A DNA stretch of 64,000 nucleotides from contig MOEB01000016.1 in assembly GCA_001939945.1 (NCBI GenBank), forward strand, positions 39,617-103,616, read 5' to 3'. How positions within the stretch are numbered: position 1 is the stretch's first letter; each line of letters begins with the position of its first letter. Position numbers and translations under genes: made by a program. Origin of the DNA: Aerophototrophica crusticola (GTDB taxonomy: Bacteria; Pseudomonadota; Alphaproteobacteria; Azospirillales; Azospirillaceae). Below are positions 1 through 64,000 of this stretch, one piece after another. The notes under the pieces are model-generated. The model worked only from the letters and a program-made list of their open reading frames with translations. It had not been told where the DNA came from and searched no databases.

Positions 1-516
1 GCCGTGGCCGACCAGCACCTGCTCGATCTCCGGCCGGGTGGCGTTGGCCTTCTCCCCGATGATGGAGATGTCGACGGGTACCTGGCGCCAGCCATAGATG
101 CTGTAGCCCCAGTTCAGGATCTCCGTCTCCACAATGGCGCGGCAGCGCTCCTGCGCGCCAAGGTCGGTGCGCGGCAGGAAGACCTGGCCCACGGCGATCA
201 GGCCCTTGGGCTCCGGATGGCCGGTGCGGGCCACGTATTCCTTGAAGAAGTCCTGGGGCACCTGGACATGGATGCCGGCGCCGTCGCCGGTCTTGCCGTC
301 CGCGTCCACGGCGCCGCGGTGCCACAGGGCGGACAGGGCCTCCACCGCCTTGGTCACCACCGACCGGCGGGGCTTGCCGTCCAGGCTGGCGATGAAGCCC
401 ACGCCGCAGGCGTCATGCTCCATGGTGTCCACATGGGCGGTGGTGTCCAGCAGGGCCTTGTTGGCGGCATAGTCGCGCGCGAACAACTCACCGGCGTTCA
501 GGATGGCGTCGGTCAT
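1..516 (-). CDS. gltB: Glutamate synthase large subunit, N-terminal part (runs off the left edge)
   Basis: This is the N-terminal 172 codons of the large (alpha) subunit of NADPH-dependent glutamate synthase, which makes glutamate from glutamine and 2-oxoglutarate. After a 36-residue leader comes Cys37 in ACGVGFIASLDGK, the expected N-terminal nucleophile of the class II glutamine amidotransferase domain once the leader is cleaved. A 36-residue leader matches the Azospirillum enzyme as I recall it. WHRGAVDADGKTGDGAGI is the usual early amidotransferase segment. The start lies 12 bases after the stop of the GST gene, so the two are probably co-transcribed. The catalytic synthase domains lie outside the window. 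Confidence 0.96.
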   Translation of the reverse strand, partial: MTDAILNAGELFARDYAANKALLDTTAHVDTMEHDACGVGFIASLDGKPRRSVVTKAVEALSALWHRGAVDADGKTGDGAGIHVQVPQDFFKEYVARTGHPEPKGLIAVGQVFLPRTDLGAQERCRAIVETEILNWGYSIYGWRQVPVDISIIGEKANATRPEIEQVLVGHG

Positions 517-528
517 GGCAAGGCCCTT

Positions 529-1176
529 TCAAGCGAGCGTGGCGGGGTCGTACGGCACGTCCGTGCCGACCCGGTCGGTGATCAGGATGTGGTTGGGCTG
601 CTGGGCGAAGCGGTCGATCCAGCGGCAGACGGCGGGGTAACCGCCCAGGTCGAACCCGCCCTCGTCCGCCACATGGGTGTAGGCGTACAGGGCGATGTCG
701 GCGATGGTGCAGTGCTGCCCAACCAGCCAGTCACGGTGGCGCAGATGGTCGTCCATCAGCTTCAGCGCGGCGTGGCCCGCCTCCCGCTTCAGCACCAGGG
801 CGTGCACCCGCTCCGGCGTCATGGGCACCTTGTGGGTGATCCAGAACCGGGCGGTGGCGATGTTGGGCTCGTGGTTGTACTGCTCCCAGAACAGCCATTG
901 CAGCACCGCCGCCTTGTCCCGCCGGTTGTCCGGCCAGAAGCTCGTGCCCTCCGCGATCCAGCGCAGGATGGCGTTGCTCTCCGCCAGGTAATCGCCTGGA
1001 CATAAGCGCAGCAGGGGGATGCGGCCGTTGGGATTGATGGCCAGGAAGGCCGGCGTCCGGCTCTCCGCCTTGTCGATGTCCACCTCCACCCGCTCGAACG
1101 GCATGTCGAGCTGGGTCAGCAGCCAGCGGCACTTGTACCCGTTGCCGGAGGTGATGTTGTCGTAGAGGCGGAGCAT
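529..1176 (-). CDS. Glutathione S-transferase family protein
   Basis: The 215-residue protein has a thioredoxin-like N-terminal half and a helical C-terminal half. NPNGRIPLL (about residues 48-56) carries the cis-proline loop, and AESNAI (about 65-70) is the usual glutathione gamma-glutamyl contact. There is no signal peptide, so it should be cytosolic. It lies between gltD and gltB on the same strand, with only 12 bases before the gltB start. The substrate cannot be told from sequence, and a role linked to glutamate synthase would be speculation from position. Confidence 0.9.
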   Translation of the reverse strand: MLRLYDNITSGNGYKCRWLLTQLDMPFERVEVDIDKAESRTPAFLAINPNGRIPLLRLCPGDYLAESNAILRWIAEGTSFWPDNRRDKAAVLQWLFWEQYNHEPNIATARFWITHKVPMTPERVHALVLKREAGHAALKLMDDHLRHRDWLVGQHCTIADIALYAYTHVADEGGFDLGGYPAVCRWIDRFAQQPNHILITDRVGTDVPYDPATLA

Positions 1177-1197
1177 GGGTCGTCCGTGGCTAATCCT

Positions 1198-1355
1198 GTT
1201 CCCTCTCCCTGGGGAGAGGGTGGCGCGTCAGCGCCGAGTGAGGGAGGTGGGCGTAAGGACCAACGGGAACCCGGGCGTTTCGCGGAACCCGTCTCCCTCA
1301 CCCGTCCCGGCCTCGCGGCCGGTCCACCCTCTCCCCAGGGGAGAGGGGGAGGGGT
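1198..1355. repeat. Palindromic intergenic repeat between gltD and GST
   Basis: The gap between gltD and the GST gene holds two hairpin-forming blocks built on CCCTCTCC/GGGGAGAGGG in opposite orientation. The inner parts are also complementary (GTGAGGGAG against CTCCCTCAC). It could fold as one long stem in the gltD-GST-gltB transcript. No ORF in it looks real. It resembles dispersed palindromic intergenic repeats. Confidence 0.6.
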
Positions 1356-1358
1356 GGC

Positions 1359-2807
1359 CTACTCCGCCGCCACGGCCACCGGGGCGGTGACCTGGGCCTG
1401 GATGTAGCGGTGGATGCCCTCGGCGGCGTCGCGGCCGTCCTTGATGGCCCAGACCACCAGCGAGGCGCCCCGCACGATGTCGCCGGCGGCGAAGACGCCG
1501 TCCAGGTTGGTCATCATGGTCCCGTACTTCACCTGCACGGTGCCCCAGCGGCTGACCTTCAGGTCCGGCACGCCGAACAGGGTGGGGACGGGGTCCGGGT
1601 CGAAGCCCAGGGCCTTCACCACCAGGTCCGCCTCCAGCATGAACTCGCTGCCCTCGATGGGGCTGGGGGTCTGGCGGCCGGTGGCGTCGGCCACGCCCAT
1701 GTGCATCTTCACCGCCCGCACGTGGGTGACGCGGGCATCGCCCAGGAAGGCCTCCGGAGCGGCCTGCCAGACGAACTCCACGCCCTCCTCCTCGGCATGG
1801 GCCACCTCGCGCTGGCTGCCGGGCATGTTCTTGCGGTCGCGGCGGTACAGGCACTTGACCGACTTGGCGCCCTGGCGGATGGCGGTGCGGACGCAGTCCA
1901 TGGCCGTGTCGCCGCCGCCGATGACGACGACGCTCTTGCCCTTGGCGTTCAGCTTGCCGGTCTCATAGTCCAGCACCGTGTCGCCCAGCCCGTGGCGGTT
2001 GCTGGCGGTCAAATAGTCCAGCGCCGGCACGATGCCCTCCAGGCCCGAGCCGGGGCCGCCCAGGTCGCGCGCCTTGTAGACGCCGCAGGCGATCAGCACC
2101 GCGTCGTGCTGGGCCCGCAGCACCCGCATGTCGGTGTTCCGGCCCAGCTCCACGCCCAAATGGAACTTGACCCCCGCCTCCTCCAGCAGCTTCCAGCGGC
2201 GGAGCACCACCTCCTTCTCCAGCTTGAAGCCGGGGATGCCATAGACCATCAGGCCGCCGACGCGGTCGTACCGGTCATAGACATGCACCTGGTAGCCCTT
2301 CTTGCGCAGCTGGTCCGCCGCGGCCAGGCCGGCCGGGCCGGCGCCGATGATGGCCACGCTCTGGGGGCGCTCATGCAGCGGCGTCACCGGCTTGACCCAG
2401 CCCCGCTCCCACGCCGTGTCGGTGATGTACTTCTCCACCGCGCCGATGGTCACCGTGCCGTGGGTGGACTGCTCGATGGTGCAGTTGCCCTCGCACAGCC
2501 GGTCCTGCGGGCAGATGCGGCCGCAGATCTCCGGGAAGTTGTTGGTGGCCTGGGAGATCTCATAGGCCTCCTCCAGCCGCCCCTCCGCCGTCAGCTTCAG
2601 CCAGTCCGGGATGTTGTTGGAGACGGGGCAGTGCACCTGGCAGAAGGGCACGCCGCATTGGGAACAGCGGCCCGCCTGCTCCGCGGCGCTGGCATCGCTG
2701 AAGCGGGCATAGATCTCATCGAAGTCCTGTTTGCGCAGGGCGGCCGGCCGCTTGTCCGGCATCTTCTGCCCCGTGTGCACGAAGCCGAGCATCTTTCCCT
2801 GCGCCAT
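1359..2807 (-). CDS. gltD: Glutamate synthase small subunit
   Basis: The 482-residue beta subunit of NADPH glutamate synthase passes electrons from NADPH through FAD and Fe-S centres to GltB. The N-terminal domain has two Cys groups (C48, C51, C56, C60 and C95, C99, C105, C109) for [4Fe-4S] ligands. GAGPAG at 155-160 binds FAD, and VVIGGGDTAMD is the second dinucleotide-binding fold. The ATG at 2807 gives MAQGKMLGF and a typical length. An upstream in-frame start near 2849 would add 14 atypical residues. It heads the gltD-GST-gltB run. Confidence 0.96.
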   Translation of the reverse strand: MAQGKMLGFVHTGQKMPDKRPAALRKQDFDEIYARFSDASAAEQAGRCSQCGVPFCQVHCPVSNNIPDWLKLTAEGRLEEAYEISQATNNFPEICGRICPQDRLCEGNCTIEQSTHGTVTIGAVEKYITDTAWERGWVKPVTPLHERPQSVAIIGAGPAGLAAADQLRKKGYQVHVYDRYDRVGGLMVYGIPGFKLEKEVVLRRWKLLEEAGVKFHLGVELGRNTDMRVLRAQHDAVLIACGVYKARDLGGPGSGLEGIVPALDYLTASNRHGLGDTVLDYETGKLNAKGKSVVVIGGGDTAMDCVRTAIRQGAKSVKCLYRRDRKNMPGSQREVAHAEEEGVEFVWQAAPEAFLGDARVTHVRAVKMHMGVADATGRQTPSPIEGSEFMLEADLVVKALGFDPDPVPTLFGVPDLKVSRWGTVQVKYGTMMTNLDGVFAAGDIVRGASLVVWAIKDGRDAAEGIHRYIQAQVTAPVAVAAE

Positions 2808-2941
2808 GGTCCGCGTCCCTCTGGTCCCACCGATCCCGCGGCGCAGCATGGGCCGGCCGCTGAAAAGCCCGCCGCGAGTAGGGAAATTCCCTTATCCCGG
2901 CGGGCTCTTCGGTGGTCATCCTGGGCAAAAAACCAGGGCCT

Positions 2942-2981
2942 GTCAGCACATTTTTCACTTTAGGTCAGCACAACTGACCTA
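2942..2981. promoter_or_regulatory. Operator-like palindrome and direct repeat upstream of gltD
   Basis: TAGGTCAG at 2961-2968 and CTGACCTA at 2974-2981 form a perfect 8-bp inverted repeat around a 5-bp spacer. GTCAGCACA also occurs twice, at 2942-2950 and 2964-2972, exactly 22 bp apart, which is two helical turns. The site is about 135-175 bp before the gltD start and is surrounded by AT-rich sequence unusual for this genome. Probably a transcription-factor site; the factor is unknown. Confidence 0.5.
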
Positions 2982-3063
2982 TGTCATGGGCGCGGGTCGA
3001 TTTGCGCTCGCTCAAGCCCGCCGCATTTCCGGGCAACAAAGATCCATTAGGTCCGAAATGGGA

Positions 3064-3585
3064 CTAATCATCCGTGTCTCGGATCGGGAAGCGGAATTCC
3101 TTCGGTGTTTTCAAGCCTTTGGCAGCCGCCTCCTCGAGCAGCCTCGCCGTCAGTTCCGGGTCGGGCCGGAACAGGGCGCTTTCCCGCAGCTCCGGTTCCA
3201 GCACCATGGCCCGCCGCACCGCGGCGGCGGCCTTGCCCGCCGGGGTCTCGGAAAAGGCCGCGGCCTCCGCCAGGGCGGGGGTGGGGACGTACCTGGCCAG
3301 GGTCTCGGCCAGGGCCTCCCGCACCGCGGGGCGGGCGATGTCCTGCAGGCTGGCGGAGGCGGCGTCCAGCTTGGCCTTCACGGCCGGGTCCAGGTCGGCG
3401 GGGATGCGCTTGCCCTGGGCCGCGGCGATGCCCTCCGCCGTGAATTGCAGGTCCAGGTTCAGCAGATTGTTGGCCGCCAGATAGCGCGCCGCCACGGCCA
3501 TGGCTTCCGGCGAGGGCTTGGTTTCCGCCAGGGCGGGGGTGGCGAGGAAGCTGAGGGCCAGCAGGCCGGGGATCAGGGAACGCAT
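3064..3585 (-). CDS. DUF2059-like periplasmic protein (second of tandem pair)
   Basis: A 173-residue protein with a signal peptide (MRSLIPGLLALSFLATPALA, cut after ALA). The mature part is helical and Ala/Leu/Glu-rich and resembles the preceding gene product, consistent with the uncharacterised DUF2059 family. The start at 3585 is one base after the upstream gene's stop, implying translational coupling. No catalytic residues are recognisable. Function unknown. Confidence 0.75.
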   Translation of the reverse strand: MRSLIPGLLALSFLATPALAETKPSPEAMAVAARYLAANNLLNLDLQFTAEGIAAAQGKRIPADLDPAVKAKLDAASASLQDIARPAVREALAETLARYVPTPALAEAAAFSETPAGKAAAAVRRAMVLEPELRESALFRPDPELTARLLEEAAAKGLKTPKEFRFPIRDTDD

Positions 3586-3586
3586 C

Positions 3587-4105
3587 TCACTCCTCCTCCT
3601 CGACGATCTTGGCCTCGCGCAGCAGCTTGCCCAGCTCCCGCCCGCGACTGGCGAGGGAAAACATGTCGCCCAGGCCCAGCCGGTCCCGCAGGGCCTCATT
3701 GAAGTCCTTCCCGAACTTGGGCGTGTCGGTGTTGGTGGTCAGCGCCTTGCCGGCCTCGCTCCGCCGGAAGTCCAGCAACTGCCGCAGCTCCTCCGCCGAC
3801 AGGGACTCGGCCAGGAAGGTGGCCTGGCGTTCCAGCAAGGCTGCCTGCCGTTCCTTCAGGGCGGGCAGGGCCACCGTGTCGAACAGGGCCTCCACCTCCG
3901 CCCGGCGGCCCTTGTTCTGCTTCTCCCAGGCCTTGACGAAGGCTTTGCGCTGGGCCTCCACCTCCCGGTCGAAGCGGGTGGTGCCGCCCTCGGCCACGAT
4001 GCTTCGGGCGATCTCCATCTCCCCCGGATCGAAGCTGCCGGCCCCGGCGGGCCCGGCCATGAGCAGGGCCAGGAAGGGCAGGGGAAGCAAGGCGCGTGCT
4101 GTCAT
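3587..4105 (-). CDS. DUF2059-like periplasmic protein (first of tandem pair)
   Basis: A 172-residue protein starting MTARALLPLPFLALL with a signal peptide ending near AGAG. The mature part is charged and helical. LSAEELRQLLDFRRSEAG followed by a segment leading to an LA-rich end is typical of DUF2059 proteins (LTPEELKELLAFYRSPAG-like). It ends in an acidic KIVEEEE tail. It is coupled to the next gene with one base between them, and both are probably exported to the periplasm. No function is known. Confidence 0.78.
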   Translation of the reverse strand: MTARALLPLPFLALLMAGPAGAGSFDPGEMEIARSIVAEGGTTRFDREVEAQRKAFVKAWEKQNKGRRAEVEALFDTVALPALKERQAALLERQATFLAESLSAEELRQLLDFRRSEAGKALTTNTDTPKFGKDFNEALRDRLGLGDMFSLASRGRELGKLLREAKIVEEEE

Positions 4106-4282
4106 GGCGCATCCATAATGGGGGCCGGGGGCGGCCGGCCTGGTTGTCGAAGGCCCCCACTCATGCACGCGTGCCGCGGGTAAGGCTGTGACCGCCGTCG
4201 CACCCCCACCGGCCGCCTGTCGCCCGACGGGGCTTGCTGCTATAAGCGGCGCGCCCGATACCACTGCCAGGGACTGCGGACC

Positions 4283-5092
4283 TTGACCGACCTCGCCACC
4301 TACCTCGACGCCGTCATCCTCGGCATCGTCGAGGGCCTGCTGGAATTCCTGCCCGTCTCCTCCACCGGGCACCTGCTGCTGGCGGGCAAGCTGATCGGGT
4401 TCGAGGGGCCGCCGGGCATGGTGTTCGAGGTGGTGATCCAGCTCGGTGCCATCCTGGCGGTGCTGGTCACCTATTTCGGCCGACTCTGGAAGGTGCTGGT
4501 CGGGCTGCCGACGGATCCCTATGCCCGCCGATTCGCCGGCGTCATCCTGCTGGCCTTCCTCCCGTCGGCCCTGATCGGGGCCAAGCTGCACGGCTTCATC
4601 AAGGGGGTGCTGTTCGACCCGGTGGTGGTGTGCGTCGCCCTGATCGTGGGCGGCATCGTCATCCTGCTGGTGGAGAAGCGCCTGCCGCCCACCAAGGTCT
4701 GCGCGGTGGAGCAGTTCAGCTTCCCCCTGGCCCTGAAGATCGGCTTCTTCCAGTGCTTGGCCATGATCCCGGGCGTTTCCCGCTCCGGCGCCACCATCAT
4801 CGGCTCCCTGCTGATGGGGGTGGAGCGCAAGACGGCGGCGGAGTTCAGCTTCTTCCTGGCCATCCCCACCATGCTGGGGGCCGCCACCTACGACATCTAC
4901 AAGAACCGCGACGTGCTGACCGTGGACAGCACCGGCCTGATCGCCGTGGGCTTCGTGGTGGCCTTCATCGCCGCCCTGGCCTCGGTCCGGCTGCTGCTTG
5001 GCATCGTCAGCCGCTACGGCTTCGCCCCCTTCGCCTGGTACCGCATCGCCGCGGGCAGCCTGTTCCTGGCGGGGCTGTATTTGTGGGGGTAG
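4283..5092 (+). CDS. uppP: Undecaprenyl-diphosphatase UppP (BacA family)
   Basis: This integral-membrane phosphatase recycles undecaprenyl pyrophosphate to the monophosphate lipid carrier for peptidoglycan synthesis. The 269 residues include E17GLLEFLPVSSTGH30 (catalytic Glu/His motif) and PGVSRSGATI around residue 165, both diagnostic. About eight hydrophobic segments follow. The reading frame opens with TTG at 4283 because no upstream ATG gives a better N terminus. A convergent terminator follows the stop. Confidence 0.95.
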   Translation: MTDLATYLDAVILGIVEGLLEFLPVSSTGHLLLAGKLIGFEGPPGMVFEVVIQLGAILAVLVTYFGRLWKVLVGLPTDPYARRFAGVILLAFLPSALIGAKLHGFIKGVLFDPVVVCVALIVGGIVILLVEKRLPPTKVCAVEQFSFPLALKIGFFQCLAMIPGVSRSGATIIGSLLMGVERKTAAEFSFFLAIPTMLGAATYDIYKNRDVLTVDSTGLIAVGFVVAFIAALASVRLLLGIVSRYGFAPFAWYRIAAGSLFLAGLYLWG

Positions 5093-5120
5093 GCCCAACC
5101 CCCAGCCGCCGAAACAAAAA

Positions 5121-5142
5121 GGGCCGGTCAACCGACCGGCCC
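5121..5142. terminator. Bidirectional intrinsic terminator
   Basis: GGGCCGGTC, loop AACC, GACCGGCCC forms a perfect 9-bp stem. It is preceded by AAAAA, which gives a U-run on the minus strand, and followed by TTCTGCATT. It lies between convergent uppP and the NDUFA9-like gene and can serve both. Confidence 0.8.
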
Positions 5143-5170
5143 TTCTGCATTCACTGGATCGCTTGCAACC

Positions 5171-6196
5171 TCACACCGCCCCGCCACGGCCGGTCGCGTC
5201 CGGCTTGGTGGCGAAGGGCGCGCTGGGGCGGGCGACCTGCGGGCTGGACTGGGCATAGCGGCCGCCGATGCGGAACTTGTCCAGGTAGGTGGGCAGGATC
5301 ACCTCCGCCGCCGTGGGGTCGATTCCAAGGTCCGGCAGGCCGGGATAGCGGCCGGACACGACGTTGTCCGTCTTCAGCAGCTCCACCTGGTCGGGGGTCA
5401 GCAGCTTGCCCGGCAGGTATTGCAGGATGGCGCCCTGGAGCTTGGCCAGGCCGAAGGGGATGTTCAGCATCCACTTCTTGGGCTTGCCGATCTCCCGCAC
5501 CGTCAGCTGCAACAGCTCCTTGAAGCTGTAGGTGAAGGGACCGCCCAGCTCATAGGTCTTTCCCTTGCTCTCCGTCGTGGACAGGGCGGCCATCACCGCG
5601 TCGGCCACGTCACCCACATAGACCGGCTGGAACCGGGTATGCCCGCCGCCGATCAGGGGCAGGAAGGGCAGGACCCGTGCCATGTGGGCGAAACGGTTGA
5701 AGAAGTTGTCCGACGGCCCGAACACGATGGAGGGGCGGAAGATCGTCGCCTCCGGGAAGGCGGCCAGCACGGCTTGCTCCCCCGCCGCCTTGCTCCGGGC
5801 ATAGGCGCTGGCGGAATTGGCGTCGGCCCCCAGGGCGGACATGTGCACATAGCGCTCCACGCCCGCGGCCTTGGCGGCGCGGGCGATGCGGGCGGCGGCC
5901 TCCGCCTGCACGGCGTCAAAGGTGTTCTTCTTGCCGGACGGGGCCAGGATGCCGATCAGGTTGATGACCAAATCGGCCCCCTCCACCGCGGCGGCCACGA
6001 CCTGGTCGTCATGGATGTTGGTGGCCAGCGGCACGATCTGGCCGGGCACGCCCAGGGTGCGCAGGTGGAAGCCGTCGGCCGGGTGGCGGGAGGGCACGCG
6101 GATGACGCAGCCGGTCTTGGCCAGGCGCTGGATGATGTGCCGCCCCAGGAACCCCGACCCGCCGAAAACCACCGCGCCCCGATACCGGTAGACCAT
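5171..6196 (-). CDS. NDUFA9-like complex I NAD(P)-binding protein (atypical SDR)
   Basis: A 341-residue extended/atypical short-chain dehydrogenase. The Rossmann glycine motif is GGSGFLG (residues 12-18), and LVINLIGIL and RPSIVFGPSDNFFNRFA are hallmarks of the NDUFA9/39-kDa complex I subunit group, common in alphaproteobacteria. The conserved Tyr-x3-Lys appears as YARSK. It is probably a quinone- or NADPH-linked accessory factor, not a catalytic dehydrogenase; that is family knowledge. The ATG at 6196 is preferred over longer in-frame starts lacking homology-like sequence. Confidence 0.88.
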   Translation of the reverse strand: MVYRYRGAVVFGGSGFLGRHIIQRLAKTGCVIRVPSRHPADGFHLRTLGVPGQIVPLATNIHDDQVVAAAVEGADLVINLIGILAPSGKKNTFDAVQAEAAARIARAAKAAGVERYVHMSALGADANSASAYARSKAAGEQAVLAAFPEATIFRPSIVFGPSDNFFNRFAHMARVLPFLPLIGGGHTRFQPVYVGDVADAVMAALSTTESKGKTYELGGPFTYSFKELLQLTVREIGKPKKWMLNIPFGLAKLQGAILQYLPGKLLTPDQVELLKTDNVVSGRYPGLPDLGIDPTAAEVILPTYLDKFRIGGRYAQSSPQVARPSAPFATKPDATGRGGAV

Positions 6197-6416
6197 CGTC
6201 TTCCTTGCCCCCTTCGCCACCCCGACGCCGCCCCTACGGCCGGCAAACCCCAGATACGCCGGCACAACAGCCGGCAGGCCGCACCGGCCCATGGGCGGCG
6301 GCGGCGGGCTGTGGTTATATACAAGGGATTAAGGCCTTTCCAGCGTCGGGACTGACGCAGGACCAAGGGGCAGGGAAGCGGCGGGGACAGGCCGCCCGAA
6401 AAATGCAAAATCGGTG

Positions 6417-6443
6417 TTGACTCGCCTGGGGCGCCTCTATAAA
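6417..6443 (+). promoter_or_regulatory. Probable sigma-70 promoter for the tRNA-Leu pair
   Basis: TTGACT at 6417-6422 and TATAAA at 6438-6443 (or CTATAA at 6437) are separated by 14-15 bp. They lie about 20 bp before the first tRNA-Leu. The -35 and -10 are close to consensus for such GC-rich DNA, although the spacing is a little short. Confidence 0.55.
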
Positions 6444-6463
6444 CACCCCGCTCACCGGACGAC

Positions 6464-6548
6464 GCCCAGGTGGCGGAATTGGTAGACGCGCAGGTTTCAG
6501 GTACCTGTGCCGCAAGGCGTGGAAGTTCGAGTCTTCTCCTGGGCACCA
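6464..6548 (+). tRNA. tRNA-Leu (CAG), copy 1
   Basis: An 85-nt tRNA including an encoded CCA end. The acceptor GCCCAGG pairs with CCTGGGC. The anticodon stem CAGGT/ACCTG closes the loop TTCAGGT, giving anticodon CAG. It has the long variable arm of class II tRNAs and the TTCGAGT T-loop. It reads CTG, the dominant Leu codon here. Confidence 0.97.
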
Positions 6549-6658
6549 CTCCGTCGTCAGGTAACGCAAGTCGGGCCGCCGGTCATCGCGCGGCCCGATG
6601 CGTTTATAGAGTAGAGAGCAAGCGTATGGGTTAAGGGCCCCCGGGCCCGCTTGGCGAC

Positions 6659-6743
6659 GCCCAGGTGGCGGAATTGGTAGACGCGCAGGTTTCAGGTACC
6701 TGTGCCGCAAGGCGTGGAAGTTCGAGTCTTCTCCTGGGCACCA
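6659..6743 (+). tRNA. tRNA-Leu (CAG), copy 2
   Basis: Identical over all 85 nt to the copy at 6464, including the encoded CCA. It starts 110 bp after the first copy ends. The spacer contains a hairpin (CGGGCCGC...GCGGCCCG) that may guide processing of a dicistronic precursor. The tandem array suggests gene-dosage duplication. Confidence 0.97.
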
Positions 6744-6772
6744 ACGTCGTCAAGTCATCGCGTTTCAGGCAA

Positions 6773-6794
6773 GGCCGCCGGTCCCCCGGCGGCC
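6773..6794 (+). terminator. Hairpin terminator after the tRNA-Leu pair
   Basis: GGCCGCCGG, loop TCCC, CCGGCGGCC forms a perfect 9-bp stem 30 bp after the second tRNA. Outer TTTCA and TGAAA can extend it. The following TGAAATGTTT is only moderately T-rich, so termination is probable but not certain. Confidence 0.6.
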
Positions 6795-6869
6795 TGAAAT
6801 GTTTCCGGGCCCTGCTTTCCCTGGCATGGGATTTGGGACCCGAGGGCTGACCAGACGGGGGAGCATGCC

Positions 6870-7481
6870 ATGCCCATCGACCTTTACGACGGTGACCTTC
6901 CGGACGGGCTGGACCTTGGCCCCGTCGTCGCCATCGATACCGAGACCATGGGCCTGAACCCGGCCCGCGACCGGCTCTGCCTCGTGCAGCTTTCCTCTGG
7001 CGACGGCCGCTCCCACCTGGTGCAGCTCCGCCAGGGTCAGTATGACGCGCCGAACCTGAAGCGCCTGCTGACCGACCCGGCCACCCTGAAGCTGTTCCAC
7101 TTCGCCCGATTCGACATCGCCGTGATGAAGGCCTACCTCGGCGTCGTCTGCGCGCCGGTGTACTGCACCAAGATCGCCTCCAAGCTGGTGCGCACCTTCA
7201 CCGACCGGCACGGGTTGAAGGACCTGACGAAGGACCTGCTGGGGGTCGAGATCTCCAAGCAGCAGCAGTCCAGCGACTGGGGCGCCCCGGAGCTGACGGC
7301 GGAGCAGCTGAAGTACGCCGCCGCCGACGTGCTGCACCTGCATGAGCTGAAGGCCAGGCTGGACGTCATGCTGGCCCGCGAAGGGCGGACGGAGCTGGCG
7401 CGGGCCTGCTTCGACTTCCTGCCCACCCGCGCCCTGCTGGACCTGGGCGGCTGGGAAGACCCGGACATCTTCGCGCACTGA
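6870..7481 (+). CDS. rnd: RNase D-like 3'-5' exonuclease (DEDDy)
   Basis: A 203-residue single-domain exonuclease. D23-T-E25 (exo I), HFARFDIAVMK (exo II Asp) and YAAADVLHL (exo III, Tyr and Asp three residues later) give the DEDDy active site. The C-terminal HRDC domains of E. coli RNase D are absent, as in the short alphaproteobacterial form. It probably trims tRNA or other structured RNA 3' ends, and it sits directly after the tRNA-Leu genes. The ATG at 6870 follows a GGGGGAG ribosome site. Confidence 0.88.
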   Translation: MPIDLYDGDLPDGLDLGPVVAIDTETMGLNPARDRLCLVQLSSGDGRSHLVQLRQGQYDAPNLKRLLTDPATLKLFHFARFDIAVMKAYLGVVCAPVYCTKIASKLVRTFTDRHGLKDLTKDLLGVEISKQQQSSDWGAPELTAEQLKYAAADVLHLHELKARLDVMLAREGRTELARACFDFLPTRALLDLGGWEDPDIFAH

Positions 7482-7665
7482 CATCCCGACTGGCCGGGAC
7501 GGGTCCCCGGCCCATCGGTTAGGTCCCAAGGGCGTGCGCGCCGTCACAGACGGGGGGGCGCCCTTGGTCCAAAGGGGAAGAGCCCCCAGTTTGACCGCGG
7601 AATCGCCCGTCGGGTAAAGTCCCGGCGGGCATGGTGCCCGGAACAGTGAGCTTGACGCCTCAGGC

Positions 7666-8364
7666 ATGACCGCCCCCACACCCAGCGACGGCGCCCGGCC
7701 CGACGACCCGACCGCCCGGGCCGAGCGGCATGCCGCGGCCGCGGCGGCCATGGCGCCGCGCCGGCGGGGCGGCCCGCGGGACCCCCACGCCCATACCCGC
7801 GCCGTGAACACGGCCAAGGTGGCCCTGCCGGCCCTGGCGGCCCTGGTGCTGCTGCTGGTGGGCGCCTGGCCCCTGGTCACCGGCGACCATGAGACCCGCA
7901 AGGCCGGCCCCGAATCCGGGGAGCTGGAGATGGTGGACGCCCGCTATGTGGGTACCGACCAGACCGCCCGGCCGTTCGAGGTGCGCGCCAACCGCGTGGT
8001 GCAGACCGGCCAGGGCGGCAAGCTGGTGGAGCTGGTGGAGCCGCAGGCGGAGATCACCCTCCAGGGCGGCGACTGGCTGAGCATCACCGCCGAGCGGGGA
8101 CGCTATGACCAGACCAGCGGCCATCTGTCGCTGGAAGGCAAGGTGCAGTTCTTCCATGACGGCGGCTACGAGTTCCTGACGGACCAGGCCGAGCTGGACA
8201 CCACCAAGGGCTTGGCCTGGGGTGACCGGCCGGTACGCGGTCAGGGCCCCTTCGGCGACATCGACGCGGGCGGCTTCCGCATCGTCGATGACGGCAATAC
8301 CATCGTCTTCACCGGCAAGGCCCGCCTGCGGCTGGACGGCAACGGCACGCGGAGACCCGGATGA
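7666..8364 (+). CDS. lptC: LPS export protein LptC
   Basis: A 232-residue bitopic inner-membrane protein of the LPS transport bridge. It has a long basic/Ala-rich cytosolic N terminus, one membrane segment at about residues 47-67, and a beta-jellyroll periplasmic domain with the LptC-like pattern ADRGRYD...L.G.V...DGGYEF. It overlaps lptA by 4 bp (ATGA), and the order lptC-lptA-lptB supports the call more than sequence alone. Confidence 0.88.
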   Translation: MTAPTPSDGARPDDPTARAERHAAAAAAMAPRRRGGPRDPHAHTRAVNTAKVALPALAALVLLLVGAWPLVTGDHETRKAGPESGELEMVDARYVGTDQTARPFEVRANRVVQTGQGGKLVELVEPQAEITLQGGDWLSITAERGRYDQTSGHLSLEGKVQFFHDGGYEFLTDQAELDTTKGLAWGDRPVRGQGPFGDIDAGGFRIVDDGNTIVFTGKARLRLDGNGTRRPG

Positions 8365-9284
8365 GCAGCCCCCGCCCGATGAACCGCATCCTGGCGCGCA
8401 CCCTGGCCCTGGCCCTGCTTGGCGGCGGGATCGCGACGCTGCCGTTGGGCCTCCGCCCCGCCGACGCCCAGCCCGCCAGCCTGGAACTTGGCGGCAAGCA
8501 GCCGGTGGACATCACCGCCCAGGGCGGGTTCGAGTTCCATGACAAGGAAAAGGTGGCCATCGCCCGCGGCGGCGCCACCGCCGTTCAGGGCGACGTCACC
8601 CTGAAGGCCCGCACCCTGGCCGCCTATTTCCGGGAGGCGCCGGGCGGCGCGAACGAGGTCTACCGACTGGCCGCCGAGGGGGGCGTGGAGATCGCCAGCC
8701 CCGACCAGACAGCCTATGGCGAGCGCGGCGTGTATGACCTGGACAAGGGCGTGGCCGTGCTCAGCGGCGGCGACCTGAAGCTGGTGACGAAGCAGGACGT
8801 GGTGACCGCCAAGGACACGCTGGAATACTGGCGCGACCAGGACTTGGCCGTGGCCCGCGGCGACGCGGTGGCCGTGCGGGAGAACAGCCGCGTTCGCGCC
8901 GACCGGCTGGTGGGCCTGATGCAGGAGAACGCGGAAGGCCAAGTGGAGCTGACCCGCATCGACGCGGAGGGCAACGTGGTCATCACCACCCCGTCGGAGG
9001 TGGCCCGCGGTGACCGCGGCACCTATGACATCGGGCAGAAGGTGGCCATCCTGACCGGCAACGTGAAGATCACCCGCGGCCGCAACCAGTTGAACGGCAA
9101 CGCGGCGGAGGTGAACCTGGAGACGGGGATCAGCCGCCTGCTGTCCAACCCGCCCCGCGCCGCCGGTGCCGCCGCCCCCGCGCCGGCGGACAGCGACCGG
9201 GTCCGCGGCCTGTTCATCCCGGAAAGGCAGTCCAAGCCCGCCACCACCCCGCCTGCCGGCGGTCAAGGGAGCAACCAGCCATGA
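8361..9284 (+). CDS. lptA: LPS transport periplasmic protein LptA
   Basis: A 307-residue exported OstA/LptA-family protein. The signal peptide ends near PADA. The mature chain shows repeated OstA-type beta strands (for example VAIARGGATAVQGDVTLKARTLAAYF and ADRLVG). It forms the periplasmic LPS bridge between LptC and the outer-membrane LptD. It is longer than E. coli LptA (about 185 residues), as often in alphaproteobacteria. The start overlaps the lptC stop, and the stop overlaps the lptB start. Confidence 0.88.
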   Translation: MSSPRPMNRILARTLALALLGGGIATLPLGLRPADAQPASLELGGKQPVDITAQGGFEFHDKEKVAIARGGATAVQGDVTLKARTLAAYFREAPGGANEVYRLAAEGGVEIASPDQTAYGERGVYDLDKGVAVLSGGDLKLVTKQDVVTAKDTLEYWRDQDLAVARGDAVAVRENSRVRADRLVGLMQENAEGQVELTRIDAEGNVVITTPSEVARGDRGTYDIGQKVAILTGNVKITRGRNQLNGNAAEVNLETGISRLLSNPPRAAGAAAPAPADSDRVRGLFIPERQSKPATTPPAGGQGSNQP

Positions 9285-10084
9285 AGCGCCCCAACGACGA
9301 GCAGCCCGCCGGCACCGGCGTGGCCGAGGCTGAGCGGCCGGGCCCGCGGCTGGTGGCCAACAACACCGGCCTCGTCGCCTCCAAGCTGGGCAAGTCCTAC
9401 AAGGGCCGGCCGGTGCTGCGCGACGTCAGCCTGTCCGTGAAGCGGGGGGAGGCGGTGGGCCTGCTGGGCCCCAACGGCGCCGGCAAGACCACCTGCTTCT
9501 ACATCATCACCGGCCTGATCCTGCCGGACTACGGCACCATCACCCTGGACGGGTTGGCGGTGACGGAACTGCCCATGTACCGACGGGCGCGGCTGGGCAT
9601 CGGCTACCTGCCGCAGGAGGCCAGCATCTTCCGCGGCCTGTCGGTGGAGAACAACATCCGCGCTGTGCTGGAGGTGGTGGAGCCCAACCGCGACACGCGG
9701 GAGCAGATGCTGGACGAGCTGCTGGCGGAGTTCAGCATCACCCACCTGCGCCGCACCCCCGCCCTGGCCCTGTCGGGCGGTGAGCGGCGGCGCGTGGAGA
9801 TCGCCCGGGCCCTGGCCTCCCAGCCCCATTTCATCTTGCTGGACGAGCCCTTCGCCGGCATCGACCCCATCGCCGTCAACGATATCCGCGAGCTGGTCAG
9901 CCATCTGCGGGAGCGGGGGATCGGCGTGCTGATCACCGACCACAATGTGCGCGAGACCCTGGACATCGTGGACCGCGCCTACATCCTGCACGACGGCAAG
10001 GTGCTGATGGAGGGCGAGCCGTCGGAGATCGTCGCCCACAAGGACGTGCGCCGCGTGTACCTGGGCGAGCGGTTCAGCCTGTAA
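9281..10084 (+). CDS. lptB: LPS export ABC transporter ATP-binding protein LptB
   Basis: A 267-residue cytosolic ATPase powering LPS extraction by LptFG. It has Walker A GPNGAGKT (63-70), Q-loop GYLPQEASIF, signature LSGGERRR, Walker B FILLDEPF and the H-loop ITDHNVRETL. IDPIAVNDI and YLPQEASIFRGLSVENNI are typical of LptB. About 29 disordered residues precede the domain. It is the last gene of the lptCAB unit, upstream of rpoN as in many proteobacteria. Confidence 0.95.
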   Translation: MKRPNDEQPAGTGVAEAERPGPRLVANNTGLVASKLGKSYKGRPVLRDVSLSVKRGEAVGLLGPNGAGKTTCFYIITGLILPDYGTITLDGLAVTELPMYRRARLGIGYLPQEASIFRGLSVENNIRAVLEVVEPNRDTREQMLDELLAEFSITHLRRTPALALSGGERRRVEIARALASQPHFILLDEPFAGIDPIAVNDIRELVSHLRERGIGVLITDHNVRETLDIVDRAYILHDGKVLMEGEPSEIVAHKDVRRVYLGERFSL

Positions 10085-10366
10085 CGCCTCCCGGCCCATG
10101 CGACACATTCCCCCTCTCCACCGGGGAGGGGCGGGGTAGGGGGTCACGCTTTCCCCCGGGCCCCGGGCCGGGACGCGCCCCATATCCCCGGTTGTCCAAG
10201 CCGTTCCGGCCCCGCAACCGGTCTTTCCCCAACTGTCAAGTCATATCCTATGTCCGCGCAAAGGAATTGCGCGGGGGACGGCCCCGCGGGACTGTTGCGA
10301 AGCCGGGGCGGATACCCGTAGGGTGATGCGCATCGCCTTCCCCGGTTCGGTCACCACAGCAGTCCC
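10085..10366. other. lptB-rpoN intergenic region
   Basis: This 282-bp gap has no plausible ORF. Its first half holds a GC-rich palindromic stretch (CCCCTCTCC and GGGGAGGGG, about 10111-10135) like other intergenic repeats in this window. The AT-richer half from about 10200 presumably carries the rpoN promoter, but I could not assign -35/-10 boxes. Confidence 0.4.
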
Positions 10367-11908
10367 ATGGCCCTCCAGCAACGGCTCGATATCCGGCAGT
10401 CCCAGGCGCTGGTGATGACGCCGCAGCTCCAGCAGGCGATCAAGCTGCTGCAGCTCTCCAACATGGAGTTGGCGGATTACGTGGAGCGGGAGCTGGAGCA
10501 GAACCCGCTGCTGGAACGGGATGACGGCGACCGCTGGAAAGACGCCGCCCCCGACGGTGTGGACCGGGAGGACCCGGCCCCCGTCGCCGAGACGCGGGTG
10601 CGCGACACGGTGGACCTTGCCACCAGCGACCATATCGGCGCCGCCTCCGACGCGCCGCTGGATACCGACTTCGAGAATGTCTACAGCAGCTCCAGCGCCA
10701 GCGAGGTGGGGGAGCTGACGGGGTCCTACGCCGATGGCGGCGGGGAGGCGTTCGGTACCTGGTCCGCCCATTCCGGCAGCTTCGAGGACGGGGAGTCCAG
10801 CTTCGAGGCGACGCTGAGCGAGAAGCCGAACCTGCGCGACCACCTGGCCGAACAGGTGATGATGGACATCCTGGACCCGCTGGACCGGATGGTGGCCTTC
10901 ATGCTGGTGGACCAGCTCGACCCCGCCGGCTACTTCACCGGCGACGTGGGGGAGATCGCGGACGATCTGGGCTGCCTGCCGGAGCGGGTGGAGGCGGTGC
11001 TGGGCCGGCTCCAGCGCTTCGACCCGCCGGGCATCTTTGCCCGCTCGCTGAAGGAATGCCTGGCGCTCCAACTGCGGGAAAAAGACCGGCTGGACCCCTG
11101 CATGCAGGCCTTGCTGGACAATCTGCCCCTGCTGGCCGCCCGCAACCTGAACCAGTTGCTGAAGGTCTGCGGCGTGGACGCCGAGGACCTGTCCGACATG
11201 GTGGCGGAGATCAAGGCGCTGAACCCCAAGCCGGCGCTGGCCTTCGACAGCGAGCCGGTGCAGACCCTGGTGCCCGACATCACCATGCGGGCCAACCCGG
11301 GCGGCGGCTGGGTGGTGGAGCTGAACACCGACACCCTGCCCAAGGTGCTGGTCAACCAGCGCTACCACGCGAAGGTCATGACCGGGGCCAAGGGCAAGGC
11401 CGACAAGGACTACATCGCCGAGTGCTTCCAGTCGGCGAGCTGGCTGGTGAAAAGCCTGCACCAGCGGGCGAACACCATCCTGAAGGTGGCGACGGAGATC
11501 GTGCGCCAGCAGGACGCCTTCTTCCTGCACGGGCTCCAGTTCCTGAAGCCGCTGATCCTGCGCGACATCGCCGAGGCCATCGGCATGCACGAAAGCACGG
11601 TCAGCCGCGTCACCACCAACAAGTTCATCGCCACGCCGCGCGGCGTTTTCGAGCTGAAATACTTCTTCACCTCGTCAATCGCCGGGGCCGACGGGCAGGC
11701 CGCCCACTCGGCGGAGGCGGTGCGTTACCGCATCAAAGCGTTGATCGATTCCGAGAAACCGGATGACACCTTGTCCGACGACAAGTTGGTTGAAATCCTC
11801 AGGGGTGAGGGGATCGACATTGCGCGACGAACGGTCGCAAAGTATCGTGAGGGGATGAAGATCCCCTCGTCAGTCCAGCGCCGCCGGGAGAAGGCACTTG
11901 GTTTGTAG
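10367..11908 (+). CDS. rpoN: RNA polymerase sigma-54 factor
   Basis: A 513-residue sigma-54. The glutamine-rich activator-interacting region I is at the N terminus (QSQALVMTPQLQQAIKLLQ), followed by an acidic linker and the core-binding and DNA-binding domains. The RpoN box ARRTVAKYRE (about 486-495) reads the -24 element. It directs nitrogen-regulated and other enhancer-dependent genes. hpf and ptsN follow, the conserved proteobacterial order. Confidence 0.97.
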   Translation: MALQQRLDIRQSQALVMTPQLQQAIKLLQLSNMELADYVERELEQNPLLERDDGDRWKDAAPDGVDREDPAPVAETRVRDTVDLATSDHIGAASDAPLDTDFENVYSSSSASEVGELTGSYADGGGEAFGTWSAHSGSFEDGESSFEATLSEKPNLRDHLAEQVMMDILDPLDRMVAFMLVDQLDPAGYFTGDVGEIADDLGCLPERVEAVLGRLQRFDPPGIFARSLKECLALQLREKDRLDPCMQALLDNLPLLAARNLNQLLKVCGVDAEDLSDMVAEIKALNPKPALAFDSEPVQTLVPDITMRANPGGGWVVELNTDTLPKVLVNQRYHAKVMTGAKGKADKDYIAECFQSASWLVKSLHQRANTILKVATEIVRQQDAFFLHGLQFLKPLILRDIAEAIGMHESTVSRVTTNKFIATPRGVFELKYFFTSSIAGADGQAAHSAEAVRYRIKALIDSEKPDDTLSDDKLVEILRGEGIDIARRTVAKYREGMKIPSSVQRRREKALGL

Positions 11909-12028
11909 CCACCCGCGCTGACCACGGCCGGATGACCACCCTCCGGGCTCCCCAGGCAGCATGCCCCAAGGCCGGCGGGCGAGGATCAGACCTCAAGGAT
12001 CTCAGCGCCTTCGCAGAATAGGTTCATC

Positions 12029-12658
12029 ATGCAGGTCACCGTCAAAGGCAAACAGCTCGATGTGGGCGATTCCCTCCGCACCCACGTGAAGGACACGCTG
12101 TCGGCCCTGGTGGGGAAGTATTTCGGCAACCCGATGGAGGCCACGGTCATCCTGTCCCGGGACGCCCACCTGTACAAGGCGGACATCCAGGTCCATGTGG
12201 GCCGGGGCATCCTGCTGCAATCCAATGCCGAGGCGACGGAACCCTACCCCGCCTTCGATGAGGCCGCGGACCGCGTGGCCAAGCGCCTGCGCCGCTACAA
12301 GCGCCGCCTGAAGGACCACCACAACCGCGCCACGGTCGCCGATCTCCCGGTCACGCCGGCGCGCAAGTACATCATCGAGGCTGCCGCGGACGAGGCAGAC
12401 ACCCTTGACGATTCCGGCGAAGACACCGCGGAGGCCTTGAATGGCGACGCGCACCAGCCCATCGTTGTTGCGGAGATGCAGACCAACATCGAGATGCTGA
12501 CGGTGAGCGAGGCCGTGATGCGCATGGACCTCGCCGACCTGCCGGCCCTGATGTTCCGCAACCGTGCCCATGGTGGTCTGAACATGATCTATCGCCGCCC
12601 TGACGGTAATGTGGGCTGGGTAGACCCCACCGGCGCCGTGCCTGCCGCGCGGCCGTGA
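12029..12658 (+). CDS. hpf: Ribosome hibernation promoting factor
   Basis: A 209-residue long-form HPF/RaiA-family protein. The N-terminal ribosome-binding domain (MQVTVKGKQLDVGDSLRTHV...RLRRYKRRLKDH) is joined by an acidic linker to a C-terminal dimerisation domain (about 150-205, with YRRPDGNVGWVDP). Long HPF drives 100S ribosome dimers in stationary phase. It lies between rpoN and ptsN. Confidence 0.93.
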   Translation: MQVTVKGKQLDVGDSLRTHVKDTLSALVGKYFGNPMEATVILSRDAHLYKADIQVHVGRGILLQSNAEATEPYPAFDEAADRVAKRLRRYKRRLKDHHNRATVADLPVTPARKYIIEAAADEADTLDDSGEDTAEALNGDAHQPIVVAEMQTNIEMLTVSEAVMRMDLADLPALMFRNRAHGGLNMIYRRPDGNVGWVDPTGAVPAARP

Positions 12659-12725
12659 GCCCTTTGGCAGCCCCATGCCGTTGACCGCCCGAACCGTTCC
12701 CGCCTCCATTTCCCCTTCGGCCCCG

Positions 12726-13184
12726 ATGAACGACCTGATCACGCCGGAGGGCATCCTCCCGAACCTGCGCGCCGGCTCCAAGAAGCAGGCGTTGCAGGAA
12801 CTTGCCCGCAAGGCCGCGGAGGTGACCGGCCAGCACGAGCGGGCCATTTTCGACGTGCTGGTGGAGCGGGAGCGGTTGGGCACCACCGGCGTGGGGCGCG
12901 GCATCGCCATCCCCCACGGCAAGCTGCCGGGCCTGCCTGGCGTGCTGGCCATCTTCGCCCGGTTGGAAAAGCCGGTGGACTTCGACGCCATCGACGAACA
13001 GCCGGTGGACCTGATGTGCCTGCTCCTCGCCCCGGAAGGGGCGGGGGCAGACCACCTGAAGGCCCTGGCCCGGGTCTCCCGCCTGCTGCGGGACCCGGTC
13101 CTGTGCGAGAAGCTGCGCGGGGCGGAGTCGGCCGACGCCCTTTACGCCCTGCTGGCCCACACGGAGCAGAGCCACGCGGCGTGA
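12726..13184 (+). CDS. ptsN: PTS IIA-like nitrogen regulatory protein PtsN
   Basis: A 152-residue EIIA-Ntr domain, the terminal phosphate acceptor of the nitrogen PTS, regulating transport and stress responses by protein contacts. The phosphorylated His lies in GVGRGIAIPHGKL (about residue 64). The start at 12726 (MNDLITPEGI) matches the usual family N terminus. An ATG at 12675 would add 17 residues, and neither has a strong ribosome site. Downstream of rpoN and hpf, its usual place. Confidence 0.92.
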   Translation: MNDLITPEGILPNLRAGSKKQALQELARKAAEVTGQHERAIFDVLVERERLGTTGVGRGIAIPHGKLPGLPGVLAIFARLEKPVDFDAIDEQPVDLMCLLLAPEGAGADHLKALARVSRLLRDPVLCEKLRGAESADALYALLAHTEQSHAA

Positions 13185-13196
13185 TTTACCGCGTCA

Positions 13197-13420
13197 TGCA
13201 GGGCCCATGATGTCACCCCGGGCTTGACCCGGGGCCCTCGGGTCCGGTCGATGCAGGGCACCGAAAGCCCTTTTTCCTTTGTTCTCACCATCCGTGTCGG
13301 CCAACGCCGCGCACGAGAAGCCTCATCGGCTCCTTGTCCTGCACTCCGCTGCCGCCCCTTGGCACGTCCGCCTTCCCAAGGGCCCCGGGTCAAGCCCGGG
13401 GTGACCTCCAGCGATTTGCA
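13197..13420 (-). repeat. Long palindromic intergenic element, short form, copy 1
   Basis: A roughly 224-bp non-coding element. The terminal inverted repeats are built on TGATGTCACCCCGGGCTTGA (left, from 13208) and its complement (right, ending about 13410), and extend outward as TGCAGGGC...TTGCA. Internal marks (GAAAGCCC near 13262, GCCGCCCCTTGGCAC near 13352) also occur in the copy at 16163, but in reversed order and strand, so this copy is in the minus orientation. It ends 15 bp from the 3' end of the large metH gene. Confidence 0.8.
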
Positions 13421-13435
13421 CCAAGCCGGCAGCCC

Positions 13436-16138
<2,703 letters not shown>

Positions 16139-16162
16139 CGGGGCAAGGCTCTCGACCAGGAT

Positions 16163-16326
16163 TGCAGGGCGCTGATGTCACCCCGGCCTTGAGCCGGGGC
16201 CCTTGGGAAAGCGGTGGTGCCAAGGGGCGGCAGCGGGGCAGGGGAAGGGGAAAAAGGGGCTTTCGGTGGCCTGCATCGGCGGTTCCCGGGGGCGCAGGGC
16301 CGGGGTGACCTCTGGTGCCTTGCAGG
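16163..16326 (+). repeat. Long palindromic intergenic element, short form, copy 2
   Basis: A roughly 164-bp element between the two metH genes. The left end is TGCAGGGCGCTGATGTCACC and the right end GGGGTGACCTCTGGTGCC. The interior GAAAGCGGTGGTGCCAAGG (about 16205) and GGGGCTTTCGGTGGCC (about 16256) are the reverse complement of blocks in the copy at 13197. The two copies thus flank the 2.7-kb metH gene as an inverted pair. Confidence 0.8.
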
Positions 16327-16334
16327 CCTGTTGG

Positions 16335-17402
16335 TCAGAACGCCGGCATGGTGAAGGGCTCCAGGCCCGACAGGCGCATCACCGGTTCCACCACGGCGGG
16401 CTTGCGCGGCTTGATGCCCTTCACGGCCTGGGCGATGGCCTTGATGTGGGGCGGGGTGGTGCCGCAGCAGCCGCCGACGATGTTCACCAGCCCGTCCTGG
16501 GCCCAGCCGCGCAGATGCTCCGCCGTCTGGTCCGGCGTCTCGTCATAGCCGCCGAACTCGTTGGGCAGGCCGGCGTTGGGGTAGGCCGACACGTACACGT
16601 CCGCCACCCGGGCCAGCTCCTGCACGTACGGGCGCATCAGGTCGGCGCCCAGGGCGCAGTTCAGGCCGATGCTGAAGGGGCGTACGTGCCGCAGGCTGTT
16701 CCAGAAGGCCTCTGTCGTCTGGCCCGACAGCGTACGGCCGGACCGGTCGGTGATGGTGCCGGAGACGAGCACCGGCAGGGCCAGGCCCAGCTCCTCCAGC
16801 ACCTCATCCACGGCGAACAATGCTGCCTTGGCGTTCAGGGTGTCGAAGATGGTCTCCACCATCAGCAGGTCCGCCCCACCGTCGATCAGGCCGCGGGTCT
16901 GCTCCGCGTACGCCGCCCGCAGCTCGTCGAAGTCCACGTTGCGGAAGCCGGGGTCGGTCACCACGGGGCTGATGCTGGCCGTGCGGTTGGTGGGGCCCAG
17001 CGCGCCGGCCACATAGCGCGGGCGGGACGGGTCCGCCGCCTCCGCCTCATCCGCCGCGGCGCGGGCCAGGGCGGCGCCGGCCTTGTTCAGCTCGTACGCC
17101 AGCTCGGCCATGCCGTAATCCTCCAGCGAGATGCTGGTGGAGTTGAAGGTGTTGGTCTCAATGATGTCGGCGCCGGCGGCCAGGTACTGGGTGTGGATTT
17201 CCTGGATGATGTGCGGCTGGGTCAGGCTCAACAGGTCGTTGTTGCCCTTCACGTCCCGCGGCCAGTCCTTGAAGCGCTCCCCGCGGTAGTCCGCCTCTTC
17301 CAGCTTGTGGCGCTGGATCATGGTGCCCATGGCGCCGTCGATCACCAGGATTCGCTCACGCGCGATCTCCGGCAGCTTGGCCAAGCGTTCGGCACGGGTC
17401 AT
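16335..17402 (-). CDS. metH: Methionine synthase, homocysteine S-methyltransferase part (split MetH)
   Basis: A 355-residue homocysteine-binding domain. The zinc thiol ligands are the Cys in GLNCALG and the CC pair in [23 protein letters not shown] is the family N terminus. It acts with the downstream 900-residue cobalamin protein to methylate homocysteine with methyltetrahydrofolate. The start at 17402 ([10 protein letters not shown]) follows GGAGG; the frame extends upstream without homology. The two genes are 196 bp apart, separated by a palindromic element. Confidence 0.94.
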
Positions 17403-17494
17403 GAAGAGGCCTCCGACCAGGAAATACGGGAGGGCCGGGACGCATCGCGCCCAGCCCAGGCCGGTATCTAACACCGGGGCATCAACGCATGCAA

Positions 17495-17514
17495 ACATAA
17501 AGATGTCTTTATGT
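17495..17514. promoter_or_regulatory. Perfect 20-bp palindromic operator upstream of metH
   Basis: ACATAAAGA and TCTTTATGT are perfect inverted arms around TG, 93 bp before the metH N-part start. The pattern resembles sites of ArsR-family regulators of methionine metabolism (SahR-like, responding to S-adenosylhomocysteine), as I remember them. No such regulator gene is in the window. Confidence 0.6.
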
Positions 17515-17538
17515 GATGGCCCGGGTTGGTCGCCCGCC

Positions 17539-19602
17539 TCAGCCGGCACCCCCGGGCAACAGCCGCAGGGTGAAGCGGGTGCCCCCGCCGGGCCGGTCCT
17601 CCGCGCCGATCACCCCGCCCAGGGCGCCGGTCACCAGATTGTAGGCCATGTGCAGGCCAAGGCCGGTGCGGCCATCACGGCGGCCGGTGGTGACAAAGGG
17701 CTCGAACAGCCGGCCGCGCACCTCCGCGGGCAGGCCGGTGCCGTCGTCCTCCACGGCCAGGGCCACCCGGTCCCCGTCCGGGGCCGCCGACAACCGCACC
17801 GTGCCGCCCCGGCCGGGCGGGAAGGCATGGGAAAGGATGTTGGACAGCAGCTCGTCCAGCACCTGCCCCAGGACGCCCGGGTTGCCCCGTACCTCCAGCC
17901 CCGGCGGCACTTCCACCTCCAGCCGCACGCCCGCATTGCGCAGGCGCGCTTCCTGCGCTGGCAGCAGCTCCGACAGGAATTCAGGCAGGTCGAAGCGGCG
18001 GTGCGGCCCGCCCTCCGGCTCCCCCGCCACCTGCTTGAAGCTCTGCACCACCGCCGCCGTGCGGGTCACGTTGACGGTCAGCAGCGTGGATGCCTCCCGC
18101 AGGTCCTGCAGGAAGGTGGCGAAGGCCGTGCGGGTCACCTTGCCGGACTGCAAGGCCCTCTCCAGCTCATCCACCTGCTGGGTCAGGTGGGAGGTGGTGG
18201 TGAGGGTGATGCCCAGCGGCGTGTTCAGCTCATGCGCCACGCCGGCCACCAGCCGGCCCAGGCCCGCCAGCTTCTCGGACTGGACAAGCTGGCCCTGGGT
18301 GGCGCGCAGCTCCTCCACGGCTTGACTCAGGTGCCGGGTGCGGTCGGCCACCTGGGCTTCCAGGTCGCGGTTCAGGGCGGCCAGCCGGTCGTTCAGCCGG
18401 TTGGCCTGGTCCAGCAGCCGGCGCAGGCGGTCGAACAGCAGGGCGCCCTGGATGAACAGCATCAGGCAATAGCCCGCCTCCACCACCCCGGGGAAACCCA
18501 GCCGCAGCACCAGCGCCAGGTTGGCCAGGGCCAGAACCGCCCAGGCCAACCCCATGGGCAACGCCAGACCCTGGCCCGACCGCCAGGCACGCCACGCCAC
18601 CAGGGCCAGGGTCAGGGCACAGGCAGCCAGGGCCAGCCCCGCCGTCCGGGTCAGCAGCCCGGGGTGGGACAGGGTCCAGAAGGACGCCACCGGCACCGCC
18701 AGGCTCAACAGCGCGGCCGGCGCCATCCAGCGCCAGCGCACATGGCCGGGGAACAGCAATTGGGCGCTGGCCAGGCAGGACAGCCAGACGCCTGGGAACA
18801 TCCAGTTGTTCACCTGCGCCAGGGCCTGGCCGGAAATCTCACCCGCCAGCAGGCTGCCCAACGGGGTGTTGCTGGTCACCTGCACCAGGGCGATGGACAG
18901 GGACATGCCGGCGAAGGCCAGGCAGGCCCGGTCGCTGGGCCGCAGCAGGAACAGGATCAGGTACAGCAGCCCCATGGAGCCGCACAGGCTGAGGAACGCC
19001 GCCCGCAGCGCCAGCTCCGCCTGCCAGGAGTCGAACAGCGTGTCCGCAGGCCCCAGCAGCAGGGGCTGGGTCATGCCGCCATAGCCGCCGAAGGCCGCCA
19101 CGCGGACCAGGATGTCCAGCTCCGTCCCGCCGCCGGGCAGGGCGGCCAGCGCCTTCTGACCCGCGGTGTGGGTCCCGCCCGCGGTCAGGCCGGCCCGGCC
19201 GGTGTGCAGGGTGGGGCGGCCGTTGACGGCGACCTCCCAGGCGATGAAGCGCTGGGCCTGCCGCAGGGCCAGGGGCGGGGCGTCGGCGGGCAGCAGCACC
19301 CGCAGGCGATAGGTGCCCACCCCCTCACCGGGCAGGGGCTTCCCGCCCACCGACAGGGAGGTCCAGCGCCCCGGCACCGCCAGCAGCGTGCCGTCGCCCG
19401 GCGGGGGCTGCCCAGGGTCCAGCAGCCTGCCGGGCCAGAAGGACCAATCCCCCACCAGCCGCACCGGCCCGTCCCGGCCGAAATCCCAGCCGCGCAGGTC
19501 CAACACCCCGTCCGCGGCCCGGGGTGGCGGGGTGGCCGCCAGGGATGCCGGCCCGGCCAACACCGTCAGCAGAAATGCCAGAAGGCCGATGATGACCCGC
19601 AT
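17539..19602 (-). CDS. Sensor histidine kinase with 7TMR-DISM input module
   Basis: A 687-residue membrane kinase. A signal peptide is followed by an extracellular sugar-binding-like beta domain (about 30-180, with YRLRVLLP and WEVAVNGR), seven hydrophobic segments (about 190-390), a coiled coil and a kinase core. The phospho-acceptor is H457 in [11 protein letters not shown]. The ATPase has NILSHAF in place of a standard N-box Asn-rich motif, then DDGTGLP and [13 protein letters not shown]. No response regulator is adjacent. The ATG at 19602 gives a clean signal peptide; 19629 is the alternative. Confidence 0.88.
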
Positions 19603-19795
19603 CCGTCCCACGCGAAACCGGTCCCGCAATCCGGGCGACTGTGGGGCAGGCCGGGCTTCTTCGCAAACGTGTATTGGTTCAGGTCCGGCATGGCAGACCG
19701 GCAGGTGGCACCCCCTGGGAAGCCATGGCCCCCCACGGCCGGGGTGGTGCCGGAATTACGTTGGCAAACGGGGGCTTGATCCCTATCTCTTGCGC

Positions 19796-20305
19796 ATGCC
19801 GTCCCGCCCCGCGCCCCGCCGCGCCCTGCCCATCGCCCTTGCCCTGACCCTCATCGCCGCCCCGGCCTGGGCGGCGTGCACCGATCCGGCCGGGCCCGCC
19901 GTCAATTGGCGCCGCTGCTACCATGACGGGCGCGACCTCAAGGGGGTGGACATGTCCGGCGCCATGCTGCGCGAGGCCACCTTCCAGCGCAGCGACCTGT
20001 CCGGCGCCACCCTGCAGAAGGTGGACGGCTACCGGGCCAAGTTCTTCAGCGCCAAGCTGCTGGGCACGGTCCTGGACGAGTCCCGCCTGATCGAGGCGGA
20101 CTTCACCCGCGCCGACCTGTCCGGGGCCAAGTTGCGCGGGGCGGACCTGCGCAATGCCAAGATGGTGGACACCATCCTGAAGCAGGCGGACCTGACCGGG
20201 GCGCGGCTGGACGGCACGGACCTGCGCAATGCCGACCTGTCCGGCGCCACCTGGACCGACGGCAAGCGGACCTGTGCCACCCCGTCCGTGGGCCAATGCA
20301 ACTGA
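19796..20305 (+). CDS. Exported pentapeptide-repeat protein
   Basis: A 169-residue protein with a signal peptide (cut near AWAA). From about residue 48 it has successive A(D/N)LSx-type pentapeptides such as DLSGA, ADLRN, ADLTG and ADLSG, which form a right-handed four-sided beta helix. Two Cys pairs near the ends of the mature chain (CTD...RRCYHD and RTCATPSVGQC) could form disulphides, fitting a periplasmic location. Function unknown; such repeats are scaffolds. Confidence 0.82.
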   Translation: MPSRPAPRRALPIALALTLIAAPAWAACTDPAGPAVNWRRCYHDGRDLKGVDMSGAMLREATFQRSDLSGATLQKVDGYRAKFFSAKLLGTVLDESRLIEADFTRADLSGAKLRGADLRNAKMVDTILKQADLTGARLDGTDLRNADLSGATWTDGKRTCATPSVGQCN

Positions 20306-20438
20306 CCAAGTCGTTGCGCAAACCTTAAACCATCGAAAGGACAAGGGCGGCGGCCCTTGGCGAAGTGCGAACTTGGGCCTATGCTGTTCTGTATAGGCCG
20401 GGTGGATGCGTGTCCCGGCCGGCGCGCGTGGCGGGGGC

Positions 20439-21491
20439 ATGCAGTTGTTCATCCAGACCATCGACCAGGCCAGTCGCATCGCCCACCGGGCGATGGACCG
20501 GATGCGGGAGGAAAACATCCCGCCCAGCCCGGAAAACTACACGGTCTGGTATGCATACTACAGTGGAAACTATCCGGACCTCGTGCGGGCCGTGGATATC
20601 CTGGCCAGCAACAACCAGACCTTCACCGAGCAGCACTGCGTGGACCTGTACCGCCAGTTCTTCGCCAACGACGCGGAGGTGGAGGCGGTGCGCGACGCCG
20701 GCCAGAAGCTGCACGCCTCGGTGACGGAAGTGCTGTCGGCCCTGAAGGGCGCCGGGGCCGACGTGGACCGCTACGGCCACACCTTGCAGGCGGCGGGCGA
20801 CGCGCTGGGCATCGCCCGCACGCTGGAACAGCTCAAGTCCCTCGTCCAGACCATGGCGTCGGAGACGGAGCTGATGGCTGCCCGCAACAAGTCGCTCCAG
20901 TCGGAGCTGACCAGCAGCGCCGACAAGATCGAGTCCATGCGCCGCGACCTGGACTCCGTCCGGCGGGAGGCGCTGACCGACGGGCTGACCGGCATCGCCA
21001 ACCGCAAGCGCTTCGACCAGACCCTGCGCGACGCCGCCGTCGGCGCCATGGAGCGGGGGCAGCCGTTGGTGCTGCTGATGGTGGACATCGACCATTTCAA
21101 GCGCTTCAACGACACCCACGGCCATGTGGCCGGCGACAACGTCCTGAAGCTGGTGGCCCGCACCTTGACCGAACAGGTGAAAGGTAAGGACACCCCCTGC
21201 CGCTATGGCGGGGAGGAGTTCGCCATCGTCCTGCCGGAGACGCGGCTGGAGGACGCCCTGACCCTGGCGGAGCAGATCCGCAATGCCGTGGCCAGCCGCA
21301 AGATCGTCAAGCGCACCACCGGGGAGTCCATGGGCACCATCACCCTGTCGGTGGGCGCCGCCCGCTACCGCCCGGGGGAACCGCTGACCAAGCTGGTCCA
21401 ACGGGCCGACGCGGCCCTCTATGCCGCCAAGACAGGGGGCCGCAACCGGGTGCTGGCGGATGCCGACGACGTGGCTGAGAAGGTGGGGTGA
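20439..21491 (+). CDS. GGDEF-domain diguanylate cyclase
   Basis: A 350-residue cytosolic protein. The N-terminal helical region (about 1-180) includes a coiled coil (about 130-185). The C-terminal GGDEF domain carries ADGLTGIANR-like DGLTGIANRKRF, DIDHFKRFNDTHGH (metal/substrate Asp) and the active-site GGEEF at 257-261, so it should make cyclic di-GMP. The autoinhibitory RxxD site is not intact upstream of GGEEF (KGKD instead). The ATG at 20439 is preceded by GGCGGGGG; the frame is open from 20406. Confidence 0.92.
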   Translation: MQLFIQTIDQASRIAHRAMDRMREENIPPSPENYTVWYAYYSGNYPDLVRAVDILASNNQTFTEQHCVDLYRQFFANDAEVEAVRDAGQKLHASVTEVLSALKGAGADVDRYGHTLQAAGDALGIARTLEQLKSLVQTMASETELMAARNKSLQSELTSSADKIESMRRDLDSVRREALTDGLTGIANRKRFDQTLRDAAVGAMERGQPLVLLMVDIDHFKRFNDTHGHVAGDNVLKLVARTLTEQVKGKDTPCRYGGEEFAIVLPETRLEDALTLAEQIRNAVASRKIVKRTTGESMGTITLSVGAARYRPGEPLTKLVQRADAALYAAKTGGRNRVLADADDVAEKVG

Positions 21492-21540
21492 GGGGGGGCG
21501 CTCGGTTCCAGCAACTGCGTCAAACGCTTCCAACAATGGT

Positions 21541-21640
21541 GTTTCCCCCGCGAAGGCGGGGGCCCACAGTTTTTTGAACTGGCATGAGCCCTCCCTGTCG
21601 TTGAAAACCGTGGACCCCCGCCTGCGCGGGGGAGACAGTG
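21541..21640. repeat. Palindromic intergenic repeat
   Basis: The element opens with TCCCCCGCGAAGGCGGGGGC and ends with the complementary CCCCCGCCTGCGCGGGGGAG. The inner CCCACAGT matches ACCGTGGA across a 40-bp centre. Each arm is itself a hairpin. It lies between the cyclase and the cation transporter and resembles dispersed repeats common in alphaproteobacteria. Confidence 0.65.
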
Positions 21641-21702
21641 AAGCTGGCGGAGCGTAAGGGATGTGCCCTTCCGTCGATCCTTTCAGTCCCGCGGCCCCCC
21701 CC

Positions 21703-22293
21703 ATGACCGTCCCCGAAGCCGCCCTCCGCCCCGTCGTAAAGCGCGTCGCCGCCCTGAACCTGGGCTATTTCGGCGTGGAGTTCGCGGTGGCCCTGGCCAT
21801 CGGCTCCGTCGCCCTGTTCGCCGACAGCGTGGATTTCCTGGAGGATGCCAGCGTCAACCTGCTGATCCTGCTGGCGCTGGGCTGGTCCGTGGCGGCCCGG
21901 GCGCGGGTGGGGATGGGGCTGGCGGCGCTGCTGCTGGTGCCGGGCCTCGCCACCCTCTGGACGGCGTGGGACAAGTTCATGGAACCGGTGGCCCCCGACC
22001 CGGTGCCGCTGACCCTGGCAGGGGCCGGCGCGCTGCTGGTGAACCTGGCCTGCGCCCTGATGCTGGCCCGGGTGCGCCACCATGGCGGTAGCCTGGGCAA
22101 GGCCGCCTTCCTCTCCGCCCGCAACGACGTGGCCGCCAACGCCGCCATCATCGCTGCCGGCCTGCTGACCGCCTGGACCCTGTCCCCCTGGCCCGACCTG
22201 GTGGTCGGCCTCGCCATCGCCGCCATCAATGCCGACGCCGCCTGGGAAGTGTGGGAGGAGGCGCGGGAGGAGCACAAGGAGGCGCGGGGTTAG
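21703..22293 (+). CDS. Cation diffusion facilitator-like transporter
   Basis: A 196-residue integral-membrane protein with about five or six hydrophobic segments. ALFADSVDFLEDASVNL is the TM2 metal-site region of CDF transporters (Asp-x3-Asp/Glu pattern), and SARNDVAANAAIIAAGL is the matching TM5 site. The C-terminal cytoplasmic domain of standard CDF proteins is missing, which is common in this small subgroup. It probably exports a divalent cation. The stop overlaps the convergent reductase gene by 4 bp. Confidence 0.82.
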   Translation: MTVPEAALRPVVKRVAALNLGYFGVEFAVALAIGSVALFADSVDFLEDASVNLLILLALGWSVAARARVGMGLAALLLVPGLATLWTAWDKFMEPVAPDPVPLTLAGAGALLVNLACALMLARVRHHGGSLGKAAFLSARNDVAANAAIIAAGLLTAWTLSPWPDLVVGLAIAAINADAAWEVWEEAREEHKEARG

Positions 22294-23150
22294 GGCACTT
22301 CAGAACCCGTCGCCGCCGCCAGCAGCTTGTACCAGTCCTGGCGGCTGAGCTTGAGGCTCGCCGCCCCCGCCGCCCCGGCCAGCCGGTCCAGCCGCCCCGT
22401 GCCCACGATGGGGCGGATGCCGGCGGGGTGGCGCAGCAGCCAGGCCAGCGCCACCTGGTCCGCCGCCCCGCCATGGGCCTGCCCTACCTCCCACAGCGCG
22501 GTGCGCAGCCGGTCCAGCCCCGCATCGCCCCGGAACAGCCCGCCGCCGCCCAGGGGCGACCAGGCCATGGGATGCATCCCCAACTCCTGGCAGGTGTCCA
22601 GGGTGCCGTCCGCCAGGGCGTCCGTGTGCTCCAGGCTGATTTGCACCTGGTTGGCCTCCAGCTTGACCGGCACCTGGGCGGCCAGCAGCCGCATCTGGCT
22701 GGGGCTGAAGTTGGACATGCCGAAGCGCAGCACCTTGCCGCTGTCCCGCAGGTGCCCCAGCGCTTCCGCCACCTCATCCATGTCCATCAGGAAGTCCGGC
22801 CGGTGCAGCAACAGCCAGTCCAGCCGGTCGGTACGCAGGTCCCGCAATGTCCGCTCCACCCCGCCGACGATGTGGTCCCAGGACAGGTCGTAATGCTTCA
22901 CCGACGTGCCCGGGTTGCCCGGCGTCGCCAGCATCACCCCCACCTTGCCGATGATCTCCACCCGCTCCCGCTGCGCCGGCGTCATGGCCGCCCCGAAGGC
23001 CGCCTGCACGCCATAGTCGCCATAGCAGTCCGCATGGTCGAAGCTGGTGATGCCCAGGTCCAGCACCCGGTCGATCCAGTCCCGCAGGCCCTGCTCGTCC
23101 AGCCCCCAGGAGAACAGGCGCATGCAGCCGACGATGATGGGGGAGGGCAT
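22290..23150 (-). CDS. Aldo/keto reductase, YdhF-like
   Basis: A 286-residue TIM-barrel oxidoreductase using NADPH. FDHADCYGDYG contains the catalytic Tyr after the conserved Asp, LLLHRPDFLMD holds the Lys-equivalent/His region, and RFGMSNFSPSQM and IRPIVGTGRLDRL are cofactor-binding segments. Overall it is closest to the YdhF-type aldo/keto reductases as I recall. The substrate is unknown. The start at 23150 is preferred because residues upstream are not conserved-looking. Confidence 0.9.
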   Translation of the reverse strand: MPSPIIVGCMRLFSWGLDEQGLRDWIDRVLDLGITSFDHADCYGDYGVQAAFGAAMTPAQRERVEIIGKVGVMLATPGNPGTSVKHYDLSWDHIVGGVERTLRDLRTDRLDWLLLHRPDFLMDMDEVAEALGHLRDSGKVLRFGMSNFSPSQMRLLAAQVPVKLEANQVQISLEHTDALADGTLDTCQELGMHPMAWSPLGGGGLFRGDAGLDRLRTALWEVGQAHGGAADQVALAWLLRHPAGIRPIVGTGRLDRLAGAAGAASLKLSRQDWYKLLAAATGSEVP

Positions 23151-23224
23151 GGGGAATGCTCCTGTTGTGCGGGATGAGGCGGTTGGGTTTGGACAACGGG
23201 TCGGTCGGGCATGTGGCAGGTGTT

Positions 23225-23525
23225 GCCAGGGAACACGGACGACACGGACGCCGCTGCGCGGCAACACGGACAGGCACTGACGGGCTGTTTGCGCACTGCC
23301 TACGGCGTGCACGAATGAAAAGGATGGACACGAATGAACACGAATAAAGCGAAAGCTGCAACTCAGCAGCAACAGGCGCCGCAGGCAATCTTTACTATTT
23401 GCATTTTCTATTCGTGTTCATTCGTGTCTATTTGTGTCCATCCGTGTACGCCGTAGGCCTTCAACGGTCCGGAACAATCAGGACTATTGCGGCTCCGCCG
23501 CCCTGTCCGTGTCATCCGTGTTGCA
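23225..23525. repeat. Nested palindromic element with CACGAATGAACACGAAT phrases
   Basis: The 411-bp gap between the reductase and glgB has no believable gene and holds a nested inverted repeat. The outer arms are GGAACACGGACGACACGGAC (from 23230) and CTGTCCGTGTCATCCGTGTT (about 23504-23523). The inner arms are ATGGACACGAATGAACACGA (about 23323-23342) and its complement (about 23405-23445). TACGGCGT and ACGCCGTA sit between. The composition is AT-richer than the surroundings. Confidence 0.7.
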
Positions 23526-23561
23526 TGCACCAACGCCACCCCAAGCCCGACCGTCTCGTCC

Positions 23562-25784
23562 TTACCCCCCAGCAGGACCCCGCACGAACACCACCGTCGC
23601 CAGCGGCGGCACGGTGATCGCGGCGCTGAAGGGGCAGCCGTCCCAGGGCAGGTCCTCGGCGGTGATCCCCCCGCCGTTGCCCACGTTGCTGCCGCCATAC
23701 ACGGCACCGTCGGTGTTGATTGCCTCCCGCCAAGCCCCACCCTCCGGCAGACCGATGCGGTAGCCCTCGCGCACCACGGGGGTGAAGTTGCACACGGCCA
23801 CGGCGACGCTGCCGGGCGTGGTGCCGTGGCGGCTGAAGACGAAGACGCTTTCTTCCGACGCGTTGCCCTTGATCCAGCGGAAGCCCTCCGCCTCGCAGTC
23901 CAGCTCATGCAGGGCGGGGGTGGCCTTGTACAGGGCGTTCAGGTCGCGCACCGCCGCCTGCACGCCCCGGTGCCAGGGGCCGCCCTGGGCCTCGTCCAGC
24001 AGGTGCCAGTCCAGGCTGGCGTCGAAGTTCCACTCCCGCCCCTGGGCGAACTCCCCGCCCATAAACAGCAGCTTCTTGCCGGGGTGGGCCCACATGAAGC
24101 CGAAATAGGCGCGCAGGTTCGCGAACTTCTGCCAGGTGTCGCCGGGCATGCGGGCCAGCAGGCTGCCCTTGCCATGCACCACCTCGTCATGGCTCAGCGG
24201 CAGGATGAAGTTCTCGCTGAAGGCATAGAGCAGCCCGAACGTCATCTCATGATGGTGCCAGCGGCGGTGGATGGGGTCCTGGCCCATGTACTTCAAGGTG
24301 TCGTGCATCCACCCCATGTTCCACTTGTAGCCGAACCCCAGGCCGCCGACATAGGCGGGGCGGGAGACGCCGGGCCAGGCCGTGCTCTCCTCCGCGATGG
24401 TCACCGCCCCGCCGCCCTGGCCCTCCTCGCTGCCATAGACCAGCTCGTTCATCCGGCGCAGGAAGTCGATGGCCTCCAGGTTCTCCCGCCCGCCGAAGCG
24501 GTTGGGCACCCATTCCCCGTCCTTGCGGCTGTAGTCCAGGTACAGCATGGAGGCGACGGCATCCACGCGCAGCCCGTCGATGTGGAAATGCTTCAGCCAG
24601 TACAGGGCGTTGCTGACCAGGAAGTTGCTGATTTCGTTCCGGCCGAAGTTGAAGATGGCCGTGTTCCAGTCGGGGTGGTAGCCCTGCCGCGGGTCGGCAT
24701 GTTCGTACAGGTGCGTCCCGTCGAACTCGTACAGGCCGTGGGCGTCGTTGGGGAAGTGGCCGGGCACCCAGTCGATGATCAGGCCGATATCGGCCTGGTG
24801 GCAGGCATCCACGAAGGCCTGGAACTCCGCCGGCGTGCCGAACCGGGCCGTGGGCGCGTAGAGGCCCAGGGGCTGGTAGCCCCAGCTCCCGTCGAACGGG
24901 TGCTCATGGACCGGCAGCACCTCGATGTGGGTGAAGCCCATGTCGCGGGCATAGGGCACCAGGTCCGCCGCCAGCTCCCGCCAGGTCAGGAACCGGTTGC
25001 CCTCGCCCCGCTTCCACGATCCCAGATGCACCTCATAGATGCTGACCGGCGCGGTGCGGGCGTTGCGGGCGGCGCGCCTGGCCAGCCAGTCCTGGTCGCG
25101 CCAGTCATGCTTGTCCAGGCGGGCGACGACGCTGGCCGTCTTCGGGCGGTACTCCGCTGCGAAGGCATAGGGGTCGGCTTTCTGGGGCAGCAAATGGCCG
25201 TCGGGGCTGACGATCTCGTACTTGTAGGCATCCCCCTCCGCCAGGCCGGGGATGAAGATCTCCCAGATGCCGGCGCCCAGGCGGCAGCGCATGGGATGCA
25301 CCCGCCCGTCCCAATTGTTGAAGGCGCCGACGACGGAGACGCGCCGCGCATTGGGCGCCCAGACGGCGAACCGCACGCCGGCCACGCCGTCCACAGTGTC
25401 CAGGTGGGCACCCATCCGCTCGAACGAGCGCCAGTGCCGCCCCTCCGCCAGCAGGTACTGGTCCAGTTCCCCCAGCACGGGCGGGAAGCGGTAGGGGTCC
25501 TCCGCCTCCCAGGCATGGGCGCCGCTACGCAGGCGGAGGCGGTAGCGCGGCGCGTCGCCTGAGTCGAAGACATGCTCGAAGAAGCCGGCCTCATGCCGCC
25601 GCCGCATCTCCCCCAGCACGGACCCGTCGGCCGCCAGCACCTCCGCCGACTCGGCGTCGGGGCGGAACACGCGCAGGGCCACGCGCCCGCCCTCACCCTC
25701 GTCCGCATGGGGGCCCAGCACGGCGAAGGGGTCGGCATGGGTGCCGGCGACGATGGCGGCGATGCTGTCCGTGTCCAGGGCCAT
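23562..25784 (-). CDS. glgB: 1,4-alpha-glucan branching enzyme
   Basis: A 740-residue GH13 enzyme that introduces alpha-1,6 branches in glycogen. It has an N-terminal GlgB domain (1-110), a CBM48 module (about 120-220, [20 protein letters not shown]) and a catalytic barrel. Conserved regions include [25 protein letters not shown] (nucleophile Asp), AEESTAWPG (acid/base Glu) and [14 protein letters not shown]-terminal all-beta domain follows. It is downstream of hexR with 51 bp between, probably in one transcript. No glgA, glgC or glgX is in the window. Confidence 0.97.
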
Positions 25785-25835
25785 GGGCTTCCTTCCGGGC
25801 TGGTTTCTTGTCGTCGGATGATGGTTCGGGTCGGC

Positions 25836-26681
25836 TCAGGCGCGGGAGCCCTGCAGCCGCCGCTCCCGGATCGGCCGCTTGGCACGGGCAAGGCTTTCAC
25901 GCAGGTCCAGCCCCTTGCGCAGGGCGACGGAGACCTGCAGCACGTCCATCATGGCCAGGTGGGTCAGGCGCGACGTCATGGGGGTGTAGATGCTGGTATC
26001 CTCCGGCACGTCCACCATCAGGGCCACGCTCGCCCGCTCCGCCAGGGGCGAGCCGCCCGAGGTCAGGGCGATCACCTTGGCCCCGCCCTCCAGCGCCAGG
26101 TCCACGCTGCGCAGCAGTTCCCGGGTCCGGCCCGTGTGGCTGATGGCGATGGCGGCACCCTTCGGGCCCAGGATGGCGGCGGCCATGGCCTGGACATGGA
26201 AGTCCGTGTAGGCGATGCAGGGGATGCCCAAGCGGAAGAACTTGTTCTGGGCGTCCTGTGCCACCACGCCGGACGCGCCGAAGCCGTAGAACTCCAACCG
26301 CTCCGCGGCGGCCATGATCTCCACCGCCTCCCCCAGCGCGTCGGGGTTGATGTGGTTGCGCACCCGGGCCAGCGAGGCGATGGAGCGGTTCAGCACCTTG
26401 GCGGCGATGTCGGCCACCGGGTCATCCGGGCGCACATCCTCATGCACGAAGGGCGTGCCGGTGGCCAGGTCCTGGGCCAGGCGCAGCTTGAAGTCCTGGA
26501 AGCCCGCGCAGCCGATGGAGCGGCAGAAGCGCACGACGGTGGGCTGGCTGACGCCCGCCTCCTTCGCCACCTCCGACACGGAGGCGTTCACCATGGAGTG
26601 GGGCCGTTTCAGCACCACCTCGGCGATCTTCTGCTCGGATCGCCGCAACCCCGGCAGCATGCCCCGGATTCGGTCTAGCAC
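25836..26681 (-). CDS. hexR: RpiR-family transcriptional regulator HexR
   Basis: A 281-residue DNA-binding regulator. An N-terminal RpiR helix-turn-helix (about 1-77, VAKEAGVSQPTVVRFCRSIGCAGFQDFK) is followed by a SIS phosphosugar domain (about 125-260, GFGASGVVAQDAQNKFFR and ISHTGRTRELL). In known HexR proteins, 2-keto-3-deoxy-6-phosphogluconate releases DNA. HexR-type boxes occur just upstream, before the divergent amylase operon and before zwf, which supports HexR over other RpiR members. It is probably autoregulated. Confidence 0.9.
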   Translation of the reverse strand: MLDRIRGMLPGLRRSEQKIAEVVLKRPHSMVNASVSEVAKEAGVSQPTVVRFCRSIGCAGFQDFKLRLAQDLATGTPFVHEDVRPDDPVADIAAKVLNRSIASLARVRNHINPDALGEAVEIMAAAERLEFYGFGASGVVAQDAQNKFFRLGIPCIAYTDFHVQAMAAAILGPKGAAIAISHTGRTRELLRSVDLALEGGAKVIALTSGGSPLAERASVALMVDVPEDTSIYTPMTSRLTHLAMMDVLQVSVALRKGLDLRESLARAKRPIRERRLQGSRA

Positions 26682-26721
26682 GTCCTGTCACTCCCCTGGT
26701 GGGTCCTTCCGGTGGCGACAG

Positions 26722-26736
26722 TGTAATTTCCTGACA
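26722..26736. promoter_or_regulatory. Weak HexR-like box 1 (hexR promoter)
   Basis: TGTAATTTCCTGACA matches TGTAATN3ATTACA except for two positions in the right arm. It lies 41-55 bp before the hexR start, a suitable place for autorepression. Confidence 0.45.
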
Positions 26737-26785
26737 CGCCAGGGACCCTTTCTTCTTTGGAATGGCTCTAGCGAGCTTCCGTTTA

Positions 26786-26800
26786 TGTAAGGGAATTACA
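26786..26800. promoter_or_regulatory. HexR-like box 2 (hexR upstream)
   Basis: TGTAAGGGAATTACA has one mismatch to TGTAATN3ATTACA and 5-bp perfect inverted arms. It is about 105 bp before hexR and 352 bp before the divergent amylase gene. The 470-bp region 26682-27151 holds no believable gene and is regulatory. Confidence 0.65.
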
Positions 26801-27016
26801 CACTTATTGGATCGGTTTGGCAAGAAACCGGTTAAGCGGACCACCCGTCCGCGACCGACCCACGGGTTACGGTTCCCACAATATTCTCTAATAAGTAGTC
26901 AGCAAAGGGGGCGCAGCGCCTTGTTGCGCTGCAAAATAGGTACCTCCGCACCACGATTCCGGGCAAATGCGTTCACATGGCTTCGGAAAGGGCTTGCAAG
27001 CTGCCTGCGTCTGATT

Positions 27017-27031
27017 TGTAATGTTACTACA
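27017..27031. promoter_or_regulatory. HexR-like box 3 (amylase operon)
   Basis: TGTAATGTTACTACA has one mismatch to TGTAATN3ATTACA and sits about 120 bp before the amylase start. The inner GTAATGTTAC is also palindromic. It is well placed to control the maltodextrin operon. Confidence 0.6.
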
Positions 27032-27151
27032 AGGCAAATAGGCGACGCCAGTCCCCAACCCCTGCTGAAACGGTCCGCGGCACGAAACCGACCGCCACAC
27101 CTTCCAGCAAACCGGGCGGACAAGGGTCGCGTGTGACCAGGGGGGAAGTGC

Positions 27152-28675
27152 TTGTCTGGGAATGCGTCCTGGTGGTCCCGTACGGTCGGGGCCGGTAAGA
27201 CCGCGCGCGCCATGCTGGTGGCGGCCACGGCCCTGCTGGCCTTGCCCCTCGCCGCGGAGGCCCAGCAGAAGCCGTCCCGCCCCTGGGCGGAGGACGTGCT
27301 GTACTTCGTCCTGATCGACCGCTTCGCCGACGGCAGCAACGCGAACAACATGGATGTCCAGCGGGACAATCCCGGCGGCTTCCATGGCGGCGACCTGGTG
27401 GGCCTGACCAGGAAGCTGGACGACCTGGCCGACCTGGGCATCACCGCCATCTGGATCAACCCCGTGGCGCTGAACATCAAGGGCGCCGTCGGTGCCGGCA
27501 GCTTCATGCATTACGGTCACCACGGCTATTGGGCCGACGACCTCTCGAAGATGGACCCCCGCTTCGGCACCGAGGCGGAGCTGAAGGCCTTCGTGGATGA
27601 GGCGCACAGGCGCGGCATCAAGGTGCTGCTGGACATCGTCTACAACCACGCCGGCTATGACAGCGCCTACACCAAGCGCCCGGATGCCCGCGACATCCTC
27701 CGCACGACAGACTGGGGCACCTGCAAGGAGGAGGGGGACGACATCACCATGTGCGTCGGCGGCCTGCCCGACTTCAAGACGGAGAAGCCCGAGGTCGCCA
27801 GGATGGTGGTGGAGAAACAGATCGCCCGCGCCAAGGCGGCGGGGATCGACGGCTACCGCCTGGACACGGTGAAGCACCTGACGCCGGAATTCTGGGCCTA
27901 CCACCGTAAGACCATGCGGGAGAATTTCGGCAAGGACTTCTTCCTGCTGGGGGAGATCTTCGGCGCCGACTACCTGGTGGCCGACGCCTATTTCGAGCGC
28001 GACGACATGGACGCCGCGCTGGACTTCAGCTTCAAGGGGGAGACGCTGGGCTGGCTCCAGGGCAGGGGCCGCACCGCGGCCTACAGCCGCTTCCTGCAGA
28101 AGCGGCACAAGGTGCGGCCCGGCTACATCATGTCCCACTACCTCTCCAGCCATGACGTGCCTATGGCGCTGGGGGAGCTGGGCGGCGACGTGCAGAAGTT
28201 CCGGCTGGCCGCGGCGCTCCAGATGGCCAGCGTCGGCATGCCCCAGATCTATTACGGGGAGGAGGTGGCGCGGACCGGCAACGACTGGCCCAGCAACCGC
28301 ACCGACATGCCCTGGGGCAAGGACGCCACCCTGCCGGGCAAGGGCGTGAAGCGGGACGATGGGTTGCGCGACTACTACAAGCGCCTGATCGCCGCCCGCC
28401 GCGCCAACCCCGCCTTCGCCCATGGCGACTATACGGAGCTGGCGAAGGACGGCGACCTGCTGGTGTTCCAGCGCGCCATGCCCGACAGCGGCAACGCGGT
28501 GTTGGTGGCGGTGAACCGGTCAGAGAAGCCCCAGTCGGCCACCGTGGCCCTGCCCGCGTCCTGGGCGGGCAAGACGGTGACGGACGCCCTCACCGGCAAG
28601 GCCCTGGGCAAGGCGGAGGCCAGCCTGGCCCTGACGGTGGACGGGCTGACGGCCCAGTACCTGGTGGCGAACTGA
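27152..28675 (+). CDS. Exported alpha-amylase family glycoside hydrolase (GH13)
   Basis: A 507-residue enzyme with a signal peptide ending near AEAQQ. The GH13 regions are visible: DIVYNHAGY, DGYRLDTVKH (nucleophile Asp), LLGEIFGAD (acid/base Glu) and LSSHDVPM (transition-state Asp, with SSHD where NHD is usual). Adjacent Cys in WGTCKEEGDDITMCVGG may form a disulphide. It probably cleaves alpha-1,4 glucans outside the cytoplasm to feed the transporter genes that follow. The TTG at 27152 follows GGGGGAAG; an ATG at 27212 is the alternative. Confidence 0.9.
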   Translation: MSGNASWWSRTVGAGKTARAMLVAATALLALPLAAEAQQKPSRPWAEDVLYFVLIDRFADGSNANNMDVQRDNPGGFHGGDLVGLTRKLDDLADLGITAIWINPVALNIKGAVGAGSFMHYGHHGYWADDLSKMDPRFGTEAELKAFVDEAHRRGIKVLLDIVYNHAGYDSAYTKRPDARDILRTTDWGTCKEEGDDITMCVGGLPDFKTEKPEVARMVVEKQIARAKAAGIDGYRLDTVKHLTPEFWAYHRKTMRENFGKDFFLLGEIFGADYLVADAYFERDDMDAALDFSFKGETLGWLQGRGRTAAYSRFLQKRHKVRPGYIMSHYLSSHDVPMALGELGGDVQKFRLAAALQMASVGMPQIYYGEEVARTGNDWPSNRTDMPWGKDATLPGKGVKRDDGLRDYYKRLIAARRANPAFAHGDYTELAKDGDLLVFQRAMPDSGNAVLVAVNRSEKPQSATVALPASWAGKTVTDALTGKALGKAEASLALTVDGLTAQYLVAN

Positions 28676-28709
28676 CCCCGCACGCAGACCAAAAGGACTG
28701 GCGGACACG

Positions 28710-29831
28710 ATGGCCCAGATCATCTTCGACAACATCGCCAAGCGCTTCGGCGACGTCTCCGTGATCGAGAACCTGAACCTGCACATCCGGGACCAGGAGT
28801 TCATGGTGTTCGTCGGCCCGTCGGGCTGCGGCAAGTCCACGGCCCTGCGCATGATCGCGGGGCTGGAGGACATCAGCGCCGGCAGCTTGAGCATCGGCGA
28901 CCGGGTCGTGAACGACGTGCACCCGAAGGACCGGGACGTGGCCATGGTGTTCCAGAGCTACGCCCTCTACCCGCACATGAGCGTGCGGGAGAACATCGCC
29001 TTCGGCCTGAAGATCCGGAAACTGCCGACGGCGGAGATCGACGGTCTCGTCAGCAAAGCCGCCAGCATGCTCGGCCTGACCGAATACCTGGACCGCAAGC
29101 CTCGTGCCCTGTCCGGCGGCCAGCGGCAGCGCGTGGCCCTGGGCCGCGCCATCGTTCGCAACCCCAAGGTCTTCCTGTTCGACGAGCCCCTGTCCAACCT
29201 GGACGCGGAGCTGCGCGTCACCATGCGGGCGGAGATCAGCAAGCTGCAGCGCCGGCTGAAGATCACCACGGTCTACGTCACCCACGACCAGGTGGAGGCG
29301 ATGACCATGGGCGACCGCATCGCCGTGCTGGCCCCGCTGAAGCGCCACCCCCAGGGCAACCTGATGCAGGTGGGCACCCCGCTGGAGCTGTATGACCGGC
29401 CGCAGAACCTGTTCGTGGCCCGCTTCATCGGCACGCCGTCCATGAACATCGCCACCATGCAGGTGGAGGGCGGGGGCACGCACCTTCGCTACCACGAGCT
29501 GGTCCTGCCGGTGCCCGACCGCTTCCGTGCCGCCGCCTCCGCCTATCAGGGCAAGGCCCTGGCCGTGGGCTTCCGGCCGGAGCATGTGGGCCACGCGGAG
29601 GAGCACCAGTGGGAGCGGACCGCCCCCATCGGCGGCCCGGTGGAGATCGTGGAGACGCTGGGCCACGAGGCCGTCATCCATTTCCGCCTGGGTGAGGAGA
29701 TCCTGATCGGCAAGGTGCGCGGCCACGGCATGGCCCTGCCCCGGCCGGGGGAGGGTGTGGAGCTGGTGGTCAAGGCCGACGACCTGCACCTGTTCGACCC
29801 GCAGACGGAACAGCGCCTGCCCGAGGCCTGA
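28710..29831 (+). CDS. malK: Sugar ABC transporter ATPase (MalK/UgpC type)
   Basis: A 373-residue ATPase. Walker A GPSGCGKST (36-44), Q-loop FQSYALYPHMSV, signature LSGGQRQR (about 135) and Walker B VFLFDEPLSNLD are all present. A C-terminal TOBE-type regulatory domain follows (from about 240, with VGFRPEHVG), as in carbohydrate importers. The neighbouring binding protein and permeases make maltodextrin the likely substrate; this comes from context with amylase and is not proven by sequence. Confidence 0.93.
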   Translation: MAQIIFDNIAKRFGDVSVIENLNLHIRDQEFMVFVGPSGCGKSTALRMIAGLEDISAGSLSIGDRVVNDVHPKDRDVAMVFQSYALYPHMSVRENIAFGLKIRKLPTAEIDGLVSKAASMLGLTEYLDRKPRALSGGQRQRVALGRAIVRNPKVFLFDEPLSNLDAELRVTMRAEISKLQRRLKITTVYVTHDQVEAMTMGDRIAVLAPLKRHPQGNLMQVGTPLELYDRPQNLFVARFIGTPSMNIATMQVEGGGTHLRYHELVLPVPDRFRAAASAYQGKALAVGFRPEHVGHAEEHQWERTAPIGGPVEIVETLGHEAVIHFRLGEEILIGKVRGHGMALPRPGEGVELVVKADDLHLFDPQTEQRLPEA

Positions 29832-29907
29832 GCGGCCAAGGCCGACGAGACGCGATTTTCAAGGACCGGTCGCGGCCACGCGACCCTCCGGGAGGAAGAA
29901 GAAGACC

Positions 29908-31170
29908 ATGGACCTGTCACGCCGTTCCCTGATCCGCCTGTCCGGCGCCGCCCTGCTGGGCACCACCATGCTGGCCGCCGCCCCCGCCCCGGCCCTGGCG
30001 CAGGAAGCCGCGCTCACCATCTGGCACGCCTACCGCGGCCAGGAAAAGGCGGCCTTCGACAAGGCCATCGCCCTGTTCAACGAGCAGAACAAGGGCAAGG
30101 TGGCGGTGAAGGCGCTGGCCGTCCCCTATGACGCCTATGCCGACAAGATCTCCGCCGCCGTGCCCCGCGGCACCGGCCCCGACGCCTTCATCTTCGCCCA
30201 GGACCGGCTGGGCGGCTGGGTGGAGGCGGGCGGCATCGTGGAGCCCGTGGACTTCTTCGTCGAGGACAAGACCAAGGCCCGCTTCCTGCCCAACATGATG
30301 GACGCGATGACCTATCGCGGCTCCATCTACGGCCTGCCCTTCAACTACAAGTCCATCGCCCTGATCTACAACAAGGCGAAGGTGAAGGAGCCGCCGAAGA
30401 CGACGAAGGAACTGCTGGCCTGGGCCAAGCAGAACACCAACGCCAGCACCGGCCAGTATGGCTGGGCCTACCCCTACAACGACTTCTACTATCACGCCGC
30501 GGTGATGAACGCCTTCGGCGGCGGCGTCTTCAAGGATGGCGGGGCGGCGGGCATCCCCACCCCCACGGTCAACGCGCCGCAGAACGTGAAGGCGGTGGAG
30601 ACGGTCATGGGCTGGTTCAAGGACCAGAAGGTCCTGCCGGCGGAGCCGTCCTCGGCCCTGATCACCTCCCTGTTCAACGAGGGCAAGACGTCGGTCGTCT
30701 TCTCCGGCCCCTGGTTCCTGGGCGAGGTGGACAAGTCCATCGAGGTGGGCGTGGCCCCGCTGCCCACGGTGGATGAGGCGGGCGGCACGCCGATGAAGCC
30801 CTGGATGACCATCGAGGGGCTCTACGTCTCCGCCAAGTCCAAGAACAAGGAGGCCGCCTACGCCCTGGCCGACTTCCTGACCACCGACCCGGTGGCCAAG
30901 ATCATGGCGGTGGAAGGCCGGCAGCAGCCCACCAACAAGGACGTTTACGCCGTGCCGGAGGTGGCCAACGACCCGATCCTGGCCGGCTTCCGCAAGCAGG
31001 CGGAGACGGCGGTGCCCATGCCGAACTACGCGGTCATGACCGCCATGTGGTCCCCCGTGACCACGGCCATGAACAAGATCGTCAAGGGTTCCGCCACCGT
31101 GCCGCAGGCCTTCGAGGAAGCCCAGAAGACGCTCAGCGCGGACATCGACGCGCTGCGCAAGGGCCGGTAA
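29908..31170 (+). CDS. malE: Maltose/maltodextrin-type solute-binding protein
   Basis: A 420-residue periplasmic binding protein. The signal peptide MDLSRRSLIRLSG has an SRRxxIR core, so export by the Tat route is likely; cleavage is near ALAQ. LTIWHAYRGQEKAAFDKAI, GTGPDAFIFAQDRLGGW and SGPWFLGEV are characteristic of MBP-family proteins, the last close to the E. coli segment NGPWAWSNI in position. There is no lipobox, so it should be free in the periplasm. GGAGG precedes the start. Confidence 0.9.
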   Translation: MDLSRRSLIRLSGAALLGTTMLAAAPAPALAQEAALTIWHAYRGQEKAAFDKAIALFNEQNKGKVAVKALAVPYDAYADKISAAVPRGTGPDAFIFAQDRLGGWVEAGGIVEPVDFFVEDKTKARFLPNMMDAMTYRGSIYGLPFNYKSIALIYNKAKVKEPPKTTKELLAWAKQNTNASTGQYGWAYPYNDFYYHAAVMNAFGGGVFKDGGAAGIPTPTVNAPQNVKAVETVMGWFKDQKVLPAEPSSALITSLFNEGKTSVVFSGPWFLGEVDKSIEVGVAPLPTVDEAGGTPMKPWMTIEGLYVSAKSKNKEAAYALADFLTTDPVAKIMAVEGRQQPTNKDVYAVPEVANDPILAGFRKQAETAVPMPNYAVMTAMWSPVTTAMNKIVKGSATVPQAFEEAQKTLSADIDALRKGR

Positions 31171-31186
31171 GGGAGTGCGACGCGCC

Positions 31187-33187
31187 ATGACCCGGCGGCT
31201 CCCAGGCATCCCGGCCGGCCTCGGCCTGCTCGTCTCCCTCGCCCTGTTCCTGGCCCTGGGCCTCTGGTTCACGGGCTCGGCCGGGCAGCAGGTGCGCCAG
31301 CAGGCAGAGGTGCGCAAGGCCACGGTGGCGGCCATGAGCCTCGCCACCGTGGTGGGGACCCTGGAGGCCGCCGGGGCCACGCCGGAACAGGTGGGGGCCG
31401 CCATCGCCGAATGGCGCAAGGGCGACCCCGCCATCCGCAACGTCCGGCTGGTGCGCCAGTCCGGCGCCCAGCTTGTCTTCTCCGACGTGGAGGCGGACGC
31501 CAAGTTGGGCGCCGTGCCTCGCCGTCTGGCGCGGGAGGAAAAGCCCCTGTTCGACCTGGCGCAGCAGCTCCGCGCCAATGCCGACACCAACCGGGCCGAG
31601 AACGTCAAGCGCCTGAACGAGGTGGACATCGCCGCCCCGTCCCCGGAGGTGCTCCAGGTGACGGCGCCGGTCTTCATCGGCGACAGCTATTGGGGCATCG
31701 CCCAGGTCCAGCACCTGCGGCAGGCGGGGGCGGCCCCCTCTGCCCTGGGCCGCGGCCTGTTGCTGGCGGCCATCGCCCTGGGCCTGTTCGCCGCCCTGGC
31801 GCTGGCCTTCCGCCGCCAACTCACCCGCGCGCCGGACGAGCCGGCCGGGGAGGGGGTGGAGAGCCGGGCGGGCACCTGGGCCCTCTTCGTGGGCGCCCTG
31901 GTCCTGATGCTGGGCGCCAGCCACCTGTGGAGCCGCGGCGCCCTGGACGCCGTGGCCGTCAGCCAGAACGGCTTGTCGGCTTCCGTGGCCCAGTCCTACC
32001 AGGGCCTGCTGCAATCCGGGCAGGCGGCGGCCGCCGCCACCGGGGCCAGCCTGCCCGCCGACGCCACCTGGGACGTGGACCCGTACCGCCGCCCCCTGGG
32101 CCAGATCGCCCCCGACGGCAAGGTGGACGAGGTGGCCGTCACCGTGGCGGTGAACGACATGGTGGGCGGCCTGCAGACCCAGCTCTGGGTCACCGCCGGC
32201 CTCGCCGCCCTGCTGCTGGCCCTGTTCGCCCTGGGGGCCATGCGCCGCCTGTGGCGCACCCTGGTGGACCACCGGGAAGCCTATGGCTACGTGGCCCCGG
32301 CCATCGTCGGCATGCTGGTGCTGGTGTTCTTCCCCTTCACCTATGGCGTGGTGCTGGCCTTCACCGACCGCACCCTGTTCAACCAGTCGGTGCCCATCAC
32401 CGAGCTGTGGGTGGGGCTGGACAACTTCGTCCGCATCCTGGGTGACGTGAACGTCCTGCGCTGGACCCCGGACGGCTGGTCCGTCAACTACGAGAGCTTC
32501 TACTGGACCCTGTTCATCACGGTCTGCTGGACGGTCAGCAACGTGGTGGTGGGCGTTACCATCGGCCTCGCCCTGGCGCTGGCGCTCAACACGGAAGGGC
32601 TACGGGGCCGCGCCATCTACCGGGTGCTGCTGATCCTGCCCTGGGCCATCCCGAACTACATCACGGCGCTGACCTGGAAAGGCATGTTCCACCAGCAGTT
32701 CGGCGTCATCAACCAGGCCATCGTCATGTTCGGGGGCGAGCCCATCGCCTGGTTCGACGACGTGTTCAGCAGCTTCATGACCGGCCTGATCACCAACGGC
32801 TGGCTGAGCTTCCCCTTCATGATGGTGGTCAGCCTCGGCGCGCTCCAGTCCATCCCGTCGGACATGTACGAGGCGGCGGAGCTGGACGGCGCCAGCAAGT
32901 GGCAGCAGTTCTGGCAGATCACCCTGCCGCTGCTGAAGCCCGCCCTGATCCCGGCCATCATCCTGTCGGTGGTTTGGACCTTCAACATGTTCAACGTGAT
33001 CTACCTGGTCTCCCAGGGTGAGCCGGCGGGCGCCAACGAGATCCTGATCACCAAGGCCTACAAGATCGCCTTCGAGCGGTACCAGTACGCCTACGCCGCC
33101 GCCTATTCGTTCGTCATCTTCCTGATCCTGCTGGCCTATGGCGTGTTCCAGAACCGCGTCTCCAAGGCCACGGAACAGGTGCGCTAG
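31187..33187 (+). CDS. malF: MalF-like permease with large N-terminal sensor-like extension
   Basis: A 666-residue inner-membrane permease. The C-terminal part (about 360-660) is a standard MalF-type permease with the EAA loop DMYEAAELDGASKWQQF. The first 350 residues are extra: a membrane segment (about 8-30), a periplasmic domain (31-180; IRNVRLVRQSGAQLVFSD and VTAPVFIGDSYWGIAQVQ look Cache/PAS-like), two membrane segments (about 185-245), a second periplasmic stretch and another segment (about 330). ATG at 31187 follows GGGAG; a GTG at 31175 is possible. Confidence 0.88.
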   Translation: MTRRLPGIPAGLGLLVSLALFLALGLWFTGSAGQQVRQQAEVRKATVAAMSLATVVGTLEAAGATPEQVGAAIAEWRKGDPAIRNVRLVRQSGAQLVFSDVEADAKLGAVPRRLAREEKPLFDLAQQLRANADTNRAENVKRLNEVDIAAPSPEVLQVTAPVFIGDSYWGIAQVQHLRQAGAAPSALGRGLLLAAIALGLFAALALAFRRQLTRAPDEPAGEGVESRAGTWALFVGALVLMLGASHLWSRGALDAVAVSQNGLSASVAQSYQGLLQSGQAAAAATGASLPADATWDVDPYRRPLGQIAPDGKVDEVAVTVAVNDMVGGLQTQLWVTAGLAALLLALFALGAMRRLWRTLVDHREAYGYVAPAIVGMLVLVFFPFTYGVVLAFTDRTLFNQSVPITELWVGLDNFVRILGDVNVLRWTPDGWSVNYESFYWTLFITVCWTVSNVVVGVTIGLALALALNTEGLRGRAIYRVLLILPWAIPNYITALTWKGMFHQQFGVINQAIVMFGGEPIAWFDDVFSSFMTGLITNGWLSFPFMMVVSLGALQSIPSDMYEAAELDGASKWQQFWQITLPLLKPALIPAIILSVVWTFNMFNVIYLVSQGEPAGANEILITKAYKIAFERYQYAYAAAYSFVIFLILLAYGVFQNRVSKATEQVR

Positions 33188-33201
33188 GGGAGGGCCGGGG
33201 C

Positions 33202-34128
33202 ATGAGCAGCATCGCCACGTCAGCGCCGGTCACCGGCAGCGCGTCGAAGTCCACGGGCAAGAAGGTGGGCGTCAGCCATGTCTGGCTGCACATCGGCCTG
33301 TTGTTCTTCACCTTCATCGCCTGCTACCCGATCCTGTGGGTGCTGGCCCTGGCCTTCTCCGGCCAGCAGAGCGTGCAGATCGCCACCCTGCCGGCGGAGG
33401 CGGGCTTCCTGGACCGGCTGCGGGCGGTCACGCCCTGGCCGCAGAGCTTCAGCCTGCAGAACTTCACGGACGTGCTGACGGAGCAGCCCTTCCTCCAGTG
33501 GCTGTTCAACAGCGCCGTGGTGGCGGGGCTGACCACCATCGTCGGCGTCTTCCTGGCCTGCACCGCGGCCTACGCCTTTTCCCGCTTCCGCTTCCCCGGG
33601 CGGCAGTCCGGCATGATGGCCTTCCTGGTCAGCCAGATGTTCCCCGGCACCCTGATGATGATCCCGCTCTACATCATCGTCGTCAGCTGGCTGGGCCTGG
33701 GGAACAGCTACTTCGGCTTGGTGCTGGTATACGCGGTGACGGCGATCCCCTTCTGCGTCTGGATGCTGAAGGGCTATTTCGACACCATCCCCATCGAGAT
33801 CGAGGAGAGCGCCATCATGGACGGCGCTTCCCGCTCCACGATCTTCTTCCGCATCATCCTGCCGCTGGCCAAGCCGGCGGTGGCGGTGACGGCCCTGTTC
33901 AGCTTCATGACGGGCTGGAACGAGTTCATCCTGGCCTCGGTCTTCATGACGGAGGAGGCGCGCTACACCGCCCCGGTGGGCCTGCGCTTCTTCGTCGGCG
34001 GCTTCAGCGCCCAGTGGGGCTATTTCGCGGCCGGGTCGATCATCGTCTCGCTGCCGGTCGTGATCCTCTTCCTCTACCTCCAGAAGTACCTCGTCTCCGG
34101 CCTGACGGCAGGGGGCGTGAAGGGCTAG
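33202..34128 (+). CDS. malG: MalG-like sugar ABC transporter permease
   Basis: A 308-residue permease with six hydrophobic segments. The EAA loop IEEIEESAIMDGASRSTIFFRIILPLAKP contacts the ATPase. The motif and the C-terminal YLQKYLVSGLTAGGVKG end match MalG proteins, where this end reaches into the MalK dimer. It pairs with the long MalF homologue 14 bp upstream. Confidence 0.93.
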   Translation: MSSIATSAPVTGSASKSTGKKVGVSHVWLHIGLLFFTFIACYPILWVLALAFSGQQSVQIATLPAEAGFLDRLRAVTPWPQSFSLQNFTDVLTEQPFLQWLFNSAVVAGLTTIVGVFLACTAAYAFSRFRFPGRQSGMMAFLVSQMFPGTLMMIPLYIIVVSWLGLGNSYFGLVLVYAVTAIPFCVWMLKGYFDTIPIEIEESAIMDGASRSTIFFRIILPLAKPAVAVTALFSFMTGWNEFILASVFMTEEARYTAPVGLRFFVGGFSAQWGYFAAGSIIVSLPVVILFLYLQKYLVSGLTAGGVKG

Positions 34129-34220
34129 GGCGGCCCGGACCGGCGGGGCCGCCTGCGGGCGGCTGCCGCCACAACGACCCGAAACTCAGTCAACGAATCG
34201 ATCCACCAGGGAAACGGACA

Positions 34221-35021
34221 ATGAAAAAGCACGTGAAGCTGATCGCCGGCGTCCTCGGCGCCACCTTCCTGGCCACGGCGGCCCAGGCGGCGGGCGTGAC
34301 CTTCAAGGACCCCACCGGTGACGACAACGGCCCGGGCACCTACACCTACCCGACCGACGCCGCCTACCTGAAGGGCGCCTTCGACCTGACCGAGCTGAAG
34401 GTGGAGCCGTCGGGCAGCGACCTGAACGTGGCCGTCACCGTGGCCGGCGCCCTGAACGACCCGTGGGGCATGGGCGGCGGCTTCGCCACGCAGATGGTGT
34501 TCGTGTTCATCAACACCGGCACCGGCAAGTACAAGGACGGCATCCCCGGCCTGAACGTCCAGCTGAACCCCGGCTGGGACAAGGTCGTCGTCCTGTCCCC
34601 GCAGAAGAAGGCCCGCGTTGAGGCCGAGGTCGGCAACAGCGCCGCCCCGATGAAGGCGGACATCCTGGTGCCGACCCGCACCAAGGGTTCCGGCAAGACC
34701 ATCTCCGGCTCCGTGAAGGCGGCGGACGTGGGCTCCGGCGACCCGGCCACCTGGTCCTACCAGGTCGTGATGCAGTCCAACGAGGGCTTCCCGGCGAAGG
34801 GCGACCTGCTGATGCGCCGGGTCAACGAGTTCGAGGGCCAGCACCGCTTCGGCGGCGGCAATGACGGCATGTGCGACCCGCACGTCATGGACATCCTGGC
34901 CGGCAGCGGCAAGGGCGGTGCCGACGAGGTGCAGGCGCAGCAGACCGCCCTGAAGGCCTTCGAGTGCGGCCCGGAGGGCGAGGCCAAGAAGCTCGCCGTC
35001 CTGCCGATGGTGAAGCAGTAA
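34221..35021 (+). CDS. Glucodextranase-like DOMON periplasmic protein
   Basis: A 266-residue protein with a signal peptide (cut after AQA). VTFKDPTGDDNGPGTYTYP near the N terminus is the hallmark of the DOMON-like module found at the C terminus of glucodextranases and amylopullulanases, thought to bind glycans. No catalytic domain is attached. It probably holds maltodextrin in the periplasm or at the membrane; that is inference from the operon. A paralogue follows at 37537. A 92-bp spacer with a GC-rich hairpin separates it from malG. Confidence 0.83.
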   Translation: MKKHVKLIAGVLGATFLATAAQAAGVTFKDPTGDDNGPGTYTYPTDAAYLKGAFDLTELKVEPSGSDLNVAVTVAGALNDPWGMGGGFATQMVFVFINTGTGKYKDGIPGLNVQLNPGWDKVVVLSPQKKARVEAEVGNSAAPMKADILVPTRTKGSGKTISGSVKAADVGSGDPATWSYQVVMQSNEGFPAKGDLLMRRVNEFEGQHRFGGGNDGMCDPHVMDILAGSGKGGADEVQAQQTALKAFECGPEGEAKKLAVLPMVKQ

Positions 35022-35039
35022 GCCACCAGGAAGGGAACC

Positions 35040-35068
35040 GCCCGGGGGACGCAAGAATGCCCCCGGGC
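35040..35068 (+). other. mRNA hairpin between DOMON and porin genes
   Basis: GCCCGGGGG and CCCCCGGGC are perfect 9-bp arms around an 11-nt loop. AAGGAGAG, the porin ribosome site, starts 4 nt later. With no U-run, it looks more like an mRNA-stability or attenuation element than a terminator. Confidence 0.5.
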
Positions 35069-35086
35069 CCATAAGGAGAGTACGCA

Positions 35087-37246
35087 ATGAAAAAAAGACT
35101 ATTGAGCGGGGCCGCCCTCCTGGGCCTTGCCGCGGCGCTGCCCATGGGCGGGGCCGCGGCCCAGGACCTGGGCCAGGTGAAATGGTTCGGCACGGTCTAC
35201 ATCAAGTTTCTTGACGGCAACCGGCAGCTGAACGGCCTGACCAACAACGTCGAGACCATCCCGGGCGAGACCAACGGTGACCAGGGCCAGGGCATCGAGG
35301 CCGACCTGAACCTGCGGGCCCAGGTGTCCCGCCAGGTGGAGGTTGGCGTCCGCCTGCAAAGCCGGTTCAACCAGAACTACTGGGCGAACTTCGGCGGCTT
35401 CGGGTACGACCCCGACCCCGATGGCGGGGTGGGCGACGAGAACAACCCCCTGCGCAACCAGTACATCAAGCTGCGCGGCGCCTTCGTCCGGATCACCCCG
35501 GGCTATGAGTGGGTCGACAGCGTCCTGATCGGCAACAGCGACTTCGGCCTGTGGGACCCGCTGACCCTGGGCAAGTTCCGCTACATCGACCGCGACAACG
35601 CCGGCGGCGTCATCGCCCAGGGCACCGCGGCCGGCGGCAACCTGAAGTGGGACCTGGCGCGCCTGTCCCTGCCGAAGCTGTTCCTGGGCCCCGGGTTCAG
35701 CAACGACGACAGCAACCTGTTCGCCAACGACGCCGCCTGGATCAGCCAGGTGAAGTTCGCCGCCACGCCCACCCTGAACCTGGGCGCCATCGTCATGCAC
35801 GTGGACGACCGCGAGCGTGACGCCGACGACGGCGATGTCCGCAACGGCCGCGGCACCATCTCGCGCTACAGCAACGAGGTGTACGCCCTCAAGGCCCAGT
35901 TCACGGGCATCCCGAACCTGGACGTGTCCGGCTCGGTCTACTACTCCGACTTCAACATCGCCGACGGCGCCTGCCCCGGTGAGGGCCTGAACGGTTCCTG
36001 CCGCTTCAGCCCGACCCTGCGGCGCGACGCCAACGACTGGGCCGCCTTCCTGAACTTCGAGGTGGGCGAGATCCTGCCGAACTTCACCCTGTCGGCCCAG
36101 GCCTTCCACATCGGCTCCGACTACCTGTCGGTCCTGGCCGCCCGCCGCGAGGCGGACGTGCTGCTGACCGAGGGCCGCGAGGGCACCTGGATGTGGGGCC
36201 GGCCGGACTACAACTTCGGCAACCCCAACAACAGCAACGCGCTGCTCGGCCTGGGCTACGGCGGCTGGAACGGCACCACCCAGCAGACCGTGTCGCTCAT
36301 CACCGACAACGACAACACCGACTTCGACGAGCGCGCGGCGGAGACGGTTATCGGCTGGCAGGGCGTCACCGTCGTGCCGCGCTACACGGCCGGCGACCTG
36401 GAACTGCAGGGCGAGGTGTCGTACGTCACCTTCGACACCAACTGGCAGGCCTGCGGCGGCAACGACAAGGACGTGGACTGCGCAAAGTACCCGCGCCAGG
36501 AAGGCATCCATGCCTGGGGCCTGGGCGGCGACCACCGCTCGCCCTACGCGCCCTACCAGGACCGCGACCTGATCATCGCCGCCCTCAACGCCAACTACCT
36601 GGCGGACGTGGGCAATGGCCTGCAACTCGGCGCCCGCCTGAAATACATCCGTGACCAGGACAAGCGCGTGACCCGCGCCTCCAGCCTGTCGGATGCCTAT
36701 GACGGCTACCCGGACAGCCAGGACTTCGGCGACGCCGCCATCAGCAACGCCGCGTGGCGGGCCCTCATCGCCGGCAACCCGGCGCTGGGCACGATCACCA
36801 ACATCGGCGACGACAACCGCAAGGCCGACTACTGGACCGCGGGCGTCTCCGCCGGCTACCAGATCACGCCGGACTTCTTCGGCCGCGTGCTGTACGAGTA
36901 CCAGTACGTGGACCTGGTGGACGGCGCGGTCAACGTGGCCCCGGTCGGCCTGGGCTTCGAGGCCAGCAACAGCTACGGCTTCGCGGAGTACCTGACCGGC
37001 GAGCACACCAAGAACAAGGTGGCGTTCCAGGGCTCGTACTTCCTGTCCGGCCTCGAGGTGGGCGCGGACATCCAGTACATCTGGGGCGAGTACAAGCCGA
37101 AGTTCAAGGCGCCCACCGGCCAGAGCCTGAACAGCTACCTGGCCCCGGGCGGCGGTGCCTACATCACCCCGCTGGGCAACATCTCCACCAACACGGTGGA
37201 GCTGGACCAGTACCGCCTGAAGGTCTTCACCAAGGTGCAGTTCTGA
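35087..37246 (+). CDS. Outer-membrane beta-barrel (porin-like) protein
   Basis: A 719-residue protein with a signal peptide (cut near AAAQ). The mature chain is rich in Tyr, Asp, Asn and Gly with alternating hydrophobic residues. Repeated strand ends such as VGVRLQSRFNQNYW, LQLGARLKYIRDQ and DFFGRVLYEYQYVDL suggest a large barrel. It ends in FTKVQF with a C-terminal Phe, the outer-membrane sorting signal. It is not recognisably LamB. Placed last in the maltodextrin operon, it may be its channel. Confidence 0.82.
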   Translation: MKKRLLSGAALLGLAAALPMGGAAAQDLGQVKWFGTVYIKFLDGNRQLNGLTNNVETIPGETNGDQGQGIEADLNLRAQVSRQVEVGVRLQSRFNQNYWANFGGFGYDPDPDGGVGDENNPLRNQYIKLRGAFVRITPGYEWVDSVLIGNSDFGLWDPLTLGKFRYIDRDNAGGVIAQGTAAGGNLKWDLARLSLPKLFLGPGFSNDDSNLFANDAAWISQVKFAATPTLNLGAIVMHVDDRERDADDGDVRNGRGTISRYSNEVYALKAQFTGIPNLDVSGSVYYSDFNIADGACPGEGLNGSCRFSPTLRRDANDWAAFLNFEVGEILPNFTLSAQAFHIGSDYLSVLAARREADVLLTEGREGTWMWGRPDYNFGNPNNSNALLGLGYGGWNGTTQQTVSLITDNDNTDFDERAAETVIGWQGVTVVPRYTAGDLELQGEVSYVTFDTNWQACGGNDKDVDCAKYPRQEGIHAWGLGGDHRSPYAPYQDRDLIIAALNANYLADVGNGLQLGARLKYIRDQDKRVTRASSLSDAYDGYPDSQDFGDAAISNAAWRALIAGNPALGTITNIGDDNRKADYWTAGVSAGYQITPDFFGRVLYEYQYVDLVDGAVNVAPVGLGFEASNSYGFAEYLTGEHTKNKVAFQGSYFLSGLEVGADIQYIWGEYKPKFKAPTGQSLNSYLAPGGGAYITPLGNISTNTVELDQYRLKVFTKVQF

Positions 37247-37371
37247 TCCTTGGAGATCAGGGCGTTTCCCCGGGCACCGGGAACACGCCCCGACGGCGAC
37301 TGCCGGCGCCCGCCCGTGCGGGCGTAATCCAAGCCGCGGATGCGGCGCCGGCGTCTGAGGAACGTGAGGCA

Positions 37372-37408
37372 GCCAGCCCCCTTTCCGGTCATCGGAAAGG
37401 GGGCTGGC
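37372..37408. repeat. Perfect 16-bp hairpin after the porin gene
   Basis: GCCAGCCCCCTTTCCG and its exact complement flank the loop GTCAT. It has no U-run, so it may protect the operon's 3' end. Confidence 0.6.
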
Positions 37409-37413
37409 GACCC

Positions 37414-37448
37414 GGGGGTGGCTTCGGCCATCCCCGGCCCTTTCTTTT
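37414..37448 (+). terminator. Intrinsic terminator of the maltodextrin operon
   Basis: GGGGGTGGC, loop TTCG, GCCATCCCC (one G-T pair) is followed by GGCCCTTTCTTTT. It lies about 170 bp after the porin stop and before the DOMON-SHOCT gene. Confidence 0.7.
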
Positions 37449-37536
37449 GCCGTGCCCCGCGTTGGCGGAAGCGGTATCAGTCTGACCGAAAAGATTGCGT
37501 GAGGCCGGCCCGCCGCCGGCCTGGAGGATGGACCCC

Positions 37537-38853
37537 GTGCTTGCCCCCCGCCCCCGCACCGCCGCCCGGCGGATCGCCGCCCTCGTGGCCTCCGGCCTGC
37601 TCGCCACGGCCGTCGCGGCCCCCGCCCTGGCCCAGAAGTCGGTGACCCTGTTCACCCTGACCGACCCGCGGGGCGACGACAGCGGCGCCGGTTCCCTGGC
37701 CTATCCCCTGCGGCCCGACATGCAGCGGGGCGACCTGGACCTCCTATCGCTGAGCGCGGAGATGGCCAGCGGCGGCACCTGGTTCACCGCCACCTTCGCC
37801 CAGCCCATCCGCAACCCCGCCGACGCCGTCGGCACCACGGGGCCGGAGCCGCTGGACCGCCAGGCGCGGCTGGGCTTCTACACCTTCAACCTGGACCTCT
37901 ACATCGACACCGACCGCAAGCCCGGTTCCGGCAACACCGCCGTGGTCCCGGGGCGCGGCGTGACCGTCGACCGGCGCGACGCCTGGGAAAAGGCCGTCAT
38001 CCTGACCCCGCGGCCGGACATCGCCCGCATCGTGATGGTGAAGAACGCCCAGCGCATCCTGGAAGAACAGCGCCGCGCCCAGACCGGCGTGGTCACCGGC
38101 CAGGACCTGTCCACCATCGAGAAGACGGTGGAGAAGACGGTGGACCAGCGCTACTTCTTCCCCACCCAGGTCCAGGTCCGGAACCGGGAGATCCGGTTCT
38201 TCGTCCCCGACCAGTTCCTGGGCGGCAAGGCCAACCCGGCCTGGGCCTATACCGGCATCGTCACCGGCGCGGCGGTGGAACAGACGCAGAGCGCGCTGGA
38301 CCTGCCCTTCAAGACCGACGCCTTCTCCGTCTTCATGCTGCCCGTGGTCCAGGGCCGCAGCGAGCTGGGCTTCGGCACCGGCGGCCGCAGCGACCCCAAC
38401 CAGCCGCCCGTCGTGGACGTGCTGAACGGCGACGCCGCCCTGCAGAAGCGCATGCTGGAGGATTACGACGCCGTCTCCGGCCGGCTGGCCCGCCTGGTGG
38501 GCACGGTGCCCACGGGCCGCAACCAGTCCGCCTGGGAGCCCTGGCAGGGCGCCACCGCCGTGGCCGGTGCCGGTACCGCCGGCAGCGCGCCGCAGGCGCC
38601 CAAGGCCTTGGCCCTGTCGGAACGGGAAGCGGCGGCAGCCCTGTCCGGCACGCCCCTGCTGCCGGCGCCCGCCGCCGACCTCGCCGCCCCGGCCCCTGCC
38701 GCGCCCAGCGCCGTCCAGGGGCTGGTCTCCCCGCCGGGTGAGCGCAAGACCGTGGCCCAGCGCCTGCGCGAGCTGTCCGAGCTGCGCCAGCAGAACGTCA
38801 TCACCGAGGAAGAATACCAGGACGCCCGCCGCCGCATCCTGTCGGGGGTTTGA
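37537..38853 (+). CDS. DOMON-like protein with C-terminal SHOCT domain
   Basis: A 438-residue exported protein. After the signal peptide (cut near ALAQ) comes LFTLTDPRGDDSGAGSLAYP, the same DOMON/glucodextranase-type opening as the protein at 34221. An Ala/Pro-rich linker (about 330-400) leads to a SHOCT motif at the end (LRELSELRQQNVITEEEYQ). The GTG at 37537 is chosen because GGAGG at 37523-37527 is 9 nt upstream. The ATG at 37528 directly abuts that site and a TTG at 37495 lacks one. Confidence 0.78.
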   Translation: MLAPRPRTAARRIAALVASGLLATAVAAPALAQKSVTLFTLTDPRGDDSGAGSLAYPLRPDMQRGDLDLLSLSAEMASGGTWFTATFAQPIRNPADAVGTTGPEPLDRQARLGFYTFNLDLYIDTDRKPGSGNTAVVPGRGVTVDRRDAWEKAVILTPRPDIARIVMVKNAQRILEEQRRAQTGVVTGQDLSTIEKTVEKTVDQRYFFPTQVQVRNREIRFFVPDQFLGGKANPAWAYTGIVTGAAVEQTQSALDLPFKTDAFSVFMLPVVQGRSELGFGTGGRSDPNQPPVVDVLNGDAALQKRMLEDYDAVSGRLARLVGTVPTGRNQSAWEPWQGATAVAGAGTAGSAPQAPKALALSEREAAAALSGTPLLPAPAADLAAPAPAAPSAVQGLVSPPGERKTVAQRLRELSELRQQNVITEEEYQDARRRILSGV

Positions 38854-38855
38854 TT

Positions 38856-39101
38856 GTAGGTCGGATTATACCAAGCACATGAGTTCCTGACTCATGTGCT
38901 TGGAGGCCGGCGACTGCCGGCCCGCGGGCCCATGCCCGCGTGAGCCAAGCCGCCGGACGGCGGCGCCCGGCGCTTGAGGGGCCGTTGATCGGTCACGATC
39001 AACGGCGGCTGGCATTAGGCGCGCAGCGCCGTAATCCGACGGCCTGATGATTGCGGCGCGGCGGTCGGATTACGCGGGCCCATGCCCGCCAATCCGACCT
39101 A
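38856..39101. repeat. Palindromic element with GTAGGTCGGATTA ends, copy 1
   Basis: A 246-bp intergenic element opening GTAGGTCGGATTA and ending AATCCGACCTAC. Nested within are perfect hairpins: a 14-bp stem at 38871-38903 (CCAAGCACATGAGT, loop TCCTG) and a 10-bp stem with GCCGTTGATC near 38980. Two further internal copies of CGGATTA/TAATCCG occur near 39035 and 39065. It starts 3 bp after the DOMON-SHOCT stop. Confidence 0.75.
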
Positions 39102-39106
39102 CATGG

Positions 39107-39610
39107 TTACCGCCCCGACCCCGGCGTCACCGGCTTCACCGCCGCGCCGTCCTTGCCGCGCTGGCAGGGCCACTTCTCCGACAGGGCGTCATAGAAGACC
39201 TGGCCCACGGGCTGGACCTTCTTGGCCGGGTTCTTCTCGATGTGGCGGTACACCGCCTCGATCTGGGCGCCGGTCTGGATGTTCTGCGGCATGCAGATGC
39301 CCAGCAGCATGCTGGGGTTGGTGCGCTGGAACAGTTGCCACAGCACCTCCTCGTCGATCTTGGACTGCACGGTGACCAGGCCGGCGAAGGCCAGGGCGCC
39401 CACTTGGCTGCCCACCTGCATCCCGGCCACCAGCCCCTCCGTCTGGGCGATGCAGCTCCCGATCTCAGTGTCGCCGCCCTGGCCGCCGGACAGCACCTTC
39501 ATGAACACGGCGCAGTTGTCGAACCAGGGCTGGGCCGTATCGGCGGCCTGGGCGCCGGGAACGAAGGACAGGGCGCCGAGCAGGGCGACGGCGGACAGGA
39601 ACTTGCGCAT
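39107..39610 (-). CDS. Rap1a/Tai-family-like exported protein
   Basis: A 167-residue protein with a signal peptide (cut near AQAA). GICMPQNIQTGAQIEAVYRHIEKNP...EKWPC follows the Rap1a/Tai pattern (a Cys-Pro turn, a helix, then a final WPC), where the Cys residues form disulphides. Founding members are immunity proteins against type VI amidase effectors. No effector or secretion gene is nearby, so an immunity role here is unproven. The ATG at 39610 gives a good signal peptide. Confidence 0.72.
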   Translation of the reverse strand: MRKFLSAVALLGALSFVPGAQAADTAQPWFDNCAVFMKVLSGGQGGDTEIGSCIAQTEGLVAGMQVGSQVGALAFAGLVTVQSKIDEEVLWQLFQRTNPSMLLGICMPQNIQTGAQIEAVYRHIEKNPAKKVQPVGQVFYDALSEKWPCQRGKDGAAVKPVTPGSGR

Positions 39611-39717
39611 GGGGGCTTCCGGGCGTGGCGGCCTCGGCAAGCGGGCCGCTCTGGTTGGATTGGGCCGCACTCTACGCGCACGCGCGCGACCTTGTCCAGG
39701 CGGGCAGGGTTGTCCAA

Positions 39718-39732
39718 TGTAGTAAAATTACA
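39718..39732. promoter_or_regulatory. HexR-like box 4 (zwf operon)
   Basis: TGTAGTAAAATTACA has one mismatch to TGTAATN3ATTACA. It lies about 200 bp before zwf, in the region shared with the divergent Rap1a-like gene. Control of zwf-edd-eda by HexR is the classic arrangement. Confidence 0.65.
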
Positions 39733-39933
39733 CAGCATCGTTTCCCCGGGAGATGAAAATGGGACGAGAACCGGCGGGGCGCTTGCGCAAGCCGGTAACT
39801 CTGCTACATTGGGCGGTGTCCTCCCCGACCCAAGCCGCCTTGCCCCCGCAACGGGGCCCGCGGCCCGGCGGGCCGGGCCAACAGCAGCGGGCAACCCCGC
39901 GACAAGCCACCCCGCACACGGAACAGGCGCCCC

Positions 39934-41412
39934 ATGGCCGAGATATTGCCGGTCCCCCCCTTCGACTTCGTCGTGTTCGGCGGCACGGGCGACCTGTCCC
40001 TGCGCAAGCTGATGCCGGGCCTGTTCTACCGGGAGGCGGACCGCCAGATCATCGGCGACAGCCGGATCATCGCCGTCTCCCGCACCGACCAGACGGTGGG
40101 GCAGTTCCGCAACCAGGTGGCCGGCGCCCTTGACCGCTACGTCCCCGCCGCCGACCGCCACCCGGAGGTGGTGGAGCGTTTCCTGGCCCGGTTGCATTAC
40201 GTGGCCCTGGACGCCACCCGCGGCGAGGGCTGGGGCGACCTGCGCGACGCCCTGGCCCCGGCAGAGGAAAAGGTGCGGGTCTTCTACCTCGCCACCTCCC
40301 CCAGCCTGTTCGGCGCCATCTGCCGCAACCTGAAGGACGCCGGCCTGGTCAGCGATACCTGCCGCGTCGTGCTGGAAAAGCCCCTGGGCCATGACCGCAA
40401 GTCCGCCCAGGCCATCAACGAGGAGGTGGGCGCCGTCTTCCCGGAGGAGCGCATCTTCCGCATCGACCACTATCTGGGCAAGGAGTCGGTGCAGAACCTG
40501 ATGGTGCTGCGCTTCGGCAACGCCCTGTTCGAGCCGCTATGGGACAGCGGCTGGATCGACCATGTCCAGATCACCGTGGCGGAGAGCATCGGGGTCGAGG
40601 GCCGGGCCGAGTATTACGACAGGGCCGGCGCCCTGCGCGACATGGTGCAGAACCACTTCCTCCAGCTCCTCTGCCTCGTGGCCATGGAACCGCCGTCCTC
40701 CCTGTCGGAGGACACCATGCGCAATGAGAAGATCAAGGTGCTGCGCGCCCTGCGCCCCATCGGTGCCGCGGAGGTGAAGCAGAAGACCGTGCGCGGCCAG
40801 TACCGCCCCGGCGCCGTCGACGGCAAGCCGGTGCCAGGATACCTGGAGGAGCTGGGCGGCAGGAACCAGTCTAACACGGAGACGCTGGTCTCCATCAAGT
40901 GCGAGATCGACAATTGGCGCTGGGGCGGGGTGCCCTTCTACCTGCGCACGGGCAAGCGCATGCCCACCCGCTGCTCCGAGATCGTCATCCAGTTCAAGGC
41001 CATCCCCCACAACGTCTTCGGCAAGGGGGCGGGGGAACTGGCGGCCAACAAGCTGGTCATCCGCCTGCAGCCGGACGAGGGCGTGCGCCTGTCCATCATG
41101 ACCAAGGTGCCGGGCCCCGGCGGCCTGCGCCTGCGCTCCGTGCCCCTGAACCTGTCTTACGCGGAGGCCTTCAAGGACCGCTACCCGGAGGCGTACGAGC
41201 GGCTGTTGATGGACGTGGTCCGCGGCAACCCCGCCCTGTTCATGCGCCGCGACGAGGTGGACGCCGCCTGGGCCTGGATCGACACCATCCAGGCCGCCTG
41301 GGTGGAGACCGACATGAAGCCGGAGCCCTACAGCGCGGGGAGCTGGGGACCCATCAGCTCCGCCCTGCTGCTGGCCCGCGACAACAGGAGCTGGCATGAC
41401 GCCGAGTTCTGA
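39934..41412 (+). CDS. zwf: Glucose-6-phosphate 1-dehydrogenase
   Basis: A 492-residue enzyme that oxidises glucose-6-phosphate to 6-phosphogluconolactone with NAD(P)+. GGTGDLS (16-22) binds the cofactor. EKPLGHD and R176-I-D-H179-YLGKE form the substrate site, with H179 in the catalytic motif. It is the first gene of the Entner-Doudoroff operon and overlaps pgl by 17 bp. Confidence 0.97.
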
Positions 41413-42106
41413 GCCGGCCTTCCGCGAGCACCCGGACCGCGACAGCCTGGCCGCCGCCCTGGCCGACCACATCGCCGCCCTGGTACGGGCCGCGGTGGCG
41501 GCGCGGGGGATCTGCGCCCTGGTCCTGTCCGGCGGCACCACCCCGGTGGCCCTGTTCGCAAGGCTTGCGACCCTGCCGGGCCTGCCCTGGGACCGCACCG
41601 TGCTGACCCTGGCGGACGAGCGCTGGGTGGAGCCGGACGACCCCGCCAGCAATGAGGGGCTGGTCCGCCGCACCTTGGCCCCGGCCTTGGCGCAGGGGGC
41701 CCGGTTCGTCGGGCTGAAGAGCCGCGGCGCCGTCCCCGTCGACGGTCTGGCGGAGACGGAGCTGCGCCTCGCCAGCGTGCCGCGCCCCTTCGACCTGGTC
41801 CTGCTGGGCATGGGCGATGACGGCCACACCGCCAGCCTGTTCCCCGGCGGGGAGGGGCTGGCGGATGCCCTGGCCGGGCAGGGGCGGCTCGCCGCCTCCG
41901 TGGTGCCCGCCATCCCGGGGCCGCCCCGGGTCACCCTGACCCTGCCCGCCCTGCTCCAGGCGCGGGAGATCGCCCTGCTGATCACCGGCCCGTCCAAGCG
42001 CGCCGTCTACGACGCCGCCCTGCGCCCCGGCCCGGTGGAGGAATTCCCTGTCCGCGGCGTGCTGCACCAGGCGGCCGCCCCCGTCACCACCTGGTGGGCG
42101 CCGTAA
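41396..42106 (+). CDS. pgl: 6-Phosphogluconolactonase
   Basis: A 236-residue NagB/RpiA-fold lactonase of the DevB type. LVLSGGTTPVALFARL, DERWVEPDDPASNEGLVRR and LLGMGDDGHTASLFPG are the family signatures. It hydrolyses 6-phosphogluconolactone made by Zwf. Translation is coupled to zwf through the overlap. Confidence 0.95.
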   Translation: MTPSSEPAFREHPDRDSLAAALADHIAALVRAAVAARGICALVLSGGTTPVALFARLATLPGLPWDRTVLTLADERWVEPDDPASNEGLVRRTLAPALAQGARFVGLKSRGAVPVDGLAETELRLASVPRPFDLVLLGMGDDGHTASLFPGGEGLADALAGQGRLAASVVPAIPGPPRVTLTLPALLQAREIALLITGPSKRAVYDAALRPGPVEEFPVRGVLHQAAAPVTTWWAP

Positions 42107-42136
42107 GGCCCGCCCGCCTGTTTCCAGGAGGCTGAG

Positions 42137-43966
42137 ATGCCCGTCCAGGATGCCATCCGCCGCGTCACCGACCGGATCACCGCCCGCAGCGCCGCCACCC
42201 GCGCCCAGTACCTGGAGCGCACGGCCGCGGCGCAGCGCAACGGCCCGCACCGGCAGGTGCTGGGCTGTGGCAACCTCGCCCACGGCTTCGCCGCCTGCCC
42301 CGCGTCCGACAAGGCGGCGCTGAAGGGGGCGGAGCAGGCGAACATCGCCATCGTCAGCGCCTACAACGACATGCTCTCGGCCCACCAGCCGCTGGAGCGC
42401 TTCCCCGCCATCATCAAGGAAGCCGCCCGCAAGGCCGGCGCCGTGGCCCAGTTCGCCGGCGGCGTGCCCGCCATGTGCGACGGCGTCACCCAGGGCCAGC
42501 CGGGGATGGAGCTGTCCCTGTTCAGCCGGGACGTGATCGCGCTCTCCACTGCTGTCGCCCTGTCCCACAACATGTTCGACTCGGCGCTTTACCTGGGCGT
42601 CTGCGACAAGATCGTGCCGGGCTTGCTGATCGGGGCGCTGAGCTTCGGCCACCTGCCGGCCATCTTCGTCCCCGGCGGCCCCATGCCGTCCGGCCTGCCC
42701 AACCCGGAGAAGGCCCGCATCCGCCAGCTCTACGCGGAGGGCAAGGTGGGCCGGGCGGAGCTGCTGGAGGCGGAGAGCCAGTCCTACCACGGCCCCGGCA
42801 CCTGCACCTTCTACGGCACGGCCAACTCCAACCAGATGATGATGGAGATCATGGGCCTGCACCTGCCCGGCTCCAGCTTCATCAACCCCAACACCCCCCT
42901 GCGCGACGCCCTGACCGCGGCCGCCGCCGAGCGCGCCGCCCGCATCACCGCGCTGGGCGACGAGTACACCCCCATCGCGGAGGTGGTGGACGAGAAGGCC
43001 GTGGTGAATGCCATGGTCGGCCTGCTGGCCACCGGCGGCTCCACCAACCACACCATCCATCTGGTGGCCATGGCCGCCGCGGCGGGCGTGGTGGTCGATT
43101 GGCAGGACTTCAACGACCTGTCCCAGGCCGTTCCGCTGCTCTGCCGCGTCTATCCCAACGGCGTGGCGGACGTGAACCATTTCCACGCCGCCGGCGGCAT
43201 GCAGTTCCTGATCGGGACCTTGCTGGACAACGGCCTGCTCCATGGCGACGTGAAGACCGTCGCCGGCCCCGGCGGGCTGGAGGCCTACCGCTCCGAAGCC
43301 TTCCTGGACGGGGAGGGCAGGGCCACTTGGCGTCCCGGGCCCACCGCCAGCGCCGACACGGCCGTCCTGCGCCCGGCGACGGAGCCGTTCGACAGCACCG
43401 GCGGCATCCGCCTGCTCACCGGCAACCTCGGCCGCGGCATCATCAAGGTCAGCGCCGTGAAGCCGCAGCACCGGATCGTGGAGGCCCCCGCCCGGGTGTT
43501 CGACGGGCAGGACGCCATGCTCGCCGCCTTCAAGGCGGGGGAGCTGAACCAGGACGTGGTGGTGGTCGTCCGCTGGCAGGGGCCGAAGTCCAACGGCATG
43601 CCCGAACTGCACAAGCTCACCCCCTCCCTGGGCGTGCTCCAGGACAAGGGCTTCAAGGTGGCCCTGGTCACCGACGGCCGCATGTCCGGCGCCTCCGGCA
43701 AGGTACCCGCCGCCATCCACGTCACCCCGGAATGCCTCGGCGGCGGCCCGCTGGCCCGGGTGCGCGACGGCGACATCATCCGCCTGGACGCGGAGGCCGG
43801 CACGCTGGAGGCCTTGGTGGACCCGGCCGCGTTCGCGGCGCGGGAGGTGGCCGTGCCCGACCTGACCCCCAACGGCTGGGGCATGGGCCGGGACCTGTTC
43901 GGCGCCTTCCGCGGCGTCGTCACCGGCGCCGAGCAGGGCGCCTCATCCTTCAGCTACGGGGCCTGA
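42137..43966 (+). CDS. edd: Phosphogluconate dehydratase
   Basis: A 609-residue Fe-S dehydratase of the IlvD/Edd family that converts 6-phosphogluconate to KDPG. Cys in [14 protein letters not shown] and [14 protein letters not shown] fit [4Fe-4S] ligands, and CDKIVPGLL is a family motif. [18 protein letters not shown] near the C terminus is the conserved active-site segment. It is followed by eda after 4 bp. Confidence 0.96.
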
Positions 43967-43970
43967 CCTC

Positions 43971-44657
43971 ATGGACACGATGATCGCCCCGCCCGCCGCC
44001 GGCATCGAGGCCATGCAGGCGGAGGTCGCCCGCCTCTGCACCCTCGCCCCCGTGATCCCCGTGATCGTGGTGGAGGACCTGTCCCAGGCCGTGCCCATGG
44101 CCCAGGCCCTGGTGGCCGGCGGCCTGCCGGTGCTGGAGGTGACGCTCCGCTCCGCCGTCGCCCTGGACGCCATCGCCCTGATGGCCAAGGTTCCCGGTGC
44201 CGTGGTCGGCGCCGGCACGGTGGTGCGGCCGGACCAGATCGCCGCCGTGCGCGCCGCCGGCGCCCGCTTCATGGTCAGCCCCGGCGCTTACCCGGAACTG
44301 GTGACCGCCGCCCTGGACAGCGGCATCCCCTTCCTGCCCGGGGCCGCGACGCCGTCGGAGATGATGGCCCTGCTGTCCCGTGGCATCCGCCACCAGAAAC
44401 TGTTCCCCGCCACCGTCGTGGGCGGCCTGGACATGCTGAAGGCCCTGGCCAGCCCCCTCTCCGCCATCCGCTTCTGCCCCACCGGCGGCGTCACGGCTGA
44501 GACGGCGCCCACCTTCCTTTCCCTCCCCAATGTCCTCTGCGTCGGCGGCTCCTGGGTCACGCCCAAGCCCGCCATCCAGGCCGGCGACTGGGCCACCGTG
44601 GAACGCCTGGCCCGCGAGGCGGCGGCGCTGCGGAAATCCTCCGTGCAAGGCTCCTGA
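43971..44657 (+). CDS. eda: 2-keto-3-deoxy-6-phosphogluconate aldolase
   Basis: A 228-residue KDPG aldolase that yields pyruvate and glyceraldehyde-3-phosphate. K143 in [12 protein letters not shown] is the Schiff-base lysine, and LEVTLRS holds the catalytic Glu region. [13 protein letters not shown] binds phosphate. It ends the zwf-pgl-edd-eda operon. Its TGA stop is the first three bases of the TGATGTCACC end of the palindromic element that follows. Confidence 0.96.
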
Positions 44658-45201
44658 TGTCACCCCGGGCTTGACCCGGGGTCCTCGGGGAAAGCGGACA
44701 TGCCAATGGCGCGGCAGCGGGCCTCCTCGTGGGCGTCACTCGGGGGGCGGCGTCGCTTTTGAACGCAGAGGACGCGGATGGCCGCAGAGGACACAGAGAG
44801 GTCTGGACTTACTGGAACAGTGATGACGGTGATGGCCAGGGATGACAGTGATGGGGCGGGCTTGGGGTAAAGCCAGTCCCTAAATTGATGATTGGTTTTG
44901 TTGGCGCCTTCGGCGCCAGTAAAGAGTGAAATACGTCAGGCTCTACGGCAACGCGGCACTGAGCCCTCTGTGTCCTCTGCGGCCATCTGCGTCCTCTGCG
45001 TTCCCAAATCAACGCTGGTCACGGGTGCAGAGGGGTGCAGGTGGGGGTTACATCACTGTCATCCCTGGCCATCACCGTCATCACTGCTCCGGTAAAGTGT
45101 CCCTCGGCGCAGGGGGCCGGCGGGTGGGCTTCCGGTGATTGGCACGACGCGATCCCGAGGGCCCCGGGTCAAGCCCGGGGTGACATCCAGTGCCCTGCTT
45201 G
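44643..45201 (+). repeat. Long palindromic intergenic element, long form, copy 3
   Basis: A roughly 560-bp non-coding element. The ends are CCCCGGGCTTGACCCGGGG (from 44663) and CCCCGGGTCAAGCCCGGGG (to 45182). Two inner modules each occur as inverted pairs: GCAGAGGACGCGGATGGCCG (about 44766) with its near complement (about 44975), and GATGACGGTGATGGCCAGGG (about 44822) with its complement (about 45059-45080). Most of its length matches the reverse complement of the copy at 48609. It begins inside eda. Confidence 0.88.
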
Positions 45202-45530
45202 CCTTCCTCTCAAGGTGCCTCGCACCCACAAACCCCCGTCCTGTGCCCCCTCGGCCACACCCCGTGCCATCTTCCCCGAGTCTCCCCAGAACAACCCCTT
45301 GCGTCCCACGGCGACCCGCCCTGGCCCCCATCCCTGTACCAATCCTGCCACAATCGTTCGGCACCCTTCCTGCCCAGCTCACCCGTTGCGGCTAACCTGA
45401 TGGCCGTATCATACTTCCGCGTAGGCGCGGATCGGTGGTACCTCGGCCGTCGCGAAAGGCCGCGTTAACGAAGCGGGCGTAGGACTTTCCCTAAGGCGCA
45501 GGCCGGCGGGGAAGAAGGGGTTCAAGGGGC
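45202..45530 (+). other. Upstream region of the penicillin-binding protein gene
   Basis: This 329-bp stretch has no credible ORF. A possible promoter is TTGCGG at 45386 with TCATAC at 45409 (17-bp spacing), about 115 bp before the start. GAAGAAGGGG near 45510 may serve the ribosome. This region lies inside the inverted repeat pair together with the gene. Confidence 0.4.
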
Positions 45531-48500
45531 ATGGCGCGGGCGCGGTGGATCCGAGGGATGGCCTGGGGCCTGACCCTGGCGATGGCCGGGGGCATCGGCG
45601 GTGCCGTCTGGTATGAGACCCGGACCTCCGTCTTGCAGGCCGAGGTGCTGGCCCGCTATGGCAAGGACCTGACCTTCAAGCTGGAACCCGGCCCCAACCC
45701 GGACGTGCGCTTCCCGCAGCAGGGCCCCTATGACCACCGGCTGGGCTACAGCCGCCTGCCCCAGTTCGTGGAGCGGTTGACCGCCGGCCCCTACAAGGTG
45801 GAGGCGCAGGCCCGCCCCAGCCCCGCCTTCCGCGACTATGTGGATTTCGGCGGCTTCGCGCCCTATCGGGAAAAGACCAGCGGCGGCTTGACCATCTATG
45901 ACCGTAACCGGTCCGGCCTGTTCGACGCCCGCTTCCCCGCCCGCACCTACAGGGGTTTCCAGGACGTGCCGGCCATGGTGGCCGACACGCTTCTGTTCAT
46001 CGAGAACCGGGAGCTGCTGGACCCCGCCCACCCCCACCGCAACCCGGCGGTGGAGTGGGACCGTTTCGCCCTGGCGGTCATCAACATCCCGCTGAAGATG
46101 ATCGACCCGGACAACCCAAGGGCGGGCGGCTCCACCCTGGCGACCCAGATCGAGAAATACCGCCACAGCCCCGAGGGCCGCACCGGCAGCAGCGTGGAGA
46201 AGCTGCGTCAGATGATGTCCGCCTCCGTCCGCGCCTACCTGAACGGCCCGGACACCACGATGGTGCGCCACCAGATCGTGGTGGACTACCTGAACTCCAC
46301 GCCCCTGTCGGCCCGCGCCGGCATCGGTGAGGTGAACGGGCTGGGCGACGGGCTCTGGGCCTGGTACGGCAGCGACTTCGCCACCGTGAACCGCATCCTC
46401 AAGACCGCCCCCCGGACGGAGGAGGAGCTGAAGGTCCAGGCCGTGGCCTACAAGCAGGTGCTCAGCCTGCTGCTTGCCCAAAGGCGGCCCAGCTACTACC
46501 TGGCCCAGGACCGCAACGCCCTGAACGAGTTGGCGAACAGCCACCTCCGCCTGCTGGAGGGTGCGGGCGTCATCAGCCCGGCCCTGGCCGACGCCGCCCG
46601 CTTCTTCCCCCTGCGCTTCCGCCCGGAGCCGCCGGACCTGCCCGAGCCCAGCTTCGTGGAGCAGAAGGCCACCAACGCCATCCGCAACCGACTGCTGGCC
46701 ACCCTGGGCGTCTCCAGCCTGTATGAGCTGGACCGCTTCGACCTGACCGTGGACACCACCCTGGACCAGCCGAGCCAGGAACGGGTGACCGCCATGCTGA
46801 AGCGGCTGGCCGACCCGGCGCAGGCGAAGGAGCTGGGCCTAGTCGGCGATCGGCTGCTGAACGACGCCGATCCGTCCAAGGTGGTCTACAGCGTCACCCT
46901 GTATGAGCGCACGCCCACCGCCAACCTGGTGCGGGTGCAGGTGGACACCCTGGCCCAGCCGCTCGACCTGAACGAGGGCGCCAAGCTCGACCTGGGCTCC
47001 ACCGCCAAGCTGCGCACCCTGGCCACCTACCTGGAGATCGTCGCCAAGCTGCACGACCGCCTGTCCGGCAAGGCGGAGCATGAGCTGTCGGCCGTCGCGG
47101 CCGACGCGCCGGACCGGCTGACCGAATGGGTTGCCCGCACCTTGTCCGCCCAGCCGCACCTGGACCGGGCGGCCATCCTGGACTTGGCCATGCAGCGGCA
47201 ATACTCCGCCAGCCCGGCGGAGCGGTTCTTCACCGGCGGCGGCCTGCACAGCTTCGGCAATTTCGACGACAAGGACGACCACAAGGTCATGCCGGTGTGG
47301 GACGCCTTCCGGCATTCCACCAACCTGGTGTTCATCCGGCTGATGCGGGACATCGTCAACCACTACATCGCCGAGGGCCCGGCCCGGCGTGACGACGTGC
47401 TGGACGACCCCCGCCACCCCGCCCGCAAGACCTACCTGGCCCGCTTCGCCGACCAGGAAGGCACGGATTTCCTGAACCGCTTCTGGGCGGACTACCGGGA
47501 CATGGACGGCGACAAGGCCCTGGACAAGCTGGGCTCCAAGATCCGCAAGACGCCGGACAAGCTCGCCACCGCCTTCCGCTCCGTCCGCCCTCAGGCGGGG
47601 GTGCGGGAGCTGTCGGCCTTCCTGGCCCGGCACCTGCCCGCCGGCGCGCCCACGCCGGGCCAGGTCCAGTCCCTCTATGACAAGTACGCCCCCGACGCCT
47701 GGTCCCTGAACGACCGGGGCTACATCGCCGGGGTGCACCCGCTGGAGCTGTGGCTGGTGGCCTATTTGCAGGACAGCCCCAAGCCCAAGCGCAAGGACAT
47801 GCTGAAGGAAAGCTCCAGTAGTCGGCAGGAAAGCTACCAGTGGCTGTTCACCACCCGGCACAAGCGGGCGCAGGACAAGCGCATCGGCATCGTGCTGGAG
47901 GAGGAGGCGTTCCAGCGCCTGCACGCGGACTGGAAGCGGCTGGGCTACCCGTTCGAAAGCCTGATCGCCAGCTACGCCACCTCCATCGGCAGCTCCGCCG
48001 ACCGGCCCGGCGCCCTGGCGGAGCTGATGGGCGTCATCGTCAATGACGGCGTGCGCCTGCCCACCGGCCGCATCAGCCGCCTGCACTTCGCCGAGGGCAC
48101 GCCCTACGAGACTATCTTCAGCTTCGACGGGCAGGAGCGGGGCCAGCAGGTCATGGACCCGGATGTCGCCCGCACCCTGCGCCGCCACCTGATGGACATC
48201 GTGGAGAACGGCACCGCTCGCCGCGTCCGCGGTGCCTTCACCAACGCTGACGGCAGCGCCATCCCCGTGGGCGGCAAGACCGGCACCGGCGACCACCGGT
48301 TCGAACGCTACGGCCCCGGCGGCGTGGTGCTCGAAAGCCGCGTGGTCAACCGCACCGCCACCTTCGTCTTCTACATCGGCGACCGCTTCTTCGGCGTCAT
48401 CACCGCCCACGTCCACGGGCAAGAGGCCGCCAAGTACCGCTTCACCTCGGCCCTGCCGTCCCAGATCCTGAAAATCCTCGCCCCGGCCCTCCAGCCCCTG

Positions 48501-48590
48501 ATGACCAACGGCGTCCAGACGGCCGAACGGACGGAGGACCCCAAGCCCACGGCCGTGGTCCCGGTGGGGTATCCCGTGGCGCGGCCATAA
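45531..48590 (+). CDS. Unusual class A penicillin-binding protein (GT51 plus transpeptidase)
   Basis: A 1019-residue bitopic protein with one N-terminal membrane anchor (about 8-28). The glycosyltransferase-51 part has FIENRE (E158 is the probable catalytic Glu) and GGSTLATQI. The transpeptidase part has S490-TAK (SxxK), S596-TN (SxN) and K916-TG in GGKTGTGD. About 320 residues separate SxN from KTG, far more than usual, and hold a large insert (about 610-830). It probably polymerises and crosslinks peptidoglycan, with the insert giving a special role. It is alone between repeats. Confidence 0.87.
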   Translation: MARARWIRGMAWGLTLAMAGGIGGAVWYETRTSVLQAEVLARYGKDLTFKLEPGPNPDVRFPQQGPYDHRLGYSRLPQFVERLTAGPYKVEAQARPSPAFRDYVDFGGFAPYREKTSGGLTIYDRNRSGLFDARFPARTYRGFQDVPAMVADTLLFIENRELLDPAHPHRNPAVEWDRFALAVINIPLKMIDPDNPRAGGSTLATQIEKYRHSPEGRTGSSVEKLRQMMSASVRAYLNGPDTTMVRHQIVVDYLNSTPLSARAGIGEVNGLGDGLWAWYGSDFATVNRILKTAPRTEEELKVQAVAYKQVLSLLLAQRRPSYYLAQDRNALNELANSHLRLLEGAGVISPALADAARFFPLRFRPEPPDLPEPSFVEQKATNAIRNRLLATLGVSSLYELDRFDLTVDTTLDQPSQERVTAMLKRLADPAQAKELGLVGDRLLNDADPSKVVYSVTLYERTPTANLVRVQVDTLAQPLDLNEGAKLDLGSTAKLRTLATYLEIVAKLHDRLSGKAEHELSAVAADAPDRLTEWVARTLSAQPHLDRAAILDLAMQRQYSASPAERFFTGGGLHSFGNFDDKDDHKVMPVWDAFRHSTNLVFIRLMRDIVNHYIAEGPARRDDVLDDPRHPARKTYLARFADQEGTDFLNRFWADYRDMDGDKALDKLGSKIRKTPDKLATAFRSVRPQAGVRELSAFLARHLPAGAPTPGQVQSLYDKYAPDAWSLNDRGYIAGVHPLELWLVAYLQDSPKPKRKDMLKESSSSRQESYQWLFTTRHKRAQDKRIGIVLEEEAFQRLHADWKRLGYPFESLIASYATSIGSSADRPGALAELMGVIVNDGVRLPTGRISRLHFAEGTPYETIFSFDGQERGQQVMDPDVARTLRRHLMDIVENGTARRVRGAFTNADGSAIPVGGKTGTGDHRFERYGPGGVVLESRVVNRTATFVFYIGDRFFGVITAHVHGQEAAKYRFTSALPSQILKILAPALQPLMTNGVQTAERTEDPKPTAVVPVGYPVARP

Positions 48591-48608
48591 GCCTGATGTT
48601 TTCGGCAT

Positions 48609-49158
48609 TGCAGTGCACTGGATGTCACCCCGGGCTTGACCCGGGGCCCTCGGGATCGCGCCGTGCCAATCACCGAAAGCGCACCCGCCGGCCAATTGCA
48701 CCCGGGTGAACTTACAAGAACAGTGATGACGGTGATGGCCAGGGATGACAGTGATGCATCCCCCACCTCCACCCCTCTGCGCCTGTGACCGGCGTTGATT
48801 TGGGAACGCAGAGGACGCAAATGGCCGCAGAGGACACAGAGGGGTCAGTGCCACGGCGCCCGTTGGGCCCGACGCTATTTCCCGTCACTGGCACCGCAGG
48901 CGCCAACAGGATCATTCTTTGATTGAGGCCCAACCTGTCCCCAAGCCCGCCCCATCACTGTCATCCCTGGCCATCACCGTCATCACTGTTCCAGTAAGTT
49001 CAATTCCTCTCTGTGTCCTCTACGGCCATCTGGGTCCTCCGCGTTCCAAAGCGACGCATCCATCGCACCAAAGCCAGTCGGGAGGCCCGCTGCCGCGCCA
49101 CTGGTACGCCCGCTTTCCCGAGGAGCCCGGGTCAAGCCCGGGCTGACATCATTGCTTG
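48609..49158 (-). repeat. Long palindromic intergenic element, long form, copy 4
   Basis: A roughly 550-bp element between the penicillin-binding protein and ldh genes, homologous over nearly its whole length to the copy at 44643 but inverted. The ends are TGCACTGGATGTCACCCCGG (from 48614) and GCCCGGGCTGACATCATTGC (to about 49155). The inner modules are GATGACGGTGATGGCCAGGG (about 48725) and GCAGAGGACGCAAATGGCCG (about 48809), with complementary partners near 48960 and 49015. No gene is visible in it. Confidence 0.88.
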
Positions 49159-49167
49159 GCCAGGGCC

Positions 49168-50139
<972 letters not shown>

Positions 50140-50256
50140 TTAACCGTGCGGCGGGCGAAAGGGATTGCGCTGGGTCAATCCGGACCCATGCCGAGGGCGC
50201 ATTGGACAAAATTCCTAAGAACTGTCATGCTCGACTGGTCTTGGACACAGTGAATC

Positions 50257-50345
50257 GTAGGTCGGATTAGGAGCCAGAGGCTCCGTAATCCGACAGCCGC
50301 CGGCGGAAGCCGTCGGAACACGCGGCCGCCCGCTTATGCGACCTA
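50257..50345. repeat. Palindromic element with GTAGGTCGGATTA ends, copy 2
   Basis: GTAGGTCGGATTAGGAGCC opens the element. GGCTCCGTAATCCGACAG complements it after a short loop, and GCGACCTAT closes it. It is a shorter relative of the element at 38856. It lies in the 381-bp gap 50110-50490, which has no believable gene. Confidence 0.6.
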
Positions 50346-50353
50346 TGGGTTCC

Positions 50354-50500
50354 CCTTAAGGTGACACGAACCCGACCCGGTCGCCTTTGTCTCCTTAAGC
50401 GGCGAACCTCAATGACTTCAATCCCATACAAGGTGACGCCGGTAACGTTAAGCGTCACCTCAAGGTCACCTTGGTCACCTTAAGGTCAACTTAGTCACCG
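50354..50500. other. Cluster of GGTCACC/GGTGAC repeats
   Basis: Seven GTCACC/GGTGAC-type sites occur in about 145 bp (near 50360, 50432, 50453, 50464, 50473, 50483 and 50494). The last four form a tandem array with 9-11-bp period. CTTAAG boxes recur between them (50355, 50394, 50479). The array runs into the stop codon of the next gene. It may be a protein-binding array or a repeat remnant. Confidence 0.5.
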
Positions 50501-50811
50501 GTCGCGAAGGCGTCCCGCCACTGCCTCAAGCCCGCCAGCACGCCGGCCGCGGGCAGGTGGGTGACCGTGTCGTGGTGCAGATCCTCGAAGCGGACCAGGT
50601 CCCCCTCCCGCACCACCTCATACACGTTGCCCACGGTGCGGAAATGCCGGCCCGGGTCGGCCAGGGCCTCTTCCAGTTCCGCCAACAGGCCGCTGTCGCC
50701 GTTCAGGTCCACCACCAGGAACATGGCCAGGTGGGACCAGTCCCCGTCCCCTTGCGCCCGCAAATGGCCTTCCTCGGTCCGGAACAGGCGCAGGGGAGGG
50801 GGGGTGGTCAT
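50491..50811 (-). CDS. Small protein of unknown function
   Basis: A 106-residue acidic cytosolic protein with no signal or membrane segment. The pattern (short beta strands, then LLAELEEALADPGRHFRTVGNVYEVVREGDLVRFE and a final helix LRQWRDAF) faintly recalls the small YacL/UPF0231 proteins, but the match is too weak to name it. The frame is well kept, codon use fits neighbouring genes, and the ATG at 50811 is clear. Its stop overlaps the GGTCACC cluster. Confidence 0.65.
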   Translation of the reverse strand: MTTPPPLRLFRTEEGHLRAQGDGDWSHLAMFLVVDLNGDSGLLAELEEALADPGRHFRTVGNVYEVVREGDLVRFEDLHHDTVTHLPAAGVLAGLRQWRDAFATGD

Positions 50812-50835
50812 GGGGTCCGCCTACCGGTCAGGGGG

Positions 50836-51366
50836 TCATGGGGTGGGAACGATCGGGAAGGCCGTGTTGATCCGGTCCTTGCCCTGTCCCAGCCAGGCGA
50901 ACTGGATGGTGAAGGGCTGGCCCTTGCTGTCAAGGCAGTACTGGGCTCCTCCCGTCTTCGGCGCGGACGGTCCCTGCTGCCAACCATTCACCGGCTTGGA
51001 ATTGGCGGCGGCGTACAGGGCCGACTCCGTGATCTGCGGGATGGTGCAGGCGTCGGGGTAGAAGCTCTTCCGGGCCAACTGCGCGCCGTTGCTGAAGGTC
51101 ACCGGCCGGACCGTCAGGCCGTTGTAGGTCACGCTGGGCGCACCGACGGACTTCACGTCCGGGGATGTGGCCATGATCTGCATGGAATGGGCGCCGACGG
51201 GCTTTCCGCTCTTGTTGTACTCGCCGCAGAAGACATGGCGCAGGTTCAGGGATGGCTGGGTGGTGGACCAGCCGAACGACTTGTCCTTGCAGGACGGGGC
51301 CTCGGCCGACGCGGCGGTGGAAGCCACGATGAGCAGGGGCAGCAACAGCAGGGCGGCATGGCGCAT
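50836..51366 (-). CDS. Exported EndoU-like nuclease domain protein
   Basis: A 176-residue protein with a signal peptide (cut near ASAEA). LRHVFCGEYNKSGKPVGAHS matches the bacterial EndoU pattern (His-x-F-x-Gly-Glu, then Gly-x-His), where two His and a later Lys form the RNase A-like active site. A Lys/Thr-rich C-terminal half with TIPQITESALYAAANS fits the rest of the fold. Founding bacterial members are toxins. Here there is no toxin delivery domain and no immunity gene nearby. Medium confidence in the family. Confidence 0.6.
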   Translation of the reverse strand: MRHAALLLLPLLIVASTAASAEAPSCKDKSFGWSTTQPSLNLRHVFCGEYNKSGKPVGAHSMQIMATSPDVKSVGAPSVTYNGLTVRPVTFSNGAQLARKSFYPDACTIPQITESALYAAANSKPVNGWQQGPSAPKTGGAQYCLDSKGQPFTIQFAWLGQGKDRINTAFPIVPTP

Positions 51367-51542
51367 GGGGAACCTCTCGGCAGGCGGCATAGCCGGGCGC
51401 GCGGATCGGGGTTGCAGGTGTCTGGTATATTACCACCGAAGGAGGGTTCTGTTGAGGGGGCAGCTTGCGACACTCCGCCCCTTGGGGCAGGAAGGGGATC
51501 GCCCCACATCCGGGGCCAGACCGCCTGTCGGACAGAATGCCC

Positions 51543-52166
51543 ATGAACCGCGCCCGCCTGATCCGCATTCTCATCGCCAGCCTGCTCGGCCTCGCCCTCG
51601 CCGCCGTGGTGGCCTGGTGGACGGTGCAACAGGACCAGCGCCGCGGCGGCACCACCGCCGGCCTGTCAGTGCCCGCCGTCTCCATCGGCGGCCCGTTCAA
51701 CCTGGTGGACCACACCGGCCGCCCCGTGACGAACGAGAGTTTCGCCGGCAAGTACCGGCTGGTCTTCTTCGGCTTCACCAACTGCCCCGACATCTGCCCG
51801 ACGGAGTTGCAGGTGATGGGTGCCGCGTTGGGGGAACTGGGCGCCGACGCCGCCCGGGTCCAGCCCCTGTTCGTCACGGTGGACCCGGAACGGGACACGC
51901 CCCAGGCCCTGGCGGAGTATGTGGCCCTCTACCATCCCGGCATCCTGGGCCTGACCGGCTCCCCTTCCCAGGTGGACGCGGTGGTGAAGTCCTACCGCGC
52001 CCATTACGCCAAGGTGCAGCAGGGGGCCGGTGCCGGCGACTACACCATGGACCACAGCACCTACACCTACCTGATGGGCCCGCAGGGGGAGTTCCTGACC
52101 GTCTTCGCCCGCGGCACGCCCCCGGCCGAGATGGCCCAGGCCATCCGAACCCACATGAAGGGCTGA
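51543..52166 (+). CDS. SCO1/SenC-family copper protein
   Basis: A 207-residue membrane-anchored thioredoxin-fold protein. After one N-terminal membrane segment comes FFGFTNCPDICPTEL (CxxxC copper/thiol site) and, later, the ligand His in MDHSTYTYLMGP. Sco proteins deliver copper to the CuA centre of cytochrome c oxidase. It is followed 4 bp later by a PCu(A)C gene, its usual partner. ATGs at 51537 and 51543 are equally possible. Confidence 0.93.
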   Translation: MNRARLIRILIASLLGLALAAVVAWWTVQQDQRRGGTTAGLSVPAVSIGGPFNLVDHTGRPVTNESFAGKYRLVFFGFTNCPDICPTELQVMGAALGELGADAARVQPLFVTVDPERDTPQALAEYVALYHPGILGLTGSPSQVDAVVKSYRAHYAKVQQGAGAGDYTMDHSTYTYLMGPQGEFLTVFARGTPPAEMAQAIRTHMKG

Positions 52167-52170
52167 CGCC

Positions 52171-52677
52171 ATGTCCCGCCTGACCCTAGCCGCCGCCCTC
52201 GCCGCAGCCCTGCTCAGCCCCGCCGCCTGGGGTGCCGACGTGACGGCGACGGAGGCCTGGGCCCGCGCCACCACCAGCCAGGCCCGCAACGGCGGCGCCT
52301 TCCTGACCCTGTCCAACCCGGGCACCGCCCCCGACCGGCTGGTGGCCGCCGCGGCGCCCGACGTGGCGGAGAAGGTGGAGCTGCACACCCACCTGATGGA
52401 GGGCGGCGTCGCCCGCATGCGGCCCGTGGAAGGCGGGATCGAGGTGCCGGCCGGCGGGTCGGTGGTGCTGAAGCCGGGCGGCTACCACGTCATGCTCATG
52501 GGCCTGAAGCGCCCGCTGAAGCCGGGGGAAAGCTTCCCCCTGGCCCTGACGCTGGAGAAGGCCGGGACCCTGCCGGTCACCGTGCAGGTCTGGGCCCCGG
52601 GCCAGGAACCCGCCGCCCATGCCGGGCACAACCACGCCCACAAAGGTGGGCAGGGGGCCGGTACCACGGGGCGCTAG
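52171..52677 (+). CDS. Periplasmic copper chaperone PCu(A)C
   Basis: A 168-residue protein with a signal peptide (cut near AWGA). The Cu(I) site is HTHLMEGGVARM followed about 20 residues later by YHVMLMGL (H, M, H, M ligands). A His-rich tail HAGHNHAHKG adds possible copper binding. It works with the Sco protein encoded just upstream to supply copper to cytochrome oxidase. Confidence 0.93.
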   Translation: MSRLTLAAALAAALLSPAAWGADVTATEAWARATTSQARNGGAFLTLSNPGTAPDRLVAAAAPDVAEKVELHTHLMEGGVARMRPVEGGIEVPAGGSVVLKPGGYHVMLMGLKRPLKPGESFPLALTLEKAGTLPVTVQVWAPGQEPAAHAGHNHAHKGGQGAGTTGR

Positions 52678-52867
52678 GCCTTGTTCTTTGGTCCTATCCG
52701 GCCACCCCACCCTGCGACGCAGTGCAGCATTGCCCGCGTGGCACGGCAGATTTCCAGCAATTTCAATGGTTTGGTGCTCAGGGGTACGGGCTTGACAGGG
52801 TGGGGTGCCGCCCGTATGGTGCCGCCGCTTTCGCGCGGTGGACAACTCCGGCGGACGGAGGGGCGTT

Positions 52868-53242
52868 GTGAGTGATGAGCGCCAACCCCCTTCCCTGGCG
52901 GAACTGGACGCCCGGCTGCGGGAAGCGAGGCGTGTCGCCGGTCTGGACCCGGTGGAGCCGTCGCCTTACGAGGCGATGGGCAACGGGTCCGGGGGCAGTG
53001 ACATGGGCCTCGGCCTGCGGATCGGGGTCGAGCTGGTGGCCGGGGTCATCCTCGGGCTCCTCCTCGGGCTCGGGCTGGACAAGTGGCTGGGGATCGCCCC
53101 CTGGGGGTTGATCATCGGCGTCTTCGTCGGCGCGCTCGCAGGGTTCATGAACGTGTACCGGGTCGCCAACGGCCAGGGGTACGCGGCGGGTTTCAAGGCT
53201 TCCGGGGACGGCCCTCCCAAGGCTGGTCCCGGGGCGGAATGA
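52868..53242 (+). CDS. atpI: ATP synthase accessory protein AtpI
   Basis: A 124-residue protein with two membrane segments (about 42-62 and 70-92) joined by LDKWLGIAPWG, the AtpI hallmark. The N terminus is soluble and the C terminus Gly-rich. It helps c-ring assembly. The GTG at 52868 is chosen because GGAGG lies 7 bp upstream. It starts the F0 operon. Confidence 0.88.
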   Translation: MSDERQPPSLAELDARLREARRVAGLDPVEPSPYEAMGNGSGGSDMGLGLRIGVELVAGVILGLLLGLGLDKWLGIAPWGLIIGVFVGALAGFMNVYRVANGQGYAAGFKASGDGPPKAGPGAE

Positions 53243-53317
53243 ACAAGGCGCCGGCCCGTCCCGGGCATGCGCGCCAACCGATCCCGGCCCAGCCGGGGCA
53301 TGGGGAATGAGGGCGTC

Positions 53318-54061
53318 GTGGCTGATCCGTTGCACCAGTTCGAGATCCAGCGGTACATCCCCCTCCAGGTGGGCGATCTCGACCTGTCCTTCACCAACTC
53401 CGCCCTGTTCATGGTCCTCGCCGTGCTGCTCAGCGCCGGCCTGCTGATCATGGGAATGCGCGGCCGTGCCATGGTGCCGGGCCGCCTGCAGTCGATGGCG
53501 GAGATCCTCTACGAATTCGTCGCGGACATGGTGAGGGAGAATGCGGGCCCGCAGGCGCGCAGGTACTTCCCCTTCATCTTCTCGCTGTTCATCTTCATCC
53601 TGTTCGGCAACCTGCTGGGCCTGATCCCCACGGCCTTCACCTTCACCAGCCACATCATCGTGACCTTCGCGTTGGCGATGGTGGTGTTCGTGTTCGTGAC
53701 CATCCTGGCCTTCGCCCGGCACGGCCTGCACTTCTTCCACTTCTTCCTTCCCGAGGGCACGCCCGGCTTCATCGCCCCGCTGATCATCCCGATTGAGGTG
53801 ATCAGCTACTTCGTGCGGCCGATCAGCCTGTCCATCCGTCTGTTCGCCAACATGCTGGCGGGCCACACCATGCTGAAGGTGTTCGCCGGCTTCAGCGTGA
53901 CCCTGGCGGGCCTGGGCGGCATCGGCTACGCCGCCGGCCTGATCCCGGTCGCCCTCAACGTGGCGCTGTTCGGGCTGGAGTTCCTGGTTGCCTGCATCCA
54001 GGCCTACGTCTTCGCGCTGCTCAGCTGCGTGTACCTCCGCGACGCGCTGGAACTGCACTGA
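53318..54061 (+). CDS. atpB: ATP synthase F0 subunit a
   Basis: A 247-residue membrane subunit that forms the proton half-channels. The N-terminal DPLHQFEIQRYIPL is typical of alphaproteobacterial subunit a. SLSIRLFANMLAGH carries the essential Arg in TM4, and LNVALFGLEFLVACIQAYVFALLSCVYL is TM5. The start is set at GTG 53318 (MADPLHQFE); an ATG at 53300 would add six residues. Confidence 0.95.
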   Translation: MADPLHQFEIQRYIPLQVGDLDLSFTNSALFMVLAVLLSAGLLIMGMRGRAMVPGRLQSMAEILYEFVADMVRENAGPQARRYFPFIFSLFIFILFGNLLGLIPTAFTFTSHIIVTFALAMVVFVFVTILAFARHGLHFFHFFLPEGTPGFIAPLIIPIEVISYFVRPISLSIRLFANMLAGHTMLKVFAGFSVTLAGLGGIGYAAGLIPVALNVALFGLEFLVACIQAYVFALLSCVYLRDALELH

Positions 54062-54132
54062 TCCGGCGCCGCTACCCCTTCACCTCAAGTCAACCCGACG
54101 CGCAAACCGTCAAAACCTAGAGGATCGTCAAA

Positions 54133-54357
54133 ATGGAAGCTGAAGCCGCAAAGTTCATCGGCGCCGGCCTCGCCATGCTCGCCCTGCTGGGCGTCGGCAT
54201 CGGCCTCGGCAACCTGTTCTCCGGCCTGTACCAGGCCGCGGCCCGGAACCCGGCCGCCATCCCGGCCTACCGCACCTTCATCTTCATCGGCTTCGCCCTG
54301 ACCGAGGCCGCGGGCCTGTTCGCCCTCGTCATCGCCTTCCTGATCCTGTTCGGCTAA
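54133..54357 (+). CDS. atpE: ATP synthase F0 subunit c
   Basis: A 74-residue double-helix proteolipid of the rotor ring. Glu58 in FALTEAAGLFAL is the proton carrier, and the polar loop has ARNPAA. AGAGGATCGTC before the start provides a ribosome site. Confidence 0.97.
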   Translation: MEAEAAKFIGAGLAMLALLGVGIGLGNLFSGLYQAAARNPAAIPAYRTFIFIGFALTEAAGLFALVIAFLILFG

Positions 54358-54566
54358 GGCCGGACGGTCCGGCCGCCGGCTCGCCGGCGGACGCGCTACA
54401 GCGCCGGGTTCGCCGCCGTCGCGACATCCTGCCCGACCGGGCAGGGCAAGCGACGGCGGTGTCTTATGGGCCTTCCCCCGGCGGGGCGGCCCTGGGCCAG
54501 CCGGTGCTGGCAAGGATCGGGCAGGGCCGGGCAACCGGCCGGCCCCCATCACGGATGGGTGCGTAG

Positions 54567-55220
54567 ATGCGAGTGCAAAGCCTTTCGCGCTGGTGCGCCT
54601 GCCTTGCCGTCGCCGCGCTCGCGGCGGTCGCGCTGGCGGAGCCCGCCCTGGCCGAGGCCGCGGGCCAAGGGGCCGCCGGCCATGCCGCCGATGCGGCGGC
54701 CCACGGTGCCGACCATGGCTCCGGCGGCCTGCCACAGTTGAACCCTGCCAGCTACGCCTCCCAGGTGTTCTGGCTGGCGATCACCTTCGGCCTCCTGTTC
54801 TGGCTGATGTCCAAGGTGGCGCTGCCCCGCGTCGCCGAGGTGCTGGAAGCCCGGCAGGAAAAGATCACCAACGACCTGGAGAAGGCCACGGCCCTGAAGA
54901 CCGAGGCCGAGGGCGTGATGCAGGCCTATGACAAGGCCCTGGCCGACGCCCGCGCCAGCGCGCAGAAGCTGATGGCCGAGACCGTTTCCGCGACGGATGC
55001 CGAGACGGCCCGCCGCAACGCGGAACTGGGCGCCGACCTGGCGCAGCGCACCCGCGCCGCGGAGGAACGCATCCTGGCGGCCAAGCAGACGGCCCTGGAC
55101 AATGTCCGCGGCGTCGCCGCCGAGGCCGCCCAGGCCGCGGTGGAGCGCCTGGTGGGCGTCGCCCCCAGCGCCGATGATGCCGGTGCCGCCGTTGACAGCG
55201 TGATGCGGGGGGCTGCCTGA
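54567..55220 (+). CDS. atpG: ATP synthase F0 subunit b'
   Basis: A 217-residue b-type stator subunit. The N-terminal signal-like segment and an Ala/His/Gly-rich stretch (to about 52) precede the anchor QVFWLAITFGLLFWLMSK and a long coiled coil. It is longer than typical b' (about 160). It overlaps the next gene by one base (TGATG). b and b' as separate genes is usual in photosynthetic and other alphaproteobacteria. Confidence 0.93.
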   Translation: MRVQSLSRWCACLAVAALAAVALAEPALAEAAGQGAAGHAADAAAHGADHGSGGLPQLNPASYASQVFWLAITFGLLFWLMSKVALPRVAEVLEARQEKITNDLEKATALKTEAEGVMQAYDKALADARASAQKLMAETVSATDAETARRNAELGADLAQRTRAAEERILAAKQTALDNVRGVAAEAAQAAVERLVGVAPSADDAGAAVDSVMRGAA

Positions 55221-55702
55221 TGATCGAGAACCCGTATTTCTGGGTTGCCCTGGCGTTCCTGATCTTCGTCGGGATCGTCATCAAGATGGCGGGCAAGAGC
55301 ATCGTCGGGGGCCTGGACGCCCGTGCCGAGCGCATCCGCAACGAGCTGGAGCAGGCGCAGAAGCTGCGTGAGGACGCCCAGGCGGCCCTCGCCCAGATCC
55401 AGCGCAAGCAGCGCGACGCCCTGAAGGAGGCGGAGGCCATCATCGCTTCCGCCCGTGAGGAGGCCGACCGCCTGCGTCGCCAGGCCGCCACCGACCTGGA
55501 CTCGTCCCTGCGGCGCCGCGAGGCCCAGGCCTTGGACAAGATCGCCCAGGCCGAGGCGCAGGCCCTGCAGCAGGTCCGGGACATGGCGGTGGACATCGCC
55601 GTGGCCGCCACGGAAAAGCTGCTGGTCCAGAACCTGGACCAGGCCCGCAACGACGTGCTGGTCAACCAGGCCATCGCCGAGCTGCCGGCCAAGCTGCACT
55701 GA
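55220..55702 (+). CDS. atpF: ATP synthase F0 subunit b
   Basis: A 160-residue stator subunit with an N-terminal anchor (about 5-25) followed by an uninterrupted coiled coil. LLVQNLDQARNDVLVNQAIAELPAKL at the end binds delta. It is the last gene of the operon, followed by a strong terminator. The F1 genes are not in this window. Confidence 0.95.
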   Translation: MIENPYFWVALAFLIFVGIVIKMAGKSIVGGLDARAERIRNELEQAQKLREDAQAALAQIQRKQRDALKEAEAIIASAREEADRLRRQAATDLDSSLRRREAQALDKIAQAEAQALQQVRDMAVDIAVAATEKLLVQNLDQARNDVLVNQAIAELPAKLH

Positions 55703-55728
55703 CCCCGGTCACCGCAGCCGAAGCTACC

Positions 55729-55754
55729 AAGGGCGCCGGAAACGGCGCCCTTTT
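55729..55754 (+). terminator. Intrinsic terminator after the F0 operon
   Basis: AAGGGCGCCG, loop GAAA, CGGCGCCCTT forms a 10-bp stem with a stable tetraloop, followed by TTGCTTTT. It lies 27 bp after atpF. Confidence 0.93.
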
Positions 55755-55877
55755 GCTTTTCCGGCTCAACCCCACAGCGCGCATGGATTTATGCGTTCAA
55801 AAGGGGTAGTCGCCGGCTATGATCCCCTGGTCGAAGACGCGACCCCGCGGGGGTGGGGCGCCATGGACGGGGGAACC

Positions 55878-56759
55878 ATGCGTATCGTCACGGCCATCCT
55901 GGCCCTGTTCACTTTGCTTGCCGGCCCGGCATCGGCCCAGGTGCCCGATGGCTCCGCCAAGCAGCTGTCCGACTTCAACTGGCAGACGGAGCCCAAGGCC
56001 TACAAGGTCGGCTCCATTGCCGCCAGCATGACCACAGAAGCCGATGAGGCCATCGTGACCGGCACCGAGGCCGGCGCGGTCATGTCCTTCCTCCAGGGCA
56101 TCAAGGGCTACGACGATGTCGAGGGGCTGGTCGTCAAGACCGAGGGCCCATTGGCCAACAGCTTCGTGGTGATCAGCCACGATCCCATCGGCTACGTGAA
56201 GGACGATGACTGGAGCACCACTGACGCCAATTCCCTGCTGGACTCCTTCATTGAGGGCACGGAAGAGGGCAATAAGGCCCGCGCCAAGGCCGGCGTGCCG
56301 CTGTTGAAAGTCGCGGGGTGGGCTGAGCCACCGCACTATGACAAGGTCAACAACACGCTCTGGTGGGCGATTCGGGTCGAGAGCACCGATGGGCAGTCCA
56401 TCAATGCCACTGCCCTGAAGCTGTCCCGAAACGGCTATTCCCGCCTGATCTGGGTAGGCGATCCCGCGCAGTTCACCAACGCGGCCGACACCATGCGCCC
56501 GACCCTGGACCGCTACCGTTTCGACCCGGGCCACCAGTATGGCGACTTCTCCGCGGGGGACGTGGTGGCTGGCGTGGGCCTCGCCGGCCTCGCGGTGGGA
56601 ATCCTGAAGGGCAAGGCCGGCTTCAAGGTTGCCACTGGCATCCTGGCCCTGGCCCTGCCTTTCCTGAAGAAGTTCGGGGTGTTCCTGGTCATCCCGCTGC
56701 TGGCCGGTTTCCGCTGGCTACGCCAGCGCCTTGGCAAGGGCGGCAGCCCCGGCGTGTGA
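55878..56759 (+). CDS. DUF2167-family membrane protein
   Basis: A 293-residue protein with a signal peptide (cut near ASAQ). A periplasmic domain has the DUF2167 pattern (DPIGYVKDDDW, LLKVAGWAEPPHYDKVNNTLWWAI, SRNGYSRLIWVG). At the C terminus two or three hydrophobic segments (about 225-285) include FKVATGILALALPFLKKFGVFLVIPLLAGF. Function unknown; in some bacteria members appear in stress regulons. The ATG at 55878 follows GGGGG. Confidence 0.85.
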   Translation: MRIVTAILALFTLLAGPASAQVPDGSAKQLSDFNWQTEPKAYKVGSIAASMTTEADEAIVTGTEAGAVMSFLQGIKGYDDVEGLVVKTEGPLANSFVVISHDPIGYVKDDDWSTTDANSLLDSFIEGTEEGNKARAKAGVPLLKVAGWAEPPHYDKVNNTLWWAIRVESTDGQSINATALKLSRNGYSRLIWVGDPAQFTNAADTMRPTLDRYRFDPGHQYGDFSAGDVVAGVGLAGLAVGILKGKAGFKVATGILALALPFLKKFGVFLVIPLLAGFRWLRQRLGKGGSPGV

Positions 56760-56770
56760 GTGCGCGGCGC

Positions 56771-57211
56771 TCAGCGCGACGGCGTCTGGGACAGGTCCTT
56801 GGGCCCTTCCTTCGGCCTGTCCTCCTTCAGCGTCTCGTTGCCGATTTCCGGGTCCTTGTACTCCGGCAGGGCTACGAACTGGTCCGTGGTGTGGGGGATG
56901 CGCAGGACGGTGCGGTCCTCCTGCAACTGCACCTCCTCCCACGGCACGGCCGAGGCCTTTGCCAGGGGTCCGGCCGGGCCGTCGCCGGCCACGACGATGG
57001 CGGCCCGCCGAGCCTGCAGGTCGAACAGTACGTCGGTGACGCGGCCGGCGAGGCGGCCGTCGCTGGTTTCCACCGAACGGCCCAGCAGCGACTCGGCACT
57101 GGAAAGGCCACCTTCCAGGGCCGCGTTGCCGGCCCCCATCTTCAGGTTCGGCTCCGCCCAGGCCGGGGCGGCGAGCAGGACGGGGAGGAGCAGGGACAAG
57201 GCGCGACGCAT
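56771..57211 (-). CDS. PRC-barrel-like exported protein
   Basis: A 146-residue protein with a signal peptide (cut after AWA). The mature part LLGRSVETSDGRLAGRVTDVLFDLQARRAAIVVAGDGP...VPWEEVQL has the PRC-barrel strand pattern (a G-x-V-x-D loop with a final P-W/L-x-x-L). A charged Lys/Glu/Pro-rich tail follows. Exported PRC-barrel proteins are poorly understood. It converges with the DUF2167 gene, separated by 11 bp. Confidence 0.75.
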   Translation of the reverse strand: MRRALSLLLPVLLAAPAWAEPNLKMGAGNAALEGGLSSAESLLGRSVETSDGRLAGRVTDVLFDLQARRAAIVVAGDGPAGPLAKASAVPWEEVQLQEDRTVLRIPHTTDQFVALPEYKDPEIGNETLKEDRPKEGPKDLSQTPSR

Positions 57212-57268
57212 GGGTGGACCTTCCGACTGGGGGCGCTCCCCCAACCGGCCGCCAAGCCCGCCGTTCCC

Positions 57269-58222
57269 TCAGGCCGGGCGCCGCACCTGCGCCGCCAACC
57301 CCAGAAAGGCGGGGTAGGGGTGCGTGACAACATAGGTGGGGATGGGGCCCAGGAAGTCCCGCATCCGCCCCTTCTCCACGAAGCGCTTGCGGAAGCGGCT
57401 GTGGGTGAAGGCGGTCAGGAAGCGGGGGATGATACCCCCGGCGATGAACACCCCGCCCCGCGCACCGATGGACAGGGCCAGGTTGCCCGCCACGGTGCCC
57501 AGCATGGCGCAGAACATCTCCAGCGCCTCCACGCACACCGGGTCGCGCCTGGCCAGGGCTCGGTCGGAGATCTCCGCCGCGGTCAGCTTCTCCGGCTCCA
57601 GCCCGTCCAGGTAGGCCAGGGTGTCGTACAGGTTCACCAGCCCTGGGCCGCAGACCAGCCGCTCCGCCGAGACATGCTCATAGGTCTTGCGCAGCTGCGC
57701 CAGCACGGCGCTTTCCCGGTCGGTGATGGGGGCCATGGTCACGTGGCCACCCTCCGTCGCCAGCGCTGTCCAGCCCCCCGGGCCGGGGATCAGGGCAGAC
57801 ACGCCCAGGCCGCTGCCGGGGCCCAGCACGCCCACCGGGTAGCCCGCCACGGGCTCCCCGTCGCCCACCTGCACCTTGTCGGCGGCACCCAACTCGGGGA
57901 TGCCCAGGGCGACCGCGGTGAAGTCGTTGATCACATCCAGCCGATCCAGCCCCAGCGCGTCGCGCACGTCGCGGATGGAGAATTCCCAGGGCAGGTTGGT
58001 CATGCGGATGCGGTCGCCGGTCACCGGCCCCGCCAAGGCGAAGGCGGCGTTCAGGGGGCGCACGCCTTGCCCGGCCAGATAGGCCCTCGCCGCCTCCGTC
58101 AGGGTGGGATAGTCGGCGCAGCGTAGCACCCGCTCCGAATGGGCGGGCCCCTCGGCCCCCACCAGGGCGAAGCGGGCGTTGGTGCCGCCGATGTCGGCGA
58201 TCAGGCTGTCCGCGGCAGTCAT
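57269..58222 (-). CDS. glk: Glucokinase
   Basis: A 317-residue Glk-family sugar kinase. ADIGGTNARFALV is the phosphate-1 site, VINDFTAVALGIP holds the catalytic Asp, and LGPGSGLGVSALIP and ATEGGHVTMAP bind substrate. It phosphorylates glucose with ATP, supplying zwf and trehalose synthesis. It overlaps otsA by 4 bp (ATGA), which suggests a two-gene operon. The start at 58222 is 16 residues inside a longer open frame. Confidence 0.93.
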   Translation of the reverse strand: MTAADSLIADIGGTNARFALVGAEGPAHSERVLRCADYPTLTEAARAYLAGQGVRPLNAAFALAGPVTGDRIRMTNLPWEFSIRDVRDALGLDRLDVINDFTAVALGIPELGAADKVQVGDGEPVAGYPVGVLGPGSGLGVSALIPGPGGWTALATEGGHVTMAPITDRESAVLAQLRKTYEHVSAERLVCGPGLVNLYDTLAYLDGLEPEKLTAAEISDRALARRDPVCVEALEMFCAMLGTVAGNLALSIGARGGVFIAGGIIPRFLTAFTHSRFRKRFVEKGRMRDFLGPIPTYVVTHPYPAFLGLAAQVRRPA

Positions 58223-59616
58223 GCCGTGCCCCCGACCTGGGACAGGGTGTCCACATACGTCTCCCGCCAATGGGTGATGTCGTTCTCGCGCAACACCTTC
58301 ATCATCGCCTCGTAGCGCTCGCGCCGCTCCTGCAGGGGCATGGTCAGGCCGCGCTGCATGTTCTCCGCCACGGCCCGCACGTCATAGGGATTGACCACCA
58401 GCGCGGCGTCAAGCTCCTTCGCGGCCCCGGCGAAGCGGGACAGCACCAGCACCCCCGGATCTTCCGGGTCCTGGCAGGCCACGTACTCCTTCGCCACCAG
58501 GTTCATGCCGTCGCGCAGGGGCGTGACCAGCCCGATGCGGGCATGGCGATAGAACCCGGCCAGGGCCTTGCGGCTGAAGCTCTTGTTCAGGTAGCGGATG
58601 GGCACCCAGTCGAACTCGGCGAACTGGCCGTTGATATGGCCGGCCAGGGCTTCCAGCTCCCGCCGGATCGCCTGGTACTCGGCCACGTCCGTGCGGGACG
58701 GGGGCGCCACCTGCATGAAGCTGACCTGCCCCTGGTTGGCGGGATAGGCGTCCAGCAGCGCCTGGAACGACTCGAACCGCTGCGGCAGGCCCTTGGAATA
58801 GTCCAGCCGGTCCACGCCGATGATCAGCGCCCGGCCCACCAGGCTCTCCTTCAGCCGCCGCATCTGCACCGTGTCGGCCGCCTGCGTGGCGATGCCTGCC
58901 AGCACGTCCGTGTCGATGCTGATGGGGAAGGCGCGAGCCACCATGGTCCGGCCAAAGGCGCGGATGCGGCAGCCCTGCCCGGGGCCAAGGTCCTCCACCT
59001 CGCCTTGCGCCTCGAACCGGATGTAGTTGGCGAAGCTCAACAGGTCGCTGCCGGTCTGGAACCCGACCAGATCATAGGCGCACAGGGCCCGCACCAGCGC
59101 CTCATGGGCCGGCAAGGCCACCAGGATTTCCGCCGCGGGCCAGGGGGTATGCAGGAAAAAGCCCATGCGCTGCCCCAACCCCATGCTGCGGAGCTGCTCG
59201 GCGAAGGGGATCAGGTGGTAGTCATGCACCCAGACGATGTCGTCCGGTTGCAGCAGGGGTGCCAAGCGGCTGGCGAACAGGCTGTTGACCCGCTGGTAGC
59301 CCGAATAGGTCCGGCCACTGAACTGTGCCAGGTCCAGCCGGTAATGGAACAGGGGCCAGAGGGTGGAGTTGGCGTAGCCGTTGTAATATTCCTCCAGGTC
59401 CCGCTGGGTCAGGCCCAGCGTGGCGAAGGTGATCCGGCCGGATTGGGCCAGCGACGGCGCATCCGGCGGTGTGTCCACCGTCTGGCCGCTCCAGCCGAAC
59501 CAGATGCCCCCTCGGCGCTTCAGCGCCTCCTGGATTGCCACGGCAAGGCCGCCGGCCTGGGTCTTGCCCTCCTCGACGGGGGCGACGCGGTTCGAAACGG
59601 CGACGAGTCGGCTCAC
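58219..59616 (-). CDS. otsA: Trehalose-6-phosphate synthase
   Basis: A 465-residue GT20 glycosyltransferase that joins UDP-glucose and glucose-6-phosphate. [54 protein letters not shown] and [12 protein letters not shown] are diagnostic. The GTG at 59616 ([11 protein letters not shown]) matches the family N terminus; the frame is open to 59715 without conserved sequence. No otsB is adjacent. Paired with glk, it could make trehalose-6-phosphate for osmotic protection. Confidence 0.95.
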
Positions 59617-59792
59617 GGCTTCAATCCCTGGTATCCGGGCACATACCAGGGGTAACGGCAGGGAAGCGGCCGGGTTGCACCCCGGAAGTTCCCTGATTTT
59701 GCTGCGACGCAACATCGCGGGGAGCGGCGACTACCGCCAAGTCCCTGGAGAAACAAGGTTTATGCGCGCATGCCGGTCCCGCGATTTTGCAC

Positions 59793-59821
59793 TTGCACAA
59801 CGCCGGGCGGGCGAGCATATT
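59793..59821 (+). promoter_or_regulatory. Probable sigma-70 promoter of the candidate sRNA
   Basis: TTGCAC at 59793-59798 (also at 59787) and CATATT at 59816-59821 are 17 bp apart, the ideal spacing. Predicted start is near 59828, with no ORF before the terminator at 59894. Confidence 0.65.
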
Positions 59822-59827
59822 TTGCAG

Positions 59828-59921
59828 TGCGACACGGGCGCTACGGCGCTCCTCTGTCGTAACGCACTTCTTGGGCGTTTCCTCCCTAAACTCAGGCCGT
59901 CCCTCACGGGGCGGCCTTTTT
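59828..59921 (+). ncRNA. Candidate small RNA with CCTCCCT single-strand motif
   Basis: A roughly 94-nt unit. A 5' stem-loop is GTGCGACA paired with TGTCGTAACGCAC, with apical GCGC/GCGC arms. A single-stranded TTGGGCGTTTCCTCCCTAAA contains an anti-Shine-Dalgarno CCTCCC. The end is a terminator hairpin GGCCGTCCC/GGGGCGGCC plus TTTTTC. This layout recalls the alphaproteobacterial alpha-r8/MmgR (Rfam suhB) RNA family from memory. The 349-bp gap 59617-59965 holds no protein gene. Confidence 0.6.
59894..59921 (+). terminator. Terminator of the candidate sRNA
   Basis: GGCCGTCCC, loop TCAC, GGGGCGGCC (one G-T pair) is followed by TTTTTCTTT. It reads on the plus strand, where no protein gene precedes it within 2 kb. 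Confidence 0.85.
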
Positions 59922-59965
59922 CTTTGCCCGCGTCCAGCGTGCCTACCGGTGCATGCGTGGCGGCG

Positions 59966-60478
59966 TCAAGGAAGGGCCTTGACCATCAGCAGCAGGTCCA
60001 GTTCCTGGCCGAACTTCACCCCGATCCCCGGCAGCACGCCGGCCTCGGCGAAGCCCAACGAGCGGTGCAGCCGCACCGACCCCTCGTTCCGCCGGTCGCC
60101 GATCACGGCAACGACCTTGCGGAAGCCCAAGGTCCGGCAGCGCCCCAACAAATCCTGCATCAGCAGGCGCCCCACCCCGCGGCCTTGCGCGCCGTCGGCC
60201 ACATAGACCGAGTTCTCGATGGTGAAGCGGTAGGCCGGGCGGGTGCGGAACGGGCTGGCATAGGCATAGCCCAGCACCCGTGTCCCCTCCGTCGCCACCA
60301 GCCAGGGCAGGCCCTTGGCCTGGACATCGGCCATACGGCGGGCCATCTCCGCCGCGTCGGGCGGCTCCTCCTCATAGCTGGCCGTGCCGTGCAGCACCGC
60401 GGGGGCATAGATGGCGGCGATGGCGGGGGCATCGGCGGACGTCGCCTCCCGCACGGAAAGGGGTGGTGTGCCGTGCAT
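59966..60478 (-). CDS. GNAT acetyltransferase (phosphinothricin-type)
   Basis: A 170-residue acetyltransferase. IAAIYAPAVLHGTASYEEEPP is the N-terminal motif of phosphinothricin/methionine-sulfoximine acetyltransferases. ENSVYVADGAQGRGVGRLLMQDLL binds acetyl-CoA through QGRGVG. VAVIGDRRNEGSVRLHRSLGF is the C-terminal motif. It probably N-acetylates an amino acid analogue. It is followed on the same strand by no close partner; the amidohydrolase upstream starts 7 bp away. Confidence 0.9.
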   Translation of the reverse strand: MHGTPPLSVREATSADAPAIAAIYAPAVLHGTASYEEEPPDAAEMARRMADVQAKGLPWLVATEGTRVLGYAYASPFRTRPAYRFTIENSVYVADGAQGRGVGRLLMQDLLGRCRTLGFRKVVAVIGDRRNEGSVRLHRSLGFAEAGVLPGIGVKFGQELDLLLMVKALP

Positions 60479-60485
60479 CGCTCCC

Positions 60486-61379
60486 TCAGCGCTTGGGCTT
60501 CAACCGGTGCCCCGGCAGCGCCCCCAGGGCGCCCACCACCAGCTCCATGTGCCGGGCCAGGACGGGCAAATAGGGCCGGCGCTCCAGGGTGACCTCATCC
60601 ATGTACAGGCTGCGGTTCAGCTCCACCTGCAAGGCGTGGACCCCTTCCGACGGGCGGCCATAATGTCGCGTCGTGTGGCCGCCTGCATAGGGCGCGTTCC
60701 GGCTGACCGTGTAGCCCAGGGACTGGAGCGTCGCCTCCGCCGCCGCCACGATGGGGCTGGCGCAGGCGGTGCCGTAGCAGTCGCCCAGCACGATGTCGGT
60801 GGTGCCGGTCTCCGCCGCCTCGGGCGGCAGGCCGATGCTGGGCATGGAATGGCAGTCCACCAGGATGCAATAGCCGAACCGGGCCACCGTGGCGTCCACC
60901 AGCCGGCGCAGGGCGGCATGGTAGGGGTAGTAGCAGGTCTCCACCCGCTCGATCACCTCGGCGAAGCGGAGCTTGCGGCGATAGATCTCCTCCCCGCTGG
61001 CCACGACGCGGGCGATGGTACCCAGCCCGGCCGCCACGCGGGGGCTGCGGGTATTGGCATAGCCGGGGAGGGGGCCCTCCACCATGGCGGGGTCCAGCTC
61101 GAACGGTTCCCGGTTCGGGTCCAGGAAGGCCCGGGGGAACAGGGCGGCCAGCAAGGGCGCCCCCAAGGCCGCGGCGGGCGCGAAAATCTCATCCACATAA
61201 CAGTCCTCGGACCGGCGCAGGGCCTTGGCGTCCAGGCGCGAGGCGGCGAGGAACGCGTCCGGGTAGGCCGACCCGCTGTGCGGCGACGCCAGCACCACGG
61301 GCAGCGTCTGGGGCGCCGGCGCCAGGATGCGGTAGACGTCGCCGATCACGGGGCTTTCTGTGGCACGGGGATGGTCCAT
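60486..61379 (-). CDS. hutG: N-formylglutamate amidohydrolase
   Basis: A 297-residue metal-dependent hydrolase of the FGase family. PVVLASPHSGSAYP (metal His), EDCYVDEIF, FLDPNREPFELDP, LVDCHSMPS and AGGHTTRHYGRPSEGVHALQVE are characteristic. It releases formate from N-formyl-amino acids, as in histidine breakdown, though no other hut gene is near. It is 7 bp before the GNAT gene on the same strand. The ATG at 61379 (MDHPRATESP) is preferred; no clear ribosome site is visible. Confidence 0.9.
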   Translation of the reverse strand: MDHPRATESPVIGDVYRILAPAPQTLPVVLASPHSGSAYPDAFLAASRLDAKALRRSEDCYVDEIFAPAAALGAPLLAALFPRAFLDPNREPFELDPAMVEGPLPGYANTRSPRVAAGLGTIARVVASGEEIYRRKLRFAEVIERVETCYYPYHAALRRLVDATVARFGYCILVDCHSMPSIGLPPEAAETGTTDIVLGDCYGTACASPIVAAAEATLQSLGYTVSRNAPYAGGHTTRHYGRPSEGVHALQVELNRSLYMDEVTLERRPYLPVLARHMELVVGALGALPGHRLKPKR

Positions 61380-61572
61380 CCATGATGATGTAGCTGAAAC
61401 AGAGGGGGCCTTCCACCTGCCGCCGGGGGCGTCCTCGAAAATTCCGCCATGGAGATGCAAGCAGGGGGTTGCCAAGCCCGCCACACGGTGATACACCCCC
61501 GCTCCGCCGCCGGGGCCCGCACCCGGCCGGTTTAAGGCGAAGCCGGGCAGCCGCCCGATGGATGCCAAGGAT

Positions 61573-61647
<75 letters not shown>

Positions 61648-61925
61648 TCCTTCCCCAAGTAACATAAAGCAGTCAGCAGGTATCGGCTCCTACCCGGTCA
61701 CCGGTCGGGACGGACCAGCCGCTGGTTTGCAGCATTCGGGCGTCCGCAGGCTTGGCTGGACCGGGCAGCCGTGCGGGCGAGTACGGGACAACAAGGTGCC
61801 AACGACCCACCCCCGGCGCGCGCACGGGCGCGGGGGACCTTCCCCCGCGCGGTGTCGCTACCCCCTGTGGGCCCGGCGCTCCCATGGCAGGGGCCAAGCC
61901 GGCCCCCGCCACCGCGTGTGGTCGC

Positions 61926-62813
61926 TCAGGATGCGGGCGGCGCGATCCCGACCCTGCGGGTGCCCGTGGCACCGCCGGCCGCGGCGGCCGCGGCACCCAG
62001 CGCCAGGGCGACGAAGCCCCAAATCGCGGCGGAGCTTGCGGCATTGGCGGCGGTCTCGGCCGTCTGGCGGGCCTGCGTTTCCGCCTGTTGCAGGGCTTGG
62101 TCCACCTGGGCCCGGATCTGCTCCGCCGGGACGCCGGCGGTGCGGGCCAGGATGTCCGTGGCCTGCTGGCGGGCCTGGGCCGCCTGCTCGCCGCCGCGCA
62201 GGAACTGCGGGGCGATGCCGGCGAGTTCCCGCCTCGCCTGGGCCACTTGGTCCGGTGTGGCGTTGGGCGCTATCTGGGCCACCAGGCGGTCCGCCTGCTG
62301 GGCGACCTGGCCGCCGGTGATGCCGCTGCCCTCGGCGGCCTGCTGGGCGGCGCCGGTGGCACCCCGGACGCCACCGGCCAGCGTGCTGAACGCCCCGCCG
62401 ACAAGGCCGCCGATGGCCGAGGTCAGCAGGTAGAAGGTCAGCAGCAGCAGGAATGCCCAGGTCACCAGCCCGTGCAGGATGCCGTCCCCCCGCTGGAAGA
62501 CGCCTGCCAGCCGCGCGGCCGCGTAGCCGCCCACGAACATGGCTGCCAGCATGCTCAGCACCCACCAGATGGCCGCGCCGATGCCCAGGGAGCTGGCGGC
62601 GGGCGAGCCGCCGACCTGGGCCGGGTCCACGGTGGTCAGTCCGATGCCGATCCCCAGCAGGCTCAGCAGCAGGTTCAGGGCGAGGCCCAGCACCACGCCC
62701 CCGAACACGGCCCCCCAGGAGATGCGGCGGGCGGCGGGGACGACCTCCACAGCGGTCCCGCCGGTGGCATTTGCCGCCGTCGCCGTCGTTCCATAGGTGT
62801 TGACCCGGTCCAT
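61926..62813 (-). CDS. Multi-pass membrane protein with a helical soluble domain
   Basis: A 295-residue protein of unknown function. Hydrophobic segments are at about 36-60, 78-100, 113-140 and 262-285. An Ala/Gln-rich helical stretch (about 150-260), with VAQQADRLVAQIAPNATPDQVAQARRELAGI, probably forms a soluble domain. GGGGGAACG precedes the ATG at 62813. Similar proteins are common in alphaproteobacteria but carry no assigned role as far as I know. Confidence 0.75.
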   Translation of the reverse strand: MDRVNTYGTTATAANATGGTAVEVVPAARRISWGAVFGGVVLGLALNLLLSLLGIGIGLTTVDPAQVGGSPAASSLGIGAAIWWVLSMLAAMFVGGYAAARLAGVFQRGDGILHGLVTWAFLLLLTFYLLTSAIGGLVGGAFSTLAGGVRGATGAAQQAAEGSGITGGQVAQQADRLVAQIAPNATPDQVAQARRELAGIAPQFLRGGEQAAQARQQATDILARTAGVPAEQIRAQVDQALQQAETQARQTAETAANAASSAAIWGFVALALGAAAAAAGGATGTRRVGIAPPAS

Positions 62814-63040
62814 GGTCGTTCCCCCTTGTTGCCGCCGCACGTCGCGGTAGTCGCGGGGTCAACCACCGGCAAGGTCGAACGTCGCGCCGGCCCCGGGGCC
62901 CTGCGGGACAGCCCACCGCCCCGACGCGCAGGCGCGGGGGCCGCCCGTTCGGGACATTTCCATGCCGGAAGAGTGGGGCAGGCCGCCCGGCCGGGGTGCT
63001 ACGGTGGGAAAGCCCCATTCCGGGGCGGGGGAATGGCGTC

Positions 63041-63712
63041 ATGGACGGAATCCGCATCATGGTCGTCGATCCCTGCCGGCTTTTCCGGGCCGGCCTCTGC
63101 CGCCTCCTGGCGCTAGATTTCAGGATCGTGGCGGAGGCGTCGGACATCACCGCTGCGTTGCGGCTGCTGGACCCGGGCGCGGGAGCCGTCGGCCTGGTGC
63201 TGCTGGGGGCGGCGGCCGACGCGATGCCGGGGGAGGTGCTCGCGGCGCGGGCGGCCCTGCCTGGGGCGCGGGTGCTCCACCTTTCCGACAGCCCCACGGC
63301 CCAGGTCCTTGCCGCGCTGTTCTCCGCGGGCGGCGACGGCTGCTTGGGAAAGAACGTCCCCCTGGCCGCCCTGGCGCAGTCCATGCGCGTGGTGGCGCTG
63401 GGCGGGAAGGTCTTCCCGCCGGAGGCACCGGGGCTGGTGGGCCGGGGCCCGCCGGCAGCCGGCGCGCCGCCCGCTGGGCTGTCAGCCCGTGAGGCGGAGG
63501 TGGCGGGCATGCTGCCTGGGGGCGCCTGCAACAAGGCCATCGGCAAGGCGATGGGCATCACCGAGGCCACGGTGAAGGTGCACCTCAAGACCGTGATGCG
63601 GAAGATCAACGTGGCCAACCGCACCCAGGCGGCCATCTGGGCCCTGGCGAACGGCCTGGGGCCGGCCCTCGGCCCGCCGGTGCCGAGGGTGGCCGGCGGG
63701 GTCCGGCCCTGA
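63041..63712 (+). CDS. LuxR/NarL-type regulator with degenerate receiver
   Basis: A 223-residue protein with a receiver-like domain (1-120) and a LuxR helix-turn-helix (about 150-212, LSAREAEVAGML and ITEATVKVHLKTVMRKINVANRTQA). The receiver keeps VVDPCRLFRAGL but the expected phospho-acceptor Asp is replaced in GLVLLGAAADAMP, and the final Lys lies in CLGKNVP. It probably acts without phosphorylation or senses another signal. It may be an orphan: no kinase is adjacent. Confidence 0.85.
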   Translation: MDGIRIMVVDPCRLFRAGLCRLLALDFRIVAEASDITAALRLLDPGAGAVGLVLLGAAADAMPGEVLAARAALPGARVLHLSDSPTAQVLAALFSAGGDGCLGKNVPLAALAQSMRVVALGGKVFPPEAPGLVGRGPPAAGAPPAGLSAREAEVAGMLPGGACNKAIGKAMGITEATVKVHLKTVMRKINVANRTQAAIWALANGLGPALGPPVPRVAGGVRP

Positions 63713-63916
63713 GGGTTCCGGCCCGCGGCCCTGCCCCTGGAACAATGGGCGGGACGCCCCATATGGTTCCCATCGCCCGCCCGGTCCTGGCCGCGGGCGA
63801 CTGAGGGAGATGCCGCGCCCCCGCCCGACACTGGACGGAGCGCGGCCTTGCCACTTTCCCCTGTCCTCCTGCCAGCCCCACGTCACAGCTGGGGTCGCCC
63901 GGCGAGAGGACCTTGA
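63713..63916. other. Intergenic region after the LuxR gene
   Basis: About 200 bp with no believable ORF. It contains CCCATATGG and GC-rich stretches, but no clear hairpin with a U-run. Confidence 0.35.
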
Positions 63917-64000
63917 ATGTCCATGGGACAATTGTCAGCGCCATCTTCCCCGCCGGCCCCGACGGTTGCGGGCGCGGCGCCCGCGGCGGTGCCGCTGACG
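63917..64000 (+). CDS. Possible start of a gene cut by the right edge
   Basis: An ATG at 63917 with GAGAGGA 7 bp upstream begins MSMGQLSAPSSPPAPT and continues without a stop to the edge (28 codons). The Ala/Pro/Ser-rich start could be a disordered N terminus. The product cannot be identified. Confidence 0.4.
   Translation, partial: MSMGQLSAPSSPPAPTVAGAAPAAVPLT

Follow-up and report, generated by a model that had tools for sequence, protein, structure and literature searches.

The window (the whole stretch of DNA analysed, 64,000 nucleotides, C68:39617-103616 of a draft genome of 6.06 Mb) harbors a penicillin-binding protein (PBP) gene flanked by two inverted copies of a composite element. 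The genes for KDPG aldolase (eda) and lactate/malate dehydrogenase (ldh) lie beside the pair. The two copies match in inverted orientation over nearly their full length, with 84.5% identity over 541 aligned bases and 18 gap columns. The inverted matches, of 149, 104, 64 and 52 nt at 88-98% identity, include interior segments as well as the ends. These results bear out the original prediction, which was made from the sequence alone and described an inverted pair of ~550-bp elements, alike in interior and ends, enclosing a single PBP gene. The terminal inverted repeats that it mentioned are also recovered by self-comparison (matches I7 and I11). No ORF of at least 100 residues is confined to either copy, in agreement with the claim that they carry none of their own; several ORFs run over the copy edges and are judged spurious. 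A search of positions 43900-49900 returned no known RNA family at gathering score, the two matches reported being at chance level (E values of 0.16 and 0.46). The features of the locus are as follows.

44643-45198, plus strand: copy 1, composite A-B-C-core-B'-C'-A' (self-comparison, genome search and alignment)
44643-44735, plus strand: copy 1 outer module A, left part, GTCACCCCGGGCTTGACCCGGGG, a REP-like hairpin
44757-44801, plus strand: copy 1 arm B, units of the GCAGAGGAC type, spacing 9-10-9
44804-44857, plus strand: copy 1 arm C, units of the AGTGATGAC type, spacing 9-10-9
44903-44917, no strand assigned: copy 1 core hairpin GGCGCCTTCGGCGCC, read from the sequence
44961-45007, minus strand: copy 1 arm B'
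45050-45098, minus strand: copy 1 arm C'
45126-45198, plus strand: copy 1 outer module A, right part
45531-48590, plus strand: PBP gene, 1019 residues, transglycosylase and transpeptidase domains (Pfam PF00912 and PF00905)
48609-49152, minus strand: copy 2, the same composite inverted, 84.5% identical to copy 1 (self-comparison and alignment)
48609-48680, minus strand: copy 2 outer module A, right part in element orientation (self-comparison matches I2 and D7)
48707-48757, plus strand: copy 2 C-flavour arm
48800-48846, plus strand: copy 2 B-flavour arm
48953-49002, minus strand: copy 2 C-flavour partner arm
49006-49052, minus strand: copy 2 B-flavour partner arm, best-scoring spacing 9-10-11
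49081-49152, minus strand: copy 2 outer module A, left part in element orientation (matches I10 and I12)

Each composite thus consists of two arm pairs, B and C, set within an outer element, A. Module A is REP-like, its sequence forming an imperfect palindrome, rich in GC, with hairpin ends and with TGCA at or near its ends. B and C are one kind of arm, in which GGAAC is followed by four units spaced 9, 10 and 9 nt, and both copies in the window possess inverted arms of about four such 9-10-nt units. In the orientation of copy 1, the module order is A-B-C-core-B'-C'-A', in which the B/B' and C/C' pairs cross. Inner inverted modules, as announced in the original prediction, are therefore present, but they do not form a simple palindrome; since the pairs cross, this order cannot be obtained from one insertion inside another alone. 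As single-stranded DNA, copy 1 folds far beyond chance, at -179.3 kcal/mol against a mean of -111.2 (standard deviation 5.0) for 100 shuffled sequences (z -13.6).

Copies across the genome and the genus

The genome-wide count called for in the original prediction yields eight long copies: the two in the window and those on C141, C172, C193, C99, C294 (cut by the contig end) and at C1:59418 (devoid of the outer module). Copy 1 and the C141 copy are 84.9% identical, copy 2 and the C141 copy 82.8%, and the C193 and C294 copies 84.0%; the remaining pairs fall between 66 and 76%. Over the eight copies, conservation is highest in the arms (87-90%), followed by module A (78-83%), the spacers (53-61%) and the core (53%).

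The six copies outside the window lie on separate contigs, each without a partner in the genome search. This bears on the original prediction of an invertible or mobilisable cassette, in which recombination between the inverted copies would flip the segment between them. Homologous recombination is possible in principle between two inverted copies of 84.5% identity flanking the PBP gene. However, copy 1 is as close to the C141 copy as to its neighbor, six copies have no partner, and the PBP gene is found in other contexts in relatives that carry no full copy, which makes the cassette extremely improbable. Nothing observed points to a flip of the segment.

Each of the 11 genomes of the genus contains a single match to the PBP gene. 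Neither eda nor ldh is seen beside it in the ten relatives (in G003, the contig ends at the gene start and holds only one side), and the eda-PBP-ldh order, sought as an empty site for the window copies, was not found in any of the ten. Several neighborhood types of this gene occur within the genus, in relatives without a full element copy. As these contexts vary where full copies are lacking, the pair does not explain the position of the gene. The PBP gene is read as a bystander.

The element exists in forms of about 550 bp and about 200 bp, and as standalone modules. Module A occurs with neither B nor C at no fewer than 28 further places of the genome, a lower bound, as 40 of 113 first-look candidates were scored. 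Eight places carry a B..B' pair with no C, in one case next to half an A, and a ninth (C2) holds a degenerate C; the C..C' pair stands alone at one place. A degenerate arm pattern retrieves 53 arms in the genome at up to three mismatches, and the reversed pattern none. Of 19 element sites in the genome placed with a crude gene finder, 9 fall between convergent genes, 8 between genes in tandem and 1 between divergent ones, with 1 left unassigned. In the window itself, a standalone REP-like A element with no B or C inside is located at 13198-13424. Another A-type element (L104, G000:C245:4823-5152) displays the left end of A on both sides, and its insert has arms of a third flavour, reading CACCAAGAAGACAAGAAGGACACG on one side and GTGTTCTTCGTGTCCTTCGTG on the other.

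In a search of 59 genomes that included the present one, no full copy was found in the ten genus relatives, the best 10 candidates per genome being scored, so that short copies may have been missed; one relative (G007) has a short A-like match. The situation set against the original prediction, in which both copies would occupy the same place in relatives without other copies in the genome, is not what is observed. For the B element at the FlgN-MotA site, four relatives possess a close MotA, and in none of them was FlgN found next to it. Copy 1 has no match in plasmid records, and the B/C pattern has none in viral contigs.

Module A looks like the paired REP hairpin of REP/BIME elements of the type spread by a REP-associated tyrosine transposase (RAYT). 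Its GC-rich imperfect palindrome with hairpin ends, repeated at 28 or more places, would fit elements dispersed in this way. Yet no Y1_Tnp (PF01797) match is present in the genome, and RAYT was rejected as the mover on this ground; among the 11 genus genomes, the search gave one weak match (24.5 bits, for a cut-off of 23), with 5 of 14 controls positive. Unlike REP/BIME systems of the RAYT type, the genome thus has no RAYT found in it, and such an origin would leave B, C and the arms at GxxExxY genes, described below, unexplained. It is regarded as quite unlikely.

Tandem-unit arms in other bacteria and at GxxExxY genes

An exact scan for the B/C pattern in 84,980 species genomes, from which records near the present genome are possibly absent, identifies seven stretches in four genomes: Geothrix, a Holophagaceae MAG, another acidobacterial MAG and Geomonas propionica. 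A Geothrix arm (L173) differs from a B arm of the present genome (C1:655105) at 1 of 38 positions and has a second flavour, of the ACGGAAGAC type, nested inside. The stretches found in these genomes (L173-L179) share the same arm design, some with a second flavour and GC-rich hairpins nested within, and are mostly located shortly 3' of apparent gene ends.

The GxxExxY family (TIGR04256, PF13366) is found in seven of eight chosen genomes, with three members in the present genome and 5, 5, 5 and 4 in the four scan genomes. Among genus relatives, G001 has none, G005 a weak match and G007 a single degraded-looking one. The family occurs in 26 of 385 genomes of the class, and its distribution is therefore sporadic; phage records yield no match. 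Many GxxExxY ORFs are tightly framed by inverted tandem-unit arms, and each framed locus displays its own flavour in both arms. In the present genome, the arms are of the ACGGAC flavour at L184 and of the AACGGAT flavour at L190. No arms of B or C flavour are found at its three GxxExxY genes, and the third (L196) lacks arms on both sides, so that the search of this genome yielded no nuclease cognate to B or C. At the rdgB-hemW site of L184, four relatives possessing both genes have another gene there, glyoxalase-like by reading, and hemW was not found near rdgB in six others. The search thus gave no cleanly empty site within the genus.

Upstream of the ORF of L196 (G000:C296:8828-9169), an ORF-less inverted arm pair surrounds a GCTGCGCCGCAGGC hairpin, and this hairpin is also found in a standalone C element (L095). 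The degraded-looking GxxExxY gene of G007 (L185) lies between flanks similar to those of L196.

The arms were scored as the best local inverted match between the 200 nt upstream and the 250 nt downstream of the domain, with a threshold of at least 18. By this measure, 36 of 47 GxxExxY loci possess inverted arms: 20 of 24 from the chosen genomes, 12 of 16 from the class and 4 of 7 named plasmid loci. The class set comprises the 16 full-length loci away from contig edges out of 27, the 11 dropped as partial, weak or at a contig edge all scoring below 18; with nothing dropped, the proportion is 12 of 27. Windows displaced by 400, 700 and 1000 nt reach the threshold at 5, 4 and 4 of the 47 loci, and mismatched pairs in 4.5% of 2162 cases. 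None of 31 control genes (PBP, edd and ldh loci) does so, a small set drawn from one genus. A second, independent measure looks for four 7-mers of similar sequence placed at the unit spacing, and a score of at least 25 is reached in 42 of 92 flank windows against 0 of 62 control windows; it covers 46 of the 47 loci, a weak match (L186) being included in the arm test and left out here. GxxExxY loci also show the 9-(10 to 12)-9 spacing known from B and C, along with 10-10-10, 8-9-10 and others. Eleven loci, L259 and L261 included, fall below the arm threshold. Visual inspection of these two, from a Fusobacteria bacterium and Persicobacter, respectively, suggests direct and not inverted repeats in the flanks.

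The window arms share unit length and spacing with those of the GxxExxY family, and the B flavour itself is met at one Holophagaceae GxxExxY locus (L200), which scores 27 against the B arm, the best of 200 shuffled arms over all loci being 19. The next loci score 17, which shuffled arms also attain. For the C arm, the score at L182 is 20, the best shuffled arm reaching 18, and the polarity there is opposite.

Two loci look like insertions when spacers are compared. In Sphingomonas parapaucimobilis (NZ_CP155749), the order is fabD, arm, GxxExxY ORF, inverted arm and fabG, with 464 nt between fabD and fabG, whereas Sphingomonas paeninsulae has a GxxExxY-free spacer of 32 nt and Sinorhizobium meliloti one of 24 nt. 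In Bacteroides finegoldii (NZ_OY725952), radA is followed by CACCACAGAGGACGCAGAGGACACGGAG, a GxxExxY ORF, the inverted arm and a FAD gene, for a total of 478 nt, and the radA spacer is 13 nt in Parabacteroides distasonis, which belongs to another genus; only the Sphingomonas pair is a comparison within one genus. The radA gap of Phocaeicola massiliensis holds another coding-like stretch, in which tblastn detects no GxxExxY. By eye, this Bacteroides arm resembles B; its score against the B arm is 17 and does not exceed 19, the highest value obtained with shuffled arms.

The arms might instead be host signals, such as bidirectional terminators, nuclease barriers or binding sites, that gather between genes where GxxExxY genes merely happen to be as well. 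The strong folding of copy 1 and the nine element sites between convergent genes would suit such signals, as would covariation in the arms: at one variable position (T or G before GGCC), the two arms of an element agree in 14 of 15 cases (p 0.0015), which would be expected from pairing or from subfamily descent. Over the whole arm, B and B' agree at 34.5 of 38 positions within elements and at 34.5 of 38 between elements (15 elements, p 0.45); being no more alike within than between, they favor a conserved recognition sequence over conserved pairing. Host signals would, however, account poorly for the rarity of arms 400-1000 nt away and their absence at the 31 other genes, for the flavour particular to each framed locus in both its arms, and for the ten genus relatives devoid of a full copy. 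This explanation is considered unlikely. The spacer comparison within Sphingomonas and the single coupled arm position weigh on opposite sides, and leave the standing of the preferred reading, a GxxExxY-associated element, unchanged.

A putative mobile element with a GxxExxY nuclease

The reading we lean towards is that the window copies are nested ORF-less elements, likely non-autonomous derivatives of an apparently mobile GxxExxY (PF13366) element framed by inverted arms. They are called derivatives and not members, since no ORF of at least 100 residues is confined to a copy. The autonomous form would be a solitary GxxExxY nuclease gene within inverted arms of about four 9-10-nt units. Its product, for which a Cas4/RecB-type PD-(D/E)XK fold is predicted, may recognize tandem units of the flavour cognate to it and cleave or process the palindromic ends. 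The segment bounded by the arms, with or without the ORF, would then be copied into new intergenic sites, ORF-less copies being moved in trans. Elements landing inside one another could produce nested arrangements of the type A[B C core B' C'], and the pair around the PBP gene would represent two independent insertions in one neighborhood rather than a switch. Both the mobility of the arm-bounded elements and the action of the nuclease on the arms are inferred. As the GxxExxY genes of the present genome have other flavours, or in L196 arms that do not surround the ORF, B and C may be left over from a partner since lost, and the window copies may be relics as well. Further points against this reading are the eleven loci below the arm threshold, the Bacteroides score no higher than that of the best shuffled arm, the coupled arm position, the lack of visible target-site duplications at six long copies and of a cleanly empty site in the genus, and the presence of two copies beside one gene, which is unlikely under random insertion.

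The description "MITE-like", also put forward in the original prediction, suits the copies, which are short and dispersed, have no gene of their own and are lacking as full copies in the ten genus relatives. Ordinary MITEs derived from an insertion sequence with an unrecognised transposase would account for these traits and for the inverted ends. Against them stand the target-site duplications, none of which is seen by eye at six long copies, and the matching arms that elsewhere frame GxxExxY genes; arrays of ~9-nt units are, to our knowledge, not typical of IS ends. Ordinary MITEs are accordingly held to be very unlikely. In the passages of PMC10969869 devoted to them, bacterial MITEs are, as the copies are, short, gene-less and multicopy with inverted ends, and the type II MITEs likewise have ends better conserved than their interior. 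The MITE norm given there is below 500 bp, slightly exceeded by the copies, and target-site duplications are said there to wane with age. The copies differ from MITEs by their arms of ~9-nt units, GC-richness, nested crossing pairs and the lack of a visible target duplication; furthermore, their ORF-bearing counterpart would carry a nuclease gene instead of an IS transposase. Unlike the arm-framed GxxExxY loci, the window copies have no ORF.

The nearest account is that of the "multicopy nucleotide sequences" of Geobacter bemidjiensis and G. metallireducens (PMC2996986, PMC2700814). In the parts of these papers that deal with them, they are intergenic families of palindromes or short direct repeats, often several per spacer, as here, and their insertion is judged non-random. 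The same parts mention neither a GxxExxY link nor a mobile-element model, this being a comparison of descriptions. In the open-licence PMC literature, no association between GxxExxY genes and repeat arms was found in print. The window copies, whose building blocks match the paired arms framing GxxExxY genes in other bacterial phyla, are likely stripped-down relatives of an undescribed mobile element and not a PBP switch.

A broader proposal, more tentative and somewhat short of probable, is that of a class of transposase-less mobile elements, present in many phyla, that would combine a solitary Cas4-like PD-(D/E)XK nuclease (GxxExxY) with flavour-coded inverted arms of about four 9-10-nt units, and whose nested ORF-less copies would explain the cryptic CACAGAGGACACAGAG-type repeats met in many bacterial genomes. 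A single GxxExxY query retrieves 4119 database proteins at E ≤ 0.001. Sequence comparison finds no solved relative of the family, and the open-licence literature passages that mention it give no function. The link with the arms provides this family with a testable substrate, and suggests a possible origin for a kind of intergenic repeat found in Alphaproteobacteria, Acidobacteriota, Geomonas and Bacteroidota. Should the flavours reflect a protein-DNA code, comparisons of proteins with arms could serve to decode the 9-nt unit. As regards the window, a genome-wide repeat family takes the place of the PBP "switch". In the open-licence literature, a 13-nt motif string also occurs in PMC12547741, unrelated by its title. 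In a passage of PMC8934634, a gene called cas4 by another program is reported as GxxExxY, which agrees with a Cas4-like fold.
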